The translations under genes and the position numbers were made by a program. The notes beneath the pieces were generated by a model. That model made no database searches and was not told the origin of the DNA. It worked only from the letters and a program-made list of their open reading frames with translations. DNA of 64,000 nucleotides, from positions 186,001 to 250,000 of the forward strand of contig NZ_CP168034.1 of assembly GCF_041530365.1 (NCBI RefSeq), read 5' to 3'. The stretch is from Capnocytophaga sp. ARDL2. Its GTDB lineage: Bacteria; Bacteroidota; Bacteroidia; Flavobacteriales; Flavobacteriaceae. This document shows, one piece after another, positions 1-64,000 of the stretch (positions are counted from its first letter, which is position 1; the number at the start of each line of letters is the position of its first letter).

Positions 1-330
1 AGATTAGAAGAAATTTTCTACCCTGGCGACAGCTACCCGATGTATCTCGACAAAAAATCAGAAACGCTTAAGACGATTCAACATCTGAGAAACGAAGCCC
101 ATCGATTTGGAATTACCTTTCACAGAAACCAACGAAGCAAAAACGCCATTGCTCCTACTCTGACTAAAATCTCTGGAATTGGCGATAAAACAATGGAAAA
201 ATTGATGAGAGAATTCAAATCGATCAAACGATTGAAAGAAACACCATTAGAAGAAATAGAAAAAGTAATCGGTAAAGCAAAAGCAAAATTGGTCGTAGAT
301 TATTTTCAAACTATAGAAAAGAAATCTTAA
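1..330 (+). CDS. uvrC: UvrABC excinuclease subunit C, C-terminal end (partial)
   Basis: The reading frame is open from the first base, so the gene starts outside the window. The visible 109 residues fit the end of UvrC, the subunit that makes both incisions around a lesion bound by UvrAB. The segment has the end of the RNase H-like nuclease domain (RNEAHRFGITFHR, a stretch typical of UvrC) followed by a helix-hairpin-helix DNA-binding region (LTKISGIGDKTMEKLM, then a second hairpin). Only the C-terminal sixth or so is seen, so catalytic residues cannot be checked. A promoter for the next gene begins about 10 bases after the stop. Confidence 0.92.
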   Translation, partial: RLEEIFYPGDSYPMYLDKKSETLKTIQHLRNEAHRFGITFHRNQRSKNAIAPTLTKISGIGDKTMEKLMREFKSIKRLKETPLEEIEKVIGKAKAKLVVDYFQTIEKKS

Positions 331-340
331 TTTTTTTGCA

Positions 341-374
341 TTGGTGTATAATCCGATAATTTAATGTAAATTTG
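341..374 (+). promoter_or_regulatory. Bacteroidota-type promoter upstream of mrp
   Basis: TTG at 341-343 and TAAATTTG at 367-374, separated by 23 bases, match the -33/-7 consensus (TTG, TAnnTTTG) used by the primary sigma factor of this phylum. The mrp start codon follows 35 bases later. The spacing is at the long end of the usual range. Confidence 0.6.
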
Positions 375-409
375 CATTGAAAATTTCTCAACAATAGAAA
401 TCAAACACA

Positions 410-1537
410 ATGAAATTAGAACGCAAAGAAATATTGGCAGCCTTGGAAACTATTTCGGTAGCTGGAGAAGGCAAAAATATGGTGGAAAGCGGTGTAGTAC
501 AAAATGTTTTGACCTTTGGAGATGAGGTAGTTGTGGACGTTGTATTGCAAAATCCAGCTTTACACATTAGAAAAAGAGCCGAAGTGGATATTATGAAAGT
601 AATCCACGAAAAAATATACGAAAAAGCCAAAGTAAAGGTAAATGTAAAAGTAGAAACTCCTGAAAAACCTCAAGAAATCAAAGGAAAAGCCATCCCTGGC
701 ATTCGCAATATTATTGCGGTTTCTTCGGGTAAAGGTGGCGTTGGAAAATCTACAGTAACGGCAAACTTGGCAGTAACTTTGGCAAATATGGGCTTCCGTG
801 TAGGAGTTTTAGACGCTGATATTTACGGGCCATCTATACCAATCATGTTTGATGTAGAGCGTTCAAAACCAATTTCTGTAACAGTGGATGGGAAATCGAA
901 AATGAAACCGATTACGAGTTACGGAGTAGAATTGCTTTCTATCGGATTTTTTACCTCGCCAGACCAAGCAATCATTTGGAGAGGCCCCATGGCAGCCAAA
1001 GCATTAAATCAGATGATTTTTGATGCAGATTGGGGCGAATTAGACTTTTTATTGTTAGACTTACCACCAGGAACAGGAGACATTCACCTTTCGTTGGTGC
1101 AATCATTGCCAATCACAGGAGCGGTAGTCGTGAGTACACCACAAGCCGTAGCCTTGGCAGATGCAAAAAAAGGAGTGGCAATGTACACTTCAGAATCGAT
1201 CAATGTACCTGTATTGGGAATTATCGAAAACATGGCGTATTTTACCCCAGCCGAATTGCCAAACAACAAATATTATATCTTTGGCGAGGGTGGTGCGAAA
1301 AACCTTGCAGAAGATTTGCAAGTGCCCTTATTGGGAGAAGTGCCAATCGTACAAAGCATTAGAGAAGCAGGAGATTACGGACGACCAGCGGCATTACAAG
1401 AAAACACAGCCGTTGCAGAAGCGTTTATCAATATTGCAAGAAACACAGTCGAGCAAGTGGTAAAGAGAAACGAAAGTTTGCCACCAACGGAAGTAGTAAA
1501 AATCACTACGATGGCGGGATGTTCACCAAAGAAATAA
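410..1537 (+). CDS. mrp: Mrp/NBP35-family iron-sulfur cluster carrier ATPase
   Basis: This 375-residue protein is a P-loop ATPase of the Mrp/ApbC/NBP35 family, which carries and inserts [4Fe-4S] clusters in the cytoplasm. Residues 1 to about 90 form a MIP18/FeS_assembly_P-like (DUF59) domain. The deviant Walker A motif SSGKGGVGKST lies at about 105-115, and the LDADIYGPSIP and LLLDLPPGTGD motifs follow, all typical of the family. One cysteine remains near the C-terminus (MAGCSPKK) rather than an obvious CxxC. A NifU-like scaffold gene follows after 27 bases and is probably co-transcribed, which supports a role in Fe-S assembly. Confidence 0.93.
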   Translation: MKLERKEILAALETISVAGEGKNMVESGVVQNVLTFGDEVVVDVVLQNPALHIRKRAEVDIMKVIHEKIYEKAKVKVNVKVETPEKPQEIKGKAIPGIRNIIAVSSGKGGVGKSTVTANLAVTLANMGFRVGVLDADIYGPSIPIMFDVERSKPISVTVDGKSKMKPITSYGVELLSIGFFTSPDQAIIWRGPMAAKALNQMIFDADWGELDFLLLDLPPGTGDIHLSLVQSLPITGAVVVSTPQAVALADAKKGVAMYTSESINVPVLGIIENMAYFTPAELPNNKYYIFGEGGAKNLAEDLQVPLLGEVPIVQSIREAGDYGRPAALQENTAVAEAFINIARNTVEQVVKRNESLPPTEVVKITTMAGCSPKK

Positions 1538-1564
1538 AAAAATTAATACTTAAAATAAAAGAAA

Positions 1565-1801
1565 ATGAGTTCAGAAACTATCAGACAAAATGTTGAAAAG
1601 GCATTAGAAGAAATCCGTCCATTCTTGCAAGCAGACGGTGGAGATATTACATTAATCGAAATTGAAGACGACAAAATCGTAAAAGTACAATTGAAGGGGT
1701 CTTGCCATACTTGCAGCATCAACCAAATGACTCTAAAAGCAGGTGTTGAAACTACCGTAAAAAAACACGCTCCAGAAATCGAAACGGTAATCGCTATCTA
1801 A
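1565..1801 (+). CDS. NifU C-terminal-domain Fe-S scaffold protein
   Basis: This 78-residue protein consists of a single NifU C-terminal (Nfu) domain. Such proteins bind a [4Fe-4S] cluster at a CxxC motif between two subunits and pass it to apo-proteins. The motif is GSCHTC, followed by the family-typical MTLKAGVE. It starts with ATG 27 bases after the mrp stop. The adjacency to mrp makes a small Fe-S delivery unit. A rho-independent terminator follows the stop codon. Confidence 0.92.
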   Translation: MSSETIRQNVEKALEEIRPFLQADGGDITLIEIEDDKIVKVQLKGSCHTCSINQMTLKAGVETTVKKHAPEIETVIAI

Positions 1802-1815
1802 TTTATACAACATTA

Positions 1816-1858
1816 AAAACCTATCAGATTATTCGTTAAACTGGTAGGTTTATTTTTT
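1816..1858 (+). terminator. Rho-independent terminator after mrp-nifU
   Basis: Stem AACCTATCAG / CTGGTAGGTT (one wobble pair) with a 13-base loop is followed by a T-rich tail. It lies 15 bases after the NifU-like stop codon. Confidence 0.7.
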
Positions 1859-1929
1859 CAATTATTTTGAATCTTTAAAAATTGATTATTTGACTAAAAA
1901 AGTTTATCTTTGGAGAAATTTCATAAACT

Positions 1930-2140
1930 ATGAAAACAATAAAAACAAACCCTAAACAATCAAACATTTTTGAAAATGTTGTAAATCGTTTTGAAGAAAA
2001 AAGAGCCTTCTATACCTGAATGGCACAAATCAATATTTGATGAAGATTTAGCTTCATTGGAAAATGATTTGATTAAAAACGATAATCAAAACAATGTTTC
2101 TTGGAAAGAATTAAAAAGGGAAATCAAATTATTGCTTTAA
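1930..2140 (+). pseudogene. Frameshifted addiction-module-like small protein
   Basis: ATG at 1930 opens a frame that stops at 2020 after about 29 codons (MKTIKTNPKQSNIF...). The +1 frame from near 1999 continues without a break to the stop at 2140, reading SIPEWHKSIFDEDLASLEND and then SWKELKREIKLLL. The join falls in a run of six A's. The combined product of about 70 residues resembles the small 'putative addiction module component' proteins, where a WH-K/E segment and a C-terminal WKELK-like helix are usual. No toxin gene is adjacent. It may be a decayed antitoxin-like gene or an intact gene with a homopolymer sequencing error. Confidence 0.45.
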
Positions 2141-2159
2141 ATATTATTTACATCAATAA

Positions 2160-2450
2160 ATATGTTTTAGTGATTTATCTACTACATAGATTTATACTCG
2201 CACAGACTAGTTTTCTCTAAAAGCGAAGCGTCTCTGACACCTAAAAAACTCAGGTTCTCAGTTGTAAAAAAAAACTATGTGTCTATGTGGTAAAATAATT
2301 ATTCTACAAAGATTTCAACACAAACAAAAACACATTCTAATCACAAACTACAAATTCATGACAATTCGTGTAATTTGTGGCTAAAAAAAAACATTTATAT
2401 CACAAACCACTTATTTATGAAAATTTGTAAAATTCGTGGCAAATAAAAAC
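2160..2450. repeat. Degenerate intergenic repeats (no gene)
   Basis: No credible gene is seen. From about 2340 two related copies of about 55 bases run in tandem, each made of a CACAAA...TTCATGA... arm and a partly complementary AATTTGTGGC-type arm. Before them, CTACATAGATTTA and CTATGTGTCTATGTGG form loosely paired ends around an AAGCGAAGCGTCTCTG segment. Similar words recur near 41760 and 60200, so this looks like a dispersed family of intergenic repeats. Confidence 0.45.
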
Positions 2451-2455
2451 ACATT

Positions 2456-3514
2456 ATGATACAAACAGACATACTTATTATCGGTGCTGGCCCTACGGGA
2501 CTGTTTGCGGTATTCGAAGCAGGATTGCTCAAACTAAAATGTCATTTAATTGACGGATTACCTCAACCAGGAGGACAATTGACCGAACTTTACCCTAAAA
2601 AACCTATTTTCGACATTCCAGGCTATCCTTCTGTGGGAGCTGCCGAATTGATTGATAACCTCATGGAGCAAATCAAACAATTTGAACCTGGGTTTACACT
2701 CAACGAGATTGCTGAAACCATCGAAAAACAAGAAGATGGCTCGTTTATCGTTACCACTAACAAGGGTACGCAACACCACGCAAAAGCGGTAGCTATCGCA
2801 GGTGGATTAGGAAGTTTTGAACCACGCAAACCTGTAATCGACGGATTGGCGTTTTACGAAGACAAAGGAGTGGAATATTTCGTAAAAAATCCAGAACAAT
2901 TCCGCGATAAAAATGTGGTAATTGCAGGAGGTGGAGACTCGGCATTGGATTGGAGTATCTTTTTGACCGATGTAGCCAAATCTGTAACTTTAGTTCACCG
3001 TAGAAACGAATTTAGAGGTGCTTTAGATTCTGTAGAAAAAGTACAAAAACTAAAACAAGAAGGAAAAATCAACTTGATTACTCCTGCCGAAATTACCGAA
3101 ATACACGGAGATGAGAAAGTAGAAGCTTTGACGGTTTCGTTTCCAGAAACACAGGCTACAAAATGTATAGAAGCCGATTATTTCATTCCACTGTTTGGAT
3201 TGACACCAAAACTAGGACCTATTGCCAACTGGGGCTTGGAAATCGAGAAAAACGCCATCAAAGTAAATAATGCGTTGGACTATCAAACCAATATCGAGGG
3301 AATTTACGCCATTGGAGACATCAACACCTACCCAGGTAAATTAAAGTTGATTTTGTGCGGATTCCACGAAGCTACCTTGATGTGTCAGTCGGTGTACAAT
3401 CATTTGAATCCTGGTAAAAAATATGTGTTGAAATACACAACCGTTTCAGGTGTAGATGGCTTTGACGGTACAAGAAAAGAGGCTGAAAAAGCTGTGGTAA
3501 AATCAATTGAATAA
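2456..3514 (+). CDS. Ferredoxin/flavodoxin--NADP+ reductase, thioredoxin-reductase type
   Basis: This 352-residue flavoprotein has an N-terminal FAD-binding Rossmann motif (IIGAGPTGLFAVFEAG) and a second nucleotide-binding motif (VVIAGGGDSALDW, about residue 160) for NADPH. It ends with a conserved FAD-contacting stretch (GIYAIGDI). It lacks the CxxC redox pair of thioredoxin reductase. This layout and length match the YumC/Chlorobium-type ferredoxin-NADP+ reductases, which shuttle electrons between NADPH and ferredoxin or flavodoxin in the cytoplasm. It stands alone between a repeat-filled gap and a strong terminator. Confidence 0.88.
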   Translation: MIQTDILIIGAGPTGLFAVFEAGLLKLKCHLIDGLPQPGGQLTELYPKKPIFDIPGYPSVGAAELIDNLMEQIKQFEPGFTLNEIAETIEKQEDGSFIVTTNKGTQHHAKAVAIAGGLGSFEPRKPVIDGLAFYEDKGVEYFVKNPEQFRDKNVVIAGGGDSALDWSIFLTDVAKSVTLVHRRNEFRGALDSVEKVQKLKQEGKINLITPAEITEIHGDEKVEALTVSFPETQATKCIEADYFIPLFGLTPKLGPIANWGLEIEKNAIKVNNALDYQTNIEGIYAIGDINTYPGKLKLILCGFHEATLMCQSVYNHLNPGKKYVLKYTTVSGVDGFDGTRKEAEKAVVKSIE

Positions 3515-3532
3515 TAATTCTAACTCAAAAAA

Positions 3533-3567
3533 CAAACCACCCTTAAAGAGGGTGGTTTGCTTTTTTT
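3533..3567 (+). terminator. Rho-independent terminator after the reductase gene
   Basis: CAAACCACCC pairs with GGGTGGTTTG around a short loop and is followed by seven T's, starting about 18 bases after the stop codon. Confidence 0.85.
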
Positions 3568-3837
3568 AAATTCTAACCAGAAACCGATTTGAACCTTTGA
3601 AACACACCCTTTTCATACTTGCAAAAAGACAAAAAAAACAATAAAAACAGTACGCTTTTTTCTAAAAAACATTCTTTATCTCTTCTATTATCATTGCATA
3701 GCCACACAAAAAAAGCAATCATAAAAAACTCTCTACCCTATATTTTCTTTTATTTCTCTTGACTGCAAAAAATATTTTTCTAATTTTTTTAGAATCCACA
3801 TTATTTTTTTTTTTACAAATCTAAAAAAAAAGTATGA

Positions 3838-3863
3838 TTGTTCTAATTCTATTAGTATATTTG
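3838..3863 (+). promoter_or_regulatory. Possible promoter of the leucine-rich-repeat gene
   Basis: TATATTTG at 3856-3863 is a good -7 element. The nearest TTG (3838-3840) is only 15 bases upstream, shorter than usual, so the -33 box is doubtful. The rest of the 3568-3914 gap is A/T-rich and shows no gene. Confidence 0.4.
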
Positions 3864-3914
3864 CATGCATTTACTTTAAATAACAAAAACAAGATAATAA
3901 TTTAATTTTTCAAC

Positions 3915-4928
3915 ATGACAAAAAAAGTACTTTTCAAAAAAGCTGTTTTAGCTTCTCTAGTTTTATGCACATCATCGGGACTTGTTTACGCACAAAACAC
4001 GGTAAACATTCCAGATAATAATTTCAAAAACGCCTTATTGAATCTCACGCCCGCAGTAGACACAAACGAAGACGGACAAATACAACTTACAGAAGCACAA
4101 AGCTATACCGAAGCTATTGATGTTTCTGACGCTAACATCGTAACTATTGAAGGAATAGAAGCCTTTACAAGTATAACAGATTTTAATTGTGCAGAAAATG
4201 AAATCACAACAATAGATTTATCAGCACTCCCGCAATTAAAAAAATTGGATTGTTCTGAAAATTTGATCAACTCTCTTATACTTCCTACCAATAGTAGCTT
4301 GGAAGTTTTGATATGTTCAGACAATAAATTAGTAAATCTGAATGTATCGGGTGCTCCTAATTTAAAAGAACTACACGCAAATTACAACGAGCTCATTTCT
4401 TTATCACTAAACCAAAATCCTCTTTTGGAAAAAATTTTTTGTGAGAAAAACAAGCTTTCTGCTTTGGATCTAAGCCAAAATCCTCAAGTAAAATACCTAC
4501 AATGCTCGAAAAACCAAGAGCTCAACATCTTGAATATAAAAAACCAAAACAATGCAAACATGGTATATGCCAAGCTAAATCTAAATCCAAATTTGGAATG
4601 TATTGAAGTAGACAATGCTACAGAAGGGTATCTTTACAACACTTCTAAATGGATAAAAGATCCTCATGCAAATTTTCAAAACACTTGTCCTCTTTCTGTA
4701 AAATCTATAGAAGCTCTTTCTGTAAAGGTATTTCCTAACCCTACAAAAGAAGTTTTAAATATCACCACAAAATCTACACACAAAGCAAAATTATATTCTA
4801 CCGAAGGAAAACTTCTGTTGGAAAAAATACTCTTGAAAGGAGAAAACAAAATAGAAATAAACTTTCTTCCTAAAGGTATTTATTTCCTAACCATAGACAA
4901 TAGTGCTACAAAAATAATAAAAGAGTAA
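3915..4928 (+). CDS. Secreted leucine-rich-repeat protein with T9SS sorting domain
   Basis: This 337-residue protein has a Sec signal peptide (MTKKVLFKK... to about VYAQ). It then has an N-terminal stretch (VNIPDNNFKNALL) typical of Bacteroidota LRR proteins. About six repeats of roughly 21 residues follow, with the pattern CxxNxLxxLxLSxNPxLxxL, and it ends in a type A T9SS C-terminal domain (VFPNPTKEVLNI ... LPKGIYFL). It should cross the inner membrane by Sec and the outer membrane by T9SS, to be released or anchored at the surface. Such LRR modules usually bind proteins; the partner is unknown. It is monocistronic, with a terminator about 65 bases after the stop. Confidence 0.87.
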   Translation: MTKKVLFKKAVLASLVLCTSSGLVYAQNTVNIPDNNFKNALLNLTPAVDTNEDGQIQLTEAQSYTEAIDVSDANIVTIEGIEAFTSITDFNCAENEITTIDLSALPQLKKLDCSENLINSLILPTNSSLEVLICSDNKLVNLNVSGAPNLKELHANYNELISLSLNQNPLLEKIFCEKNKLSALDLSQNPQVKYLQCSKNQELNILNIKNQNNANMVYAKLNLNPNLECIEVDNATEGYLYNTSKWIKDPHANFQNTCPLSVKSIEALSVKVFPNPTKEVLNITTKSTHKAKLYSTEGKLLLEKILLKGENKIEINFLPKGIYFLTIDNSATKIIKE

Positions 4929-4990
4929 AACCTTGTAAAATAAGAATTTAGTATCTTTAGAATTGTGTATCACAGCACATCAAAACTACA

Positions 4991-5031
4991 AAAAGGAGAC
5001 TGTTTGAAAAATATACAGTCTCCTTTTTTTT
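4991..5031 (+). terminator. Terminator after the LRR gene
   Basis: A perfect stem GGAGACTGT / ACAGTCTCC with an 11-base loop is followed by a run of eight T's. Confidence 0.85.
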
Positions 5032-5045
5032 ACAAACAAGCTAAT

Positions 5046-5083
5046 AAAAAGAGGCTTACATTTTTTTGCAAGCCTCTTTTTAT
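5046..5083 (-). terminator. Terminator of mscL, probably bidirectional
   Basis: AAAAGAGGCTT and AAGCCTCTTTT form a stem with A-runs on one side and T-runs on the other, so it can act in both directions. It lies just past the mscL stop codon on the minus strand. Confidence 0.75.
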
Positions 5084-5096
5084 TTTTCTTAAAATA

Positions 5097-5501
5097 TTAT
5101 TTTTTTAATAAATCTCTAATCTCCGCCAATAACTCTTCTTGTGTAGGCCCCGCAGGTTTTTCTTCTACTACAGGTTGTTCTTGTTTTTTCAAACTATTCA
5201 ATACTTTTACTACCAAAAAGATACAGAATGCGATGATGATAAATTGAATAATCACATTGATAAAGCTTCCGTATTTAATTGCTACTTCAGCAACTCCTTC
5301 TGCTTCATTAGCTTCAGTCAATACATACTTCAATTCTGTAAAATCTACACCATCTGTGATGTAACCAATTGGAGGCATGATGATATCATCTACCAAAGAT
5401 GTAACAATTTTACCAAATGCACCCCCGATAACTACACCGACAGCCAAATCTACAACGCTACCACGCATTGCGAACTCTTTAAATTCTTTAATAAAACTCA
5501 T
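5097..5501 (-). CDS. mscL: Large-conductance mechanosensitive channel
   Basis: This 134-residue protein matches MscL along its length. It has an N-terminal amphipathic helix ([14 protein letters not shown]), a first membrane helix with the gate ([20 protein letters not shown] type), a periplasmic loop, a second helix ([17 protein letters not shown]) and a charged C-terminal bundle. The homopentamer in the inner membrane opens on membrane tension and releases solutes during hypo-osmotic shock. It is transcribed alone, from a well-formed promoter to a terminator. Confidence 0.96.
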
Positions 5502-5518
5502 AACAAAAATTTTTTTCG

Positions 5519-5547
5519 CAAAAATAGTGTTTTTTGTTAATGAACAA
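5519..5547 (-). promoter_or_regulatory. Promoter of mscL
   Basis: On the minus strand, TTG (plus 5545-5547) and TATTTTTG (plus 5519-5526) are separated by 18 bases, fitting the phylum's primary promoter consensus, 18 bases before the mscL start codon. Confidence 0.75.
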
Positions 5548-5645
5548 TTTTTTTTTTTAGTTTTTTTAAAAAAAATAATTTCTATAACTCACCATTCATT
5601 CAAAGAAAAATAGATTTTTTATACTACGATTTTGTAAAAACAAAA

Positions 5646-5673
5646 AAAACACTCTGAAGCCTCAGAGTGTTTT
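5646..5673 (-). terminator. Terminator after the DUF6341 gene
   Basis: A perfect 12-bp stem, AAAACACTCTGA / TCAGAGTGTTTT, with a 4-base loop. It lies 10 bases beyond the stop codon of the minus-strand gene at 5683. Confidence 0.85.
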
Positions 5674-5682
5674 AACTATTTC

Positions 5683-5916
5683 TTATTTCAAAAATGAATG
5701 TGCTGTAGTATCTTGATTATCATCATTTTTGTCAGCAAAAATTTTCAATTGTTTCATCCAATAGTAAAATGCTGCACAACTGATCAAGATAAAAATCCAG
5801 TTCAACAAATTGGCAACCCACCAATTGCTCAACTCTAAACTTGCCAACCAATCCATTGGCTTCATCAATACATCTACGAATAAAAATTCGATTCCTTTAA
5901 AGAACGATTTCCACAT
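5683..5916 (-). CDS. DUF6341 family small membrane protein
   Basis: This 77-residue protein has one clear membrane segment (WWVANLLNWIFILISCAAFYY) after an amphipathic N-terminal part and a polar, charged tail. It resembles the small Flavobacteria proteins now called DUF6341, which were once misnamed uracil phosphoribosyltransferase in databases. No enzymatic motif is present. It is divergent from DUF6427-DUF4271-hemD, a neighbourhood I recognise as conserved in this family. The function is unknown. Confidence 0.75.
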   Translation of the reverse strand: MWKSFFKGIEFLFVDVLMKPMDWLASLELSNWWVANLLNWIFILISCAAFYYWMKQLKIFADKNDDNQDTTAHSFLK

Positions 5917-6014
5917 AATATTTTTTTATTTAGTATTTTTAACTTTATTAGTAGTAAATTTGAAGCAAAAATAATAAAAAAATCAACACGCCAAGTGTTT
6001 CCTTGTTAAATATT

Positions 6015-6944
6015 ATGTTGAAAGAGCTATTTTCTAAGAGTCGCCCTATTGGATATGTTGTAATTAGCGTTGGATTGCTGGTTGCCTACTCCATTTTTCT
6101 TTTTGCTGATAGCGGCTGGTTGCAAAACCCTTCGGAGATTGTTACCAAATCTCTTTTATTTATTACTATGGTTGCCACTGTACTTTTGGTTCAGTTTACA
6201 TCCATAAAAAACCAACTAAATTCCAATAGTTTATACTCCTTTTTCTTTTATTCGTGTTTTATATTACTATTTCCGAGTTATCTCGAAAACAGCAACATCA
6301 TCATGAGTAATTTTTTCGTATTGCTCGGAGTCAATCGTCTTTTTGCTATGTTTTCATTGGAAAATATCAAACAAAAAATCTTTGATGCGGGAATGTTTTT
6401 TGTCTGTGCCTCACTTTTTGACCCTTGGGCTATACTGTATTTTTTACTAATTTATTTTAGCATATTACAATACGGTTCGTCTGATTATCGCAATTGGCTT
6501 ATCCCTTTTGTGTCGGTTGGTGTGAGTTGCGTACTCATTTATTCCTTTTTTTTGATAGAAAACGGTTCGTTTTTGTCGTTTTTTGAAGATAAATTCATGA
6601 CTTCTTTCAATTTTCAATATTTTGAAAACGACTACCAACGATTGGCATTGTCTATCTTTGCATCGGCGAGTTGTTTATTTTTTATCAATCAAGTGCGAAT
6701 ATTGAAAGATTTGCCTATGCACCTGACCTCTCATTACAAGAAATTATTGTTTTGTTTTATCATTGGAGTATTGGTGTACATCGTGCAATCTCCAAAGGTA
6801 AACGCCTCTTTGTCATACACCTTTTTCCCCCTTTCTATCGCCGCTGGAAATTTGGTTTTATACCTACAAACCAAATGGATGAAAGAAGTAGTATTGTGGG
6901 CAACATTGGCAATTGGGACTATATTTTTCCTATTAAATCTATAA
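6015..6944 (+). CDS. DUF6427 family multi-pass membrane protein
   Basis: This protein of about 309 residues is strongly hydrophobic, with eight or more predicted membrane helices and short loops. It matches the DUF6427 family of Flavobacteria by content and position. I chose the ATG at 6015, giving MLKELFSKSRPIGYVV; a TTG four codons upstream is the alternative. TAAATTTG at 5955-5962 may be its -7 element. DUF4271 follows after 3 bases, so the two are surely one transcript. No catalytic motif is seen and the function is unknown. Confidence 0.8.
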   Translation: MLKELFSKSRPIGYVVISVGLLVAYSIFLFADSGWLQNPSEIVTKSLLFITMVATVLLVQFTSIKNQLNSNSLYSFFFYSCFILLFPSYLENSNIIMSNFFVLLGVNRLFAMFSLENIKQKIFDAGMFFVCASLFDPWAILYFLLIYFSILQYGSSDYRNWLIPFVSVGVSCVLIYSFFLIENGSFLSFFEDKFMTSFNFQYFENDYQRLALSIFASASCLFFINQVRILKDLPMHLTSHYKKLLFCFIIGVLVYIVQSPKVNASLSYTFFPLSIAAGNLVLYLQTKWMKEVVLWATLAIGTIFFLLNL

Positions 6945-6947
6945 TTT

Positions 6948-7616
6948 ATGGAATTGAATTTTATCACAAGAAATTATATACAAAACGACTGGGCATTGCT
7001 GATTTTTATTACAGCAATTGGTATCATCGCTTACAATCGAAGAGTTTTTGCTGTACAATTTGACGAATTTTCAAAATTGTTGTATTCCAACAAATACATC
7101 ATGCTCTATAGAGAATCGTCAGAGCTAAAAACATGGTTTACAATCTCAATGACTTTTGTTCAGTTTGTAACCATTTCATTTTTATTGCATACTTTGTGGA
7201 GTTCGTACATAGGATATGGCATGCAAGATTTTATGCAATATTTACAAATGCTCAACGCAATCATTTTTATCGTTTTGTCAAAATATTTAATAGAGAAAAT
7301 GGTTGCAGTGTGTTTTGAATTAGAACATTTTATCGAGCAATTCAACCTGGTAAAAGTGAGCTATCGAAACTATTTGAGTATGATACTTTTGCCTTTTGCC
7401 ATGATACTTTTTTACAATCAAACGATAGACGAACGTGTTTTGTATTCAATCATAGCTCTTATGCTATTGATAAACATAGGATTGTATGCATATATAATTA
7501 AAACCTATCAAAAACAAATCGGTGGTTATTTGTATTATTTTATTTTGTACCTTTGCACCTTTGAAATAGCACCGTATTTTATTCTCTATAAATGGTATGT
7601 AAATATGGGCATATAA
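6948..7616 (+). CDS. DUF4271 family membrane protein
   Basis: This 222-residue protein has about six membrane helices after a short N-terminal stretch (NYIQNDWALLIFI). It matches the DUF4271 family, which in Flavobacteria almost always sits beside hemD. It starts 3 bases after the DUF6427 gene and ends 16 bases before hemD, so it is translationally close to both. A role in the membrane connected with tetrapyrrole metabolism is only a guess from position; the family has no established function known to me. Confidence 0.82.
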   Translation: MELNFITRNYIQNDWALLIFITAIGIIAYNRRVFAVQFDEFSKLLYSNKYIMLYRESSELKTWFTISMTFVQFVTISFLLHTLWSSYIGYGMQDFMQYLQMLNAIIFIVLSKYLIEKMVAVCFELEHFIEQFNLVKVSYRNYLSMILLPFAMILFYNQTIDERVLYSIIALMLLINIGLYAYIIKTYQKQIGGYLYYFILYLCTFEIAPYFILYKWYVNMGI

Positions 7617-7632
7617 AAGTAGTCGAAATACA

Positions 7633-8376
7633 ATGAAAGTGAGAACAATTTTGGTGTCACAACCAGAACCCAAAGTAGAAAATTCGCCCTATTTTGAAAT
7701 TCAACAAAAACACAAAGTCAAAATAGATTTTAGACCTTTTATACATGTAGAAGGTGTTCCGGCTAAAGAGGTTCGTCAGCAAAAAATAGACTTAAACAAC
7801 TATACAGCCATCATCCTTACGAGCAAAAATGCAGTGGATCACTACTTTAGATTAGCAGAAGAAATGCGTTACAAAGTACCTGAAACCATGAAATATTTTT
7901 GTCAATCGGAGGCTATTGCTTACTATTTGCAAAAATATGTGGTGTACCGCAAACGTAAAATTTATTTTGGAGTTAAAGAATTTGCAGATTTGACACCGCA
8001 TATCAAAAAGTTTAAAGACGAGAAGTTTTTACTTCCAGCTTCGGACAAACTCAATGATGATGTGCCTCAAACACTCGATTCTTTGGGCGTAAATTGGAGT
8101 CAAGGCATTTTTTTCCGAACAGCAATGAGCGACCTTTCAGATTTGAGGGATGTAAAATACGACATTCTTTGTTTCTTTAGTCCTACGGGAATTAATTCGC
8201 TTTTCAAAAATTTCCCTGATTTCGTACAAGGAAATACACGCATCGCCGTATTTGGCTCTACTACCAAAAAAGAAGCCGAAGACAACGGATTGAGAATCGA
8301 CATTATGGCTCCAGCTCCAGAAGCTCCTTCTATGACAATGGCTCTAGACAAATACATTCAACAAGCCAATAAATAA
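7633..8376 (+). CDS. hemD: Uroporphyrinogen-III synthase
   Basis: This 247-residue protein fits uroporphyrinogen-III synthase, which closes hydroxymethylbilane to uroporphyrinogen III in heme and tetrapyrrole synthesis. The family is poorly conserved. Visible signatures are the N-terminal VRTILVSQPEP, the AIILTSKNAVDHYF stretch of the first lobe and the C-terminal CFFSPTGINSL ... IAVFGSTT stretch of the second. It is the last gene of the DUF6427-DUF4271-hemD transcript. Confidence 0.88.
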   Translation: MKVRTILVSQPEPKVENSPYFEIQQKHKVKIDFRPFIHVEGVPAKEVRQQKIDLNNYTAIILTSKNAVDHYFRLAEEMRYKVPETMKYFCQSEAIAYYLQKYVVYRKRKIYFGVKEFADLTPHIKKFKDEKFLLPASDKLNDDVPQTLDSLGVNWSQGIFFRTAMSDLSDLRDVKYDILCFFSPTGINSLFKNFPDFVQGNTRIAVFGSTTKKEAEDNGLRIDIMAPAPEAPSMTMALDKYIQQANK

Positions 8377-8458
8377 AACATAATTGGTCATTCAGACATT
8401 GAAAAAATTTACCGAAATTTGTATGTTTTTTCCTTGTGTTGAATGACTTTTTTATTGT

Positions 8459-9166
8459 ATGAAAAAGTTAAAAAACCTTCAAAATATAAAAGTTATTGCC
8501 TTTGACGCTGATGACACACTTTTCATCAACGAACCTCATTTTAACCAAGCGGAAAAAATCTTCAAACACATCATGTCGCCTTATATCGACACCGACCAAA
8601 CAGCAGATTTAATCCTACAACATCAAGTAAAAAATCTTTCACTTTATGGTTTTGGGGTAAAAAGTTATGTACTTTCGATGATAGAGGCTGCTTACACACT
8701 TTCGGATTATAAAATTTCGGCAAGAGAAATCGAACAAATCATCCAAGTAGGAAAAGATTTGCTTCAAAAACCTGTTTCGTTGATGCCGGAAATCGAATGC
8801 GTATTGCAATTTTTAGCACCCAATTACCGATTGATCGTCGCGACCAAAGGCGATTTGAAAGACCAACATAGAAAATTGCACGATTCGGGTTTGGGTATTT
8901 ACTTTCACCATATCGAAGTGATGATAAAAAAAAATGAGGAAGATTACAACAAACTTTTAAAGAGATTGGGCGTACAAGCAGAAGAATTTATCATGATAGG
9001 AAATTCACTAAAATCAGATATTTTACCTGTATTAAACATTGGTAGTCAAGCTATTTATGTACCTTTTACATCAACTTGGGTGTACGAACAGATCGATTTT
9101 AAACCTACACACGACCATTTTTTTGAAATTGAAAAAATTGCAGATTTACCTCTGTTGTTCAACTAA
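8459..9166 (+). CDS. HAD-superfamily phosphatase
   Basis: This 235-residue protein carries all HAD motifs: motif I VIAFDADDTLF (nucleophile Asp), motif II with the Thr of ATKGDL, and motif III MIGNSLKSDILP. An alpha-helical cap between motifs I and II marks it as a subclass I enzyme, as in phosphoglycolate-type phosphatases. The substrate cannot be read from the sequence. It is followed after 11 bases by the deacetylase-like gene, so the two may be co-transcribed. Confidence 0.87.
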   Translation: MKKLKNLQNIKVIAFDADDTLFINEPHFNQAEKIFKHIMSPYIDTDQTADLILQHQVKNLSLYGFGVKSYVLSMIEAAYTLSDYKISAREIEQIIQVGKDLLQKPVSLMPEIECVLQFLAPNYRLIVATKGDLKDQHRKLHDSGLGIYFHHIEVMIKKNEEDYNKLLKRLGVQAEEFIMIGNSLKSDILPVLNIGSQAIYVPFTSTWVYEQIDFKPTHDHFFEIEKIADLPLLFN

Positions 9167-9177
9167 ATTTTGATTCT

Positions 9178-10080
9178 ATGTTTCCCATAGCTTTTCATCC
9201 CTCATACATACATCCTGTACCCGAAAACCATCGTTTTCCTATGGAAAAATACCGCCTTTTGCCTGAGTATTTACTCAAAGAAGGGATAGTAGCTCACGAC
9301 TGGTTTTTCGAGCCTACACTGGCGACGGTTGAAGAATTGATTTTGGTACACGATGCTCAATATGTAGAGGATTTTATCAATTTGCGATTGGATGCTAGTG
9401 CGACCAGAAAAACAGGTTTTGTTCACAACAAAGAATTAGTAGAAAGGGAATTGTATTTGGTAAAAGGAGCGATTGAAGGGGCAAGAAAAGCTATAAAATC
9501 AAAGGTTGCCTTTAATATTGCAGGGGGAACTCATCACGCTTACCAAGCTCATGGCGAAGGATTTTGTATGCTCAATGACCAAGCAGTTGCAGCGGGCGTA
9601 TTGTTGAAAGAGCAATTGGCAAAAAACATTTTATTCATCGACCTTGATGTACACCAAGGCAATGGTACAGCAGATATTTTTCAAAACGAAGAGCGTGTTT
9701 TTACTTTTTCGATGCATGGGAAAAACAATTATCCGTTCAAAAAAGAACAATCTTCGTTGGATATCGCATTGGAAGATAATATTTCAGATGTGGAATATCT
9801 ACAATTATTAAACACACATTTACAACAAATTATGAATACTTTTCAACCTGATTTTATTTTTTATCAATCGGGAGTAGATATTTTAGAAAGTGATAAATTG
9901 GGAAAAATGGGGTGCAGTTTAGACGGATGCAAACAAAGAGATTTAGTCGTGTTTTCCATTGCAAAACAGCATGATATTCCCGTACAATGTAGTATGGGAG
10001 GAGGTTATTCGCCCGATGTTTCAACGATTGTACAAGCACACGCCAATACTTTTTTGAGTGCCGTGGAGGTGTTTTTATAA
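9178..10080 (+). CDS. Histone deacetylase-like (acetylpolyamine/acetoin class) amidohydrolase
   Basis: This 300-residue protein matches the arginase/deacetylase-fold zinc hydrolases. The catalytic His pair is in GGTHHAYQAHGEGFCMLND, zinc ligands are in FIDLDVHQGNGT, an Asp is in YQSGVDIL and a Gly-rich loop in SMGGGYSP. Bacterial members deacetylate small amines or proteins; the actual substrate is unknown. The 3' end overlaps by 6 bases the end of the stranded rimM fragment on the other strand, showing that rimM and this gene were once convergent neighbours before the island came between them. Confidence 0.88.
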   Translation: MFPIAFHPSYIHPVPENHRFPMEKYRLLPEYLLKEGIVAHDWFFEPTLATVEELILVHDAQYVEDFINLRLDASATRKTGFVHNKELVERELYLVKGAIEGARKAIKSKVAFNIAGGTHHAYQAHGEGFCMLNDQAVAAGVLLKEQLAKNILFIDLDVHQGNGTADIFQNEERVFTFSMHGKNNYPFKKEQSSLDIALEDNISDVEYLQLLNTHLQQIMNTFQPDFIFYQSGVDILESDKLGKMGCSLDGCKQRDLVVFSIAKQHDIPVQCSMGGGYSPDVSTIVQAHANTFLSAVEVFL

Positions 10081-10420
10081 ATACAAATCAATCAATCCAG
10101 GTGCGGTATTGAATAAAATTTCTTGATTTTCACGATCTACTTTTACGATAAATTCGTCGATGAGAGGTACGAGGATGGTTGCCTCGTTATAAGAGATTTC
10201 AAACAAAGCTTGTACACCGTTGTCTGTAACTTTTTCGATGATTCCAAACGCACCTTTTTCTTGGTCAATTGCTTTGAAACCAACAACTTCGTGGTAATAA
10301 AATTTATTTCCTTCCAATTTTGGAAGCATGTTTAGCGGAAGATATACTTCGCGTCCTATGAGTTCGTCTGCGTCTTCTTCAGAGGCAATATCTTCAAAAA
10401 GCACACGTAAGAAACGCTCT
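10075..10420 (-). pseudogene. Stranded 3' end of rimM left by island insertion
   Basis: This minus-strand fragment encodes the last 115 or so residues of RimM and ends at the normal stop. It is nearly identical to the 3' part of the intact rimM at 24833-25357: about a dozen base changes and four amino-acid changes. Homology ends abruptly at base 10420, after which unrelated sequence begins. The first 90 bases inside the junction (10331-10420) are identical in both copies. It lacks the N-terminal RimM domain and a start, so it should be nonfunctional even if an internal ATG is used. Confidence 0.88.
10331..10420. repeat. 90-bp direct repeat, left attachment-like end of the island
   Basis: These 90 bases are identical to 25089-25178, in the same orientation. 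Both lie inside rimM sequence. To the outside of this copy the two rimM segments differ at scattered positions, and inside they are unrelated. This is what site-specific integration into a gene leaves when the element brings its own replacement 3' end. Confidence 0.85.
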
Positions 10421-10776
10421 ACTTTAAGAGAAGACAGATTATTTACTGTTTAAAATTTCTTACGAATCAGAACATATGAAAGCAACTATTCTATTTACAA
10501 AGCAAGTTATGAAATATTTCACATTTTAAAATACATAGCTATCTCCTGTTTCGAAAAATTTTAAACAAACTGACGAGTGTATTTTCTAAACCACACCCTT
10601 TATTATCATGATAACCCATCATATACAACAATAAACACAATACATTATTTTATTCCAGCATAAAATTTAAAAATCTTTTTTTTATTTTTTTACGCTTAAA
10701 ATATGTTAAAATCTACCACGCTTATTTATAAAATTATTATATTTAAAAAGTTTTAACAATCTAAATCATTTTTATT

Positions 10777-10938
10777 ATGTGTAAAAGAAGTATTTTAAGC
10801 TTATTGTTAATTAGCCTCTTTTCGTGTCAAAACGAGTTTTCTACAGATACTAAAAATTATGATTCAGAAAACTCGAAAATTGCAAGTAGTAAAATCATTA
10901 CTATTGCCAGGCCAAAAATTCAGCTGTTAATTTTTTGA
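10777..10938 (+). CDS. Short lipoprotein N-terminus, probably a gene remnant
   Basis: ATG at 10777 opens a 53-residue frame with a lipoprotein signal (MCKRSILSLLLISLFSCQNE, Cys at the lipobox) and a short polar tail that ends in a hydrophobic, unnatural-looking C-terminus. It looks like the 5' end of a larger secreted lipoprotein cut off by rearrangement. The surrounding 10421-11201 otherwise shows no gene. It might be the start of the C10-protease-type gene whose middle part survives at 23892, but the sequence does not prove this. Confidence 0.35.
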   Translation: MCKRSILSLLLISLFSCQNEFSTDTKNYDSENSKIASSKIITIARPKIQLLIF

Positions 10939-11201
10939 ACAAAAAATAAAATTAAACTGCGAAAGTAAGTAAAAAGATGTAATATACACATACTAAATGG
11001 TTTAGTTTTTTATCAGAGAAATGTTGGAAAGCAAGGCATAGGGTAATTTGACGGGTAAAAACAAAGTTAGGTTTCTAAATCGTTACCTAATGGTGGTTTT
11101 AAATATTTTAAGTAAAAGACTATATTTCAGTGTTTTGCACTTGTTTTCATAGCGTATGGTAACTCAATAGAAATTAATTTTGTAATTTAAAAAGTTGAGT
11201 T

Positions 11202-12449
11202 ATGCAAGTAAAAAAATCAACCTTCAAAGTGCTTTTCTATCTGAAAAAGAATGCTCCTAAGAAAAACGGAAAAGTGGCCATTATGGGTAGGATTACCATT
11301 GATGGTAAAATTGCCCAATTTAGTACTAAACTCGAAATTTTTCCCGATAAATGGGACTTGAAATTCGGCAAAGTCTTAGGTAAGAGTGAAGAAGCTCTTT
11401 TATTAAATCGCAAATTGGAAGAACTGAAAACTCGTTTGGTCAATCAATATGACCATTTGATGAAAACAGAAGGCTTTGCCACTGCCGAAAAGCTTAAAAA
11501 CAGCTTTTTAGGCATTGGAACAATGGACGATTCGCTTTTAAAAGTTTTTGAAAATTTCAACGTTGATTTTGAAAAAATGGTTCAAAAAGGAGTAAGAGGC
11601 AAACAGACATTAGCGAAATATCAAAATGTATATACACATCTTTCAGATTTTATTGGTTATAAATACCATCGAAAAGATATGGCCTTTCGGGAGCTTACAG
11701 CGGATTTCATTAAAGATTTTGATTTTTATCTTCGTGTTGATAAAGGATTAACACATAATACGATATGGGTATATATGATGCCTTTGTGTAAGATGATTGA
11801 CATCGCTTTGGAAAAAGATTTGATTCACAAGAACCCATTCCGAGAATACGAAATTACAATGCAGGAAAAAGACCGAGGTTATTTGCTAAAAGAAGAAATT
11901 GAGCAGTTATTGAGCTGTACTTTTAAGAGTAAAACCCGTGAATTGGTGCGTGATTTGTTCGTGTTTAGCTGTTTTACAGGACTTTCGTATATTGACATCA
12001 AACAGCTTAAAAAGAACCAAATTCAAACCTTTTTTGATGGCAATCGTTGGATTCTTTCCCGTAGGCAAAAAACGAGCAATCCTTCCAATGTTCGCATACT
12101 TCCCATCGCTCAAAAAATCATTGATAAATACGAATCCATCAGTAGAGGTGAGTTTGTATTTCCTGTCCCAAGTAATACCTCTTGCAATCTTCATTTAAGA
12201 GAAATTAGCTTAGAGGCGGGTATTGATAAAACAAAGCCATTGAGCTTTCATTGGGCAAGGCATACTTTTGGCACCTTATTTCTTACAGAAGGTGTTCCTT
12301 TGGAAAGTGTTAGTAAAATGATGGGACACAAGAATTTGAAAACCACACAGATTTATGCTAAAATCACCAATGAAAAAATCAGTAAGGATATGGAAAAAAT
12401 CGCTTGTAAATTCAATGATTTTGGTGAGCGATTAGTCGCTTCATTATAA
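11202..12449 (+). CDS. int: Tyrosine recombinase/integrase, IntDOT-like
   Basis: This 415-residue protein has an N-terminal arm-binding domain (Arm-DNA-bind_5 type: STFKVLFYLKKNAPKKNGK), a SAM-like core-binding domain (about 110-210) and a C-terminal catalytic domain. Catalytic residues seen are Lys in RRQKTSN, His-Arg in HWARHTFG, His in MMGHKNLKTT and the Tyr nucleophile in TQIYAKI. At the place of the first catalytic Arg it reads CFTGLSYID, with Ser; IntDOT of CTnDOT is known to lack this Arg as well. It lies 780 bases inside the left border and points inward, as expected for an element integrase. Confidence 0.92.
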   Translation: MQVKKSTFKVLFYLKKNAPKKNGKVAIMGRITIDGKIAQFSTKLEIFPDKWDLKFGKVLGKSEEALLLNRKLEELKTRLVNQYDHLMKTEGFATAEKLKNSFLGIGTMDDSLLKVFENFNVDFEKMVQKGVRGKQTLAKYQNVYTHLSDFIGYKYHRKDMAFRELTADFIKDFDFYLRVDKGLTHNTIWVYMMPLCKMIDIALEKDLIHKNPFREYEITMQEKDRGYLLKEEIEQLLSCTFKSKTRELVRDLFVFSCFTGLSYIDIKQLKKNQIQTFFDGNRWILSRRQKTSNPSNVRILPIAQKIIDKYESISRGEFVFPVPSNTSCNLHLREISLEAGIDKTKPLSFHWARHTFGTLFLTEGVPLESVSKMMGHKNLKTTQIYAKITNEKISKDMEKIACKFNDFGERLVASL

Positions 12450-12985
12450 CGTAGTTGATTGTCTATCAAAGATATTCGATTTTAGTATTTACCGATACAG
12501 GGATTGTTTACAATTTTTGTATCGGTTTTTTTATTGGCTTTTATTCGGCAGAGGAAGGCTACTTCATTTCATTTTAGTTAGTAATGGTGTGTGCGTTTGT
12601 TTATGGTATTTTCTCCTGTTTTATTTATGGGGTAAGAAGCCGATATGGGTGTTCGTTTTCGAGAGCAAAGGTATTTCTGTGTTTGTAACGCTTCTACAAG
12701 GTCAAGCCTTTGGTTTTCAAAAAAATCTCCACACCCGTTTTCAACAGGGGTTGTATTTTTTTGAAAAACCTTGTAGCCGCTAAACACAGACCTTTTAGGC
12801 TCTCGAAACGACAACCGCATATTCCGGCTCTTTATACGAATAAAAAAATGTCGAAAATGATAAAAATGAACGCACTACTTACTACTTGTTTTAATGAAAC
12901 GACTTCGCTCTTCCTCTCATTGCCGAATTAAAAATTTTAGTTAAGATGAGCAAGTATGCTTATGTTTTTTGTGCTTTCTCTTTTA
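12450..12985. other. Non-coding stretch with a long inverted repeat downstream of int
   Basis: No convincing gene. The notable structure is at 12692-12774: CTACAAGG (12692-12699) pairs with CCTTGTAG (12767-12774), and inside it GGTTTTCAAAAAAAT (12710-12724) pairs with ATTTTTTTGAAAAACC (12753-12768). A small ACCCG...GGGT hairpin sits in the loop. This may be a structured RNA, a terminator complex for int, or part of a transfer origin. Confidence 0.5.
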
Positions 12986-13225
12986 TATTTAGAAACTTAC
13001 CTATTTGTATGCTTACTTATACACGCACGTACCTACATATTTACATACATATATGCACAAACAAGTAAGTGTGTAAGTATTTACGTTTGCAGATAATCAC
13101 ATAGGTATTATCGTATTTGTTTACGTACGTATGTACATATGTAAGTACGTTGGTACGTAGCTACGTAGCTACATACATATGTATGTGCGTACAAAGAAAC
13201 ATACACAATTACACACGTATTTACA
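12986..13225. repeat. Tetranucleotide-periodic sequence (TACN/ACGT type)
   Basis: For about 240 bases the sequence runs in steps of four: the first part as CTTA CCTA ... CATA CATA, the second as ACGT ACGT ATGT ACAT and so on with AGCT and ACGT words. It is rich in TA, GTAC and ATAT steps and contains many small palindromes. No open frame or known motif explains it. It lies just upstream of the mobA remnant. Confidence 0.7.
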
Positions 13226-13531
13226 TAAGGAAGTCTTTGGCATTATAGGGCATTCAATGGCAAGGAATGATATATCTGCTAAATGATTGAAATTCGGTTG
13301 TTTTGCACAAAAACAAAAGACAATGATTTTGGAAGGTCTTTCTTTCTTTTTCAAAGCTAATTTTAATGCGACCGATAGGGAGTATTTTCTGTTCACCCGA
13401 ACAGAGCAAGTTGTGTTTTGAGATGCTCAAAATATTTTCCGCATCTCAAAACCACTTGCCCTTGCAGGGAGCTGAAAACCTCTCCAAAGTCGTGGTTTTT
13501 TAACTTAACAACCGATTTTATAAATAACACT

Positions 13532-14001
13532 ATGGACACAAAAAATATTCAACATAAGCAATATAACGGACGACACAAAAGCTCAATCCAACCACACATC
13601 GGTATGTGTTTCGACTAAATGATGAAGATAATGCTAAATTTCTATCCCTGTTTGAACAATCGGGAATGAAAATCAAAGCTCATTTTATCACTTCGGTATT
13701 ATTTTCCAAAGAAATCAAAAGTGTAAAATTCGATAAATCAGTATTGGATTTTTATATCAAACTCACCGAACTCTATGGGCAATTTCGGGCGGTGGGAGTG
13801 AATTACAATCAGATAGTAAAGATTTTGTATCGCAATTTTTCCGAAAAGAAAGCCGCTGCCTATCTGTTCAAACTTGAAAAACAAACGGCTCAAATGGTAG
13901 CTATCTGTAAAGAAATTATGGCTATTTCACAACAATTAGAACAACATATCACTGAAAAAATAATGACGTGTAAGACATCAAACTTCATTTTATATATTTG
14001 A
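13532..14001 (+). pseudogene. mobA: Mobilization protein MobA, frameshifted and truncated
   Basis: ATG at 13532 begins MDTKNIQHKQYNGRHK, then the frame must shift near 13580 to read HRYVFRLNDEDNAKFLSLFE and continue to 14001. The product matches the MobA accessory relaxosome protein of Bacteroidota conjugative elements: a ribbon-helix-helix-like N-terminus, FITSVLFSKEIK, FRAVGVNYNQIVKILYRNFSEKKA, and a helical C-terminus. The C-terminus is replaced by unrelated residues, and the mobB relaxase that normally follows is absent; the superoxide dismutase gene begins instead. Loss of mobB suggests a deletion that joined cargo to this end. Confidence 0.75.
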
Positions 14002-14166
14002 TTTACAATTTATTAAAAAGTACATTATGAAAATAGATAAAAAATTTATCGATTTATTTTTTTAGACAAGTATAAATTATTATTTTTGCTAATCTAAACA
14101 CAATAACAAACTAATAATATTAAAAAACTAAAAACCAATAAACTAACTAATTTAATTGTAAGTAAA

Positions 14167-14763
14167 ATGAAAATCAATCACACACTTCCAGAGCTTCCAT
14201 ATGATAAAAACGCTCTAAACCCGATTATTACCGAGGAAACTTTTGACTATCACTACGACAAGCATCACGCTACCTATGTAAATAACCTTGCTGGATTGGT
14301 AAAAGATACCGAATGGGCGGAAAAAGACATCGTGGATATCATCCGAAAAAGCCACGCACAAAACAATGTAGCTATTTTCAACAATGCGGCTCAGCATTGG
14401 AATCATTCCTTTTTTTGGAATTGCCTGTCGCCCGATGGCGGAAAAAATCCTACGGGGAAAATCGCCGAACTCATTAACCGCGATTTCGGAAATTTTGAAA
14501 ATTTTAAAGAACAATTCTCTACCACTGCCGTAAAATTATTCGGTGCAGGTTGGGCGTGGCTGGCTCAAAATCAAGAAGGAAAACTAGAAATTCTCCCAAT
14601 GAAAGATGCCTACACTCCACTTACCGAAAACAAAACGCCTATTCTCACCATTGATGTATGGGAACACGCTTACTATATCGATTACCGAAATGCAAGACCC
14701 AAATTCGTGGAAGGTTTCTGGGAATTGGTCAATTGGAATTTTGCTAACCAAAATCTAAAATAA
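14167..14763 (+). CDS. sodB: Superoxide dismutase, Fe-type
   Basis: This 198-residue cytoplasmic enzyme dismutates superoxide. The metal ligands are visible: His29 in DYHYDKHH, His81 in WNHSFFW, Asp163 and His167 in DVWEHAYY. The second-sphere Gln is in NNAAQ (about residue 77), where Fe enzymes have it, and the overall pattern is closest to E. coli SodB; some Bacteroidota enzymes of this type accept Mn too. It is the first gene of a long operon and is followed after 1 base by a TPR protein. A TATTTTTG -7-like box lies at about 14081-14088; no clear TTG box. Confidence 0.95.
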   Translation: MKINHTLPELPYDKNALNPIITEETFDYHYDKHHATYVNNLAGLVKDTEWAEKDIVDIIRKSHAQNNVAIFNNAAQHWNHSFFWNCLSPDGGKNPTGKIAELINRDFGNFENFKEQFSTTAVKLFGAGWAWLAQNQEGKLEILPMKDAYTPLTENKTPILTIDVWEHAYYIDYRNARPKFVEGFWELVNWNFANQNLK

Positions 14764-14764
14764 T

Positions 14765-15250
14765 ATGAGTGATACTTGTGTAAATCATATCGAAAATTAT
14801 TGGAAATTTTTGACAGAAGAAGCTAATAAATTTTTCGATGAAGGAAATTACGAACTTGCTTTAGATGGCTACCTAAACGCCTTATATAGAGCAGAAGTAT
14901 TGAATAGCAATTTGCCAGATTGTGTGCGATTAAAAGTGCCTTTCATACAAGTATATACCATTTCGTGTTACAATTTGGCAAATTGTTATCAAGAAGTTAA
15001 GGATTTGAACAGAGCCGAAGAGATATTGCAAAAAGCAATATATTTTCTTTTGCATTTCTATCAGAAGGATTATCAAAAGGAAATCATTGAAAAAGAATTA
15101 AGAAAATCTATTCTCAATTACCTTAGTTTTACTCAAAAAAGTAATGTTAGAACATCAAAGACAGATGCTTTCTTAACTTATTTAAAAAATCAAATAACAA
15201 AAAATAATTTACAAAATATAAAAACATTTGATTATGTGCAATTCAATTAA
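14765..15250 (+). CDS. TPR-like helical protein of unknown function
   Basis: This 161-residue protein is all-helical and reads like two or three tetratricopeptide repeats: AANKFFDEGNYELALDGYLNAL, then NLANCYQEVKDLNRAEEIL. It has no signal peptide or membrane segment, so it should be cytoplasmic. TPR domains bind other proteins. Its start codon is one base after the sod stop codon and its end overlaps the peroxiredoxin gene, so it is probably made in step with them. A chaperone or scaffold role for the dismutase or peroxiredoxin is a guess. Confidence 0.75.
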   Translation: MSDTCVNHIENYWKFLTEEANKFFDEGNYELALDGYLNALYRAEVLNSNLPDCVRLKVPFIQVYTISCYNLANCYQEVKDLNRAEEILQKAIYFLLHFYQKDYQKEIIEKELRKSILNYLSFTQKSNVRTSKTDAFLTYLKNQITKNNLQNIKTFDYVQFN

Positions 15251-15851
15251 AAAACTGATTCAGAGAGAACAATTACAACTCATTCAAAAAGGAATACTAA
15301 GTATTGGGGACAAATTACCTGAATTTACTAAAAAAGCCGTTATTTCTACAAAACAAGGCATAGAAATTTCTGAAATTACAAATAACTATGCAACGGAGCA
15401 AGGAAAGTGGATGGTGCTTTTTTGGTGGCCCAAAGATTTTACTTTCGTCTGCCCAACAGAAATTGTAGAATTCAACAAAAACAACGAAAAATTCGCAGAG
15501 AGAAATGCTTTGCTGATTGGTGCTTCAACTGATACTGAATATGTACATTTAGGGTGGAGACAAAATCATCCCCAATTAGCAGACCTTTCTATCCCAATGC
15601 TTGCTGATACTTCCAAATCTTTATCCGAAGAAATGGGAATTTTAAACTGCGAAGAAAAAGTTGCTTATCGAGCTACTTTTATCATTGACCCACAAGGAAT
15701 TATACAATGGGTGAGCGTTTATCCTATGAATGTAGGAAGAAATGTAGAGGAAGTACTTCGTGTATTAGATGCTCTCCAAACGGAAGAATTAACTGCCTGT
15801 GGATGGAAGGCAGGAGAACAAACACTCTCTCAACAATTAAAAAACCAATAA
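15234..15851 (+). CDS. 2-Cys peroxiredoxin, AhpC/Prx1 type
   Basis: This protein of about 205 residues reduces hydrogen peroxide and organic peroxides. The peroxidatic Cys is in the family motif FTFVCPTEIVEF and the resolving Cys near the C-terminus in LTACGWKAGE; the Arg and Thr of the active site are also present. The ATG at 15234 overlaps the TPR gene by 17 bases. The first 24 residues before LSIGDKLPEFT are longer than usual. No AhpF-type reductase is adjacent, so electrons must come from another source such as thioredoxin. Confidence 0.92.
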   Translation: MCNSIKKLIQREQLQLIQKGILSIGDKLPEFTKKAVISTKQGIEISEITNNYATEQGKWMVLFWWPKDFTFVCPTEIVEFNKNNEKFAERNALLIGASTDTEYVHLGWRQNHPQLADLSIPMLADTSKSLSEEMGILNCEEKVAYRATFIIDPQGIIQWVSVYPMNVGRNVEEVLRVLDALQTEELTACGWKAGEQTLSQQLKNQ

Positions 15852-15852
15852 A

Positions 15853-17292
15853 ATGACCGATATTTACCTTTGTACAGAACTCAAACGATATACTCACAAT
15901 TCACCATCTGAAAAAGGCACAATGATCCGATTTATTCGTAACGAAAAAGATTTGCAAAAGATTGATATTCAAGAAAATTTAAAATCAGAAATTCGTCAAT
16001 CATTCGACAAGAAAGAGAATAAACATTGGTGTCTTTGGCAAGAAGAAAAAAGTTTGCTGGTAGCCGTTTCTAAAGATGAATTAGAAGATTTAAGGCAAAT
16101 AGGTGCGAATGTTATAGGCTCATTACAGCGTTCCGCTGCCTCTCCCTCTACAGAAGTGGTATTCGAAAATCTAGAAATGTTTTCCGAAAAAGAAAAATAC
16201 GCTCTCTTGGAAGGTATGTTGCTTAGCAGTTATCATTTTGATAAATATCTATCCCAAAAAAGGGAAGGCAAAATCACGCTATTTATTTCAGAAACCGCAG
16301 TTTCAGAACAGCAATACAAGGAACTTAATATACTTCTCGAAGCCATTTCCCTCACCAAAAACGCAGTGAATGAACCTGCTAATTATATGGACGCACTCAA
16401 ATTTTCAGAATGGGCACAAGGAGCAGGTGAAAAATTCGGTTTTGAAACGGAAATTCTTCATAAAAAGCAAATCGAAACCCTGAAAATGGGCGGTTTGCTT
16501 GGGGTAAATAAAGGTTCGGAAATACCACCCACTTTTAATATTATGCACTACAAACCGAAAAATGCAATAAATGATCAGCCGTTAGTTTTGGTGGGCAAAG
16601 GCGTAATGTTCGATACGGGCGGTTACTCACTCAAAGTGGGTGGCGTAATGAGTACAATGAAATGCGATATGGCAGGTGGTGCAGCCGTTCTAGGAGCGAT
16701 GTGTGCCATTGCAGGCAATCAATTACCTTATTATGTCATCGGTATTGTACCCGCTACGGATAATAAAATCAGCTCCAATGCCTTAGTGGTAGATGATGTG
16801 ATTACCATAATGGACGGCACAACGGTAGAAGTGCAAAATACCGATGCCGAAGGACGGCTTGTACTCGCCGATGCTCTGTGCTATGCGAAAAAATTCAACC
16901 CCGAATTGGTGATTGATATGGCTACGCTCACAGGAGCTTCGGCAGCAATAACGGGAAGTTTTGGTATTGCAGGACTTTCCAACCACCAAGAAAGTATCGA
17001 TGCTCTAAAATCCATTGGCGAAGAGGTTTATGAACGCATTGTACAGCTCCCTCTTTGGAAAGAATATGCCGAACTCATAAAATCTGATATTGCCGACCTT
17101 AAAAACATTGGTGGACCAATTGGCGGAGTCAGTACAGCAGCCAAATTCTTGGAACATTTTACCGATTACCCTTGGGTACATCTCGACATCGCAGGAGCAG
17201 CTTTTCTCAAAGACAAAAAAGGCTATAAACAAAGCGGAGCAACCGCCGTTCCTGTAAGATTAATATATGAATTTGTAAAAAGTAAATGCTAA
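15853..17292 (+). CDS. M17 leucyl aminopeptidase family protein
   Basis: This 479-residue enzyme matches the M17 family of two-metal aminopeptidases, which cut N-terminal residues from peptides in the cytoplasm. Metal-binding and catalytic motifs are intact: VGKGVMFDTGGYSLK, CDMAGGAAVLGAM and NTDAEGRLVLADAL. The N-terminal third (about 1-170) is the less conserved oligomerisation domain. It starts one base after the peroxiredoxin stop and ends overlapping the YceI-like gene, so it is in the middle of the operon. From here on the genes become visibly richer in G and C. Confidence 0.92.
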   Translation: MTDIYLCTELKRYTHNSPSEKGTMIRFIRNEKDLQKIDIQENLKSEIRQSFDKKENKHWCLWQEEKSLLVAVSKDELEDLRQIGANVIGSLQRSAASPSTEVVFENLEMFSEKEKYALLEGMLLSSYHFDKYLSQKREGKITLFISETAVSEQQYKELNILLEAISLTKNAVNEPANYMDALKFSEWAQGAGEKFGFETEILHKKQIETLKMGGLLGVNKGSEIPPTFNIMHYKPKNAINDQPLVLVGKGVMFDTGGYSLKVGGVMSTMKCDMAGGAAVLGAMCAIAGNQLPYYVIGIVPATDNKISSNALVVDDVITIMDGTTVEVQNTDAEGRLVLADALCYAKKFNPELVIDMATLTGASAAITGSFGIAGLSNHQESIDALKSIGEEVYERIVQLPLWKEYAELIKSDIADLKNIGGPIGGVSTAAKFLEHFTDYPWVHLDIAGAAFLKDKKGYKQSGATAVPVRLIYEFVKSKC

Positions 17293-17891
17293 TGAAAATC
17301 AAAAATTTATTCATCGTATTATTAGGTATAGGAGGTACATTGTTGTACTCTTGTAAAAATGAAAAATCATCTTTTGAACCCGTTGAAAATTCAGCAAAAG
17401 TAGAATGGACAGCATATAAAACTACCGACAAATTACCTGTAAAAGGAACTTTTGAATCGGTGGATTTAATTAATCTTTCTGAGGGAAAATCCGTTGAAAA
17501 TTTCTTAAACAATGCCGAGTTTTCTATTAATGCCTTAAAGTTGTCAACAGGAGATCCTTCCAGAGATGAAAAAATTAAAAATTTTTTCTTCGGATTGATG
17601 AATGAAGCAGGAAAAATATCGGGAAAATTCATTTTTGAAAATCATCAATGGGTTATAAAGCTAAGAATGAATGGAATTAGTGTAAATAATATTCCAGCAG
17701 AAATTCAATTCAAAGATAATTTATTGAAGGTCAAATCTTCCATCGATTTAAAAGAATTTAAAGCTTTGAAAGCCTTAGAAGTGCTTAACTCAGTTTGTTT
17801 CGATTTGCATAAAGGTGCTGATGGAATAAGTAAAGTATGGGAAAATATTGATATACAGGCATCTGTAAAATTAAAGGAAGCTAAAAAATGA
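17292..17891 (+). CDS. YceI-like lipoprotein
   Basis: This protein of about 199 residues has a lipoprotein signal ([12 protein letters not shown]...LLYSC). The mature part resembles the YceI lipocalin-like family: [20 protein letters not shown] near its start, then a beta-rich body with [13 protein letters not shown]. YceI proteins bind long isoprenoids or amphiphiles, and in some bacteria respond to stress. I chose the ATG at 17292, which overlaps the aminopeptidase stop codon (TAATG); an in-frame ATG two codons upstream is possible. Its stop overlaps the nrdB start (ATGA). It is the only exported protein in the operon. Confidence 0.75.
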
Positions 17892-18862
17892 TTACCGAAC
17901 CTCTTTTAATAGAAAACAAAGACCGCTTTGTCATTTTTCCTATACAGCACAACGATATTTGGCAATTCTACAAAAACGCCGAAGCTAGTTTTTGGACGGC
18001 AGAAGAAGTGGATTTGTCGCCCGACCTCCACGATTGGCAAAACAAACTCAATGATAACGAACGATTTTTCATCTCGCGGGTGTTGGCGTTTTTTGCCGCC
18101 AGCGATGGCATCGTCAATGAAAACCTTGCCATCAACTTCCTCCAAGAGGTGCAATATCCTGAGGCACGATGTTTCTACGGATTTCAAATTATGATTGAAA
18201 ACATCCATTCCGAAATGTACTCGCTCCTCATCGATACTTATGTAAAAGACCCTACCGAAAAAGACTATTTGCTTCGTGCCATCGAAACCATTCCGTGCGT
18301 TACCAAAAAAGCAAAATGGGCGTTGCGATGGATTACCAAAGGAAGTTTTGCCGAGCGACTCATCGCCTTTGCTGCCGTGGAAGGCATCTTCTTTTCAGGA
18401 AGTTTTTGCTCTATTTTCTGGCTCAAAAAACGCGGTTTGATGCCAGGGCTCACCTTTTCCAACGAACTCATCAGTCGGGACGAAGGTTTGCACTGCGATT
18501 TTGCTTGCTTACTCTATGCCAATCACCTACAAAACAAACTTTCGGAAGAAACCGTAAAAGAAATCATCGTAGATGCCGTTGCCATTGAAAAAGAATTTGT
18601 TACCGATGCACTCCCTGTGAAACTCATTGGGATGAATGCCGAACTAATGTGCCAATACATTGAGTTTGTTGCCGATAGATTGCTCGTTGCCTTGGGTTGT
18701 AATAAAGTATGGAACGCCACCAATCCCTTTGATTTTATGGAGCTTATTTCCCTGCAAGGAAAAACCAATTTCTTTGAACGGCGTGTGGGTGAATATCAAA
18801 AAACAGGCGTAGCACAAAGCAGTAGCGAACAAAACGCTTTTTCACTCGATGAAGATTTTTAA
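17888..18862 (+). CDS. nrdB: Ribonucleotide reductase class I, small (radical) subunit
   Basis: This 324-residue protein is remarkably close to eukaryotic RRM2-type subunits. All metal ligands are present: Asp42 (WTAEEVDLS), Glu104 and His107 (ENIHSEMY), Glu165 (AVEGIFF), Glu199 and His202 (RDEGLHCDF). The radical Tyr111 follows in HSEMYSLL, so this is a canonical tyrosyl-radical, metal-dependent class I subunit, not a metal-free or Phe-substituted one. The C-terminal tail FSLDEDF is the usual docking peptide for the large subunit. The gene is separated from nrdA by the deformylase gene, an unusual order. Confidence 0.95.
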
Positions 18863-18863
18863 G

Positions 18864-18883
18864 TAATTGTTAATTAACAATTA
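18864..18883. other. 20-bp perfect palindrome between nrdB and def
   Basis: TAATTGTTAA is followed directly by its reverse complement TTAACAATTA in the 39-base gap between nrdB and def. There is no T-tail to make a terminator. It could be an operator, an mRNA hairpin, or a chance product of an A/T-rich spacer. Confidence 0.4.
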
Positions 18884-18901
18884 ATCATTAACCATTAAAA
18901 A

Positions 18902-19483
18902 ATGAAACTCCCCATTTTTGCTTACGGAAACAATGTGCTGAAGACTAAGGCAGAAGCTGTAACACCCGATTTTCTCAATTTGAACGAACTCATCGACAAT
19001 ATGTGGGAAACGATGGAAAAAGCCAATGGCTGTGGATTGGCAGCACCACAAGTGGGTAAATCTTTGCGGTTGTTCGTTGCCGATTCAAAGGTGCTTTACG
19101 ATGTGATGAACGAGGACGAACGAGCCGAACTTTTTGAACCCAACGATACAGGTATTCGGCGGGTGTTTATCAATCCGCAAATAAAAAATCTTTCCGAAGA
19201 ACAATGGGAAGAAGTGGAAGGCTGTTTGAGTTTGCCCTTTTTATCAGGAAAAGTAGCCCGTTCGTGGTCGGTGGAATTGAGCTATCAAAACGAACAATTT
19301 GAAACCATCACCCAAACTTTTAGCGGAATGACCGCACGCGTGATTCTCCACGAATACGACCACTTGGAAGGCATTCTCTACATTGACCGAGTGAAACCCT
19401 TGGCGAAAAAACTGATGCAATCCAAACTCCAAAAACTATTGAAAGGAAATCTAGTTCCTGCTTATGCTATGAAATTCAAATAA
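18902..19483 (+). CDS. def: Peptide deformylase
   Basis: This 193-residue enzyme removes the formyl group from nascent proteins. The three class motifs are intact: GCGLAAPQVG, EGCLSLP (Cys metal ligand) and HEYDHLEGIL (two His ligands and the catalytic Glu). The metal is usually Fe2+, which makes deformylase sensitive to peroxide in E. coli. An insertion of about 15 residues after the first motif (DVMNEDERAELFEPND) occurs in other Bacteroidota deformylases as well. It sits between nrdB and nrdA, 9 bases before the latter. I cannot tell whether it is the only copy in the genome. Confidence 0.94.
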   Translation: MKLPIFAYGNNVLKTKAEAVTPDFLNLNELIDNMWETMEKANGCGLAAPQVGKSLRLFVADSKVLYDVMNEDERAELFEPNDTGIRRVFINPQIKNLSEEQWEEVEGCLSLPFLSGKVARSWSVELSYQNEQFETITQTFSGMTARVILHEYDHLEGILYIDRVKPLAKKLMQSKLQKLLKGNLVPAYAMKFK

Positions 19484-19492
19484 AAAAAAGAA

Positions 19493-21827
19493 ATGTTTGT
19501 AATAAAGAGAAACGGAAAAAAAGAAGCCGTTCATTTTGATAAAATTACGGCTCGTATTCATAAACTCATCTACGGCTTATCGATTTCGGAAAAAGATGTA
19601 ATTGAAATTGCTAAAAAAGTCATTCAAGGGATTTACGACAATGTTACCACTACCGAACTGGACAACCTTGCGGCAGAAACCGCCGCCGCACAAACTACCA
19701 TTCACCCTGATTTTTCGGTCTTGGCGGCACGCATCGCCGTGAGCAATTTGCACAAAAACACTCTCAAATCGTTTTCAAAAACCGCTCAATTGCTCTACGA
19801 ATACACCGACCCCATAACCCAAACCCACGCACCTCTCATCTCCGAAGAAATTTATAAAATCATTCGTAAAAACGCCGATGAACTCGACAGCAGTGTCATC
19901 TACGACCGCGATTATAATTTTGATTACTTCGGATTTAAAACCTTAGAGCGTTCCTACCTCATTCGCACCAATGGAAAGGTAACCGAACGCCCACAGCATC
20001 TCTTTATGCGTGTGGCGTTGGGCATTCACAAAGAGGATATTCAGGCAGCCATCGAAACTTACAACTTAATGAGCGAAAAATGGTTTATACACGCCACGCC
20101 AACGCTCTTCAACGCGGGTACGCCCAAACCGCAAATGTCGTCGTGCTTCCTACTCAGTATGACCGAAGACAGCATCGCGGGGATTTTCGACACCCTTAAA
20201 CGCTGTGCTTTGATTTCGCAATCGGCGGGTGGTATTGGCGTAAGCATTCATAACATTCGTTCTACAGGGAGCTACATCAAAGGTACAGGCGGAATTTCCA
20301 ACGGCATTATTCCGATGCTTCGCGTGTTCAATGACACCGCTCGGTATGTAGATCAAGGCGGCGGCAAACGCAAAGGTGCTATTGCCGTCTATATCGAACC
20401 GTGGCACTCGGATATTTTTGATTTTATTGATATTCGTAAAAATCACGGTAAGGAGGAGATGCGCGCAAGGGATTTATTTCCTGCCCTTTGGATTCCTGAC
20501 CTCTTTATGCAACGCGTAGAAGCCGACCAAATGTGGTCGCTCTTTGACCCCAACGAAGCACAAGGGCTGTACGAGGTGTATGGCGAAAAATTCAACGAAC
20601 TTTATACCACTTACGAAAACGAAGGAAAATTTCGCAAGCAAATCAAGGCACGCGAACTCTGGACAGCCATTCTCGAAGCTCAAATCGAAACCGGTACACC
20701 TTATATGTGCTACAAAGATGCCGTGAATGAAAAATCAAACCAAAAGAACATTGGTACGATACGAAGCTTCCAACCTCTGCACCGAAATAATGGAATACAC
20801 CAATGCTGATGAGGTGGCGGTGTGCAATTTGGCTTCCTTGGCTTTGCCTCGCTATGTTTCGGACAAGGGCTTTGATTTTCAAAAACTCTATGAAGTAACC
20901 AAAATCGTTACGCGAAATCTCAACAAAATCATTGACGGAAATTATTATCCCATTCCCGAAACCAAAACTTCTAATGACCGCCACCGTCCGATAGGTTTAG
21001 GTGTGCAAGGATTGGCAGATGTGTTTTTACTTCTTCGTTTGCCCTTTGAAAGCCCAGAAGCACGAAAGCTCAATAAGGATATTTTTGAGACCATTTATTT
21101 TGCTTCGATGGAAGCCTCGATGGAATTGGCAAAGGAGCAAGGAGCGTACAGTTCGTTTGCGGGTTCGCCTCTTTCGGAAGGAAAATTTCAGTTTGATTTA
21201 TGGCAAGTAGCCCCTTCTGACCGCTGGGATTGGGAAAAACTTCGCAACGAAGTGATGACCCACGGCATACGCAATTCGCTCCTTTTAGCACCGATGCCCA
21301 CCGCCTCTACTTCGCAGATTTTGGGCAACAATGAGTGCTTTGAGCCTTACACCAGTAATATTTATAACCGCCGTGTGCTTTCGGGTGAATTTGTGGTGGT
21401 CAATAAATTCTTACTCAAAGACCTCATCGAATTGGGCTTGTGGAACCCCACGATGAAAAACAAGCTCATCGCCGAAAATGGCTCGGTGCAAAACATTCCT
21501 GAAATACCGACCGAACTGAAAGAATTGTACAAAACCGTTTGGGAAATCAAACAAAAAACCGTTATTGATATGGCGGCAGACCGCGGGGCTTTTATCTGTC
21601 AGTCGCAGTCGCTCAACCTCTTTATGGCAGAGCCGAATTTTGCAAAGCTCACCTCAATGCACTTCCACGCGTGGAAAAGCGGACTGAAAACGGGTATGTA
21701 CTACCTCCGTACCAAAGCCGCCGTAGATGCTATCAAATTTACCGTAGACACTCAGATGCTTTCAGGACAATCACAAGTAGCCTGCTCACTAGACAACCCA
21801 GAGGAATGCCTAGCGTGTGGGAGCTAA
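19493..21827 (+). pseudogene. nrdA: Ribonucleotide reductase class I, large subunit, frameshifted
   Basis: The gene reads as an RRM1-like large subunit in two frames: 19493 to about 20764, then the +1 frame to 21827. The join is exact: NIGTIR, one extra base near 20765, then ASNLCTEI. Together about 777 residues are encoded, with every catalytic residue kept: the ATP-cone at the N-terminus, Cys in SSCFLLS, Asn-Cys-Glu in NLCTE, Cys in VAVCNLA, Tyr-Tyr in TGMYYLRT, and the C-terminal ECLACGS. No slippery sequence is seen, so either one base is a sequencing error or the gene was broken recently. The front product alone (438 residues) lacks the radical Cys and would be dead. Confidence 0.88.
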
Positions 21828-21862
21828 TCAATGAAAAATCATCATCTAAAAATCAAAATACC

Positions 21863-22486
21863 ATGACAAAATTATTTTTAGTCCGACACGGACAATCGCA
21901 ATGGAATTTAGAAAACCGCTTCACTGGTTGGAAAAATGTAGACCTCACCGAGCAGGGCAAACAAGAGGCAAAAAATGCAGGTTTGGTCTTGAAATCCGAA
22001 AAAATAGACGTGGCTTTTACCTCCCAATTGATACGGGCTCAGCACACTTTGGAAATCATTCTCAACCAATTGCCCAACAAAGAGGGCATCTCTGTAACGA
22101 GCCATCAGGCACTCAACGAGCGAGCTTATGGCGACCTCGAGGGGCTGAACAAGGCAGAAACGGCAGAGAAGTACGGCAAGGAGCAGGTGCATCTTTGGCG
22201 GCGTTCGTTTGATGTACCACCATCCAACGGCGAGAGTCTCAAGGATACTTACCACCGCGTGATTCCGTATTTTGAAACGGCAATCAAACCGCTTTTGCAA
22301 CAAGGGAAAAATGTCTTAATCGCCGCTCACGGCAATAGCTTGCGCGCCTTGATTATGTATTTGGAAAATCTTTCGCCCGAAGAGATTATCAAACGAGAGA
22401 TTGCCACAGGAGAGCCTATCGTTTATGGATTTGATAAAAAATTCAACGCTATCAAAATCGGGAAGACCATCGGCAACCACCTGTAA
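21863..22486 (+). CDS. gpmA: 2,3-bisphosphoglycerate-dependent phosphoglycerate mutase
   Basis: This 207-residue glycolytic enzyme interconverts 3- and 2-phosphoglycerate through a phospho-histidine. Motifs: [12 protein letters not shown] (catalytic His), [29 protein letters not shown] and [11 protein letters not shown] (second His). The ATG at 21863 was chosen because the family begins right there; it lies 35 bases after the nrdA stop. Unlike the cofactor-independent mutase, this type needs no metal. It closes the operon; a clear terminator is not seen, and the repeat array follows directly. Confidence 0.94.
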
Positions 22487-22489
22487 AGC

Positions 22490-22845
22490 TATTTCGATAG
22501 AGAGGAATCTATTTCGGTTAGAAAGAAATAATGTTCGGTGAATTAGAAATTTATTTTAGTTAGAAAGAAATGAATTTCGGTCAATCAAAAATGGTATTTG
22601 GTCAATCAGAAATGATATTTGGTCAGCCAAAAATGAATTTCGGTCAGCCGAATATGATTTTTTTATCTAAAAGGATGATTTTTTGATAAAGAAAAAATGA
22701 TATTTTGATACAAAAAAATGGATTATCAACTTTGATAGTTCATTTCTACAGGTTGATGATTCATTTCTGACACTTGATAAATCGTTTCTGAAGGTTGATG
22801 ATTCATTTCTAACATTTGATAAATCATTTCTGCAAACTAATAATT
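22490..22845. repeat. Array of degenerate 21-bp repeats in two opposing orientations
   Basis: About eleven units close to TTYGGTCARYCARAAATGATT run from 22501 to 22725. From there to about 22845 about five units like AGGTTGATGATTCATTTCTGA run as their approximate reverse complement. The shared core is CAGAAATGAWT. Unit length is mostly 21, sometimes 20-22. There are no unique spacers, so it is not a CRISPR. In the first half a small frame at 22570-22686 (38 codons) reads FGQSEMI FGQPKMN FGQPNMI, one repeat per seven residues; whether it is translated is unclear. Confidence 0.75.
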
Positions 22846-22860
22846 AAAAAATATAGAAAG

Positions 22861-23166
22861 ATGACAGAAGCACAACAAGCCATCATCAGCATTGCCCAAG
22901 GCTTGGACGAAGCTAATGCAGTGGTCAAGCCTTCATTTGAAGCTCAGTTTGAAGCACTGGTTGAATATATAGATGATTTGATTCAAAGGGATTTTAACAA
23001 GCTCATCAGTATTCTTTATCGGGTAGATGTTTCTGAAGAGAAGCTCAAAAAAGCCTTACAAGAGAACAAGCATACGCCTACCTGTCAGGTAATCGCTACG
23101 ATGCTTTTGGAACGTGAACTCGAAAAACGAAAGCGGAGAACTTTGTATAAGCAACCGCCTCAATAG
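22861..23166 (+). CDS. Conserved small helical protein of unknown function
   Basis: This 101-residue protein begins MTEAQQAIISIAQGLDEAN and is helical throughout, with FNKLISILYRVDVSEEKLKKAL in the middle and a basic tail (ERELEKRKRRTLYK). Similar short proteins with a LLYRVDVSE-K-L core occur across Flavobacteria, as far as I recall, without a known function. The start codon has an A-rich leader just after the 21-bp array. No membrane segment or signal peptide. Confidence 0.7.
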   Translation: MTEAQQAIISIAQGLDEANAVVKPSFEAQFEALVEYIDDLIQRDFNKLISILYRVDVSEEKLKKALQENKHTPTCQVIATMLLERELEKRKRRTLYKQPPQ

Positions 23167-23690
23167 TAACGATTCCTAAAAAGAATTAATTCAACAACAA
23201 GAGTAAGGGCAGATTTATTTCATTAAAAGGTGAGCTGTATGTATATTTTTTTCATTTCGATTTTTTGATAAAGAACTAGAATGTGTTGTTTTCACTTTAA
23301 TAATCACATTTACATTTGGAATTGAAAATAACTAATTGAGTGTCTTTTCGATCTTATAATGGAAACTAGAAGTCAATACTCAAAACGTGATAAGAGACTT
23401 GGATACAGTAGCTAAAATACTTATTTTGAGCATAACAACAAGTTAAAGCAATTACGGGATGGAAAAATAAACATCAGTAAAATGATAGATATTTTTAACA
23501 GGATTTTTAAAGTTTGATTCGAAACATAGTCATCACACTTTTCACAGGACGAAAATACGTTCCAAACCCGGAACATCGTTCTTGGATGAGCTTAAAAAGT
23601 CATTGGAAGAATATATGGATAAAGAATGATTTTATAAGTAGATTTTTATTGATAATGCTTGAGTGGGACTACCTCTTCCTATTGACCTTT
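23167..23690. other. Decayed sequence without an intact gene
   Basis: Several short broken frames are seen. The clearest, ending at about 23629, reads HRTKIRSKPGTSFLDELKKS and then LEEYMDKE, and another before it reads NNKLKQLRDGKINISKMID. They look like remnants of small genes from the mobile element, but I do not recognise the families. Confidence 0.4.
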
Positions 23691-23751
23691 TGAAGCAGGT
23701 GCGGTTGCAGGCAGTGATTTAAAATCACTGCCTGCAACCGCACCTGCTTCA
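23691..23751. repeat. 61-bp perfect palindrome (30-bp arms, 1-base centre)
   Basis: Bases 23691-23720 are the exact reverse complement of 23722-23751; the single A at 23721 is the centre. The arms are rich in G and C in an A/T-rich setting, beginning TGAAGCAGGTGCGGTTGCAG. There is no T-run directly after either end, and the loop is too short for a normal terminator. A promoter follows 20 bases to the right. Confidence 0.9.
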
Positions 23752-23771
23752 TAGGGCAAAGGTAAGTTTTT

Positions 23772-23801
23772 TTGCCAGTTTGTAAATAGTTCGTACCTTT
23801 G
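23772..23801 (+). promoter_or_regulatory. Promoter next to the palindrome
   Basis: TTG at 23772-23774 and TACCTTTG at 23794-23801 with a 19-base spacer match the phylum consensus exactly. The transcript would run into a short frame starting at about 23843 (MVPLPNHYLIHFRK, 14 codons) and then the C10-propeptide relic, so it now drives mostly broken sequence. Confidence 0.7.
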
Positions 23802-23891
23802 TGCCATTGAGTTACAGCGCAAAACAAGTAAAATCAGTAAAAATGGTTCCATTACCAAATCATTACCTTATACACTTCAGAAAATAATTAA

Positions 23892-24227
23892 CTGCTTGAT
23901 AATAAGAATTTTGAAAAATTAGTTGCATTTTTTTCAAAAAAATTAAAGCAAACAAATGGCTTACCCAACCTTTCTATTAATCTAATAGAAGATGTACAAA
24001 CCATTGAAAACAACAATGGCACTCCGATTATGTATGCTATAAATTTAGCAAATAACAATGGTTTTGTAGTCTTGTCTGCTTCAATTGTTGAAAAACCCAT
24101 TTTGGCATATAATCAACAAGGAAGATTTGATTTTGCAAACTGGAATGAGGTAAATGGTGGTTCTTCAAACCCATCAATAAATTATATTTACAATCAACAC
24201 ATGATTAATAACATAAATCCAAAATAA
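23892..24227 (+). pseudogene. Relic of a C10 (streptopain-family) protease propeptide
   Basis: The frame has no good start (a stop lies just before 23892) and covers about 111 codons. It reads NGTPIMYAINLANNNGFVVL, then SASIVEKPILAYNQQGRFDF, which is the Spi-like propeptide core of C10 cysteine proteases (xVxNLxNxxGFVVLSA-xxxPxLAYxxxGxFD). The catalytic domain that should follow is absent; the frame ends and a lipoprotein gene begins 3 bases later. It may survive as a free propeptide-like inhibitor, but lack of a signal peptide argues for a relic. A more complete but also broken C10 gene lies at 44353-45583. Confidence 0.6.
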
Positions 24228-24229
24228 TT

Positions 24230-24742
24230 ATGAAAAAATTAGTTTATTTATTTTTTAGTTTAATTGCATTTATAAGCTGCAATAAAAACGACGACAATCA
24301 GATAGGAGAAGTTTTTAATGCAAACTTTATTTATCTAAAATTCTCTGACGCACAAGGAAATGATTTGTTTCAAACCAATGTGTATAAACAAGATAAACTT
24401 AGTGTTTTTGTAACAGATGAGAACTGGAACGATTTATATTACACAAGTGGTCATCGCAATGGTCAAAAAATGGAAAATGTAGAAGGATATGCAAAAGTTA
24501 GAAGTATAGACTATGTAGATAATCGTACTATTTTAGGTTTATTATTAGTTTATGAACACGAGGTTGAAAACAACCTCGTTACATCATATTACAAATTGCA
24601 ATACGATGATAATATGTTTGATTACATCAAAGTCGTTGCTGAAAAAGGAGAAAGATTCTTTTATATTAGAAAAGTATATTATAATGAAGTGGAATACACT
24701 TTAGAAGAAGATAGCACTCCTATTATAAACATTATCAAATAA
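24230..24742 (+). CDS. Lipoprotein, C10-protease-associated type
   Basis: This 170-residue protein has a clean lipoprotein signal (MKKLVYLFFSLIAFISCNKN). The mature part is beta-rich with no catalytic motif. Its position right after a C10 propeptide, and its general pattern (xFxDAQGNDLFxT... a tyrosine-rich end), recall the lipoprotein at 43858-44343, which follows the other C10 gene. In Bacteroides, small inhibitors are encoded beside C10 proteases, so a protease-inhibitor role is a reasonable but unproven guess. Confidence 0.6.
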   Translation: MKKLVYLFFSLIAFISCNKNDDNQIGEVFNANFIYLKFSDAQGNDLFQTNVYKQDKLSVFVTDENWNDLYYTSGHRNGQKMENVEGYAKVRSIDYVDNRTILGLLLVYEHEVENNLVTSYYKLQYDDNMFDYIKVVAEKGERFFYIRKVYYNEVEYTLEEDSTPIINIIK

Positions 24743-24764
24743 TTTCTAAATCAAATACACAAAG

Positions 24765-24803
24765 AAAAACTGCCTTTGATTTATTTCTTAGGCAGTTTTT
24801 TAT
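24765..24803 (+). terminator. Terminator between the lipoprotein and rimM, bidirectional
   Basis: AAAAACTGCCT (24765-24775) pairs with AGGCAGTTTTT (24790-24800), with A- and T-runs on both sides. It can end the plus-strand lipoprotein transcript and the minus-strand rpsP-rimM transcript. Confidence 0.8.
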
Positions 24804-24832
24804 TTCAAAATATTGTGTGAGTTCAAAAAAAA

Positions 24833-25357
24833 TCACAAATACAAATCAATCAATCCAGGTGGGGTATTGAATAAAATTTCTTGATTTTCACGATCTACTT
24901 TTACGATAAATTCGTCGATAAGAGGTACGAGGATAGTCGCCTCGTTATAAGATATTTCAAACAAGGCTTGTACACCGTTGTCAGAAATTTTTTCGATGGT
25001 TCCAAACGCACCTTTTTCTTGGTCAATTGCTTTGAAACCAACTACTTCGTGGTAGTAAAATTTATTTCCTTCCAATTTTGGAAGCATATTTAGCGGAAGA
25101 TATACTTCGCGTCCTATGAGTTCGTCTGCGTCTTCTTCAGAGGCAATATCTTCAAAAAGCACACGTAAGAAACGCTCTTTGTGGATGCAAGATTTTTCAA
25201 CAAAAAAAGGAACCAAATGCCCATTGATTTCAACGAACATTGATTCCAATTCTGTATAAGATTCCGGCTCATCTGTATCTAAATAGACAAGAACTTCGCC
25301 TTTGAAACTAAATTTCTTAGCAATTTTTCCTAAATAAAAACAGTCTTTTTTACGCAT
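24833..25357 (-). CDS. rimM: Ribosome maturation factor RimM (3' part brought by the island)
   Basis: This 174-residue protein binds S19 in the 30S head and helps 16S rRNA processing. The N-terminal RimM domain begins KKDCFYLGKIAKKFSFKGEV, and the C-terminal PRC-barrel-like domain includes DELIGREVYLPL and ATILVPLIDEFI. It lies 27 bases after rpsP in the usual rpsP-rimM order. About two thirds of the gene, downstream of 25178, is duplicated at 10075-10420; the copy here is the functional one, a chimera of host 5' and island 3' sequence. The length is normal for the family. Confidence 0.95.
   Translation of the reverse strand: MRKKDCFYLGKIAKKFSFKGEVLVYLDTDEPESYTELESMFVEINGHLVPFFVEKSCIHKERFLRVLFEDIASEEDADELIGREVYLPLNMLPKLEGNKFYYHEVVGFKAIDQEKGAFGTIEKISDNGVQALFEISYNEATILVPLIDEFIVKVDRENQEILFNTPPGLIDLYL
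25089..25178. repeat. 90-bp direct repeat, right attachment-like end of the island
   Basis: This is the partner of 10331-10420, identical at all 90 positions and in the same orientation. Left of it the two rimM copies differ at scattered bases; right of it they are unrelated because only this copy keeps the rimM 5' end. The crossover therefore happened inside or at the right edge of this stretch. Confidence 0.85.
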
Positions 25358-25383
25358 TCCAAATTGCTTTACAATGTTAATAA

Positions 25384-25911
25384 TTAAGCTTCAGTTTCTT
25401 CAGTGTTTTCTTCTACTTCTGGAGTATTTTCTTCAGCAGTAGCCTCTTCCGCAGCAGCTTTTGCTTGTTGAGCCGCAGCGATACGCTTAGCGTTTACTTC
25501 TTTTTCAGCCTCTAAAGCTTTTGCTTTTGCAGCTGCTTTGTTGTCAGCCAATCCAGACGCTTTTGCGTTGATTTTGTTTTGTTTTTCTTCCAACCAAGCA
25601 GCAAATTTTGCATCAGCTTGCTCTTGAGTCAAAGCACCTTTACGTACACCTCCGTTTAAGTGATGTTTCAACAAAGCACCTTTGTAAGACAAGATCGCAC
25701 GAGCTGTATCTGTCGGTTGAGCTCCTTGGAATAACCATTTTGCAGCAGCATCAACATTCAAGTCGATAGTTGCAGGGTTTGTGTTTGGGTTGTAAGTTCC
25801 CAATTTTTCCAAAAATTTACCATCTCTTTTTGCGCGAGCATCTGCCGCTACTACCCAGTAAAAAGGCTTTCCTTTTTTACCGTGTCTTTGTAATCTAATT
25901 TTTACAGACAT
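25384..25911 (-). CDS. rpsP: 30S ribosomal protein S16 with long C-terminal tail
   Basis: Residues 1 to about 85 are ribosomal protein S16 (MSVKIRLQRHGKKGKPFYWV, a classic start). The remaining 90 residues form an Ala/Lys/Glu-rich tail that ends in acidic repeats (EEATAEENTPEVEENTEE). Such tails are common in Bacteroidota S16, so the 175-residue length is not an error. It heads the rpsP-rimM operon, with a strong promoter upstream. Confidence 0.96.
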   Translation of the reverse strand: MSVKIRLQRHGKKGKPFYWVVAADARAKRDGKFLEKLGTYNPNTNPATIDLNVDAAAKWLFQGAQPTDTARAILSYKGALLKHHLNGGVRKGALTQEQADAKFAAWLEEKQNKINAKASGLADNKAAAKAKALEAEKEVNAKRIAAAQQAKAAAEEATAEENTPEVEENTEETEA

Positions 25912-25963
25912 ATCTAAATGTATTTATGAAGGTACCCGACCTTCGTTTGGTTATTTAATCGTG

Positions 25964-25992
25964 CAAAGGTAATCATTTTTTTTATTCCACAA
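25964..25992 (-). promoter_or_regulatory. Promoter of rpsP-rimM
   Basis: On the minus strand, TTG (plus 25990-25992) and TACCTTTG (plus 25964-25971) with an 18-base spacer match the consensus. The leader of about 45 bases contains a small hairpin, GAAGGT/ACCTTC, at about plus 25928-25943, 15 bases before the start codon. Confidence 0.75.
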
Positions 25993-26032
25993 ACTTTATT
26001 TTTCAGTTTATGAAATATTTACTTGTTTTTTC

Positions 26033-26464
26033 TTATTGACAAGCAATCTTCTCTACTCTATTGGCATGACGCCCTCCTTCAAACGGAGTGTTTACAAAGG
26101 CTTCTACCATTTCTATCGCTTGCGGAATAGCTGTAAATCTCGCGGGAATAGACAACACATTGGCGTCGTTGTGCTGACGAGCCAATTCTGCAATCTCTTT
26201 GTTCCAACACAAAGCACAACGAATATCTTGGTGTTTGTTTGCAGTCATTGCGATTCCGTTTCCAGAACCACAAATCACGATTCCTAAATTTACCTCTTTA
26301 TTGGCAACTGCGGTTGCTACTTTGTGTCCAAAATCTGGATAATCTACAGAATCTGATGTGTCTGTACCAAAGTTGATTACTTCAATTCCCTTTGAAGTCA
26401 AATATTCTACAATGGCTGTTTTGTACTGTGGACCTGCGTGGTCATTTCCTATGGCTATTTTCAT
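26033..26464 (-). CDS. rpiB: Ribose-5-phosphate isomerase B
   Basis: This 143-residue enzyme interconverts ribose-5-phosphate and ribulose-5-phosphate in the pentose phosphate pathway. Signatures are IAIGNDHAGPQYK at the start, VDYPDFGHKVA, and the active-site loop CGSGNGIAMTANK with the usual Cys; R(A)NRVEKI near the end is also typical. It lies 29 bases downstream of nadD, so co-transcription is likely. Confidence 0.95.
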   Translation of the reverse strand: MKIAIGNDHAGPQYKTAIVEYLTSKGIEVINFGTDTSDSVDYPDFGHKVATAVANKEVNLGIVICGSGNGIAMTANKHQDIRCALCWNKEIAELARQHNDANVLSIPARFTAIPQAIEMVEAFVNTPFEGGRHANRVEKIACQ

Positions 26465-26493
26465 TTTTTTGTTGATTAATGTTAAACTCCCTC

Positions 26494-27075
26494 CTACTTC
26501 CTATAAAACAGATTATGGTCGATATATTCCCAAACTGTGGGTGAAAGCATAGGTTTGATATTTTTTTGTAATTTGATTTGCTCTCTGATAAAAGTTGATG
26601 ACAACTCAATAATCGGGGCGTTGATTTTATGAATATTGGGATGATTTTTCAACTCTTGTGGGATTTCTCCTTCGGAAATTCGTGGATATACATACAGTTG
26701 ATGGTTTTCCAATATCACTTGATAATTTTTCCACTTTTGAAAGGTTTTTAAATTGTCTTCTCCCATAATCAACGAAAAATTGTATTTGGGATATTTTTCT
26801 TTCAAATGTACCAAAGTATGCACCGTATAATTGGGTTGCGGCAATTTAAACTCTATATCCGATGGCACTATGTGATCGTAGTCTTGCGTTGCCAAATGTA
26901 TCATGTGTAAACGGTGATAATCCTCGAGTAAATTCGATTTTTTCTTATGAGGATTGTGTGGCGTTACCACCATCCACAATTGGTCAATATCCGAATTTTC
27001 TACCAAATGATTGGCGATGATCAAATGCCCGATATGTACGGGATTGAATGTCCCAAAATATAATCCTATGTTCAT
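26494..27075 (-). CDS. nadD: Nicotinate-nucleotide adenylyltransferase
   Basis: This protein of 193 residues joins ATP and nicotinate mononucleotide to make deamido-NAD. The nucleotidyltransferase motif is GLYFGTFNPVHIGHLIIAN, with PHNPHKKKSNLLEDYHRLHM following. The ISSTFIR-like end appears as ELSSTFIREQIK. I chose the start at 27075 (MNIGLYFG); a longer start six codons upstream adds residues not seen in the family. Confidence 0.94.
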   Translation of the reverse strand: MNIGLYFGTFNPVHIGHLIIANHLVENSDIDQLWMVVTPHNPHKKKSNLLEDYHRLHMIHLATQDYDHIVPSDIEFKLPQPNYTVHTLVHLKEKYPKYNFSLIMGEDNLKTFQKWKNYQVILENHQLYVYPRISEGEIPQELKNHPNIHKINAPIIELSSTFIREQIKLQKNIKPMLSPTVWEYIDHNLFYRK

Positions 27076-27149
27076 GAAACTTTGTTTAAGCACTTCGTGC
27101 GTTTATGAGCTTCGCTCATTTAATAGTTCTGACGATCATTCACCATTCG

Positions 27150-27719
27150 CTAATTAACAAATTGCTGTACCAACTGATACGCTTCTTTTTTGGCGGTTTC
27201 TAAATCGTTGTTTTCCAGGATTACATCAAACTCTTTGGCACGAGAGATTTCTCTTTCGGCTTTTGCCAAACGCATTGCAATTTTCTCATCTGATTCGGTT
27301 TGTCTGTGTCGCAATCTCTTTTCCAATTCTTCTACCGATGGTGGGTTTACGAAGATTGCCAAAGTCTGCTCTGGATACTGCGATTTTACATTCAATCCTC
27401 CTACTACATCTATGTCAAAAATAACGGTTTTTCCCTCGCTCCAAATGCGTTCCAATTCGGTTTTCAATGTTCCGTAAAAATTGTCTTTATACACCTCTTC
27501 GTATTCTACAAAGGCGTTTTCATTTATTTTTTGTTGAAATTCTTCGGCTGTGATAAAATAGTAATCTTTTCCATGTACCTCTCCTTCTCTTTTATAACGC
27601 GAAGTTGCCGAAATTGAAAAATCCAATTTCAATTCTTCTTGTTGCAACAAATGTTTTACGATGGTTGTTTTTCCCGAACCTGATGGTGCCGAAAACACAA
27701 TGAGTTTTCCTGATTTCAT
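27150..27719 (-). CDS. gmk: Guanylate kinase
   Basis: This 189-residue enzyme phosphorylates GMP to GDP. The P-loop is FSAPSGSGKTTIV, and GMP-binding residues are in SATSRYKREGEVHGKDYYF and FVEYEEVY. The start at 27719 gives MKSGKLIVFSAPSG, the normal family start, and lies 2 bases after the yicC stop codon, so the two genes are translationally coupled. yicC-gmk is a widespread pairing. Confidence 0.96.
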   Translation of the reverse strand: MKSGKLIVFSAPSGSGKTTIVKHLLQQEELKLDFSISATSRYKREGEVHGKDYYFITAEEFQQKINENAFVEYEEVYKDNFYGTLKTELERIWSEGKTVIFDIDVVGGLNVKSQYPEQTLAIFVNPPSVEELEKRLRHRQTESDEKIAMRLAKAEREISRAKEFDVILENNDLETAKKEAYQLVQQFVN

Positions 27720-27721
27720 AG

Positions 27722-28588
27722 TTATAATATATTGAGTACTTGTTCTTTGATTTTTTCCAATTCGTCTTTCATTTTCACAACGCACTTTTGCATTTCCGAA
27801 TGATTGGATTTTGACCCTAATGTATTAATTTCTCTTCCGATTTCTTGTGCAATAAAGCCCAATTTTCTACCACTGTGTTCGGCACTATTCATCGTTTCTT
27901 CAAAGTAATCCAAATGATTGGTCAAGCGTACTTTTTCTTCGTTGATATCCAATTTTTCCAAATAATACACCACCTCTTGTGCAAAACGACTTTCATCGAC
28001 AGTTACTGCCAGTTCTTTCAAATTTTGTGAAATGCGTTCTTTTACCGTTTCGATGCGTTGTCCTTCATATTGCAAACTTTCGGCTAATTGCTCACGAATG
28101 GTTTGTATGCGTTGGGTAAAGTCCAATTTTAATTTTTCTCCCTCCTGACGGCGAAATTCTTTCAGATTTTTAACTGCAATTTCCAAATGCTTTTTCACAG
28201 CTGCCCATTCTTCTTCATCGATTTCTGCTCGTTCTACTTTCAAGGCATCGGGCATACGCACTGCCATTTTCATCAATTCCGTAAAATCAACTTTTTCCTG
28301 CGGAATTATCTCCATCATCTGAGCGATATATCCTTTGATAATCGGTGCATTGAGCGTATTTTGAGTTTCCTCGCCTGTGATGTCGATAAAGATATTGCAT
28401 TCTACCTTTCCTCTTTCCAAATGAGAAGCTATGAGATTGCGAGCTTCTAATTCTTTTTCTTTGTACAATTGAGGCATACGCACACTCAAATCCAAGTTTT
28501 TAGAATTGAGTGATTTGATTTCGATCGTTATTTTTTTCAATGGCATTTGGACAAAAGATTTTCCAAATCCCGTCATTGAATGAATCAT
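27722..28588 (-). CDS. yicC: YicC-family endoribonuclease
   Basis: This 288-residue protein matches YicC: the start MIHSMTGFGKSFVQMP, the middle KSLNSKNLDLSVRMP, and the C-terminal DUF1732 domain with EKVRLTNHLDYFEETM and GRKLGFIAQEIGREINTLGSKS. E. coli YicC takes part in RNA turnover and is an endoribonuclease. It is the first gene of the yicC-gmk-nadD-rpiB cluster. A TACATTTG -7 box lies on the minus strand at plus 28612-28619. Confidence 0.93.
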   Translation of the reverse strand: MIHSMTGFGKSFVQMPLKKITIEIKSLNSKNLDLSVRMPQLYKEKELEARNLIASHLERGKVECNIFIDITGEETQNTLNAPIIKGYIAQMMEIIPQEKVDFTELMKMAVRMPDALKVERAEIDEEEWAAVKKHLEIAVKNLKEFRRQEGEKLKLDFTQRIQTIREQLAESLQYEGQRIETVKERISQNLKELAVTVDESRFAQEVVYYLEKLDINEEKVRLTNHLDYFEETMNSAEHSGRKLGFIAQEIGREINTLGSKSNHSEMQKCVVKMKDELEKIKEQVLNIL

Positions 28589-28663
28589 AATTTTACTATC
28601 TGTTTATCGTACAAATGTACGGATTTTTATCAGAGGATTTTGATAATTGTCTTTTCATTTTAT

Positions 28664-28694
28664 AAAAAAAACTGACCTATGCGATCAGTTTTTG
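28664..28694 (-). terminator. Terminator after mevalonate decarboxylase
   Basis: AAAACTGA and TCAGTTTT form a stem with a 9-base loop; on the minus strand a T-run follows. It sits just beyond the stop codon of the gene at 28698. Confidence 0.7.
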
Positions 28695-28697
28695 ATA

Positions 28698-29744
28698 TTA
28701 TTGTAAGTTCTCTACACCACTTCCCATTTCGTCGTGAATATATTGATTGTTTTGACAATGTTGACTCAGCTCTTCTGCAATAAATGTTTGCACTTGTTTT
28801 TTAAATGAAAGAGGGTACAACAAATGTACATTAGCTCCTGCATCGAGAGTAAAACACAACGGAACTTGTGCTTTATTTCTGTAGTTCCATATTTTTTCGA
28901 TAATTTGTAATGTATTGGGTTTCATTAGGATAAAATAAGGCATAGATGTCATCATCATCGCATGCAATGTCAATGCCTCACTTTCTACCAATTGAATAAA
29001 AGCGGAAATATCTCCCAATTGTAAAATCTCTTTTAATTGTGCTATATTGTTGTGTGCCTGTGTAAAACGCTCATTGGCAAAGGGATGATTGTACATCAAA
29101 TTGTGTCCTACTGTACTTGACACTTGTTTTTCGCCCTTATCGACCAACAAAATAGTGTCTTGATAGTTTTGAAAGGTTTCGTGGATTGTATAAGGAAACT
29201 CTACACCAAAGTGGTCGTTGCTCTTTTCTATACTTGTCGTTTCTCCCCAAACTACCACTTCTCCTTTGATACTTCTACACGCACTACCCGAACCCAAACG
29301 AGCCAACTCTGATGTTTTATTCGTAAAATATTCTTCTGATTGTGATGGATTTAATTGTTTTTCAAAAGCAATAATGTTTGCCGACAAAGCTGCCATACCC
29401 GAAGCCGAAGATGCAATACCCGAACTATGAGGAAAAGTATTCATCGTATCAATTTCAAAATGATAATCCATGATAAATGGGCACAAATCGGCAATATTTT
29501 CAAAATATTTTTGAATTTTTGGTCGAAAACTTTCTTTTTCTTTACCTTCAAACAACAAATCAAAGCTGATTCCTTTTTCCTCTTTTGAAAAAACTTTTAA
29601 TGTAGTAATGGTTTTACAATTTTTCAAAGTAAAACTCAATGAAGGATTGGCTGGAATTTGTTTGTCTTTTTTTCCCCAATATTTTACCAAAGCAATATTG
29701 CTCGGAGCGGAAAATGTACTTGTATATATAGGTTGATTTTTCAT
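28698..29744 (-). CDS. mvaD: Diphosphomevalonate decarboxylase
   Basis: This 348-residue GHMP-superfamily enzyme makes isopentenyl diphosphate from mevalonate diphosphate, so this organism uses the mevalonate route for isoprenoids, as Flavobacteriaceae do. Seen are the N-terminal APSNIALVKYWGKKD, the phosphate-binding loop SSGIASSASGMAAL, the GSGSACRSI stretch and the catalytic-Asp region CFTLDAGANVHLLYP. The length agrees with the family. Confidence 0.94.
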   Translation of the reverse strand: MKNQPIYTSTFSAPSNIALVKYWGKKDKQIPANPSLSFTLKNCKTITTLKVFSKEEKGISFDLLFEGKEKESFRPKIQKYFENIADLCPFIMDYHFEIDTMNTFPHSSGIASSASGMAALSANIIAFEKQLNPSQSEEYFTNKTSELARLGSGSACRSIKGEVVVWGETTSIEKSNDHFGVEFPYTIHETFQNYQDTILLVDKGEKQVSSTVGHNLMYNHPFANERFTQAHNNIAQLKEILQLGDISAFIQLVESEALTLHAMMMTSMPYFILMKPNTLQIIEKIWNYRNKAQVPLCFTLDAGANVHLLYPLSFKKQVQTFIAEELSQHCQNNQYIHDEMGSGVENLQ

Positions 29745-29810
29745 TTATTTTTATTTGCTCTTGTGAGCGATTTTTATTTTTTACAAAAGTATAAAAAGAT
29801 TTATTTTTAT

Positions 29811-31039
29811 TTACTCCAAAACCCTTTCAGATATCGTTTGAGCCGTGATAAACCCCGTAGTCCATGCGTTTTGAAAATTAAATCCGCCTGTGATGGCATC
29901 GATATTCAATATTTCGCCTGCGAAAAACAAATTGGGAAACAATTTACTTTCCATGGTTTTGAAATTGATTTCTTTGAGTTCAATGCCACCTGCGGTTACA
30001 AATTCTTCCTTGAAAGTACTTTTTCCTTTCACTTCAAAAGTTGAATTGGTGAGTAATTCTGCCAATTTTACCAATTGTTTTTTGGTTGCATCTGCCCAAA
30101 TCGTGGACGATGAAATTCCTGAAGATTGTACCAATTGTTGCCACAAACGATTCGTCAATTGATACTGTGTATATTTGGCAATTTGCTTTTTGGCGTTTTG
30201 TTGCTTGTACTCCATCAGTTCGTCTAAAATTTCGTTGAAAGAATAATCCGCCGTCCAATTGATTTGCAAGGTGAAATGGTAATTCAACTGATGCAATTCT
30301 CTCGCTCCCCATGCAGAAAGTTTCAAAATGGCAGGACCACTAAACCCCCAATGGGTAATGAGCAACGCACCCAAACTCTTTAGATTGGCTTCTTTTATTT
30401 TGAGTGAAACATTTTCCACCGAAATTCCCATCAATTGATTGTATTCTGCATTTTTTACATTGAAGGTAAACAACGATGGCACTGGCGAAACGATTTGATG
30501 TCCCATTTTTTGACAAATATCCCAAATCTTAGGATTACTTCCTGTAGCCATTACCAAATAATCGGCTCGAAAAGCATCTTTATTGGTCGAAATCAACCAT
30601 TGAGCCTCCTGCTTTTCAATCGATTGAACCGATGTTTGCGTAATGATTTTCACACCGTATTTGCGGGCTTCGTTTACAAAACAATCGATAATCGTTTGTG
30701 AGCTATCCGTAATCGGAAACATGCGGTTGTCGTCTTCGATTTTCAGTTTCACTCCTCTATCGGCAAACCATTGCATCGTATCGCCACTGCAAAAGATATG
30801 AAACGGACTTTTCAACTCATTGCCCCCACGGGGATAAAATTTCGCCAACTCGTTGGGAATGAAACATGCATGGGTAACATTGCAGCGACCTCCTCCAGAA
30901 ATTTTCACTTTTCCCAATACTTCAGCACCTCGCTCAAGTATGCCAATACGCAATTCTGGGCGACGACCTGCCAATTCTACAGCAGTAAAAAATCCCGAGG
31001 CCCACCGCCTACAATTACAACATCAAATGCGTGTATCAT
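29811..31039 (-). pseudogene. HI0933/BaiN-like flavoprotein with a frameshift near the start
   Basis: The main frame (29811-30974) encodes 387 residues of a BaiN/HI0933-family FAD-dependent oxidoreductase (LGKVKISGGGRCNVTH; LATGSNPKIWD-like; ITGGFNFQNAWTTGFI). Its beginning lies in another frame: ATG at 31039 reads MIHAFDVVIVGGG, then one G seems missing at about 31007, after which ASGFFTAVELAGRR continues to the main frame. The FAD GxGxxG motif spans the break. A G-run error in sequencing is at least as likely as true loss. The role in Flavobacteria is unknown. Confidence 0.82.
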
Positions 31040-31193
31040 GAAGTTTTTATGTTAATTTTCTTAAATTCTTTGCTTTTTTTGTAAAAAAGATACAATTTTA
31101 CAGCATTAGTGTTTTTGTAAAATAAATTGTTTCACAAAGACTTTACTGCAATTTATTTTACAAAGGTAATTGTTTCATTTAAAATAATCGATT

Positions 31194-31715
31194 ATGAAAA
31201 AAATCTTTTTATTCGCCTTAGGAACTTTATTATTTGCAAGTTGTAAAACTACTCAGCATACTCCAAATACTGTAGAAAATAGTTCGCAAAAAGGGAAACC
31301 CTCAACTGCTCCAGAAGAGAAATTGTATTATGTAGAACAAGTTAAAAACGATTTTCGCTCGGTAACCGAAGAGCAAAAAAACAAGTTTTTGACTGATTAC
31401 AAAGCTACAGAACCTCAGTATTCTATCTTGTTTTTTACGCAAGGGTTCAACGGTGAAGAAGTACGAGTAGAAAATAGCAACGGTATCCATTTCAAAGGAG
31501 GTGTTACCACCAATCAACAAACGGGATTGGCAAAAAATATGCGTATTCTCAACACCGAAAATCACTCGATTTTTGATGTAGCAACTCGCAAAACAATTTT
31601 CATCAATGCAGAATTGGCTTCTCAACACAAATTTATCTATGTGATGAAAGATGCAAATAACAAAGAAACACCTTATAAAATTACATACAGCGATTTGTTG
31701 AGACCTGAAAAATAA
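31194..31715 (+). CDS. Lipoprotein of unknown function
   Basis: This 173-residue protein has a lipoprotein signal (MKKIFLFALGTLLFASCKTT) and a mature part with a Ser/Pro-rich linker followed by a mixed alpha/beta domain (NKFLTDYKATEPQYSILFFT). I do not recognise the family. It is transcribed alone and convergent with aspS, with a shared terminator between them. Confidence 0.7.
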   Translation: MKKIFLFALGTLLFASCKTTQHTPNTVENSSQKGKPSTAPEEKLYYVEQVKNDFRSVTEEQKNKFLTDYKATEPQYSILFFTQGFNGEEVRVENSNGIHFKGGVTTNQQTGLAKNMRILNTENHSIFDVATRKTIFINAELASQHKFIYVMKDANNKETPYKITYSDLLRPEK

Positions 31716-31720
31716 CAATA

Positions 31721-31757
31721 AAAAAGGGAGATTTGATTTTAAATCTCCCTTTTTTAT
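31721..31757. terminator. Bidirectional terminator between the lipoprotein and aspS
   Basis: AAAAAGGGAGATTT pairs with AAATCTCCCTTTTT around a 6-base loop, with T-runs on both strands, between two convergent genes. Confidence 0.9.
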
Positions 31758-31763
31758 TTATCA

Positions 31764-33518
31764 TTATTCTTTCACATTCAATGCGATAGATAATTCTTGC
31801 AATTGTGCTTCATCAATCGTTGCAGGTGCATCAATCATCACATCTCTACCCGAGTTGTTTTTAGGGAATGCGATGAAATCACGAATGGTTTCTTGTCCAC
31901 CCAAAATCGCTACCAAACGATCCAACCCAAATGCCAATCCTCCGTGTGGCGGTGCTCCGTATTGGAAAGCGTTCATCAAGAAGCCAAACTGCTCTTGTGC
32001 TTGTTCTGGCGTAAATCCTAAATGCTTAAACATCAACGCCTGAGTTTCTTTGTCGTGAATACGAATCGACCCTCCACCGATTTCGTTTCCGTTCAACACC
32101 AAGTCGTAGGCATTGGCACGAACCTTTCCTGGATCTGTGTCCAACAAGTGCATGTCTTCTTTCTTTGGCGAAGTAAACGGATGGTGCATCGCGTGGTATC
32201 TTTCGATTTCTTCGTCCCACTCCAACAATGGAAAATCCACCACCCAAAGTGGTGCAAATTCGTCTGGTTTACGCAATCCCAATCGGTTACCCAGCTCCAT
32301 ACGCAACGCCGACAATTGAGTTCTTGTTTTATTGGCCGGTCCTGATAATATCAAAATCAAATCGCCTTCTTTGGCTTCGGTTGCAGCTGCCCATTTTACA
32401 AAATCTTCTTGGTCGTAAAATTTATCAACCGAAGATTTGTACTGACCATTTGCCTCACATTTTACATATACCATACCCGAAGCTCCTACTTGAGGGCGTT
32501 TTACCCAATCAATCAAGCCGTCGATTTCTTTTCTTGTAAAACTTGCAGCACCTGGCACGGCAATTCCCACTACCAATTCTGCGTTGTTGAACACTGCAAA
32601 CTCTTTGTGCTGTGCCACTGCGTTCAACTCTCCAAACTTCATTCCAAAACGAATGTCTGGTTTGTCATTTCCATAAGTACGCATTGCCTCGTCAAAAGTC
32701 ATACGAGGGAATTTTTCGATTTCGATTCCGTGAATATTTTTCAATAAATGTCTTGTCAATCCTTCAAAAACATTCAAAATATCTTCTTGCTCGATAAACG
32801 ACATTTCGCAGTCGATTTGAGTAAATTCAGGCTGACGATCTGCTCGTAAATCCTCATCACGGAAACATTTCACAATTTGGAAATAGCGATCCATACCACC
32901 TACCATCAACAATTGTTTGAAAGTCTGTGGCGATTGTGGTAAAGCATAAAACTGCCCTGGATTCATACGGCTTGGCACAACAAAATCTCTCGCTCCTTCT
33001 GGCGTTGACTTAATCAAATAAGGCGTTTCTACCTCACAAAAATCCAAGTTTGACAAGTAATTTCTTACCTCTTGTGTAACCTTATGACGGAAAAGCAAAC
33101 TGTTTTTCACAGGATTTCTACGAATATCCAAATAGCGGTATTTCATACGAATATCTTCTCCTCCATCGGTTTCGTCTTCAATGGTAAACGGTGGCAATTG
33201 TGCTGCATTCAAAACGGTCAATTCTTTTACCAATACCTCGATTTCACCCGTTGGAAGGTTCGGATTTTTCGATTCTCTTTCGATGACCGTACCTTTCACC
33301 TGGATTACAAATTCTCTACCCAACGATTTTGCAGTTTCCATCACCTGTGCGTCTGTGCGTTCTGCATCAAAAATCAACTGAGTGATACCGTAGCGGTCTC
33401 TCAAATCCACCCAAATCATAAAACCTTTATCACGAGATTTTTGCACCCAACCTGCAAGGGTTACTTCTTTATTTACATCGGCCTGTCTCAACTGACCGCA
33501 AGTATGACTTCTGTACAT
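31764..33518 (-). CDS. aspS: Aspartyl-tRNA synthetase
   Basis: This 584-residue class II synthetase has the N-terminal OB-fold anticodon domain ([20 protein letters not shown]), class II motif 2 in [20 protein letters not shown], the bacterial GAD insertion (about 290-420) and motif 3 in [13 protein letters not shown]. Length and domains match the bacterial type. A TATCTTTG -7 box lies on the minus strand at plus 33539-33546. Confidence 0.97.
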
Positions 33519-33546
33519 TTTTTTGGAATTTTAGAATGCAAAGATA

Positions 33547-33899
33547 GGGAATATGAATAGAAATAATAAATAGTGAAAAGTAAATAGTAAATATTAAATG
33601 GAGAAAAGAATTTAGTACATTTAAAATAGATTGAATATTTTTCAAACAAAAAAACATATAATTATTTAATAATTAAATATTTAACAAAAAAACATTGTCA
33701 AAATAAAATTCTTTAGATAAAATATTTAAGTAAAAGAAAAACATTTTTCCCTAAAACTCATTCATTTACAAAAAGAGATTTTACTTTTGGGTTAAAAATT
33801 TTGAGTATATCCCATGTTAAAAATTGATTTTTAATAGAAAAATTCACAATTAATCGGCAAAAGATTGTATTTCCACTAAAAAAATTTCTTTTTTTATAC
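33547..33899. other. A/T-rich intergenic region without a gene
   Basis: No coding signal on either strand. The region holds runs of A and T. A TATCTTTG box at 33900-33907 is the likely -7 element for the plus-strand hydrolase, 16 bases before its start codon; no TTG box is at a normal distance. Confidence 0.5.
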
Positions 33900-33923
33900 T
33901 ATCTTTGTGAAAATTGTGTTTTC

Positions 33924-34691
33924 ATGGAGCGAAAATTAAAAGAAGAAGGTAAATATAAATACATAGAAATAGGTGAAGGTACTCCTATCGTGGTTTTACA
34001 CGGATTGATGGGAGGATTGAGTAATTTTGACGGAGTGGCAGAGTTTTTTCCAAAGAAAAATTACCAAGTAGTCATTCCAGAACTTCCGATTTACACATTA
34101 AACATTCTCAAAACCAATGTAAAGGCGTTTGCCAAATTTGTTTATGACTTTATAAAACACAAAGACTATAAAGAAGTGATTCTATTGGGAAATTCTCTCG
34201 GTGGGCACATTGCTTTGTATCTAACAAAAATGCATCCTGAGGTTGTAAAAGGATTGGTTATCACAGGTAGCTCAGGACTTTACGAAAACGCAATGGGTGA
34301 TTCGTATCCGCGTCGTGGCGATTATGAATTTATCAAAAAGAAAGCCCAAGATGTATTTTACGACCCAGAAATGGCTACTAAAGAAATCGTAGATGATGTA
34401 TTCAACACGGTAAACGATCGCATGAAACTCATCAAAACTTTGACCATTGCAAAAAGTGCCATTCGACACAACATGTCGAAAGATTTATCCAATATGCACA
34501 CACCCACTTGTATCATTTGGGGAAAAAACGACGGCGTAACCCCACCAGATGTAGCCGAAGAATTTGACCGATTGTTGCCAAATAGCGACCTATATTGGAT
34601 AGACAAATGCGGACACGCTGCCATGATGGAACACCCTGATACTTTTAACGAACTCATGTACAACTGGTTAGTTGCTAAAAATATAAAATAA
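33924..34691 (+). CDS. Alpha/beta-fold hydrolase
   Basis: This 255-residue protein has the hydrolase fold and a full catalytic triad: Ser in [12 protein letters not shown], Asp in [11 protein letters not shown], and His in [11 protein letters not shown]. An oxyanion-hole loop is VLHGLMGG. The substrate cannot be inferred. It overlaps engB by one base (TAATG) and starts the engB-rnpA-plsC cluster, an arrangement I recall from other Flavobacteria. Confidence 0.9.
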
Positions 34692-35302
34692 TGAAAATCA
34701 ATACAGCAGAATTTGTAATCAGCAACTCGGAGGTAAAAAAATGCCCCAATAGTCCGTTGCCAGAGTACGCATTTATCGGTAGATCTAATGTTGGAAAGTC
34801 TTCGCTGATCAACATGCTGACTAATAATAAAAATTTGGCAAAAACCTCGAGTAAACCAGGTAAAACACAGTTAATTAACCATTTTTTAATCAATAAAAAT
34901 TGGCATTTGGTAGATTTACCAGGCTATGGATATGCAAAAGTTTCTAAATCGATAAAAAATTCGTTTCAAAAATTTATCACCAATTATTTTGAAAACAGAG
35001 AACAACTGACCTGTGCCTTTGTATTGGTGGACATCCGACACGAAGCCCAAAAAATCGACATAGACTTTATCAATTATTTAGGAGAAGCAGGTGTGCCTTT
35101 TGGCATTGTTTTTACCAAAGCAGACAAAATTGGAAAGACAATTATTCAAAAAAATGTGGCCGCTTACAAAAAGAAATTACTCGAAGTAGGCTGGGAAGAA
35201 ACACCGCCCATGTTTGTAACCTCATCAGAAAATCAAACAGGAAAAGAAGAACTTTTAAATTACATAGACGAAATCAACCAAATGGTTTTCAAAGGACAAT
35301 AA
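34691..35302 (+). CDS. engB: Ribosome-biogenesis GTPase EngB/YsxC
   Basis: This 203-residue GTPase assists large-subunit assembly. GTPase motifs: G1 [13 protein letters not shown]3 [11 protein letters not shown]4 TKADK and a G5-like SSEN. The start codon overlaps the preceding stop. Confidence 0.96.
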
Positions 35303-35316
35303 TTCTTTTATTTCAA

Positions 35317-35703
35317 ATGTTTAGCTATCCAAAAAACGAAAAACTCAAAAAGAAAAAACATATCGATTTATTATTCGAGCAGGGGAAAACCGTAAGTAAT
35401 TATCCCCTGCGTTTGGTTTATGTCCCTTTGGAAAACGAAGAAAACGCCATTCAATTTGGGGTTTCGGTTTCAAAACGCTATTTCAAAAAAGCCGTCGATC
35501 GCAATTATTACAAAAGAGTATTGCGTGAATGTTATCGCCTGAACCAACATATTCTAAAAGAAAACATCTTCCAACCTTATGCGATAATGTTTTTTTATCA
35601 GACAAAAGAACATATGCCCTACAAAGAAATTTTTGAAAAAACAAAAGTGCTTTTTCAGAAGTTTATAGAAACTATCAGCGTTCAGCAAATTGAAACAAGT
35701 TAA
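35317..35703 (+). CDS. rnpA: Ribonuclease P protein component
   Basis: This 128-residue basic protein assists the RNase P RNA in tRNA 5' maturation. The family signature is clear: FGVSVSKRYFKKAVDRNYYKR (first 20 of it shown here as FGVSVSKRYFKKAVDRNYYK), with the RNR-like helix. It starts 14 bases after engB. The usual dnaA-rpmH neighbourhood is absent, as is typical for Flavobacteria. Confidence 0.93.
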   Translation: MFSYPKNEKLKKKKHIDLLFEQGKTVSNYPLRLVYVPLENEENAIQFGVSVSKRYFKKAVDRNYYKRVLRECYRLNQHILKENIFQPYAIMFFYQTKEHMPYKEIFEKTKVLFQKFIETISVQQIETS

Positions 35704-35724
35704 CTACAAAAAACATCCTACAAA

Positions 35725-36477
35725 ATGAAAAACACAGCAAAAAAGATAGCTTGGATACTATGGAAAGGATGGTTTTATTTGTTGGTATTGGTTGTAATTG
35801 TGATACTTTCTCCATTGTTGATCCTTTCATTATCAACAGAAAAAACCTACTCTTTTTTCTTTAAACTTGCCAAAATATGGGCTTATATAGTATATTATGG
35901 CACTGGATTTAGCATCAGATACAAAACCCCAATCGTACCGTTACAAGAAAAAAATTATCTCTTTGTAGCCAATCACAATTCGATGATGGACATTATGCTG
36001 ATGTTGATTTTGGTAAACAAACCCTTTGTGTTTGTAGGAAAACAAGAGTTGGCAAACATTCCTATATTTGGGTATTTTTATAAAAAATCTTGTATTTTAG
36101 TTGACAGAAAAAGTGCGGCGAGCAGACAACAAACCATGAAATCTGCTGCTGAAAAACTATCCAAAGGATTGAGTGTTTGCATTTTTCCGGAAGGAGGAGT
36201 ATCTGATGACAAAACCCTACTTTTAGATAGTTTTAAAGACGGAGCATTTAGATTGGCAATCGAATTTCAACTTCCAATACAACCCTATTGTTTTGTAGGA
36301 CTCAGAGGAGGATTTCCCTTTGATTTTTTTGGAGGAAAACCTAAAACCATTGATGTTTTTCAACTCCAATTATATCCAACCAAAGGACTTACCTCTAAGG
36401 ACAAAGAAGAATTAAAAATCAATGTTCGCAATGAAATTTACGAAACACTTTTACAATATCCTTTTGAAGAAATATAA
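35725..36477 (+). CDS. plsC: 1-acyl-sn-glycerol-3-phosphate acyltransferase
   Basis: This 250-residue membrane-bound enzyme adds the second acyl chain in phosphatidic acid synthesis. The catalytic HX4D motif is ANHNSMMDIML, and the acceptor-binding motif is CIFPEGGVSDD. One N-terminal membrane helix (FYLLVLVVIVILSPLLILSL) anchors it. It closes the cluster before a terminator. Confidence 0.93.
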   Translation: MKNTAKKIAWILWKGWFYLLVLVVIVILSPLLILSLSTEKTYSFFFKLAKIWAYIVYYGTGFSIRYKTPIVPLQEKNYLFVANHNSMMDIMLMLILVNKPFVFVGKQELANIPIFGYFYKKSCILVDRKSAASRQQTMKSAAEKLSKGLSVCIFPEGGVSDDKTLLLDSFKDGAFRLAIEFQLPIQPYCFVGLRGGFPFDFFGGKPKTIDVFQLQLYPTKGLTSKDKEELKINVRNEIYETLLQYPFEEI

Positions 36478-36508
36478 AAAGGCTATCCCAAACGGACAGC
36501 CTTTTTTT
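36476..36508 (+). terminator. Terminator after plsC
   Basis: AAAAAGGCT-A-TCC pairs with GGA-C-AGCCTTTTT with one mismatch, then a T-run. It separates two convergent genes and may work both ways. Confidence 0.75.
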
Positions 36509-36510
36509 GA

Positions 36511-36861
36511 TTATCGCTCATAAACACAACAGTGGTGTAGATTTTCATAATTTTCGTCAGAACTTTTCACTTCCACCTCGTTGTATTTTGTATCATGCCC
36601 AGCCTTTGCAACCGCATTCTGTATAGCCAAAGGATTGGTTTTGTTTTCGTCAATTGTAAGATGTAACATTTGATGATGTTGATGCCATTCAGCATTTTTC
36701 ACTCCTTTTACTTTAAAAGCGGCTTTCTCAATACGCTTCTTACACATATCACAATTTCCTTTAACTTCGATATCCACTTTTGCATTTTTGTTTTTTTTCT
36801 CTTGAGCTTGCATTAATGACACGCTAAAAAGCATTGTCATAAGAATTAGGATTTTTTTCAT
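36511..36861 (-). CDS. Secreted heavy-metal-associated (HMA) domain protein
   Basis: This 116-residue protein has a signal peptide (MKKILILMTMLFSVSLMQAQ) and a ferredoxin-like HMA domain with the metal-binding motif GNCDMCKKRIEKA. The C-terminus ends in HHCCVYER, a second possible metal site common in Bacteroidota members. It is likely a periplasmic copper or other soft-metal binding protein. No P-type ATPase is nearby; the TonB receptor at 60640, a plausible functional partner, is far away. Confidence 0.85.
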   Translation of the reverse strand: MKKILILMTMLFSVSLMQAQEKKNKNAKVDIEVKGNCDMCKKRIEKAAFKVKGVKNAEWHQHHQMLHLTIDENKTNPLAIQNAVAKAGHDTKYNEVEVKSSDENYENLHHCCVYER

Positions 36862-36868
36862 CTTTTTA

Positions 36869-38505
36869 TTATTTTGAGGTTCTAATTTCTAATACTTCTT
36901 CGTTAGTAGCCGGATTCGTAGTAATTATAGAAGTATCAACATCAAAAACATCAATTTTCAACGCCTCTTCTTTAGAAACTATTTTTCCGTTTACTGTAAT
37001 TTTTTTAATTTTAGGATTATTGATATTTCTTTCAAAATCTCTTCGCAACTGATTAGAAAAAATGTTTTCTCTTTTCAAACGCTCTTCTTCTTCCAATCGA
37101 GCTTTCTCCTCCGCTTCTAATCTTGCTTTTTCTTCTGCTTCACGTTTCGCTTGAGCTTCCGCCTCTTTACGGGCTTTTTCTTCTGCTTCACGACGAGCTT
37201 TTTCCTCCGCTTCACGTTTTGCTTTAGCTTCCGCCTCTTTACGGGCTTTTTCTTCTGCTTCACGACGAGCTTTTTCCTCTGCTTCACGTTTTGCTTTAGC
37301 TTCCGCCTCTTTACGGGCTTTTTCTTCTGCTTCACGACGGCTTTTTCCTCCGCTTCTAATCTTGCCTTCTCTTCTGCTTCACGTTTTGCTTTAGCTTCCG
37401 CCTCTTTGCGGGCTTTTTCTTCTGCTTCACGTTTTGCACGTTCCTCTGCTTCACGTTTCGCTTTAGCTTCCGCCTCTTTACGGGCTTTCTCCTCCGCTTC
37501 TAATCTTGCCTTCTCTTCTGCTTCACGTTTTGCTTTAGCTTCCGCCTCTTTGCGGGCTTTTTCTTCTGCTTCACGTTTTGCACGTTCCTCTGCTTCACGT
37601 TTCGCTTTAGCTTCCGCCTCTTTACGGGCTTTCTCCTCCGCTTCTAATCTTGCCTTCTCTTCTGCTTCACGTTTCGCTTGAGCTTCCGCCTCTTTACGGG
37701 CTTTTTCCTCCGCTTCTAATCTTGCCTTCTCTTCTGCTTCACGTTTTGCACGTTCCTCGGCTTCTTTTTTCGCTTTAGCTTCCGCCTCTTTGCGGGCTTT
37801 TTCTTCTGCTTCTAATCTTGCCTTTTCTTCTGCTTCACGTTTCGCTTTAGCTTCCGCCTCTTTACGGGCTTTTTCCTCCGCTTCTAATCTTGCCTTCTCT
37901 TCTGCTTCACGTTTTGCTTTAGCTTCCGCCTCTTTACGGGCTTTTTCTTCTGCTTCTAATCTTGCCTTTTCTTCTGCTTCACGTTTCGCTTTAGCTTCCG
38001 CCTCTTTACGGGCTTTCTCCTCCGCTTCTAATCTTGCCTTTTCTTCTGCTTCACGTTTCGCTTGAGCTTCCGCCTCTTTACGGGCTTTTTCCTCTGCTTC
38101 TAATCTTGCCTTTTCTTCTGCTTCACGTTTCGCACGTTCTTCAGCTTCTTTTTCAATTTGTCTTTGAGCAGCAATTCTCTCTACTTTTTGTAAAATAGCC
38201 TCATCCAACTTGTCCGCATTAGGATTTGAATATTTATTATATAAAGGAATCAACCGAACTACGATTGCACCATTTGCCCCACGTTCTCCAAATACACTAA
38301 TTGCATCTTGCTCTTCAAGTTCAATTAGTGATTCTATTTGATTAGGTTTTAACTTTACATATTCCGAATATTTTACAATATATCCGTTGATTACGATAAG
38401 TGGAGTATCTACTACTTTATTATATTCGATAGTATTATCATTTGCATATCCATTTGGTACAAATACACCCAACATCAAGAAATGAAAAAAACTTCTGATT
38501 TTCAT
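36869..38505 (-). pseudogene. Ala/Glu/Lys-repeat coiled-coil protein with plug-like ends, frameshifted
   Basis: The frame from 38505 has a signal peptide and an N-terminal segment with [17 protein letters not shown], which resembles the end of a TonB-receptor plug motif (xVYGxRGANGxIxI). About 300 residues of repeats [16 protein letters not shown] / EEKARLEA follow. Near 37339 one base is missing, compared with neighbouring repeats (CGACGAGC versus CGACGGC), and the frame runs on as a basic nonsense tail to 37117. The original frame continues in the repeats and ends at 36869 with [20 protein letters not shown] and [16 protein letters not shown], a second plug-like segment. Intact, it would be about 545 residues: a long helix between two small domains, probably in the periplasm. 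Confidence 0.75.
37097..38155. repeat. Coding tandem repeats of the Ala/Glu/Lys protein
   Basis: About 1 kb of near-identical units of 24-48 bases encode AEEKARxEAEAxAKRE. Variants differ mainly in KAR/RAK and in codon choice. Such regions change length by slippage and recombination and are prone to assembly error. Confidence 0.85.
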
Positions 38506-38564
38506 CTTAAAAAATTTAATACAAACTCACATCAAAAAAAATGCCTAAACTATATTTTTATCAT

Positions 38565-38602
38565 AAAAAAAAGCTACCCTATTGGGGTAGCCTCTTTTTT
38601 AC
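38565..38602 (-). terminator. Terminator after the Thr/Glu-rich lipoprotein
   Basis: GCTACCC and GGGTAGC form a tight stem with a 5-base loop, with an A-run on the left (T-run on the minus strand), 17 bases beyond the stop codon at 38619. Confidence 0.8.
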
Positions 38603-38618
38603 TTACATTTTGGTTAAA

Positions 38619-38846
38619 TTAATTACCTTTAGAAGCCTCGTTCTCATCAACTACTACTTCTTCAGTTGTAGTTTCAACAGTAGTTTCTTCTGTAGTTGTA
38701 GTTTCAACTACTTGCCCTGCTGGAGTTTCAGTAGTTTCAACAGTTTGCTCAACTGTAGTTTCTTCTGTAGTTTCTTTTTTAGTTTCTCCACAAGCTACCA
38801 ATGAAGCTGAAGCAACTAATACTAATGATAATACTAATTTTTTCAT
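38619..38846 (-). CDS. Small Thr/Glu/Val-rich lipoprotein
   Basis: This 75-residue protein has a lipoprotein signal (MKKLVLSLVLVASASLVAC) and a mature part made almost only of T, E and V in repeats such as ETTVEQTVETTE. Low-complexity, acidic lipoproteins like this are frequent in Flavobacteria; no function is known. It might act as a spacer or be a highly expressed surface component. Confidence 0.75.
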   Translation of the reverse strand: MKKLVLSLVLVASASLVACGETKKETTEETTVEQTVETTETPAGQVVETTTTEETTVETTTEEVVVDENEASKGN

Positions 38847-38967
38847 TGTTTTTAAATATAAGTTAATTATTAATTGGGAACAAAGGTATAACTTTTTTCA
38901 TACATCAAAAGATTTTTTTTATTTTTTTTTTCAAAAATCATCTTTTGTAATACTTTCTTTTTTAGTG

Positions 38968-41124
38968 TTATTTCTTTCCTTTCCCTTTCGGATATACGAT
39001 TTTCATTTCGTCTATCAAGTGTTTTGCACCGGCATATTTATCGATTACAAACAATATATAACGAGCGTCCACCATGATATTTCTACAAATCGCAGGGTCG
39101 TAATAAATATCACTCATTGTACCTTCCCATACACGATCAAAGTTCAATCCGATTAAGTTTCCGTGGGCATCAAATACTGGTGAACCCGAATTTCCTCCTG
39201 TGGTATGGTTGGTTCCGATGAAGTTTACTGGTAATTTTCCATTGACATCTGCATACTCTCCAAAATCTTTGTTATTGTACAATTCAATCAACTTTTCTGG
39301 TACATCAAATTCATAATCTCCTGGTACATATTTTTCCATCACTCCTTCCAAATAAGTTACATAGTTGTACGAAACCGCATCCGAAGGATTGTATCCATTC
39401 ACCTTACCATAAGTTACACGCAAAGTAGAATTGGCATCTGGGAAAATTCTCGCTTCTGGGAATAATTCCAACTGTGCTTTCATATACTCTCTTTGCAATG
39501 CACCTATTTTCAATTGCAATTCGTCATAATTTGGAGCGATTTTCTCAAAATAATTTTTCGCCAATAGTTTTGCAATCATATATCCTGTGTCTTTGTTTAA
39601 CTTTGAAATGGCATCTCCTCCTGTTCCTGAAAGCATTTTTTCAACTCCTTCGAATGAAGTCAATGCTGTTTTTGCGTAAATTTCATAAGTCAAATCGGCA
39701 TAGTTTACATTATGGATATTCGACGGTGTCAATTCTTTCGGAGCTTTTGTACCGTACAAAGTAATCAATTGCTCGAAAACATCCTTGTCTACATTTTTGT
39801 TGTAATCTTTGTACAAACCTTTCAATTGGTTGAGCAACTGCGTTCTTCTTTCCACAAAACTCTGCTCTCCACCTTTTGCATAAGCATTTTCCAATTGATA
39901 CAATCTAAAACCAATGCTCAACAATTCGTTGTTTCTCAACACAATTTCTTGGAAATAATCTCTCGCCAAAGCAAAAGGAGCGATTTGCTCGTACAACACT
40001 TTAAACTCTGCCAACAAATGTCCATATTCTTTTTCTTTTTTATTGGCAATTACTCGGTCTGTAAAATCCTTTTCAAAAGCTCTTTTCACTTCCAAAGCAT
40101 TAGATTTTTGCAAACCTTGACTTTCGCCAATCCATTTTTTCCAATAATTTGCCGTAGAAGCGTATTTCGATGCATATTGAATTTTTATCGCGTGATCAGC
40201 TCTCATATACGCATCAGTAGCTTTCAAGGCTTTGTCACGAATTTCGATTTTAGCAGGATTCAAATCGTTCAAAATCTGCTCAATTGCATACGAAGGCAAA
40301 TATTCCTGTGTACGACCTGGATATCCAAACACCATTGTAAAATCGTCTTGCTCTACCCCACTCAACGAAATTGGGAAGTAGTGTTTTGGTGCATAAGGCA
40401 CATTGTCTGCCGAATATTTCGCTGGGCGATTGTTTTTATCGGCATAAATACGAAACAACATAAAATCCCCCGTATGTCTTGGCCACACCCAGTTGTCTGT
40501 ATCCGAACCAAATTTTCCGATAGACGACGGCGGCGTTCCCACCAAACGCACATCCTCAAAAGTTTCCGTTACAAACAACATGTACTGATTACCTTCAAAA
40601 AAAGTACGAATCATTACACTTTGCCACTCTTCTCTTGCAAAAGATTTTTGCAAATCGTTGATATTCGATTGGATTTTTGCCTTTTTAGTAGCCTCTTCAG
40701 TAAGAGATTCGGTGTCTTTCAACACATCGGTTGTAACATCGTGGATACTCACAATAAAAGTAACATACAAATCCTCGTTTGGCAATTCTTCTTCTAAAGA
40801 TTTCGCCCAAAAACCGTGCGTTAAATAGTCGTTTTCTACCGTAGAGTGCGACTGAATTTGTCCGTATCCACAGTGATGGTTAGTCAACAAAAGACCTTTA
40901 GGAGAAATCACCTCCGAAGTACAACCACCGTTGAACTGAGGCACAGCGTCTTTCATACTCGATTTATTCACATCGTAAATATCCGAAACTGACATTTTCA
41001 TTCCTAAGCTTTTCATTTCGCTTTCGTTCATACCTTTCAAAAGCGACGGTACCCACATACCTCCCTGCTGAGCAAATATAGGCATTGCAGCAAAAAGGAG
41101 TAATGATTTGATAATTTTTTTCAT
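38968..41124 (-). CDS. S46-family dipeptidyl-peptidase, DPP11-like
   Basis: This 718-residue protein has a signal peptide (up to about IFAQ) and the S46 chymotrypsin-fold catalytic region: His in LLTNHHCGYGQIQ, Ser in TGGNSGSPVFDAHG, Asp in the region between. The stretch GLNFDRVWEGTMSD carries an Arg where, as I recall, DPP11 enzymes (Asp/Glu specific) have the S1-site Arg673 and DPP7 has Gly. It should release acidic dipeptides from peptides in the periplasm for use as carbon and nitrogen sources, as in Porphyromonas and other asaccharolytic Bacteroidota. It is transcribed alone. Confidence 0.93.
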   Translation of the reverse strand: MKKIIKSLLLFAAMPIFAQQGGMWVPSLLKGMNESEMKSLGMKMSVSDIYDVNKSSMKDAVPQFNGGCTSEVISPKGLLLTNHHCGYGQIQSHSTVENDYLTHGFWAKSLEEELPNEDLYVTFIVSIHDVTTDVLKDTESLTEEATKKAKIQSNINDLQKSFAREEWQSVMIRTFFEGNQYMLFVTETFEDVRLVGTPPSSIGKFGSDTDNWVWPRHTGDFMLFRIYADKNNRPAKYSADNVPYAPKHYFPISLSGVEQDDFTMVFGYPGRTQEYLPSYAIEQILNDLNPAKIEIRDKALKATDAYMRADHAIKIQYASKYASTANYWKKWIGESQGLQKSNALEVKRAFEKDFTDRVIANKKEKEYGHLLAEFKVLYEQIAPFALARDYFQEIVLRNNELLSIGFRLYQLENAYAKGGEQSFVERRTQLLNQLKGLYKDYNKNVDKDVFEQLITLYGTKAPKELTPSNIHNVNYADLTYEIYAKTALTSFEGVEKMLSGTGGDAISKLNKDTGYMIAKLLAKNYFEKIAPNYDELQLKIGALQREYMKAQLELFPEARIFPDANSTLRVTYGKVNGYNPSDAVSYNYVTYLEGVMEKYVPGDYEFDVPEKLIELYNNKDFGEYADVNGKLPVNFIGTNHTTGGNSGSPVFDAHGNLIGLNFDRVWEGTMSDIYYDPAICRNIMVDARYILFVIDKYAGAKHLIDEMKIVYPKGKGKK

Positions 41125-41279
41125 AATGAAACTAAGTTGTATTAAATCAATATCTTTTCAAGATTTCGCCAAAAATAACAATAAATGCAAAAATAAGGAA
41201 TTTAAGCAGAAAATAAGCTAAAAATACAGATATAGCATTTAGATTTTTTGAAAAAAAATTCGAAAAAAAAACAAACAAA

Positions 41280-41711
41280 TTATCTTCTATCTATCTGATT
41301 CCCCTCCAAATCAAATAGCACACACGGATATTGCAACCCTTTTTTGTCTCCAAAATTGGTGTAATGAAAATCTAAGACATTTTCGCCTTGCATAAGATAA
41401 AGCAATACAGTATTACCTGCAAGAAGATACCAAACGGTATTTTCTCCTGCTTCTTTGTTGTTTAGTTCTATAAAAATTGCTTGTTGGGCAAAATCTTTTT
41501 CAAATCTATAATTACAGCCGCAATACAAACACTTGGAAACATCTATGGCTTCATCATTTGCAAATGAAGGTTTGGGGATTGTGTTTTCGTATTTTTTAAT
41601 GCTTTCCAAAAAATTATCATGTCTTTTCCATTGTTCAGGATTTTTATTAAAACCATCTATTTGATAATCATTTGTCGGCTTGTTGTTGAAATAATAAATA
41701 TCTAATTTCAC
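41280..41711 (-). CDS. Hypothetical cytoplasmic protein
   Basis: This 143-residue protein has no signal peptide or membrane segment. It contains a CLYCGC motif near the middle, and a beta-rich end (LLYLMQGENVLDFHYTNFGD). I do not recognise the family. It is flanked by repeat-rich gaps on both sides, so it could have arrived by recombination. Confidence 0.6.
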   Translation of the reverse strand: MKLDIYYFNNKPTNDYQIDGFNKNPEQWKRHDNFLESIKKYENTIPKPSFANDEAIDVSKCLYCGCNYRFEKDFAQQAIFIELNNKEAGENTVWYLLAGNTVLLYLMQGENVLDFHYTNFGDKKGLQYPCVLFDLEGNQIDRR

Positions 41712-41756
41712 CGATTGATTTCGGTTTAAATAATTCAGAAGTCATCTTGACTTTTT

Positions 41757-41880
41757 TCTCACGCAGATTTCACAGATAAGCACAGATTTTGTTTTTTTGA
41801 TAAATCAAAAAAATATCAGCGAAAATCAAATTAACAGAAAAAATTATAAAAATCTGTCTTCATCTGCGTAAAATAAAACC
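41757..41880. repeat. Interspersed intergenic repeat (CACAGAT type)
   Basis: The sequence begins CTCACGCAGATTTCACAGATAA and ends with a partly complementary AAAATCTGTCTTCATCTGCGT. The outer ends (ACGCAGAT...ATCTGCGT) make an imperfect inverted repeat. Related words appear at 60195-60230 and near 48860. Confidence 0.5.
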
Positions 41881-41974
41881 AAAATTTAAAAAGTCGAGAT
41901 AACTTCATTAGATAAAATGAGTTTCTTCGAATAAAACTTTAACAATTTTGAAAAAATATAAAACTTTGCAATCA

Positions 41975-42111
41975 CCCCACGTGAGCGGTGGGAGCGGCAT
42001 CCTTTTGTGGAGGCGAATGCCGACACAAAAGATACAGCGGACGACGCGACCCAAGCCAATAACTGACGAGGTACGAGGAAGGTATTTTGCGAAGGGGCAC
42101 GCCTATATCTT
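41975..42111. other. GC-rich, structured intergenic block, possible RNA
   Basis: This 137-base block is far richer in G and C than its surroundings and folds readily: CCCAC...GTGGG, ATCCTTTTGTG...CACAAAAGAT and GGCGAATGCC. Open frames cross it on both strands but look like chance, with no known domain and biased composition. Similar GC-rich blocks (CCCACG-GAGCGG...GACCCAAGCC...AACTGACGAGGTACGAGG) occur between genes in other Flavobacteria, as I recall. It may be a dispersed repeat or an RNA. Confidence 0.5.
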
Positions 42112-42124
42112 TGATTTAAAAAGC

Positions 42125-42158
42125 AAAAAAAGGCTCTCCGATATGGAAAGCCTTTTTT
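42125..42158 (-). terminator. Terminator after P5C dehydrogenase
   Basis: AAAAAAGGCT-C-TCC pairs with GGA-A-AGCCTTTTTT around a 5-base loop. Located 11 bases from the stop codon of the minus-strand gene. Confidence 0.85.
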
Positions 42159-42168
42159 GTATGGTAGA

Positions 42169-43794
42169 TTATCCCAAGAAAGGGTATCTGTAGTCTGTGT
42201 CTGGCACAAAGTTTTCTTTAATGGTACGAGGTGAAACCCAACGCAACAGGTTGATCATCGAACCTGCTTTGTCGTTTGTTCCTGAACCTCTTGCTCCTCC
42301 AAATGGTTGCTGACCTACTACAGCTCCTGTTGGTTTGTCGTTGATGTAGAAGTTTCCTGCTGCATTTTCCAACGATTTTGTAGCTGTTTCGATGGCGTAA
42401 CGGCATCCTGAGAAAATCGCTCCTGTCAAAGCGTATTCCGATGTAGAATCTACCAATTGCAAACTCTCTTCCCATTTTGCGTCTTCATATACATACACGG
42501 TAAGTACCGGTCCAAACAACTCACGCTCCATAGTATCGTATTTTGGATTGGTTGTTTTGATTATCGTTGGCTCGATAAACCATCCTTTTGATTTGTCGTA
42601 GCCACCTCCTACGATGATTTCTGCTTCGCTTGACGCTTTGGCATCGTCAATTGCTTTTGCCAATTTGTCGAATGATGATTCTGAAATTACCGATGAAACG
42701 AAGTTAGACAAATCTTCTGGTGATCCCATTTTGAACGATTTTACATCTTCTACTACGAAGTTTTTCACTTCTTCCCATAACGAAGCTGGGATATAAGCAC
42801 GAGATGCTGCCGAACATTTTTGTCCTTGGTACTCAAATGCTCCTCTTGACAAAGCGGTTGCTACTTCTTTTGCATTGGCAGATGGGTGAGCCCATACAAA
42901 GTCTTTTCCTCCTGTTTCTCCTACGATGCGAGGGTAAGTTTTGTATTTGTTGATGTTTTGTCCGATTGTTTTCCAGAAATCGTTGAATACGCCTGTAGAA
43001 CCTGTAAAGTGAATTCCTGCAAAGTCTGCTGAATCTAAAATTGTATCTGTTACCATTGCCGAATCTCCATATACCACATTGATTACTCCGTCTGGCAATC
43101 CTGCTTTTTTGAAGATTTCTACGATTACATTTGCCGAATAGATTTGCGTAGCTGCTGGTTTCCAAACTACTACATTCCCCATCATGGCTACACACGAAGG
43201 TAAATTACCTGAGATAGCTGTAAAGTTGAACGGAGTAATGGCATATACAAATCCTTCCAAAGGTCTTTGTTCTACGCGGTTCCAAATTCCTTTTGCTGAA
43301 ATAGGTTGTTGTTTGTAGATTTCGGTCATGTACTGCACATTGAAACGCAAAAAGTCAATCAATTCACACGCTGAGTCTATTTCTGCTTGGTGTACCGTTT
43401 TTGCTTGAGCAATCATCGTAGCTGCGTTGATTTTTGCACGGTAAGGACCTGCTATCAATTCAGCGGCTTTCAAGAAGATAGACGCTCTGTGTTCCCACGA
43501 CATTTGCGACCATTTTTTACGAGCTTCCAAAGCCGAAGCAATTGCTTTTTCTACCAATGCTTTGTCGGCAGTGTGGTACACACCCAAGTGGTGTTGGTGG
43601 TCAAATGGGGGGAATAAGTTTTTGGTATTACCTGTTCTGATTTCTTCGCCTCCGATATACAAAGGAATATCTACAGTAGTAGTATATAGTTCTTTAAACG
43701 CTTTCAAAACCTCTTCACGCTCTGGAGTACCTGGAGCATAAGATTTTACTGGCTCGTTTACAGCCACTGGTACATTGAAAAATCCTGTTGCCAT
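42169..43794 (-). CDS. pruA: 1-Pyrroline-5-carboxylate dehydrogenase
   Basis: This 541-residue aldehyde dehydrogenase oxidises L-glutamate semialdehyde to glutamate, the second step of proline degradation. The catalytic Cys is in YQGQKCSAASRAY, the general-base Glu in RIVGETGGKDFVW, and the start MATGFFNVPVAVNEPVKSYA is typical of the single-domain type found in animals and Bacteroidota. No proline dehydrogenase gene is adjacent. It is monocistronic. Confidence 0.95.
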   Translation of the reverse strand: MATGFFNVPVAVNEPVKSYAPGTPEREEVLKAFKELYTTTVDIPLYIGGEEIRTGNTKNLFPPFDHQHHLGVYHTADKALVEKAIASALEARKKWSQMSWEHRASIFLKAAELIAGPYRAKINAATMIAQAKTVHQAEIDSACELIDFLRFNVQYMTEIYKQQPISAKGIWNRVEQRPLEGFVYAITPFNFTAISGNLPSCVAMMGNVVVWKPAATQIYSANVIVEIFKKAGLPDGVINVVYGDSAMVTDTILDSADFAGIHFTGSTGVFNDFWKTIGQNINKYKTYPRIVGETGGKDFVWAHPSANAKEVATALSRGAFEYQGQKCSAASRAYIPASLWEEVKNFVVEDVKSFKMGSPEDLSNFVSSVISESSFDKLAKAIDDAKASSEAEIIVGGGYDKSKGWFIEPTIIKTTNPKYDTMERELFGPVLTVYVYEDAKWEESLQLVDSTSEYALTGAIFSGCRYAIETATKSLENAAGNFYINDKPTGAVVGQQPFGGARGSGTNDKAGSMINLLRWVSPRTIKENFVPDTDYRYPFLG

Positions 43795-43857
43795 ATTTTA
43801 TTTTCTATATTTGATTAAAAAAATATCCTCACAAAGATAAGGATATTTTTTGGAATT

Positions 43858-44343
43858 TTACTTTTTGAATTCTATAATTCGCAAACCAGTTGTTGGATAC
43901 AAATCTTCAAATATAACTGGCTCACCATTCAACCACAATTGATTATAATAAGTAGCACTTTCAAATTTTATAAAATGCGCTTTCAACTCATACTGAATCC
44001 CATCACCAAAATCGATATAAGTATAAGCTGGATTACTTTTTTGAAAAGAAGGCATATTCAAAAACAATCTTATTAAATACCTATCAACTATATGCCCTTT
44101 AGGTTCTATTATATAAAAACTATTTGATTGACTCTGTAGTTTCTTATTACCTTTTCCATCTAAATAATAAACTTTTATATTACTTACATCAAGTGCATTT
44201 GCATTTTGAGGATTTAACAAATCTTCTCCTAAATCATTAATTACACTTATTTCTACATCCGCATCAATGAATACACTATTTGATTCGTCTGTTTTACAGC
44301 TAAAAATAAATAACATTATAAAAACTATACAACTTCTCATCAC
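43858..44343 (-). CDS. Lipoprotein, companion of the C10 protease
   Basis: This 161-residue protein has a lipoprotein signal (MMRSCIVFIMLFIFSCKTD) and a beta-rich mature part with ISVINDLGEDLLNPQNANAL and a tyrosine-rich middle. It lies 9 bases after the last frame of the broken C10 gene, where Bacteroidota often encode small inhibitors. Its own frame is intact. A protease-inhibitor or assembly role is likely from context only. Confidence 0.65.
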   Translation of the reverse strand: MMRSCIVFIMLFIFSCKTDESNSVFIDADVEISVINDLGEDLLNPQNANALDVSNIKVYYLDGKGNKKLQSQSNSFYIIEPKGHIVDRYLIRLFLNMPSFQKSNPAYTYIDFGDGIQYELKAHFIKFESATYYNQLWLNGEPVIFEDLYPTTGLRIIEFKK

Positions 44344-44352
44344 CTTTAAACA

Positions 44353-45583
44353 TTATTTTCTAACATTATAAATCATACTATTTTTATATGTAAAATCATC
44401 TCTATTAACTCTAAAAGTAGAAAACCATCCATTATATTTACCATTCCACCCCCAATTCATTCTATAAAGACAACTCCTTTTAGTCATTTCAACATAACCA
44501 TGTAAATTTACAACTCTTTCAATTGTAACTTCATTTTCTCTATATCCATCGCAAACCTATGCATATCCATTTCTATAAACAGGAAAAATTAACCATACAT
44601 ATTGTTTTTCTCCTCTAGTTAAAATTACTGGATGATTACTAATTATTTCATTTTTCAATATAGTTGGGAAAAACCTCCTAAAGTAGCAGGTCTATAATTA
44701 AATTTATTTTTTAACGCATTAGATATTTTAGAATAATAAGTGGAAGAAGCTCCACATCCCCAATCCATATCAACTGAAACAACTGCTTCAAATAATAAAA
44801 ATGATGCTTCATTTGTACCATAAGCATTTAGCATTTCCTTCCAATTATAATGAACTGGATGTTGATAATATTTGATAAGTTGCCCCATTGCAACTGCTAC
44901 ACAACCTGCAAGAGTCCTACCATTTGAAGTGCTAGCACATTCATAATAAGGAGCATAATTATTATAATCTATTTTTTGTCCCCATTTTGTTTCAGTCAAA
45001 AGTCCCTTACTAAAAATCTCTTCGACTGAAACTACTATCACATTATTGTTATATGTTGTATTAGAAGTATTATTATTAATTGGGTTTAAATAATTTTCAA
45101 TTTTAGAAATTTCCCATTGTAAACTAAAATCATATGTACTCACTTCTTTATTTCTTAGTTCATCAATATATTCATCTGTAGATTTCATCCAATCAACTAA
45201 TCCTTCAGGATAGAAGTCTTCTTTTACACTAAAATATTCATTCTTTGAAAACGCTAAAACAGGTAAAGTTCTTTTATCTGCAGAAAATAATATAAAACCA
45301 CCATTAATATAATTTACAATATAAAAAGATGGTTTATTTAAAACACTACCTATTGGTATTATTTCTTTAACTTCTCTTGAACCATTATCTGTAAAAAAAC
45401 TATCCTTTTTCCTTTTAAAAATTTCAGTTGCAATATACTTTATTTCATCTTCATTTACAAAAAACTATCTCTTTCTTTATGTTTAACAGATTTTTTTTCG
45501 TCAGATTTTAATTCCATAACAGCATCATTGTTACAAGAAACAAAGGTAAAAGCAGCACTTAAAATTAATAATATTTTTCTCAT
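44353..45583 (-). pseudogene. C10-family (streptopain-like) cysteine protease, multiply broken
   Basis: Reading on the minus strand, ATG at 45583 gives a lipoprotein-like signal (MRKILLILSAAFTFVSCNND). A frameshift in a T-run near 45465 leads to the propeptide (YIVNYINGGFILFSADKR) and the catalytic domain with the nucleophile Cys in TLAGCVAVAMGQLIKYY. A second frameshift lies near 44660. In the last part the usual GHAWVCDGY reads GYA-stop-VCDGY: His is Tyr and Trp is a stop codon. The C-terminal MNWGWNGKYNGWF is intact. Two frameshifts, a nonsense codon and loss of the catalytic His show a true pseudogene. Confidence 0.88.
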
Positions 45584-45654
45584 CTTTTATGATTTATAAA
45601 TTATTATGTAAATTTAACATATTTTCAAAATATTAACAAAAAAATATCACCATA

Positions 45655-45687
45655 AAAAAAGTTGCCTTGATAAAGACAACTTTTTAG
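45655..45687 (-). terminator. Terminator after marC
   Basis: AAAAAGTTG and CAACTTTTT form the stem with A/T-runs on both sides, 20 bases from the marC stop codon. Confidence 0.75.
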
Positions 45688-45706
45688 ATAAACATTTTTT
45701 TTGATT

Positions 45707-46330
45707 TTACCCTATTTGAAAAATCTTCAACAACGCATTTACAATATATTGAATACCGATTGCCAATACTAAAAATCCGATGATTCTCGAAATAGCTACT
45801 ATCCCCGACACTCCTAACAACTTTGACAAGTAATTTGAACTTTTCAAGGTTAAATACACAGTAACGCATACACTCAACACGGCTAATACAATAAATACCT
45901 TGTCCATTATCAATGGATAGTCTTGGTACATGGCGATCAACAACGACATTGATCCTGGACCAGCCATCATTGGGATTGCTAAAGGTGTCAATGCTATGTC
46001 GCTGCGGTGTTGTGCATCATTAGCTACTTTTTTGTTTACTCCTCGTTTTTTGCTAAATGTTCCTGAAAGCAATCCAAATCCTGAGGAACAAATTACGATA
46101 CCTCCGGCTATTCTCAATACATCAATGTCTATTCCAAAAAAGTTGAGTATGTACTGCCCTATTAAAAAGGAAACCGTCAATATTATAAACACATTGATAG
46201 CTACCCACATAGCCGTGCGTTCTTTCCATTCTTTACTATCCTCTTGTGTTAATGCTAAAAAAATAGGTACTGATCCCAATGGATTGATCAACGAAAACAA
46301 AGCAGTAAAAGCAATTAAAAACACATCCAT
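45707..46330 (-). CDS. marC: MarC/UPF0056-family membrane protein
   Basis: This 207-residue inner-membrane protein has six hydrophobic segments and the MarC signatures LINPLGSVPIFLALT and LTPLAIPMMAGPGSMSLLIA. The family (also named NAAT, neutral amino acid transport, in archaea) has no settled function in bacteria and is not truly linked to multiple antibiotic resistance. It is transcribed alone. Confidence 0.9.
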   Translation of the reverse strand: MDVFLIAFTALFSLINPLGSVPIFLALTQEDSKEWKERTAMWVAINVFIILTVSFLIGQYILNFFGIDIDVLRIAGGIVICSSGFGLLSGTFSKKRGVNKKVANDAQHRSDIALTPLAIPMMAGPGSMSLLIAMYQDYPLIMDKVFIVLAVLSVCVTVYLTLKSSNYLSKLLGVSGIVAISRIIGFLVLAIGIQYIVNALLKIFQIG

Positions 46331-46396
46331 TTTTTTAATTTTAAAATTATTTATGCAATAATAAACATTTCTCGCAAAAAGTAGATTAACTCAATG

Positions 46397-46927
46397 TTAT
46401 TTTATCATTTTTTGATAAAAATCCCAAATCAAAATACCTCCACTTACAGAAACATTTAAGGAATGTTTACTACCCAATTGAGGGATTTCAATGACTACAT
46501 CACTGGTATTTACAACAGATTGCGAAACTCCTTTTACTTCGTTTCCAAATACCAAGGCATATTTCTTACCTTTTTCTACTTCAAAATCGTTGAGCATCAC
46601 CGAACCTTCTACTTGTTCTACCGAAACGACTGTAATTTTTTCCTCTTTGAGTTTTGTAATCAATTCGTCGATTTCTTTTACATATTCCCAATCAACGGTT
46701 TCAGTAGCACCCAATGCCGTTTTGTGAATTTCCTTATTTGGAGGAGTTGCCGTGATGCCGCATAAATAGATTTTTTCAATCAAAAAAGCATCAGCAGTAC
46801 GGAAAAAAGCTCCAATGTTGTGCATACTTCGTATATTGTCCAATACGATGATCATCGGAGTTTTTTCGGCTTCTTTAAATTCTTGAACCGATTTTCTGTT
46901 TAGTTCGTCTAATATGAGTTTTTTCAT
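46397..46927 (-). CDS. SpoU/TrmH-family RNA methyltransferase
   Basis: This protein of about 176 residues methylates a ribose 2'-O in tRNA or rRNA. The SPOUT-fold motifs are VLDNIRSMHNIGAFFRTADAF, seen as two parts, then ALVFGNEVKGVS and the C-terminal knot QLGSKHSLNVSVSGGILIW. I chose the start at 46927, because a TAAATTTG -7 box (minus strand, plus 46943-46950) puts the transcript start close to the alternative ATG at 46945. The exact target nucleotide cannot be read from the sequence. Confidence 0.9.
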   Translation of the reverse strand: MKKLILDELNRKSVQEFKEAEKTPMIIVLDNIRSMHNIGAFFRTADAFLIEKIYLCGITATPPNKEIHKTALGATETVDWEYVKEIDELITKLKEEKITVVSVEQVEGSVMLNDFEVEKGKKYALVFGNEVKGVSQSVVNTSDVVIEIPQLGSKHSLNVSVSGGILIWDFYQKMIK

Positions 46928-47026
46928 TTTTGTTATTTTATGCAAATTTACTTTAGTTTTTTTTCTTTAGTAGAATAAAAAGAGTTTGATTTATCTAAAA
47001 AATATTAGGTAAATAGAAAGTACAAT

Positions 47027-47056
47027 AAAAACGCAGTCGGAAAAAACTGCGTTTTA
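47027..47056 (-). terminator. Terminator after recJ
   Basis: AAAACGCAGT pairs perfectly with ACTGCGTTTT around an 8-base loop, 5 bases beyond the recJ stop. Confidence 0.85.
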
Positions 47057-47060
47057 TATT

Positions 47061-48767
47061 TTACGAACTAACCCTCACATCCTTTATTTCCAATTGTTTT
47101 CTGGTTTCGCCATTCCAGTGATTTTCGGAAATGGAATATACAATATCGATAGGGATGCCTTTTTCGATAGATTCGTACCATTGGTGTCCGCCAAAGAAAA
47201 TTGCTTCGACCAATCCGTTGTTGGTTTCAGTTTTTTCAAACAATTGAACATAAAATTTCAAATGGGTTTTATCACTTCCTAATAATTTTGGAAACACTGC
47301 TTTTATGTTTTTTGTCAAAAAGACTGGAGTCATATTTTCTGGGCCACAAGGCTCCATACGATTGAGCAAATTCAACAATCGTTGGTTGTTTAATTCCGAA
47401 AAATTTACTTCGACATCAATGAGAATTTGAGGTTCTTTGCATTCTTCAGGTAGCGTTTTGCTCACGAAATTTTCAAACGCATCTTTGAATTTCTGATAAT
47501 TTTCAGGAGCCAAAGTCATACCTGCGGCGTATTTATGTCCACCAAACTGAATCAAATGTTCCTTACAAGCATCTAAGGCTTTGTAAATATCGTATCCCTT
47601 TATCGAACGAGCCGAAGCAGCCAATACCTCGCCACTTTTTGTAAAAACAATGGTAGGTCGGTAATAGGTTTCAATCAATCGAGAAGCTACAATTCCAATC
47701 ACGCCTTTGTGCCAGTTTTCGTTATAAACCACGGTAGTCGCTCGGTTGTATTCGTTCAATTCGTCGATTTGTTCCAAGGCTTCTTGGGTAATATTTTTAT
47801 CTAAATCTCTTCGCTGACTGTTGAAATTTTCAATCAAATAATGCTTTTCAACTACCTCATTTTCGTTTTGAGATGTGAGCAATTGCACAGCGGATATTCC
47901 TTGTTCGATACGACCTGCCGCATTGATTTTTGGAGCAATTTTAAAGACCACATCCGCAATGGTAAATTTCCCCTCAGTTTTGATAAAATGCTTCAAACCC
48001 AAACGAGGAAAGTTATTCAGTACTTCCAATCCTTTCATTGCCAAAATGCGATTTTCGCCTGTAATAGGCACAATATCAGCTGCAATTGAAGTTGCTAATA
48101 AATCCAAACTTTGCCATAAATCCTCAACTTTGCCACTTCTTTTTTCATGCAAGGCTTGTATCAATTTAAACCCAACACCACAGCCCGACAATTCTTTGTA
48201 GGGGTAATTACAATCTTTTTGCTTAGGATCGAGTACAGCAATCGCATCTGGGATTTCATCTCCAGGCAAGTGGTGGTCGCAAATGATAAAATCAACACCT
48301 TTTTCTTTGGCATACTGTACTTTATCAACTGAGCGAATTCCACAATCGAGGGCGATAATCAAAGAAAAATCATTGTCTGCTGCAAAGTCAATACCCTGTG
48401 TAGAAATACCATAACCCTCTTTGTATCGGTCGGGAATATAGGTTGCTACATTGGGATAAATCGTTGAAAGATAAGTATAAACCAAAGAAACAGCTGTGGT
48501 TCCGTCCACATCATAATCGCCATATACGAGGATATTTTCGTTTTGTTGCATGGCATATTCGATACGTTTCACGGCATTTCGCATATCCTTCATCAAATAT
48601 GGGTCGTGCAAATCTTGGAGCGTAGGTTTAAAAAACAAATGACAATCTTCTAAAGTTTGCACTCCTCGCTGAGCCAAAAGCGTAGCGATTAGCTTGGGCA
48701 GGTTGCAGGTTTGTTGCAAATAAGCAACGGTTGTATCAGCGGGTTTGTTTTTTAAAATCCATTTCAT
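47061..48767 (-). CDS. recJ: Single-strand-specific exonuclease RecJ
   Basis: This 568-residue 5'-3' exonuclease works in recombination and repair. The DHH-family motifs are present: VYGDYDVDGTTA, IIALDCGIRS, ICDHHLPG and, in the DHHA1 region, FGGHKYAAGMTL. A C-terminal OB-like domain follows. I chose the start at 48767 (MKWILKNKPAD), which begins at the usual point; a start seven codons upstream is possible. Confidence 0.95.
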   Translation of the reverse strand: MKWILKNKPADTTVAYLQQTCNLPKLIATLLAQRGVQTLEDCHLFFKPTLQDLHDPYLMKDMRNAVKRIEYAMQQNENILVYGDYDVDGTTAVSLVYTYLSTIYPNVATYIPDRYKEGYGISTQGIDFAADNDFSLIIALDCGIRSVDKVQYAKEKGVDFIICDHHLPGDEIPDAIAVLDPKQKDCNYPYKELSGCGVGFKLIQALHEKRSGKVEDLWQSLDLLATSIAADIVPITGENRILAMKGLEVLNNFPRLGLKHFIKTEGKFTIADVVFKIAPKINAAGRIEQGISAVQLLTSQNENEVVEKHYLIENFNSQRRDLDKNITQEALEQIDELNEYNRATTVVYNENWHKGVIGIVASRLIETYYRPTIVFTKSGEVLAASARSIKGYDIYKALDACKEHLIQFGGHKYAAGMTLAPENYQKFKDAFENFVSKTLPEECKEPQILIDVEVNFSELNNQRLLNLLNRMEPCGPENMTPVFLTKNIKAVFPKLLGSDKTHLKFYVQLFEKTETNNGLVEAIFFGGHQWYESIEKGIPIDIVYSISENHWNGETRKQLEIKDVRVSS

Positions 48768-49120
48768 AGTTTTTTCTTTTTCAACCACATAGGAAATACC
48801 ATTTGTACTTTAATATACGACAATATAATTCCTCTGTTTGTCATGCTGTAAAGTATCTCAACACAGATTAATTTCTTTTTTTACCACTCAGAATCAGAGT
48901 TTTTTTTTCTATAAATTAGAGACTGATGCGTTAAACAAATTACCCACACTGCTTGTTCTGTAAAACATCTCAAATTCACTTGTCAAACAAAATAGAGGCT
49001 CTTACAGAGTGACAAATTTTGTGTGTAATCTTCCTAATGACTGTTTTTTTTCTTAATGATTTTCACAAAATTAAAAAAATCTGTGTATATCTGAGAAATA
49101 TTCGAGAAAACGATTAGACA
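48768..49120. other. Intergenic region without a gene
   Basis: No coding signal. The sequence contains CACAGATT and AATCTGTG words around 48860 and 49080, possibly arms of the same interspersed repeat family seen at 41757. Confidence 0.4.
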
Positions 49121-49150
49121 CAAAAAAACCACCTTTTTATAAGGTGGTTG
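49121..49150 (-). terminator. Terminator after rpmF
   Basis: AACCACCTT and AAGGTGGTT form the stem; on the minus strand a T-run follows directly. It lies at the end of the DUF177-rpmF transcript. Confidence 0.8.
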
Positions 49151-49153
49151 ATA

Positions 49154-49348
49154 TTATGCTACAGTTTCAGTTTTGTCAACTAAAACTTGACCTCTGTAGT
49201 ACAATTTTCCTTCGTGCCAGTAAGCTCTGTGCATTATGTGAGCTTCACCAGTTACCGCACATTTAGTGATTGCAGGAGCAACAGCTTTGTAGTGCGTTCT
49301 TCTCTTATCTCTTCTTGTTTTCGAGGTTTTTCTCTTAGGATGTGCCAT
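49154..49348 (-). CDS. rpmF: 50S ribosomal protein L32
   Basis: This 64-residue protein has the typical start [20 protein letters not shown] and the sequence [19 protein letters not shown], without the four zinc cysteines of the other L32 form (one Cys remains in KCAVTG). It lies 9 bases after the DUF177 gene, the classic arrangement. Confidence 0.96.
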
Positions 49349-49357
49349 TTTTCGTTA

Positions 49358-49948
49358 TTATTTATCTGTTAATAATTTTTTTAATTCTTCCCACCTTGGG
49401 TCGATTTCTGTATTGTTTTCGTTTATTTCTTCTGTGTCGTCGTCAAAATCATCAAATTCGTCTTCTTCTCCGGATAAAAAATCAAATTCATCTTCGTCGA
49501 AATCGTCTTCTTCTTGATAGTCTGGATGAACGCGTTTTTGTGGAACCGACAATACAATACTTTCGTAAATATATTGTGCAATATTGAATTGATATTCACC
49601 GTGCGGCAAAATGAGCAATTCTTCGTTTTCGTTGTTGAATTCTTCTCCAAATTTCACGATAAAATCGAGAAAACCTTCAATTGGCAAATCAAAATATTCG
49701 CCCGAAACATCACAAGGTACATACACCGTTCCACTGTGAGTAAGATGTACTTCCATCAAAGTTTCCTTTTTTACAAGGACTACTTTTACCTCTACCGAAA
49801 TACCCTCATACTCTTGATAATCAAATAGCTCGAAAAAATCATTTTCAATGAGGTATTCGTATTCGTGGGTTCCAATCTTCAGTCCAGAAAACTGAACGTT
49901 AAACTCTTTTTCTTTTCTCATACCTACTAATTCTATTTGAGTGGGCAA
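49358..49948 (-). CDS. DUF177/YceD-family protein
   Basis: This 196-residue cytoplasmic protein belongs to the DUF177 (YceD) family by its core (LTHSGTVYVPCDVSGEYFDL) and its place before rpmF. The C-terminal third is strongly acidic (DFDEDEFDFLSGEEDEFDDF). In other organisms the family is tied to ribosomal RNA or large-subunit biogenesis. Only one Cys of the usual pair is seen. Confidence 0.9.
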   Translation of the reverse strand: MPTQIELVGMRKEKEFNVQFSGLKIGTHEYEYLIENDFFELFDYQEYEGISVEVKVVLVKKETLMEVHLTHSGTVYVPCDVSGEYFDLPIEGFLDFIVKFGEEFNNENEELLILPHGEYQFNIAQYIYESIVLSVPQKRVHPDYQEEDDFDEDEFDFLSGEEDEFDDFDDDTEEINENNTEIDPRWEELKKLLTDK

Positions 49949-50032
49949 AATTATACATTTGTTTTTTTATTTCAAAATATTTTTGTGGATAATTTTTCTG
50001 TTTTTGTGAAAAACTTTTTTCAACTTACTGAT

Positions 50033-51964
50033 TTATTGCGTCAATCTCGAAAATCTTCGGTTACTTTCCGGAAAATCAATACCATAGGCAAACAATACCA
50101 TACATCCATAAAGAATGGAATATAGGACTAAATTTCCGTCAAAACGCCCTGAGGGAAAAGACGGTGATTCTACACAGGTCAAAAAGATTCCCAACAAAAT
50201 GGAAGCCATTGCCAAGCATTGATAGACACGCATTCCCATAAAATAGGGTGTTTGTGGTTCGCCTCGCAAAGATTCTTCTACAAATCGGAAACTTCCGTTC
50301 AAAATCAAATACATTCCTGCGACAAACGACATAGGCATAGCCAAACTTACCAATCGAAAGAGAAAGAAAAATGTGAGAAAATTGGTGGCTATGGAATAAA
50401 ACTGCGTTGGATATAGATTTTTTCCTGTCCAACCTGCCAGTTTGTGAACCCTCGATTTGGGATGGTGAAAACAGATTCCTTTCACTTGGTCGGTGGGTTT
50501 TCCGTGACAACACCCTTGAACCAAACAACGAAATCGTCCAAAAAACTGTATGGAACTCGCCGCCAATGCAGAAACACCTATCAACGTCCACAAATCAAGT
50601 TCGGTAAATATGGAGACACCAACAATCGTCAAACCAACTCCAATGACACTGCCGTAATAACCATACGGTCGTAACAAAGCCGGTGATCCCTCAACAAATT
50701 GAGCCCATAATCCTGCTCCGACAAATCCCGAAATTCCGATGAGATACACCACAAATAAATAATCGGGTAAAAAATATCCAATAATCAAAAATCCAGATAC
50801 GCCACCCATCGCTGCATAAAATCCGTGGTTGATGATGCGAATTTTCCCTATTCGCCATTCTTTCCAAGAATTGGAAATGTTTTCGCAGAATTTCAACAGA
50901 TTAGTATATAGTTTATTTCGATTATCTACTAAAATGAATGTAATTATTCCAAAAACCACATCCAAAATCGTATGATTGTAAGTGGTTAAACAACTGATTA
51001 CAATCAACCATGCAATAATAGTTCCTAAAATTTTCAGCTTAGGAAATCGCAAACCGAAATATTTTGCAAAAATCAATGCCCAAAACACATGAAACGAGGG
51101 CAAGGCAGCTGTTTGACCGTCTACTTCTCTTCCTACAATTATCCAATAAGTAAAAATTGATTGATTTTCAATAGTTTCATAAGGCACAACAAACGGAAAA
51201 ACCAAATAGGTATAAAATCCGATGCACATTCCCACTATGGCATCAAACACAAAAGTTCGTATTTGCTGTTTAGTTTGGAGAAAAAAGGGCAATAGAATCA
51301 CCAAAGGATAAAGCAACACATAAAATAGAACGCTAAAATCAAGAAAGGGAATCCAATCGTCAAAAAATAGTTTGGTAGATATAGCATCTATTGGGGTTTT
51401 GAAATAAATAAAACTCTCATAGAGCAACAACCAAGGCAAAAACACCCATACAAAAATTAATACTTTGTCTTTTAAGGATGCTTTTTCGATTGTATTTCCT
51501 GGAAAATCGAAAAAGGTTTGATGCTTTTGGCTGTCGAAATTCTTTGCAATCAATTCGTTTTCAAAACCTTGCACATACGACAAAATCAACAAAATCAACA
51601 CAGGCGTTATCAACCAAAATCCCGATGCCGACTGAAAATATAGACTCAATCCCGCTGAAAGCAACACGGCTCCCACATAAATTGGGTGATGAAAAAAGTA
51701 ATACCACCCTTTTCTTACATAAAATTTTGGTGGAAAAGCGTTCATCGGCAAGCCTTTGCCCTGAAACCATAAATTGCTCATACCTCCGAGTATCATCAAT
51801 AATCCCAATGCAGACAAAATTATGTCTATCCAAGGAAGATTAGGCACAGGCAAATAGACCATTGTTTCGGTTTGATTTGCCCAAAAAACGAGTAAAGCAG
51901 GTAAAATAATACAAAAAATAGCTCCGAATACGATTTTTTGAAAAGCGATTTTTATTTTTCCCAT
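50033..51964 (-). CDS. Three-domain membrane enzyme: methyltransferase-like, PAP2-like and Lgt-like
   Basis: This 643-residue polytopic protein has three parts. Residues 1 to about 165 resemble isoprenylcysteine/phospholipid methyltransferases (RKGWYYFFHHPIYVGAVLLS, then GFENELIAKNF). Residues about 170-350 form a PAP2/inositolphosphorylceramide-synthase-like part with ALPSFHVFWAL and TTYNHTILDVV, keeping the His and the His-Asp of the active site. Residues about 380-620 resemble Lgt with FGRFRCLVQGCCHGKPTD and LYPTQFYS. It may remodel lipids or modify lipoproteins in the inner membrane. It overlaps the CrtC-like gene by 13 bases and is likely made with it. Confidence 0.8.
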   Translation of the reverse strand: MGKIKIAFQKIVFGAIFCIILPALLVFWANQTETMVYLPVPNLPWIDIILSALGLLMILGGMSNLWFQGKGLPMNAFPPKFYVRKGWYYFFHHPIYVGAVLLSAGLSLYFQSASGFWLITPVLILLILSYVQGFENELIAKNFDSQKHQTFFDFPGNTIEKASLKDKVLIFVWVFLPWLLLYESFIYFKTPIDAISTKLFFDDWIPFLDFSVLFYVLLYPLVILLPFFLQTKQQIRTFVFDAIVGMCIGFYTYLVFPFVVPYETIENQSIFTYWIIVGREVDGQTAALPSFHVFWALIFAKYFGLRFPKLKILGTIIAWLIVISCLTTYNHTILDVVFGIITFILVDNRNKLYTNLLKFCENISNSWKEWRIGKIRIINHGFYAAMGGVSGFLIIGYFLPDYLFVVYLIGISGFVGAGLWAQFVEGSPALLRPYGYYGSVIGVGLTIVGVSIFTELDLWTLIGVSALAASSIQFFGRFRCLVQGCCHGKPTDQVKGICFHHPKSRVHKLAGWTGKNLYPTQFYSIATNFLTFFFLFRLVSLAMPMSFVAGMYLILNGSFRFVEESLRGEPQTPYFMGMRVYQCLAMASILLGIFLTCVESPSFPSGRFDGNLVLYSILYGCMVLFAYGIDFPESNRRFSRLTQ

Positions 51965-52716
51965 AACACAGTTTCATAAAGAGAGAATCCAGATTCTGAT
52001 TGATTATCAATAGTAAAAACCGATTTACTTTTGAATTTCATCTCTCTGGATTGTAAAAATTTTTTACTAAAAAACAATTTTAAAAACGGATATTTATCAG
52101 CAATCGAAAGCAATTTTTCATTTTTAATAGAAATAGGATTTTCAAATGTCAGTTGAGCATTTTTATCATAAAAAACGATGCCTTTATCCGAAATTTCAAC
52201 ATTTTCCACCAAATTTCCGTTCCAATATACTTTTTTCAACGGATGAGTTCCTTGCCATTCTATCCAAACAATCGTATGATTTTCCGACAAAAAGCGTCCC
52301 CATTTCAAAGTGGAAATCGGCAATTTCCAAGGCGAAAAATTCATCATAAGGAGTTCACTGTATCCCAATCCTTCAAATGATTTTTCGTTGATTGAAACTT
52401 GAAATCGAGCTTTTGGTACACGACAATCCCAATGTAATTTCCCAATCGCATAGTCCAATAAAACTTCCGAAAAACCCTCGTCAATTTGTTGCCATTTTCC
52501 AAAAATTTTCAATTTTTCATTTTGGAAAGAGCTGTTGCCTTGTCCAATCTCAGACCTCAACAAAACACTTTTTTCGACAAACTCACCATTTTCCGAAAGC
52601 ATATAAGACGAATAGGGAATCGAAAATCCAAAAATTTTCAATCGGGCTTCATATAAAATAAAACTATTCCCCTGATTGTGAATTCCGTCAAAGTAATATT
52701 TTTTAATAGAAATCAT
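51952..52716 (-). CDS. CrtC/AttH-like lipocalin-fold protein
   Basis: This 254-residue protein has no signal peptide and is beta-rich, with WGRFLSENHTIVWIEWQG in the second half. This layout recalls AttH/CrtC-like (carotenoid 1,2-hydratase) double-lipocalin proteins, which bind hydrophobic ligands; the match is by pattern and is not strong. It lies upstream of, and overlaps, the three-domain lipid enzyme gene, so the pair probably acts on one hydrophobic substrate. Confidence 0.55.
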   Translation of the reverse strand: MISIKKYYFDGIHNQGNSFILYEARLKIFGFSIPYSSYMLSENGEFVEKSVLLRSEIGQGNSSFQNEKLKIFGKWQQIDEGFSEVLLDYAIGKLHWDCRVPKARFQVSINEKSFEGLGYSELLMMNFSPWKLPISTLKWGRFLSENHTIVWIEWQGTHPLKKVYWNGNLVENVEISDKGIVFYDKNAQLTFENPISIKNEKLLSIADKYPFLKLFFSKKFLQSREMKFKSKSVFTIDNQSESGFSLYETVLWEK

Positions 52717-52745
52717 TTTTTATACGATAAGTAGAACAAAAATAA

Positions 52746-52850
52746 AAAAAACAAGCCAATTATCTAAAACTGACTTGTTTTCCTTTTTAAAAACTTTTAA
52801 AATTCTAGTATTATAAACACTTATTTTTTAATGATATTTTTCGAACTACC
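52746..52850. repeat. 105-bp exact direct repeat, copy 1 (3' flank of a T9SS cargo gene)
   Basis: Identical to 53833-53937. It covers the end of the upstream-strand coding sequence and its terminator (ACAAGCCA ... TGACTTGT stem with T-run). It marks the edge of a tandem gene duplication. Confidence 0.9.
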
Positions 52851-53789
52851 ACCGATTCTCAAAATGTAATTTCCTTTTTCCAATGATGAAACATCTATTT
52901 GAGTAGATTGCTTGTTGTCAATTGCTCCAGACGTTACCAATCTTCCTACAATGTCATAAATCGCATAATCTTTTTGAATTGGCTCATTGAAGGTGATTGT
53001 CAACACATTTTCTACTGGGTTTGGATATATGTTAAACGTCACTTTTTCGTAGTCTTTTACAGATAATGGATTCGGTGTAAAACGATAAACAGTGTTGGCT
53101 ACAACAGGTGTAGTCAGACCATTTGGATCATCTACAGCTTCATTAATCTCAGCATAAGTAGGTGCTGATGCTGTTCCGAAAAGATGTCCTGCAGCACCCT
53201 CTTCCATTTCATCATTAAACACCCCAAAAATCGGCACCCAAAAATGTGTTTCTGAATTAAATAAATTGGTTGGTTGTACCAACACGTTTCCATAGCGATA
53301 TTCTATCGATCCATCTGATTCGTAATACCATACTTGACTGTTGATGTATTGATTACTTGGTTGAGGAGTGTCTGTTTGCATAGAAAAAACACCAATATTG
53401 CTAAACTGTACTTTCCAAATACGATTTCCTTGTGTTCCGTCTACTCTATAAGCAATCGGTGATTGTGTTTGTGTTGATCCCCCTCCTCTATCATAACCCG
53501 TAATAAAATTTGGAACTATTATTCCTTCAGACGTATTGTTTTCAAACGTCAACATTCCTTCGGTAAAATAAAAAGTATTGAAACTTTGCCCAAATAGATT
53601 GATGGTAAATGGAGTTGCAATTGGCCCTATTTCATCTACTGTATTCCAATTTTGACCATTGTTTATAGAAATTGCTCCTGTCAATTCTTGATATGGTTCT
53701 GTTGTTTGAGAAAATGTATAAGCATTTTGTTGTGCTATGGCACTAAATGAAGCTATCATTCCGAAAGCTAAAGAAACTATTTTTTTCAT
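52821..53789 (-). CDS. Secreted T9SS cargo protein, copy A
   Basis: This 322-residue protein has a signal peptide (to about SAIAQ), a beta-rich body without known catalytic motifs, and a type A T9SS C-terminal domain (FNIYPNPVENVLTITFNEPI, then LEKGNYILRIGG). The N-terminal part shares YTFSQTTEPYQELTGAISIN with its neighbour at 53908. The body has aromatic clusters (QVWYYESDGSIEYRYGN) and could bind carbohydrate or protein. The function is unknown. It should be exported by T9SS. Confidence 0.85.
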   Translation of the reverse strand: MKKIVSLAFGMIASFSAIAQQNAYTFSQTTEPYQELTGAISINNGQNWNTVDEIGPIATPFTINLFGQSFNTFYFTEGMLTFENNTSEGIIVPNFITGYDRGGGSTQTQSPIAYRVDGTQGNRIWKVQFSNIGVFSMQTDTPQPSNQYINSQVWYYESDGSIEYRYGNVLVQPTNLFNSETHFWVPIFGVFNDEMEEGAAGHLFGTASAPTYAEINEAVDDPNGLTTPVVANTVYRFTPNPLSVKDYEKVTFNIYPNPVENVLTITFNEPIQKDYAIYDIVGRLVTSGAIDNKQSTQIDVSSLEKGNYILRIGGSSKNIIKK

Positions 53790-53832
53790 AATTTACTTTT
53801 ATTAATTCTTTACAAAGTTACATTATTACAGC

Positions 53833-53937
53833 AAAAAACAAGCCAATTATCTAAAACTGACTTGTTTTCCTTTTTAAAAACTTTTAAAATTCTAGTATTA
53901 TAAACACTTATTTTTTAATGATATTTTTCGAACTACC
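53833..53937. repeat. 105-bp exact direct repeat, copy 2
   Basis: Partner of 52746-52850, with the same terminator hairpin and the last codons of the second cargo gene. The offset between the copies is 1087 bases, about the size of one gene unit. Confidence 0.9.
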
Positions 53938-54846
53938 GCCAATTCTCAAAATGTAATTTCCTTTTTCCAATGATGAAACATCTATTTGAGCAATTTGTTC
54001 ATTGTTAATTATTCCAAACGTTACCAATTTTCCTACTATATCATAGATTGCATACTCTTTTTGAATTGGCTCATTGAAGGTGATTGTCAACACATTTTCT
54101 ACTGGGTTTGGATATATGTTAAACGTCACTTTTTCGTAGTCTTTTACTGAAAGTGAAATTGGTTCAAATCGAAATACGGTGTTTGCTGGAATCACATTCG
54201 AAACTCCTGTTGTATTAAAATTAAAACCTACCCCTTCGCTGTAATTAAAGCCTGAGGTTGTATTTCCATAAATTGAAGATTTACGAGTACCCGCAGACAA
54301 AAGTGGTATCCATGAGCTCATCAACTCTTGTATCTCACCATCAACTATGTTGGTATTTCCATAACGATATTCAATACTTTCATCAGCCTCATAAAACCAA
54401 ATCTGATAGTTGATAAACTTCGTCAAACTATTGTCTGCTTCAATACCTGCATTTTTTAATTCCAATTTCAATATTCTAGCTCCTTCATTTCCATCAATCT
54501 TGTAAGAAATCGAAGATAACGAATAGCTTGTATCAGCACTCAAGTCTCTATAAAAACCACCCGAAACTGGATCTGTTAACACAATAGCATCATTAGTGCT
54601 ACGAAATTCAAAATAATCATCACTAAATCGAAATGAATTACAGCTTTCTCCTAAAACTTTCACAGGGAAAGGCAAAGATACTAACGGAAAATGGTTCGAT
54701 ACCCAATGAGTCCCTTGATTAATCGAGATAGCCTCTGTCAATTCCTGATAAGGTTCTGTTGCCGTTGAAAAATTGTAATAATTTGTCTGTGCATTTGATT
54801 GAAGTAAGGTTAATAATGCCCCCATTAAGAATACTTTTTTCTTCAT
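53908..54846 (-). CDS. Secreted T9SS cargo protein, copy B
   Basis: This 312-residue paralogue of the 52821 gene has a signal peptide (to about QSNAQ), the same body outline (YYNFSTATEPYQELTEAISI; QIWFYEADESIEYRYGN) and an almost identical T9SS domain. The middle has diverged strongly while the C-terminal domain stayed the same, which suggests gene conversion or selection on the sorting signal. The function is unknown. Confidence 0.85.
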   Translation of the reverse strand: MKKKVFLMGALLTLLQSNAQTNYYNFSTATEPYQELTEAISINQGTHWVSNHFPLVSLPFPVKVLGESCNSFRFSDDYFEFRSTNDAIVLTDPVSGGFYRDLSADTSYSLSSISYKIDGNEGARILKLELKNAGIEADNSLTKFINYQIWFYEADESIEYRYGNTNIVDGEIQELMSSWIPLLSAGTRKSSIYGNTTSGFNYSEGVGFNFNTTGVSNVIPANTVFRFEPISLSVKDYEKVTFNIYPNPVENVLTITFNEPIQKEYAIYDIVGKLVTFGIINNEQIAQIDVSSLEKGNYILRIGGSSKNIIKK

Positions 54847-54922
54847 GTTCTAATTTATTTATTTAAGAAATCAAACAATTCGTTTTAAAAGAAATAATTT
54901 TATTTTCTTTAAAAATAATTTA

Positions 54923-57304
54923 TTAAAAATCAAATTCCTGAATCGTTGTAGTTGTTGTATTGTTGTTTGGACTACTCGATTGTACTGGTGGTGACAACGA
55001 ATCTCGTTTTGCATTTGACGAGCCTCCTTCTTCTCCGATGTACGAGCGTCGATATTTACTACAATCGGTTTCTATTTGTGAAAATGACGGTTGCTCAAAA
55101 TCGTCGGTTGACACATATAGTGATTTGTCTGCATAACATTTTTTCATAAATATACCCCAGATTGGCAATGCCATTGTAGCTCCCTGACCGTACAAAGTAG
55201 ATTTGAAATGAGCTCCGCGGTCTTCGTTTCCTACCCATACTCCGGCTGCAAGATTTGGCACCATACCGATAAACCAACCGTCAGAGTTGTTTTGCGTTGT
55301 TCCTGTTTTTCCTGCAATCGGATTTTTGAATCCATACGGATAGCCCGTTACTCTGTTGTATCCAGCCCCACCGCTTCCTGTGTATCTCAATCGTCCTCCC
55401 GAACCATATTCTGTAACCCCTTCAAGCAATTTGATAACGGCATACGCCACATCTTTGTTCATTACTTCTCGAGATTCCATTTTAGATTCATAAAGTACCA
55501 CTCCGTTTCTATCTGTGATTTTTGAAATGATTCTCGGTTTTACATACACTCCTTGGTTGGCAAAGGTAGAATAGGCCGCCACCATATCGCTTACGGTAAT
55601 TTCTACTGCCCCCAATGCAATCGCTGGCGATGCTGGTATGTCTGATTTGATTCCGAGGTTTCTACACAAATCGATTACTGATTTTGGCCCTACTTTTTCC
55701 ATCAATCTTGCAGAAACAGAATTGAGTGACTGTGCCAGAGCGTTTTTCATCGATACCGAACCATAGTATTTCCCTCCTGAGTTTTTCGGAGACCAATCCT
55801 GTGCAATTCCATACGTTCCTCTACGCATTGTATAAGGCCCATCATACACATAGTCGCAAGGTGTCATCTGCAATTGTTCGATAGCTGTAGCATACACAAA
55901 TGGTTTGAATGTAGATCCTACCTGTCTCGCTCCTTGTGCTACGTGGTCGTATTGAAAATGCTTGTAATCAATACCTCCAACCCACGCTTTTACATTTCCA
56001 GACATTGGCTCCATAGCCATCATACCCGTCTGTAAAAAGTGTTTGTAATACAAAATCGAGTCTTTTGGTGTCATGATGGTATCGCGATCTCCCTTCCAGG
56101 TAAACACAGTCATCTTTGTTTTCACATCAAAAGATTTGATAATTTCATCTTCAGATTTTCCTTGCTCTGCCATTTGTCTCCAACGTTCTGAGCTTCTCAT
56201 TGCACGCTTGATGATAGCATTGCGTTCTTGAGTATTCAATTGAATAAAAGGAGCGTTTTTATTTCCCTTTTGCTGAATAAAAAACTCTTTTTGCAAGTTG
56301 CTCAAGTGCATTACAACTGCCTCTTCGGCATATTGTTGCATACGCGAATCAATGGTTGTGTAGATACGCAATCCATCTCTATAAATATCGTATGTACCAC
56401 CGTCTTTTTTGGGATTTTCTTTCACCCATTTTCTCATATAATCACGCAAATACTCTCTAAAATATGTACCTGTTCCTTTGGTATGCGTTTCTGGAGTATA
56501 GTTGATAACCATAGGTTTACCTTGCAAAGTGATTTTTTCAGCCTCTGAAATATATCCATTTTTTGCCATTTGTCCCAAAACGATATTTCTACGATTGGTC
56601 GAACGCTCTGGATGAAATCTTGGATTGTATCTCGATGGTGCTTGTAACATCCCCACCAAAGTAGCCGCCTCTTCTATTGTAAGATTTTTTGGTTCTTTAC
56701 CAAAATAAATATTCGAAGCCGAACGAATACCATACGCATTACTCACAAAGTCCACTGTATTTAAATAATGGGCAATGATTTCTTGCTTGGTATATTGTCT
56801 TTCCAATTTTACGGCAATAATCCATTCCTTGATTTTTTGTACCAGGCGAAACAGTTTATTAGTCGAACCCGAACTACCATGAAAAAGGTTTTTTGCCAAC
56901 TGCTGAGAAATGGTACTTGCTCCTCCTCTCGAACCCCCTTTGAAAACGGCTCTCATAGTACCTTTTCCATCAATCCCCGAGTGAGAATAAAAACGTTCGT
57001 CCTCTGTTGCGACCAAAGCATCTACCAAGTGTTGAGGCAAATCTTCGTATTTTACAGGAACGCGATTTTCGAGGTAAAATTTCCCAATAGTTTTTCCATC
57101 GCTAGAAATAATTTCGGTAGCGGTACTCGAACTCGGATTTTCCAATTCGTCAAAAGTAGGCATAGAGCCAAACACTCCAAAGTTTGCCAATAGAAAAATG
57201 AAAACAGTAAACCCTATTCCTCCTGCAAAAACATTCCAAAAGAGGCGTTGATAACCTTTGAAAGATTGCTTTGCATTTTTCTTATTTGTCTTCTTTACTT
57301 CCAT
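54923..57304 (-). CDS. Penicillin-binding protein 1A (transglycosylase/transpeptidase)
   Basis: This 793-residue class A PBP makes and cross-links peptidoglycan. One N-terminal membrane helix is followed by the GT51 domain (VATEDERFYSHSGIDGKG; QLAKNLFHG) and the transpeptidase domain with SxxK in GSTFKPFVYA, SxN in QSLNSVS and KTGT in AGKTGTTQNNSDGW. The C-terminus has an Asn/Thr-rich tail. It starts 2 bases after gldH. Confidence 0.95.
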   Translation of the reverse strand: MEVKKTNKKNAKQSFKGYQRLFWNVFAGGIGFTVFIFLLANFGVFGSMPTFDELENPSSSTATEIISSDGKTIGKFYLENRVPVKYEDLPQHLVDALVATEDERFYSHSGIDGKGTMRAVFKGGSRGGASTISQQLAKNLFHGSSGSTNKLFRLVQKIKEWIIAVKLERQYTKQEIIAHYLNTVDFVSNAYGIRSASNIYFGKEPKNLTIEEAATLVGMLQAPSRYNPRFHPERSTNRRNIVLGQMAKNGYISEAEKITLQGKPMVINYTPETHTKGTGTYFREYLRDYMRKWVKENPKKDGGTYDIYRDGLRIYTTIDSRMQQYAEEAVVMHLSNLQKEFFIQQKGNKNAPFIQLNTQERNAIIKRAMRSSERWRQMAEQGKSEDEIIKSFDVKTKMTVFTWKGDRDTIMTPKDSILYYKHFLQTGMMAMEPMSGNVKAWVGGIDYKHFQYDHVAQGARQVGSTFKPFVYATAIEQLQMTPCDYVYDGPYTMRRGTYGIAQDWSPKNSGGKYYGSVSMKNALAQSLNSVSARLMEKVGPKSVIDLCRNLGIKSDIPASPAIALGAVEITVSDMVAAYSTFANQGVYVKPRIISKITDRNGVVLYESKMESREVMNKDVAYAVIKLLEGVTEYGSGGRLRYTGSGGAGYNRVTGYPYGFKNPIAGKTGTTQNNSDGWFIGMVPNLAAGVWVGNEDRGAHFKSTLYGQGATMALPIWGIFMKKCYADKSLYVSTDDFEQPSFSQIETDCSKYRRSYIGEEGGSSNAKRDSLSPPVQSSSPNNNTTTTTIQEFDF

Positions 57305-57306
57305 GA

Positions 57307-57795
57307 TTATATCGCTTTCTCAATACGCAATCCTACATCAGATACCCCAGGTAATTTTTCATCTCCTTTTTCTGATTTTGCATTTCGCATTGCGTGTTCT
57401 ATTTCTATTTTATACAATCCTTTATTTGAAAAATTGTAGTTGGATTTAAACCACAATTGACTTTCTTTCAAATCTGTAAGTCCATTACCCAATAGCTCAC
57501 CAGAGGGGGTCGCCATAGGGTATTGCAAGGTGTCCACCCATGATTTTCCATTGGGACTATGCATTTTTACAATCAGATAAATGTTGCTATACGGATATTG
57601 ATAGTCTGCACGTAGATTGATAAACAGATTGTATTTCTGCAAACTATCTTCGGCTGTAAATTCAAAAATTTTTACATCTTTTCTATCCCACTCATTTCCG
57701 GTAGAAAGGTAGGTATCCATCACAGCGGTATCTTTGCAAGAAAAAAACATCAATACCATTGCCAGCATCCAAAATTTATTGTGGTTTTGCTTCAT
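57307..57795 (-). CDS. gldH: Gliding motility lipoprotein GldH
   Basis: This 162-residue lipoprotein (signal MKQNHNKFWMLAMVLMFFSC) matches GldH: VMDTYLSTGNEWDRKDVK and NLFINLRADYQYPYSNIYL. GldH is needed for gliding in Flavobacterium johnsoniae and works alongside the T9SS machinery in the cell envelope. I chose the start at 57795, which gives the proper signal peptide and overlaps the end of the ricT gene by 20 bases. The ricT-gldH-PBP1A order is common in Flavobacteriaceae. Confidence 0.93.
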   Translation of the reverse strand: MKQNHNKFWMLAMVLMFFSCKDTAVMDTYLSTGNEWDRKDVKIFEFTAEDSLQKYNLFINLRADYQYPYSNIYLIVKMHSPNGKSWVDTLQYPMATPSGELLGNGLTDLKESQLWFKSNYNFSNKGLYKIEIEHAMRNAKSEKGDEKLPGVSDVGLRIEKAI

Positions 57796-59200
57796 GATTT
57801 GAAGATGAATTGTTGTTTCGGTTTTTTCCTTTATAATTTGGATTTCTTTTCTTTTTATGCACTGCTCTTCTGTCGTCTTCCCCTGTTTTTTGCACTTCAT
57901 TTGATTTTTGAGTTGGACGTTCAGTAGACTTTTGCATCGGTCGATCACCTGTCTTATTTACAGGTTTTTCATTTGTCTTGCTCGATGATCTATCAGCAAA
58001 TTTATTTGAAACTTTTTGATTTGTTCTTGCCGTTTTCCCCTCTTCGTTTCTCGGTTGTGTTTTACCGTTCTTATTTCTATTTCCACCTTTTTTCGCAGGG
58101 CGTTTCTTTCTCTTTTCATTGTCAAAACGAGAAAGGTTGTCCTCGTCAAATGTAATTGTTTTTTCATTTGACTGTTGATTTTCTGAAACAAAATCTTCAA
58201 TATTTTCGATTTTTTCCCCTGTCTGATTGGCTGTAATTATATCTTTTACTTTTTCTACACTGATTTTGTACCAATTAGCAGAATTTTCTGGATAAGCAAA
58301 CCACATCACTCTTTTGAAAATATCAATTTTCTGACAGTGCATGATACCTTTTTCGGTTTGCAATTTAGTGTCCATATCTGGCAAATCTTTCAATGCGTCG
58401 AGATAAGTGTCCAATTCATAATTGAGACAGCATTTCAATTTTCCACATTGTCCTGCTAATTTTTGAGGATTTAAAGACAATTGTTGATATCTCGCTGCCG
58501 ATGTATTTACACTTCGAAAATCGGTAAGCCATGTAGAACAGCACAATTCTCTACCGCACGAACCAATCCCTCCCAATCGAGTAGCCTCTTGTCTAAAACC
58601 AATTTGCTTCATCTCGATACGGATACTAAATTCCTTTGCGTAATCTTTGATCAACTGACGGAAATCTACACGGTCATTGGCAGTATAATAAAAAGTAGCT
58701 TTGGAAGCATCTCCTTGAAACTCCACATCCGAAATTTTCATTTCCAAACGGTGAAAAATTGCCAATTCACGAGCTCTCACACGCACTGCTTCTTCCTTGC
58801 TTCTTGCCTCTTGCCATACATCGATATCTTTTTGATTGGCTTTGCGATAGATACGTAAAGCTACATTATCGTAGTCCGTTTTTTTCTTTTTCATCTGTAC
58901 ACGTACCAACTCACCTGTGAGGGTGATGATACCAATATCATGACCTGGCAAAGCCTCAGTAGCTACCACATCGCCAATTTGTAATGCCAGTTTTTCTGTA
59001 TTTTTATAAAAGTCTTTTCTACCGTTTTTAAACCTTACTTCTACTACATCAAACGCCTCAAAACCTGGAGGATAATGCATATTTGACAACCAGTCAAACA
59101 CATTGAGTTTGTTGCAACTATCCGTTCCACAAGAGCCGTTACTTCCACAGCCTTTTGGAATTGACGATGATGTATCTGTTGAACAATTTGTACAAGCCAT
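57776..59200 (-). CDS. ricT: PSP1-domain protein RicT (YaaT)
   Basis: This 474-residue protein matches RicT/YaaT: Cys-rich N-terminus (ACTNCSTDTSSSIPKGCGSN), PSP1 domain (ALRIYRKANQKDIDVWQEA; ATFYYTANDRVDFRQLI), and the Cys cluster GSCGRELCCSTW and QCGKLKCCLNYE that in B. subtilis binds Fe-S clusters in the RicAFT complex, which acts on RNA processing and development. The last 150 residues are a low-complexity Lys/Asn/Arg tail, a Bacteroidota feature. RicA/RicF partners are not nearby. Confidence 0.9.
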   Translation of the reverse strand: MACTNCSTDTSSSIPKGCGSNGSCGTDSCNKLNVFDWLSNMHYPPGFEAFDVVEVRFKNGRKDFYKNTEKLALQIGDVVATEALPGHDIGIITLTGELVRVQMKKKKTDYDNVALRIYRKANQKDIDVWQEARSKEEAVRVRARELAIFHRLEMKISDVEFQGDASKATFYYTANDRVDFRQLIKDYAKEFSIRIEMKQIGFRQEATRLGGIGSCGRELCCSTWLTDFRSVNTSAARYQQLSLNPQKLAGQCGKLKCCLNYELDTYLDALKDLPDMDTKLQTEKGIMHCQKIDIFKRVMWFAYPENSANWYKISVEKVKDIITANQTGEKIENIEDFVSENQQSNEKTITFDEDNLSRFDNEKRKKRPAKKGGNRNKNGKTQPRNEEGKTARTNQKVSNKFADRSSSKTNEKPVNKTGDRPMQKSTERPTQKSNEVQKTGEDDRRAVHKKKRNPNYKGKNRNNNSSSNHEAKPQ

Positions 59201-59432
59201 ATTTATACTGAGAAAATGTTTTTGAAAGAATATAAAAACAAAACAACTAACTGAAAACCAACGTGTTTATTTTATATTTTTACTATTTTTCAATGGTAAA
59301 AAATGATTCTTTCATACATTCTATTGTATTAGTTAGTATTATTTCAATTGGTAAAGATAGTAAGAAAGTGTGAAATAATTGATTTTAAAAGTGAATATTT
59401 TTTTTCATAGGATAAATATCTAAATAATTTAG

Positions 59433-59462
59433 TTGACACCTTGTACTTTTTTATTATTTTTG
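59433..59462 (+). promoter_or_regulatory. Promoter of the thioredoxin-like gene
   Basis: TTG at 59433-59435 and TATTTTTG at 59455-59462 with a 19-base spacer, 29 bases before the start codon; a textbook match for the phylum. Confidence 0.8.
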
Positions 59463-59490
59463 TATTTGTTTACTAAAGTAAAATTAAAAA

Positions 59491-59787
59491 ATGGCTAAAT
59501 TCGGAGAAATCATCAATACCCCAACGCCTGTGTTGATTCAGTTTACAATGGATTATAATACAGAATGCGAACAAATGAGTGACCTTTTGTATCAAGTAGC
59601 TCAAGAAATGGGTAGCAAATTGACCATTGTAAAAATCGACATTCACAAAAACAAAGAACTTTGTGAAGCATTGAGAGTAAAAACCGCTCCTACATCGATG
59701 GTTTACAAAAATGGCTCAATGACTTGGAAACACGAAGGTGTTGTGGACAAACAATCTTTGTTGATGGTCGCTAAGGCTTATAATTAA
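59491..59787 (+). CDS. Thioredoxin-fold protein lacking the first catalytic Cys
   Basis: This 98-residue protein has the thioredoxin fold (PVLIQFTMDYNTECEQMSDL; VKTAPTSMVYKNG with the cis-Pro). The WCGPC site reads YNTEC: the first Cys is Asn and only the second position holds Cys. It cannot act as a normal dithiol reductase. It is cytoplasmic (no signal peptide) and is followed after 6 bases by a HYC_CC_PP gene. Families of such monothiol or redox-dead thioredoxins often bind other proteins. Confidence 0.82.
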   Translation: MAKFGEIINTPTPVLIQFTMDYNTECEQMSDLLYQVAQEMGSKLTIVKIDIHKNKELCEALRVKTAPTSMVYKNGSMTWKHEGVVDKQSLLMVAKAYN

Positions 59788-59793
59788 TCTATT

Positions 59794-60192
59794 TTGAAAT
59801 ATATTTTTTCCATACTATCCATTATTATCCTATTGTTTTCCAATATGGGAATGCAGCTCAACTTGCACTATTGTGGTGGCGAGTTGGACAATGTTTCTAT
59901 GGATTTTGTTGAAAAAAACGTCGAAAATCATTCAGATGATTGTTGCTACGATATCGAATACGACGACTCGTGTTGTGTAGATGAAATACTCAAACAATCT
60001 ACCGACTACACCATTGTATATCAACTAAATATACAAATCCCTTATTTTATAGAACAATCCTTTTCCGATTGGAAACCTGCTCTTTTTATGGAATCTCAAT
60101 TGCAGATTCCCAACACTTATTTTGCTTACAGTATCTGGAGCAATGCTCCACCTCTGTATAAATTGTATCATCAATATTTGCTTTACGCTTAA
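59794..60192 (+). CDS. HYC_CC_PP family protein, likely metal-related
   Basis: This 132-residue protein starts with TTG, giving a signal peptide (MKYIFSILSIIILLFSNMG). The mature part has the HYC motif (LNLHYCGGE), a CC motif (SDDCCYDIEYDDSCC) and APPLYKLYHQYLL near the end, which defines the HYC_CC_PP family of Bacteroidota. These proteins are usually found beside heavy-metal-associated proteins and TonB receptors, suggesting copper or zinc binding. An ATG at 59827 is possible but would lose the signal peptide. Confidence 0.75.
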   Translation: MKYIFSILSIIILLFSNMGMQLNLHYCGGELDNVSMDFVEKNVENHSDDCCYDIEYDDSCCVDEILKQSTDYTIVYQLNIQIPYFIEQSFSDWKPALFMESQLQIPNTYFAYSIWSNAPPLYKLYHQYLLYA

Positions 60193-60410
60193 TTTTTCTC
60201 TCGCAGATTACACAGATTTTCACAGAAAAAAAATATTTTTTTGCCAGATAGAGACATAGTTTTTTTACCATTATAAAACAGAAACACTTCGCTTTAGGAG
60301 TTCAGCCTGTTGAATGATTTCATATTCTACAGGAAAAACATAGACTGTTGTGAGTAAGAAAACTATTTGTTCGTGATAAAATCACTTTTTTATTCTTTAC
60401 ACAAAGAAAA
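60193..60410. repeat. Intergenic repeats (CACAGAT and AAGCGAAG types)
   Basis: No gene. CTCGCAGATTACACAGATTTTCACAG at the start (first 20 bases matter) and AACACTTCGCTTTAGGAGTTC later match words of the repeats at 41757 and 2215, the second in opposite orientation. Confidence 0.45.
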
Positions 60411-60540
60411 AAGCTGTTCGAAAAGTAAGATTTCTGTCATTCTGACGAAGGAAGAATCTTTTTATCTTGTTGATTTTGAGTTTTTTTTCCTTTCGTAAAA
60501 ATGACAAATTATTTAAAAAATTGACTTTTTGGACAGCCTC
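60411..60540. repeat. MITE-like element with imperfect terminal inverted repeats
   Basis: GCTGTTCGAAAAGTAA at 60413-60428 and TTGACTTTTTGGACAGC at 60521-60537 are imperfect inverted repeats (13 of 16 bases pair). Inside is TCATTCTGACGAAGGAAGAA, a word frequent between genes in Bacteroidota. No coding sequence. It separates the HYC_CC_PP gene from the promoter of the TonB receptor. Confidence 0.5.
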
Positions 60541-60555
60541 GTTGAAATACTCGTG

Positions 60556-60563
60556 TAGTTTTG
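60556..60563 (+). promoter_or_regulatory. -7 box upstream of the TonB receptor
   Basis: TAGTTTTG at 60556-60563, with TTG at 60529-60531 (24-base spacer, slightly long). The start codon is 77 bases further. No clear metal-regulator operator is recognised. Confidence 0.4.
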
Positions 60564-60639
60564 CAACAAACAAAAAAATCTACTCCGTCCGTTAGGCGAT
60601 AAAACAAAAAATCAAACGTAATAATTTTAATAAAAAAGA

Positions 60640-62883
60640 ATGAACACATATACAAAGCAACTATTGACATTAGCACTTACTGCTTCATCGGCAGTATATG
60701 CACAAGAAAAAAACAATTTTACGGGTCGCGTACTCGACGCATTCAATCAACCTGTTGCTAGAGCAATCATCAGCTATTCTGAATATGATATTGATACAGA
60801 AACTGATGAGTCAGGTAACTTTTCTATCGAATTTATCAAAAACCAAGAATTGAGCATCTATTCCGAAGGGTATGAAACTTATGTTTTTCAAATCGAAAAT
60901 CCTTCGTTTGCTGTTTATAAATTGACTCCAACAGAGGATTTAGCTACTATTTTTATCAATAAAGAAAGAAAATCCACTCACAGGAGCAGCAAAGACGCTC
61001 ACAATACGCACACGATGACTTCAAAAGAGTTGTTGAAAGCTGCTTGTTGTAATCTAGCGGAATCTTTTGAAACCAACCCTTCGATTGATGTGAACTTCTC
61101 TGATGCGGTTTCTGGCAATAAACAAATCCGTATGTTGGGGCTTACAAGTCCGTACATTCTGATTGCTGAGGAAAACATTCCTGCGGTGCGTGGTGCTTCT
61201 CAAGCCTATGGTTTGTCTTTTATACCTGGCACATGGGTAGAAAGTATTCAGGTAACCAAGGGGGCAGGGAGTGTAACCAATGGTTTCGAGTCTATTTCTG
61301 GACAAATTAATTACGAATTATTAAAACCGTCCAATGATGACCCTTTTTTTCTAAATCTTTATGGTTCTACCGACAGTCGTTATGAATTAAATGCTCATAT
61401 CAATGAAAGGTTTTCTCCCAAATGGAGTACTTCTCTTTTTACTCACGGAAATATGCGTGTAAAGAAAAACGATATGAACAAAGACGGTTTTCTTGACAAT
61501 CCATTAGGTTCGCAAGTAAATATTATGAACCGTTGGCAATATACCAATAACGATAAAGGATTCGTTGGTTTTCTTTCTGTTCGAGGACTTATTGACGAAA
61601 AACAAACAGGAGATCTAAGCTACGACCCAAAAAATCCTGCGGGACTTTGGGGTGCAGAAATCAATACCAAAAAGTTTGATACCTCATCAAAAATTGGATA
61701 TGTTTTTCCAGATATGCCGTTTCAATCAATCGGATGGCAAAATTCATTTAGTTTTCATCAGCAAAATTCGTATTTCGGAAACAATTTGTTTGACATAACC
61801 CATCGTTCGGTGTATTCAAATTTGGTATTTCAGTCGATTATCCAAAACACTAAAAACAAGTTTTCAACAGGACTTTCGTTTATGTATGACGATTATTCAG
61901 AAAATTTGTTCAATTATTCCAACCACAATTTCGACCGTACCGACCGCTCGATTGGTGGATATTTTGAATATACTTACGACAATTTAGATAATTTTTCATT
62001 AATAGCAGGTTTACGAGCAGATTATTCCAACCAATTGGACTTTTTTGTAACGCCTCGTTTGCATGCAAGATACAATCCTTGGAAAGATGCTACTATCAAA
62101 GCATCGGCAGGAAGAGGAAAGCGAATTGCTAATATCATAGCCGAAAACCAGCATTTATTGGCAAGTAGTCGTACGGTACACATTCATTCTTCTGAAAACA
62201 AACCGTATGGATTAAACCCTGAAATTGCATGGAACTACGGAGCTAGTTTTTCTCAAAAATTTTACATCTCAGACAAAGAAGGACAGCTAGTAATAGACTA
62301 CTATAAAACAAATTTTATAAACCAAGTTGTAGTAGATCTCGACCAATCGGCAAGAAACATTCACTTCTATAATTTAAACGGAAAATCGTATGCCAATTCA
62401 TTGCAAATCGAGTGGAATCAAAACATCATTCCTCACCTAAATTTACGCACAGCATACAAACACTTTGAAGTAAAAACAAACTATAAAACAGGCTTGATGC
62501 AAAAACCATTACAAGCACAACAGCGCTTTTTTGCCAATTTGGAATATCAAACCCATGAAACCGAAACAGGAGGAAGTTGGAAATTTGATATTACCTACAA
62601 TCGCACAGGCAGACAGCGATTGCCATACACTGGTGATAATTCTGTAGCCAATCAATTGGGGGCGTATGCAGACGCGTTTACAACAATAAATGCACAAATA
62701 ACGAAGATATTCAACAACCGATTTGAGGTGTATCTTGGAGTAGAAAACCTAACCGACACACACCAGCACCGTGTATTGCTAGGAGCAGACAATCCATTTG
62801 GAAACGAATTTGATAGCTCCATTGTTTATAAACCAATCTTTGGTCGTATGTTTTACACAGGACTGAGATTTAGAGTGAAATAA
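60640..62883 (+). CDS. TonB-dependent receptor with N-terminal carboxypeptidase-like domain
   Basis: This 747-residue outer-membrane protein has a signal peptide (to about VYAQ), a CarboxypepD_reg-like beta domain (FTGRVLDAFNQPVARAIISY), a plug domain (KELLKAACCNLAESFETNPS; GAGSVTNGFESISGQINYEL) and a beta-barrel ending in ...FYTGLRFRVK. The double Cys in the plug is shared with members that sit next to HYC_CC_PP and HMA proteins, so copper or another soft metal is a plausible substrate, although this is inferred from context. Confidence 0.92.
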   Translation: MNTYTKQLLTLALTASSAVYAQEKNNFTGRVLDAFNQPVARAIISYSEYDIDTETDESGNFSIEFIKNQELSIYSEGYETYVFQIENPSFAVYKLTPTEDLATIFINKERKSTHRSSKDAHNTHTMTSKELLKAACCNLAESFETNPSIDVNFSDAVSGNKQIRMLGLTSPYILIAEENIPAVRGASQAYGLSFIPGTWVESIQVTKGAGSVTNGFESISGQINYELLKPSNDDPFFLNLYGSTDSRYELNAHINERFSPKWSTSLFTHGNMRVKKNDMNKDGFLDNPLGSQVNIMNRWQYTNNDKGFVGFLSVRGLIDEKQTGDLSYDPKNPAGLWGAEINTKKFDTSSKIGYVFPDMPFQSIGWQNSFSFHQQNSYFGNNLFDITHRSVYSNLVFQSIIQNTKNKFSTGLSFMYDDYSENLFNYSNHNFDRTDRSIGGYFEYTYDNLDNFSLIAGLRADYSNQLDFFVTPRLHARYNPWKDATIKASAGRGKRIANIIAENQHLLASSRTVHIHSSENKPYGLNPEIAWNYGASFSQKFYISDKEGQLVIDYYKTNFINQVVVDLDQSARNIHFYNLNGKSYANSLQIEWNQNIIPHLNLRTAYKHFEVKTNYKTGLMQKPLQAQQRFFANLEYQTHETETGGSWKFDITYNRTGRQRLPYTGDNSVANQLGAYADAFTTINAQITKIFNNRFEVYLGVENLTDTHQHRVLLGADNPFGNEFDSSIVYKPIFGRMFYTGLRFRVK

Positions 62884-62885
62884 GG

Positions 62886-62906
62886 AAAGAGGCGAAAGCC
62901 TCTTTT
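62886..62906. terminator. Bidirectional terminator between the receptor gene and ogt
   Basis: AAAGAGGC-GAAA-GCCTCTTT: an 8-bp stem with a stable GAAA tetraloop between convergent genes. Confidence 0.85.
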
Positions 62907-62907
62907 G

Positions 62908-63468
62908 TTATTTTTCCCATTCTAACAATTTCTTTTTCACATCCGTTCCCCACAGAAAACCACCCAATTTTCCAGAAGATTGTATTACGCGATGACAGGG
63001 AATGATAATACTTACAGGATTGCTACCTATGGCAGTACCTACAGCTCTGAAAGCTTTGGAACCATTGATGCCAGCAGCGATTTTGCCGTAAGTCGAGACC
63101 TGCCCAAAAGGAATTTTCAATAGACTTTCCCATACTTTTAGTTGAAAATCTGTACCTTTTATGTGAAGTTGTATTGACTCAATCGCTTTTGATTTTATTT
63201 GAAAAATCTCCAATGCTTTTTGTTGAAATTCATCTGTTTTTAGGATAAAAGTTGCCTTTGAAAAAAGTTTTTTCAATTCATCAAACGCTTGATTATTTTC
63301 GTTTTCAATTCCCAAAAAACACACACCTTTATCGGTTGAAGCAATTAAAATTTGTCCGAACTCACTTTTGGTATAGTGGTAATAAATCGTTACAATTTTA
63401 TACTCATCAACGGTCATAGGGATTATTTGTACAAATAAGTTGTGGATTATTAGATCTGTTGTTTTCAT
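62908..63468 (-). CDS. ogt: Methylated-DNA--protein-cysteine methyltransferase
   Basis: This 186-residue protein removes methyl groups from O6-methylguanine by suicide transfer. The active-site motif is IIPCHRVI, with the preceding YGKIAAGINGSKAFRAVG helix-turn-helix region. The N-terminal 80 residues form the ribonuclease-H-like domain. The start at 63468 has AAGG four bases upstream; an ATG at 63417 (MTVDEYK) is the alternative and would remove 17 residues not expected in the family. Confidence 0.93.
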   Translation of the reverse strand: MKTTDLIIHNLFVQIIPMTVDEYKIVTIYYHYTKSEFGQILIASTDKGVCFLGIENENNQAFDELKKLFSKATFILKTDEFQQKALEIFQIKSKAIESIQLHIKGTDFQLKVWESLLKIPFGQVSTYGKIAAGINGSKAFRAVGTAIGSNPVSIIIPCHRVIQSSGKLGGFLWGTDVKKKLLEWEK

Positions 63469-63604
63469 CCTTCAAAAAGAGATTTTGAATGTAAAGATAA
63501 AAAGTTTGTCTAAAATGAGTTTTATTGACCGCAAATATGCGACGAATAAAGGATTTAATCAACACATGTTGCAAAAATTTACTTCAAAGCCACATACTAA
63601 AAAA

Positions 63605-63630
63605 TTTAGGTTGCCTCACGGCAACCTAAA
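63605..63630 (-). terminator. Terminator of the last minus-strand gene
   Basis: TTTAGGTTGCC and GGCAACCTAAA pair perfectly around a 4-base loop, with a T-run on the minus strand side. Confidence 0.8.
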
Positions 63631-63668
63631 TATACACCTAAATTACAAAAATTCTTTCCTGTTAAATA

Positions 63669-64000
63669 TTATTGTTTTATAATACTCATTTGGTCTACTA
63701 CCGAGCCATTGGCAATCAGTGAAACGGTATAGATACCTGCTGGATAAGAACTCATGTCTATCGTAATATTATTTTGATTGATATCTAAAATATAATTATT
63801 AGCTACATTACTTCCATATACTCCGGTAATTGATAAATATGCATTCGTTGCATTGTTTATCTTGTATGAAATATTAGCATGTGTAGCTAAAGGATTTGGA
63901 TAAACTGTAACGATATGGTCTGATTTCAAAGAAACCTCTACATCTTTGTAATCTTTGTATCCATCTATTGTTGCAATAATCTCTAATTTGTACGTTTTAG
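63669..64000 (-). CDS. C-terminal end of a secreted T9SS cargo protein (partial)
   Basis: The frame is open to the window edge on the minus strand, so the gene continues beyond 64000. The visible part of about 110 residues has a repeat-like YKLEIIATIDGYKDYKD segment and a type A T9SS sorting domain (VYPNPLATHANISY; YPAGIYTVSLIANG; ending in SIIKQ). The nature of the catalytic or binding part cannot be judged. Confidence 0.85.
   Translation of the reverse strand, partial: KTYKLEIIATIDGYKDYKDVEVSLKSDHIVTVYPNPLATHANISYKINNATNAYLSITGVYGSNVANNYILDINQNNITIDMSSYPAGIYTVSLIANGSVVDQMSIIKQ

Follow-up and report, generated by a model that had tools for sequence, protein, structure and literature searches.

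How did the genome of Capnocytophaga sp. ARDL2 come to carry two 3' ends of rimM with an integrative element between them, and is the recombinase of that element responsible? In the window, the whole stretch of 64,000 nucleotides analysed here, the complete rimM (24833-25357, minus strand) encodes a full-length protein of 174 amino acids with the Pfam domains RimM and PRC_RimM and a TIGR02273 score over the cut-off. Its 3' part (24833-25178, minus strand) is repeated at 10075-10420 (minus strand) as a fragment of 346 bases with the PRC_RimM domain, whose stop overlaps the stop of a histone-deacetylase-like (HDAC) gene (9178-10080, plus strand; Pfam Hist_deacetyl, 4.9e-58). Domain searches and alignment thus bear out the original prediction of a complete rimM and a repeated 3' part, with identical bases at the inner edge and differences toward the gene end. 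The copies are equal in length and differ by 15 mismatches in 346 bases, with no indels (4.3% divergence); the stretch without difference at the inner edge of both is exactly 90 bases long. Across all 2,508,668 bases of the genome, a single contig, rimM has no other match, and with the two copies this divergent an assembly artefact is an unlikely source of the second. Both copies cease matching at one common rimM base, and the 3' end keeps the reading frame. The probability of zero differences at the 90 edge sites is 0.010 with uniform sites and 0.003 with sites weighted by their variability; the clean edge was spotted post hoc, and an identical run of at least 90 bases anywhere has a probability of 0.15-0.17.

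The differences between the copies are mostly silent (10 silent and four replacement differences, dN/dS 0.099), a pattern that reads as that of two working alleles. About 22 replacements would be expected had the fragment been unconstrained since the duplication (Poisson P 2e-6 to 5e-6). A simple intragenomic duplication with a decaying copy is rejected as the sole explanation by the dN/dS of 0.10, an argument that assumes equal rates on both branches. At the four amino-acid differences (T/I, I/V, S/T and P/A), the complete rimM has the residue most frequent among nine relatives (8/9, 8/9, 5/9 and 9/9, respectively), which the fragment lacks each time. The original prediction described the complete gene as a restored chimera with four amino-acid changes; the four differences are there, but they run in the other direction. 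Because it is the fragment that deviates from the prevailing residue at all four sites, the copies may have diverged in part after the duplication. A foreign origin for both 3' ends was also considered, since similarity to relatives falls past rimM base 179, where the duplication starts, and was rejected because the relatives' own variability climbs there too. The divergence of this genome from eight relatives, divided by that of the relatives among themselves, is 1.3-2.2 over six rimM blocks, and its maximum just past the edge is a weak signal.

The span between the inner edges of the copies, 10421-25178, had been predicted to be a single island. The span stands, but it contains two nested insertions, since the element that carries the recombinase has its ends inside a peptidase gene. 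This inner integrative element (10940-23940, plus strand, about 13.0 kb) is delimited by the limits of homology, so its ends are uncertain by about 10 bases. Left-end homology starts at 10927-10943 in all four aligned loci (copy 2 in this genome, C. canis, C. cynodegmi and a Capnocytophaga MAG), whose flanks differ. Right-end homology ends at 23924-23943 in five of seven distinct places; in the other two it ends sooner, at 23871 and 23893. This end recurs, next to other flanks, at five further sites in Capnocytophaga. The conserved right terminus (23752-23943) is matched in whole or in part at 71-84% in seven of nine Capnocytophaga genomes, the eighth having a 27-base match only and the ninth none. 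Both ends of the element are A-rich, and the distance to the nearest duplicated base is 0.5 kb on the left and 0.9 kb on the right.

The tyrosine recombinase of the inner element (11202-12449, plus strand) has the Pfam domains Arm-DNA-bind_5, Phage_int_SAM_5 and Phage_integrase. Its protein is 97% and 98% identical to those of C. cynodegmi and C. canis, and near-identical recombinases at other loci of this genome and in Capnocytophaga lack an adjoining rimM. In IntDOT the first catalytic arginine is replaced; the recombinase here, as judged by eye, has GLSYID at the usual GLR position. A MobC_2/MobA-like mobilization protein is encoded at 13606-14001 (plus strand; Pfam MobC_2, 9e-49), and NCBIfam Bacteroid_MobA matches 13666-13998 with 141.1 bits, below the cut-off of 150. 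The cargo (14167-22486, plus strand) comprises sod, a 161-amino-acid ORF, peroxiredoxin, an M17 aminopeptidase, a YceI-like protein that is under the Pfam cut-off, nrdB, peptide deformylase, nrdA as two overlapping reading frames, and phosphoglycerate mutase. A segment of 7,750 bp (14074-21823) is 97.3% identical to DNA of C. cynodegmi DSM 19736, and the genes from sod through nrdA are collinear in locus L196. No near match to 10421-25178 was found in plasmid records, where 18000-22500 has distant nrd and gpm matches only. The inner element came from a Capnocytophaga-like bacterium and is a later arrival inside an older small insertion.

CTnDOT/IntDOT-type elements are integrative elements of Bacteroidetes with a tyrosine recombinase. 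The inner element resembles them in its arm-binding, SAM-like and catalytic domains, its mobilization gene and the reuse of its ends with unrelated flanks; it differs in having one mobilization gene, no recognised conjugation genes among the scanned proteins and a cargo of housekeeping-type enzymes. Nothing was found in the literature on Capnocytophaga together with conjugative transposons, or, among the matches listed, on rimM as an integration target; absence in print is not proven in either case.

When the inner element is removed, the rimM copies are about 1.4 kb apart and enclose a peptidase gene remnant and a lipoprotein gene. The left piece of this outer cassette (10421-10939) aligns from 10736 onward with an intact paralogue in the same genome (L154); the preceding part, 10421-10735, has no convincing relative, and among the matches listed for 388 genus genomes only short ones touch it. 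A C10-peptidase (SpeB-like) gene starts at 10774-10939 (plus strand), with a lipoprotein-type signal recognised by eye, and its remainder at 23940-24227 (plus strand) keeps some of the Spi prodomain (Inhibitor_I69, 5.3e-09) together with a C-terminal tail. Positions 10736-10950 are 76% identical to the start of the paralogue (L154:3247-3461), and 23939-24135 aligns to L154 3453-3649, which is contiguous there with the partner of the first segment. These alignments place the inner element within the C10-peptidase gene of the outer cassette. The intact paralogue has both Peptidase_C10 and Inhibitor_I69, whereas the scanned fragment in the window has part of Inhibitor_I69 only; the catalytic part is absent, about 0.9 kb of the paralogue being missing between 24135 and 24178. 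The paired lipoprotein gene (24230-24742, plus strand) is inhibitor-like by position only. Its protein is 66% identical to a paralogue in the same gene pair at C1:852131, and neither falls in a Pfam family. A terminator-like stem and T-run, recognised by eye at 24770-24801 (plus strand), is common to the paralogue, and the L154 alignment continues through it.

We consider it moderately probable that an older outer cassette arrived through homologous recombination in rimM and that the unrelated inner element followed later. A small cassette made of the C10-type peptidase gene with its Spi prodomain, the paired lipoprotein gene and the terminator would have carried alongside the rimM 3' end of a very close relative. 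Entry would have been by homologous recombination within rimM, either as a circularised fragment through a single crossover or with homology on one side only and an illegitimate join made at 10420/10421, leaving a complete rimM by the cassette and a truncated 346-base copy against the HDAC gene. The HDAC-rimM junction would have come first and the cassette second. Later, a Capnocytophaga-type element with its own tyrosine recombinase would have entered the peptidase gene at a site rich in A. Because no donor was found, we infer this outer step: the single crossover, the external source of the second rimM end and the order of junction and cassette. If the single-crossover reading holds, the locus is a natural case of a housekeeping gene rebuilt from a relative's allele during the capture of a peptidase cassette. 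The identical 90-base edge fits one-sided recombination that left host sequence in both copies. A plain circle crossover alone does not predict an identical edge.

Both insertions are known kinds of event. In E. coli, single crossover of a DNA circle whose homologous segment had been shortened left 109-950 bp duplications in 14 sequenced clones, and classical homology-facilitated illegitimate recombination (HFIR) is described in the same source as usually deleting, not duplicating (PMC3240628). The rimM locus shares with these events the one-sided homology and the duplication of part of the locus; those experiments used laboratory plasmids, whereas here the event is read from anatomy. A second parallel is insertion with long target duplication in Helicobacter pylori, in which a long direct repeat of the target borders a cassette on both sides (Nobusato et al. 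2000, as cited in PMC4978471 and PMC1643837). Here, too, a 346-base direct repeat of the target lies at both insert edges. The H. pylori cases, as these sources present them, are often restriction-modification genes and rest on two compared strains; in contrast, the cassette here is of the peptidase-lipoprotein type, the copies are 4.3% apart and no uninserted strain was seen.

Alternatively, the outer cassette could be what is left of another site-specific element, one with rimM as its target and a recombinase since lost (a cis-mobilizable remnant). The copies share a sharp edge at a single rimM base and the 3' end is in frame, which agrees with this, but no recombinase was found among ORFs of at least 80 amino acids in the outer 1.4 kb, and the 90-base edge identity exceeds the usual cores of site-specific elements, which are shorter. 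A resolved second rimM 3' copy was found in none of the 387 other genomes of the genus and 385 others of the family that had a match (388 and 386 with the own genome), so that these samples do not support rimM as an integration hotspot. Two or three rimM matches occur in each of five more genus genomes (G031, G189, G279, G310 and G412), which have adjacent pieces of a single rimM with a frame break. G189 (76% complete, 5% contamination) has an extra short rimM 3' piece that adjoins a methyltransferase gene and is cut off 107 bases upstream, judging by the length of the locus at a contig end. That the outer cassette is a remnant of a rimM-targeting element we regard as unlikely.

Also rather improbable is that the rearrangement that joined the HDAC gene to rimM gave rise to the duplication as a by-product, the cassette having already been downstream of rimM in this lineage. 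No uninserted HDAC-rimM junction, as sought on the basis of the original prediction, was found in the relatives: the HDAC gene was located in seven of 14 and adjoins rimM in none of the seven. The junction itself is therefore a rearrangement, and the gene found 3' of rimM in 10/10 relative loci is 136 kb away in this genome. Such a rearrangement, however, would hardly yield two rimM alleles 4.3% apart, with a dN/dS of about 0.1, within one genome.

We think it very unlikely that the peptidase-lipoprotein cassettes scattered in this genome have their own means of movement which, without their own recombinase, lets them enter a housekeeping gene at its 3' end and rebuild it from a carried allele. 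The lipoprotein is present at four loci in this genome and matched in 11 of 398 genus genomes, the own included. In the best two other genomes (G302 and G317) the matches are about 241 and 64 kb from rimM, and no flanking repeat of at least 30-40 bases was found at their cassettes or at the three others of this genome.

The reading in which the recombinase at 11202-12449 acted site-specifically on the rimM 3' end, its element bringing a replacement for that end, can draw on the distance of only 0.8 kb from the recombinase gene to the duplication edge, the shared base at which matching stops and the known integration pattern of replaced gene ends, but is almost certainly wrong given element ends (~10940 and ~23940) within the peptidase gene and away from the duplicated edge, the same recombinase elsewhere without rimM, and a resolved second 3' copy in this genome only among the genus and family samples. 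Of the predicted integration into rimM, the insertion between two 3' ends that leaves one complete gene is upheld, and the adjacent recombinase as its agent is not: it probably does not target rimM, because its element is the inner one and ends inside the peptidase gene. An integrase inside duplicated gene edges can thus be wrongly credited with targeting that gene, when, as here, its element arrived later.

The peptidase gene has a parallel in Bacteroides fragilis, where C10 proteases are reported to be spread by mobile elements, some lying on genomic insertions and some beside small inhibitor-like genes (PMC2873492). A SpeB-like C10 protease gene is likewise found here; unlike the loci described there, it has been broken by another element and its catalytic part is gone.

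The complete rimM gene lies at 24833-25357 on the minus strand, and its last 346 bases are present a second time at 10075-10420 in the same orientation. The two copies differ by 15 mismatches and no indels, and the 90 bases nearest the inner edge are the same in both. The whole genome (2.5 Mb, one contig) contains these two rimM matches and no others. The complete gene terminates in TTG TGA; the fragment terminates in TTA TAA and overlaps the stop of a histone-deacetylase-like gene (HDAC, 9178-10080, plus strand).

The original prediction correctly described this duplication, but its explanation, integration into rimM by the adjacent recombinase (11202-12449), does not fit the ends of the element. 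DNA homology at the left end starts at 10927-10943, not at 10421, in C. cynodegmi, C. canis, a Capnocytophaga MAG and a second copy in the same genome, and homology at the right end stops at ~23940. The right terminus (23752-23943) is conserved, with whole or partial matches in seven of nine Capnocytophaga genomes. The eight aligned loci represent seven distinct places; the match extends to 23924-23943 and then ends in five of these, and ends sooner in two (23871 and 23893). These alignments place the recombinase in an inner insertion of ~13.0 kb (~10940-23940). An inverted repeat of 35 bases, almost perfect and with a gap of a single base, lies near its right end (23686-23756), and a similar stem stretch aligns in one Capnocytophaga locus. 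The recombinase region and the mobilization region each occur once more elsewhere on the chromosome (95%, L155:6436-8446, C1:2114435, and 90%, L156:4510-5444, C1:2149509, respectively); these two copies lie ~33 kb apart.

The inner element is nested within a peptidase gene. Its flanks (10736-10950 and 23939-24135) align with stretches that adjoin each other in a paralogue on the same chromosome (C1:850746-851148), and 24178-24801 aligns to the paralogue's continuation (C1:852079-852684). The paralogue is an intact 447-aa frame (446 aa covered by the domain scan) with Inhibitor_I69 (Spi prodomain) and Peptidase_C10 domains, followed by a lipoprotein gene. The window gene is split by the inner element and also lacks ~0.9 kb, including the catalytic part. 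Without the inner element, the DNA between the rimM copies comprises ~0.5 kb (10421-10939) and ~0.9 kb (23941-24832). It holds the peptidase remnant, a terminator-like stem and a lipoprotein gene, and its ORFs of at least 80 aa include no recombinase. Counting the window, this genome has four loci with relatives of the lipoprotein; among the 398 genomes, ten others have matches, which in seven are only marginal (E 3e-4 or weaker). Apparently the same 292-aa protein, which we take to be transposase-like, is encoded in two copies (L154:2079-2954 and L210:4127-5002), one near the intact peptidase cassette.

The differences between the rimM copies are mostly silent (10 silent, 4 replacing, 1 stop codon; dN/dS = 0.099). 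Drift of the fragment since duplication would predict ~22 replacements against the 4 observed (P 2e-6 to 5e-6 if the two branches evolved at equal rates). The four amino-acid changes had been assigned to the restored gene; it is the fragment that departs at all four positions from the commonest residue among nine relatives, which the complete gene carries (8/9, 8/9, 5/9 and 9/9). We read the copies, from their substitution pattern, as probably two working alleles brought together, perhaps with a few later changes in the fragment. The absence of differences across the 90 edge sites has P 0.010 under a uniform model and 0.003 when weighted; the clean edge is only suggestive, since an identical run of this length anywhere in the repeat has P 0.15-0.17.

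These features would be accounted for if a cassette carrying the rimM 3' end of a close relative had entered via homology in rimM; the donor of the cassette and its rimM end was not found. The best reading of the outer duplication is thus a product of recombination of an ordinary kind. One E. coli study reports that circles with shortened homology, inserting by a single crossover, left duplications of 109-950 bp in 14 sequenced clones, and describes classical HFIR as usually yielding deletion (PMC3240628). For Helicobacter, such an arrangement goes by the descriptive name "insertion with long target duplication", according to two later papers.

The relatives sampled from genus and family do not point to rimM as a recurrent integration target. 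In the genus sample the C-terminal part of rimM was matched in 388 of 398 genomes, six with more than one match: this genome and five in which a single rimM is in pieces by frame break, one of them (the incomplete G189) with an additional short 3' piece near an apparent contig end. The family sample, with matches in 386 of 397 genomes, shows two matches in this genome alone; it has this genome and two or more others in common with the genus sample. HDAC was found in seven of 14 relatives, always apart from rimM, and a methyltransferase gene follows rimM in all ten relative loci examined (here it is at C1:347399). The HDAC-rimM adjacency is therefore a rearrangement of this lineage, in which either side of the junction may be the native one.

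Among 80 genomes searched, genus mates G022 and G027 have RimM proteins with 79% and 77% identity to the one here, and the remaining full-length matches reach at most 67% (higher only in partial matches); a larger genus draw added six close relatives at 76-80%. Nine Capnocytophaga genomes show 50-58% identity, so by this gene the host is not a Capnocytophaga. The recombinase has 97% and 98% identical relatives in C. cynodegmi and C. canis, and across 7,750 bp (14074-21823) the DNA is 97.3% identical to a C. cynodegmi DSM 19736 contig (L196:1-7748), which points strongly to transfer between genera. The cargo and the left module, which extends from the recombinase to the MobC-like gene, have their matches on different C. 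cynodegmi contigs; the element may therefore be composite, or that assembly split.

The cargo (14167-22486) encodes a putative second set of housekeeping enzymes: superoxide dismutase, peroxiredoxin, M17 aminopeptidase, a YceI-like protein, class I ribonucleotide reductase, peptide deformylase and bisphosphoglycerate-dependent phosphoglycerate mutase. Several of these enzyme types usually contain iron or manganese, and the set is possibly a backup for metal or oxidative stress. The mutase gene has no match in L196, and nrdA (19493-21827) is in two overlapping frames here versus a single 777-aa frame in L196. Downstream of the mutase gene lie diverged 21-base tandem repeats (22503-22836).
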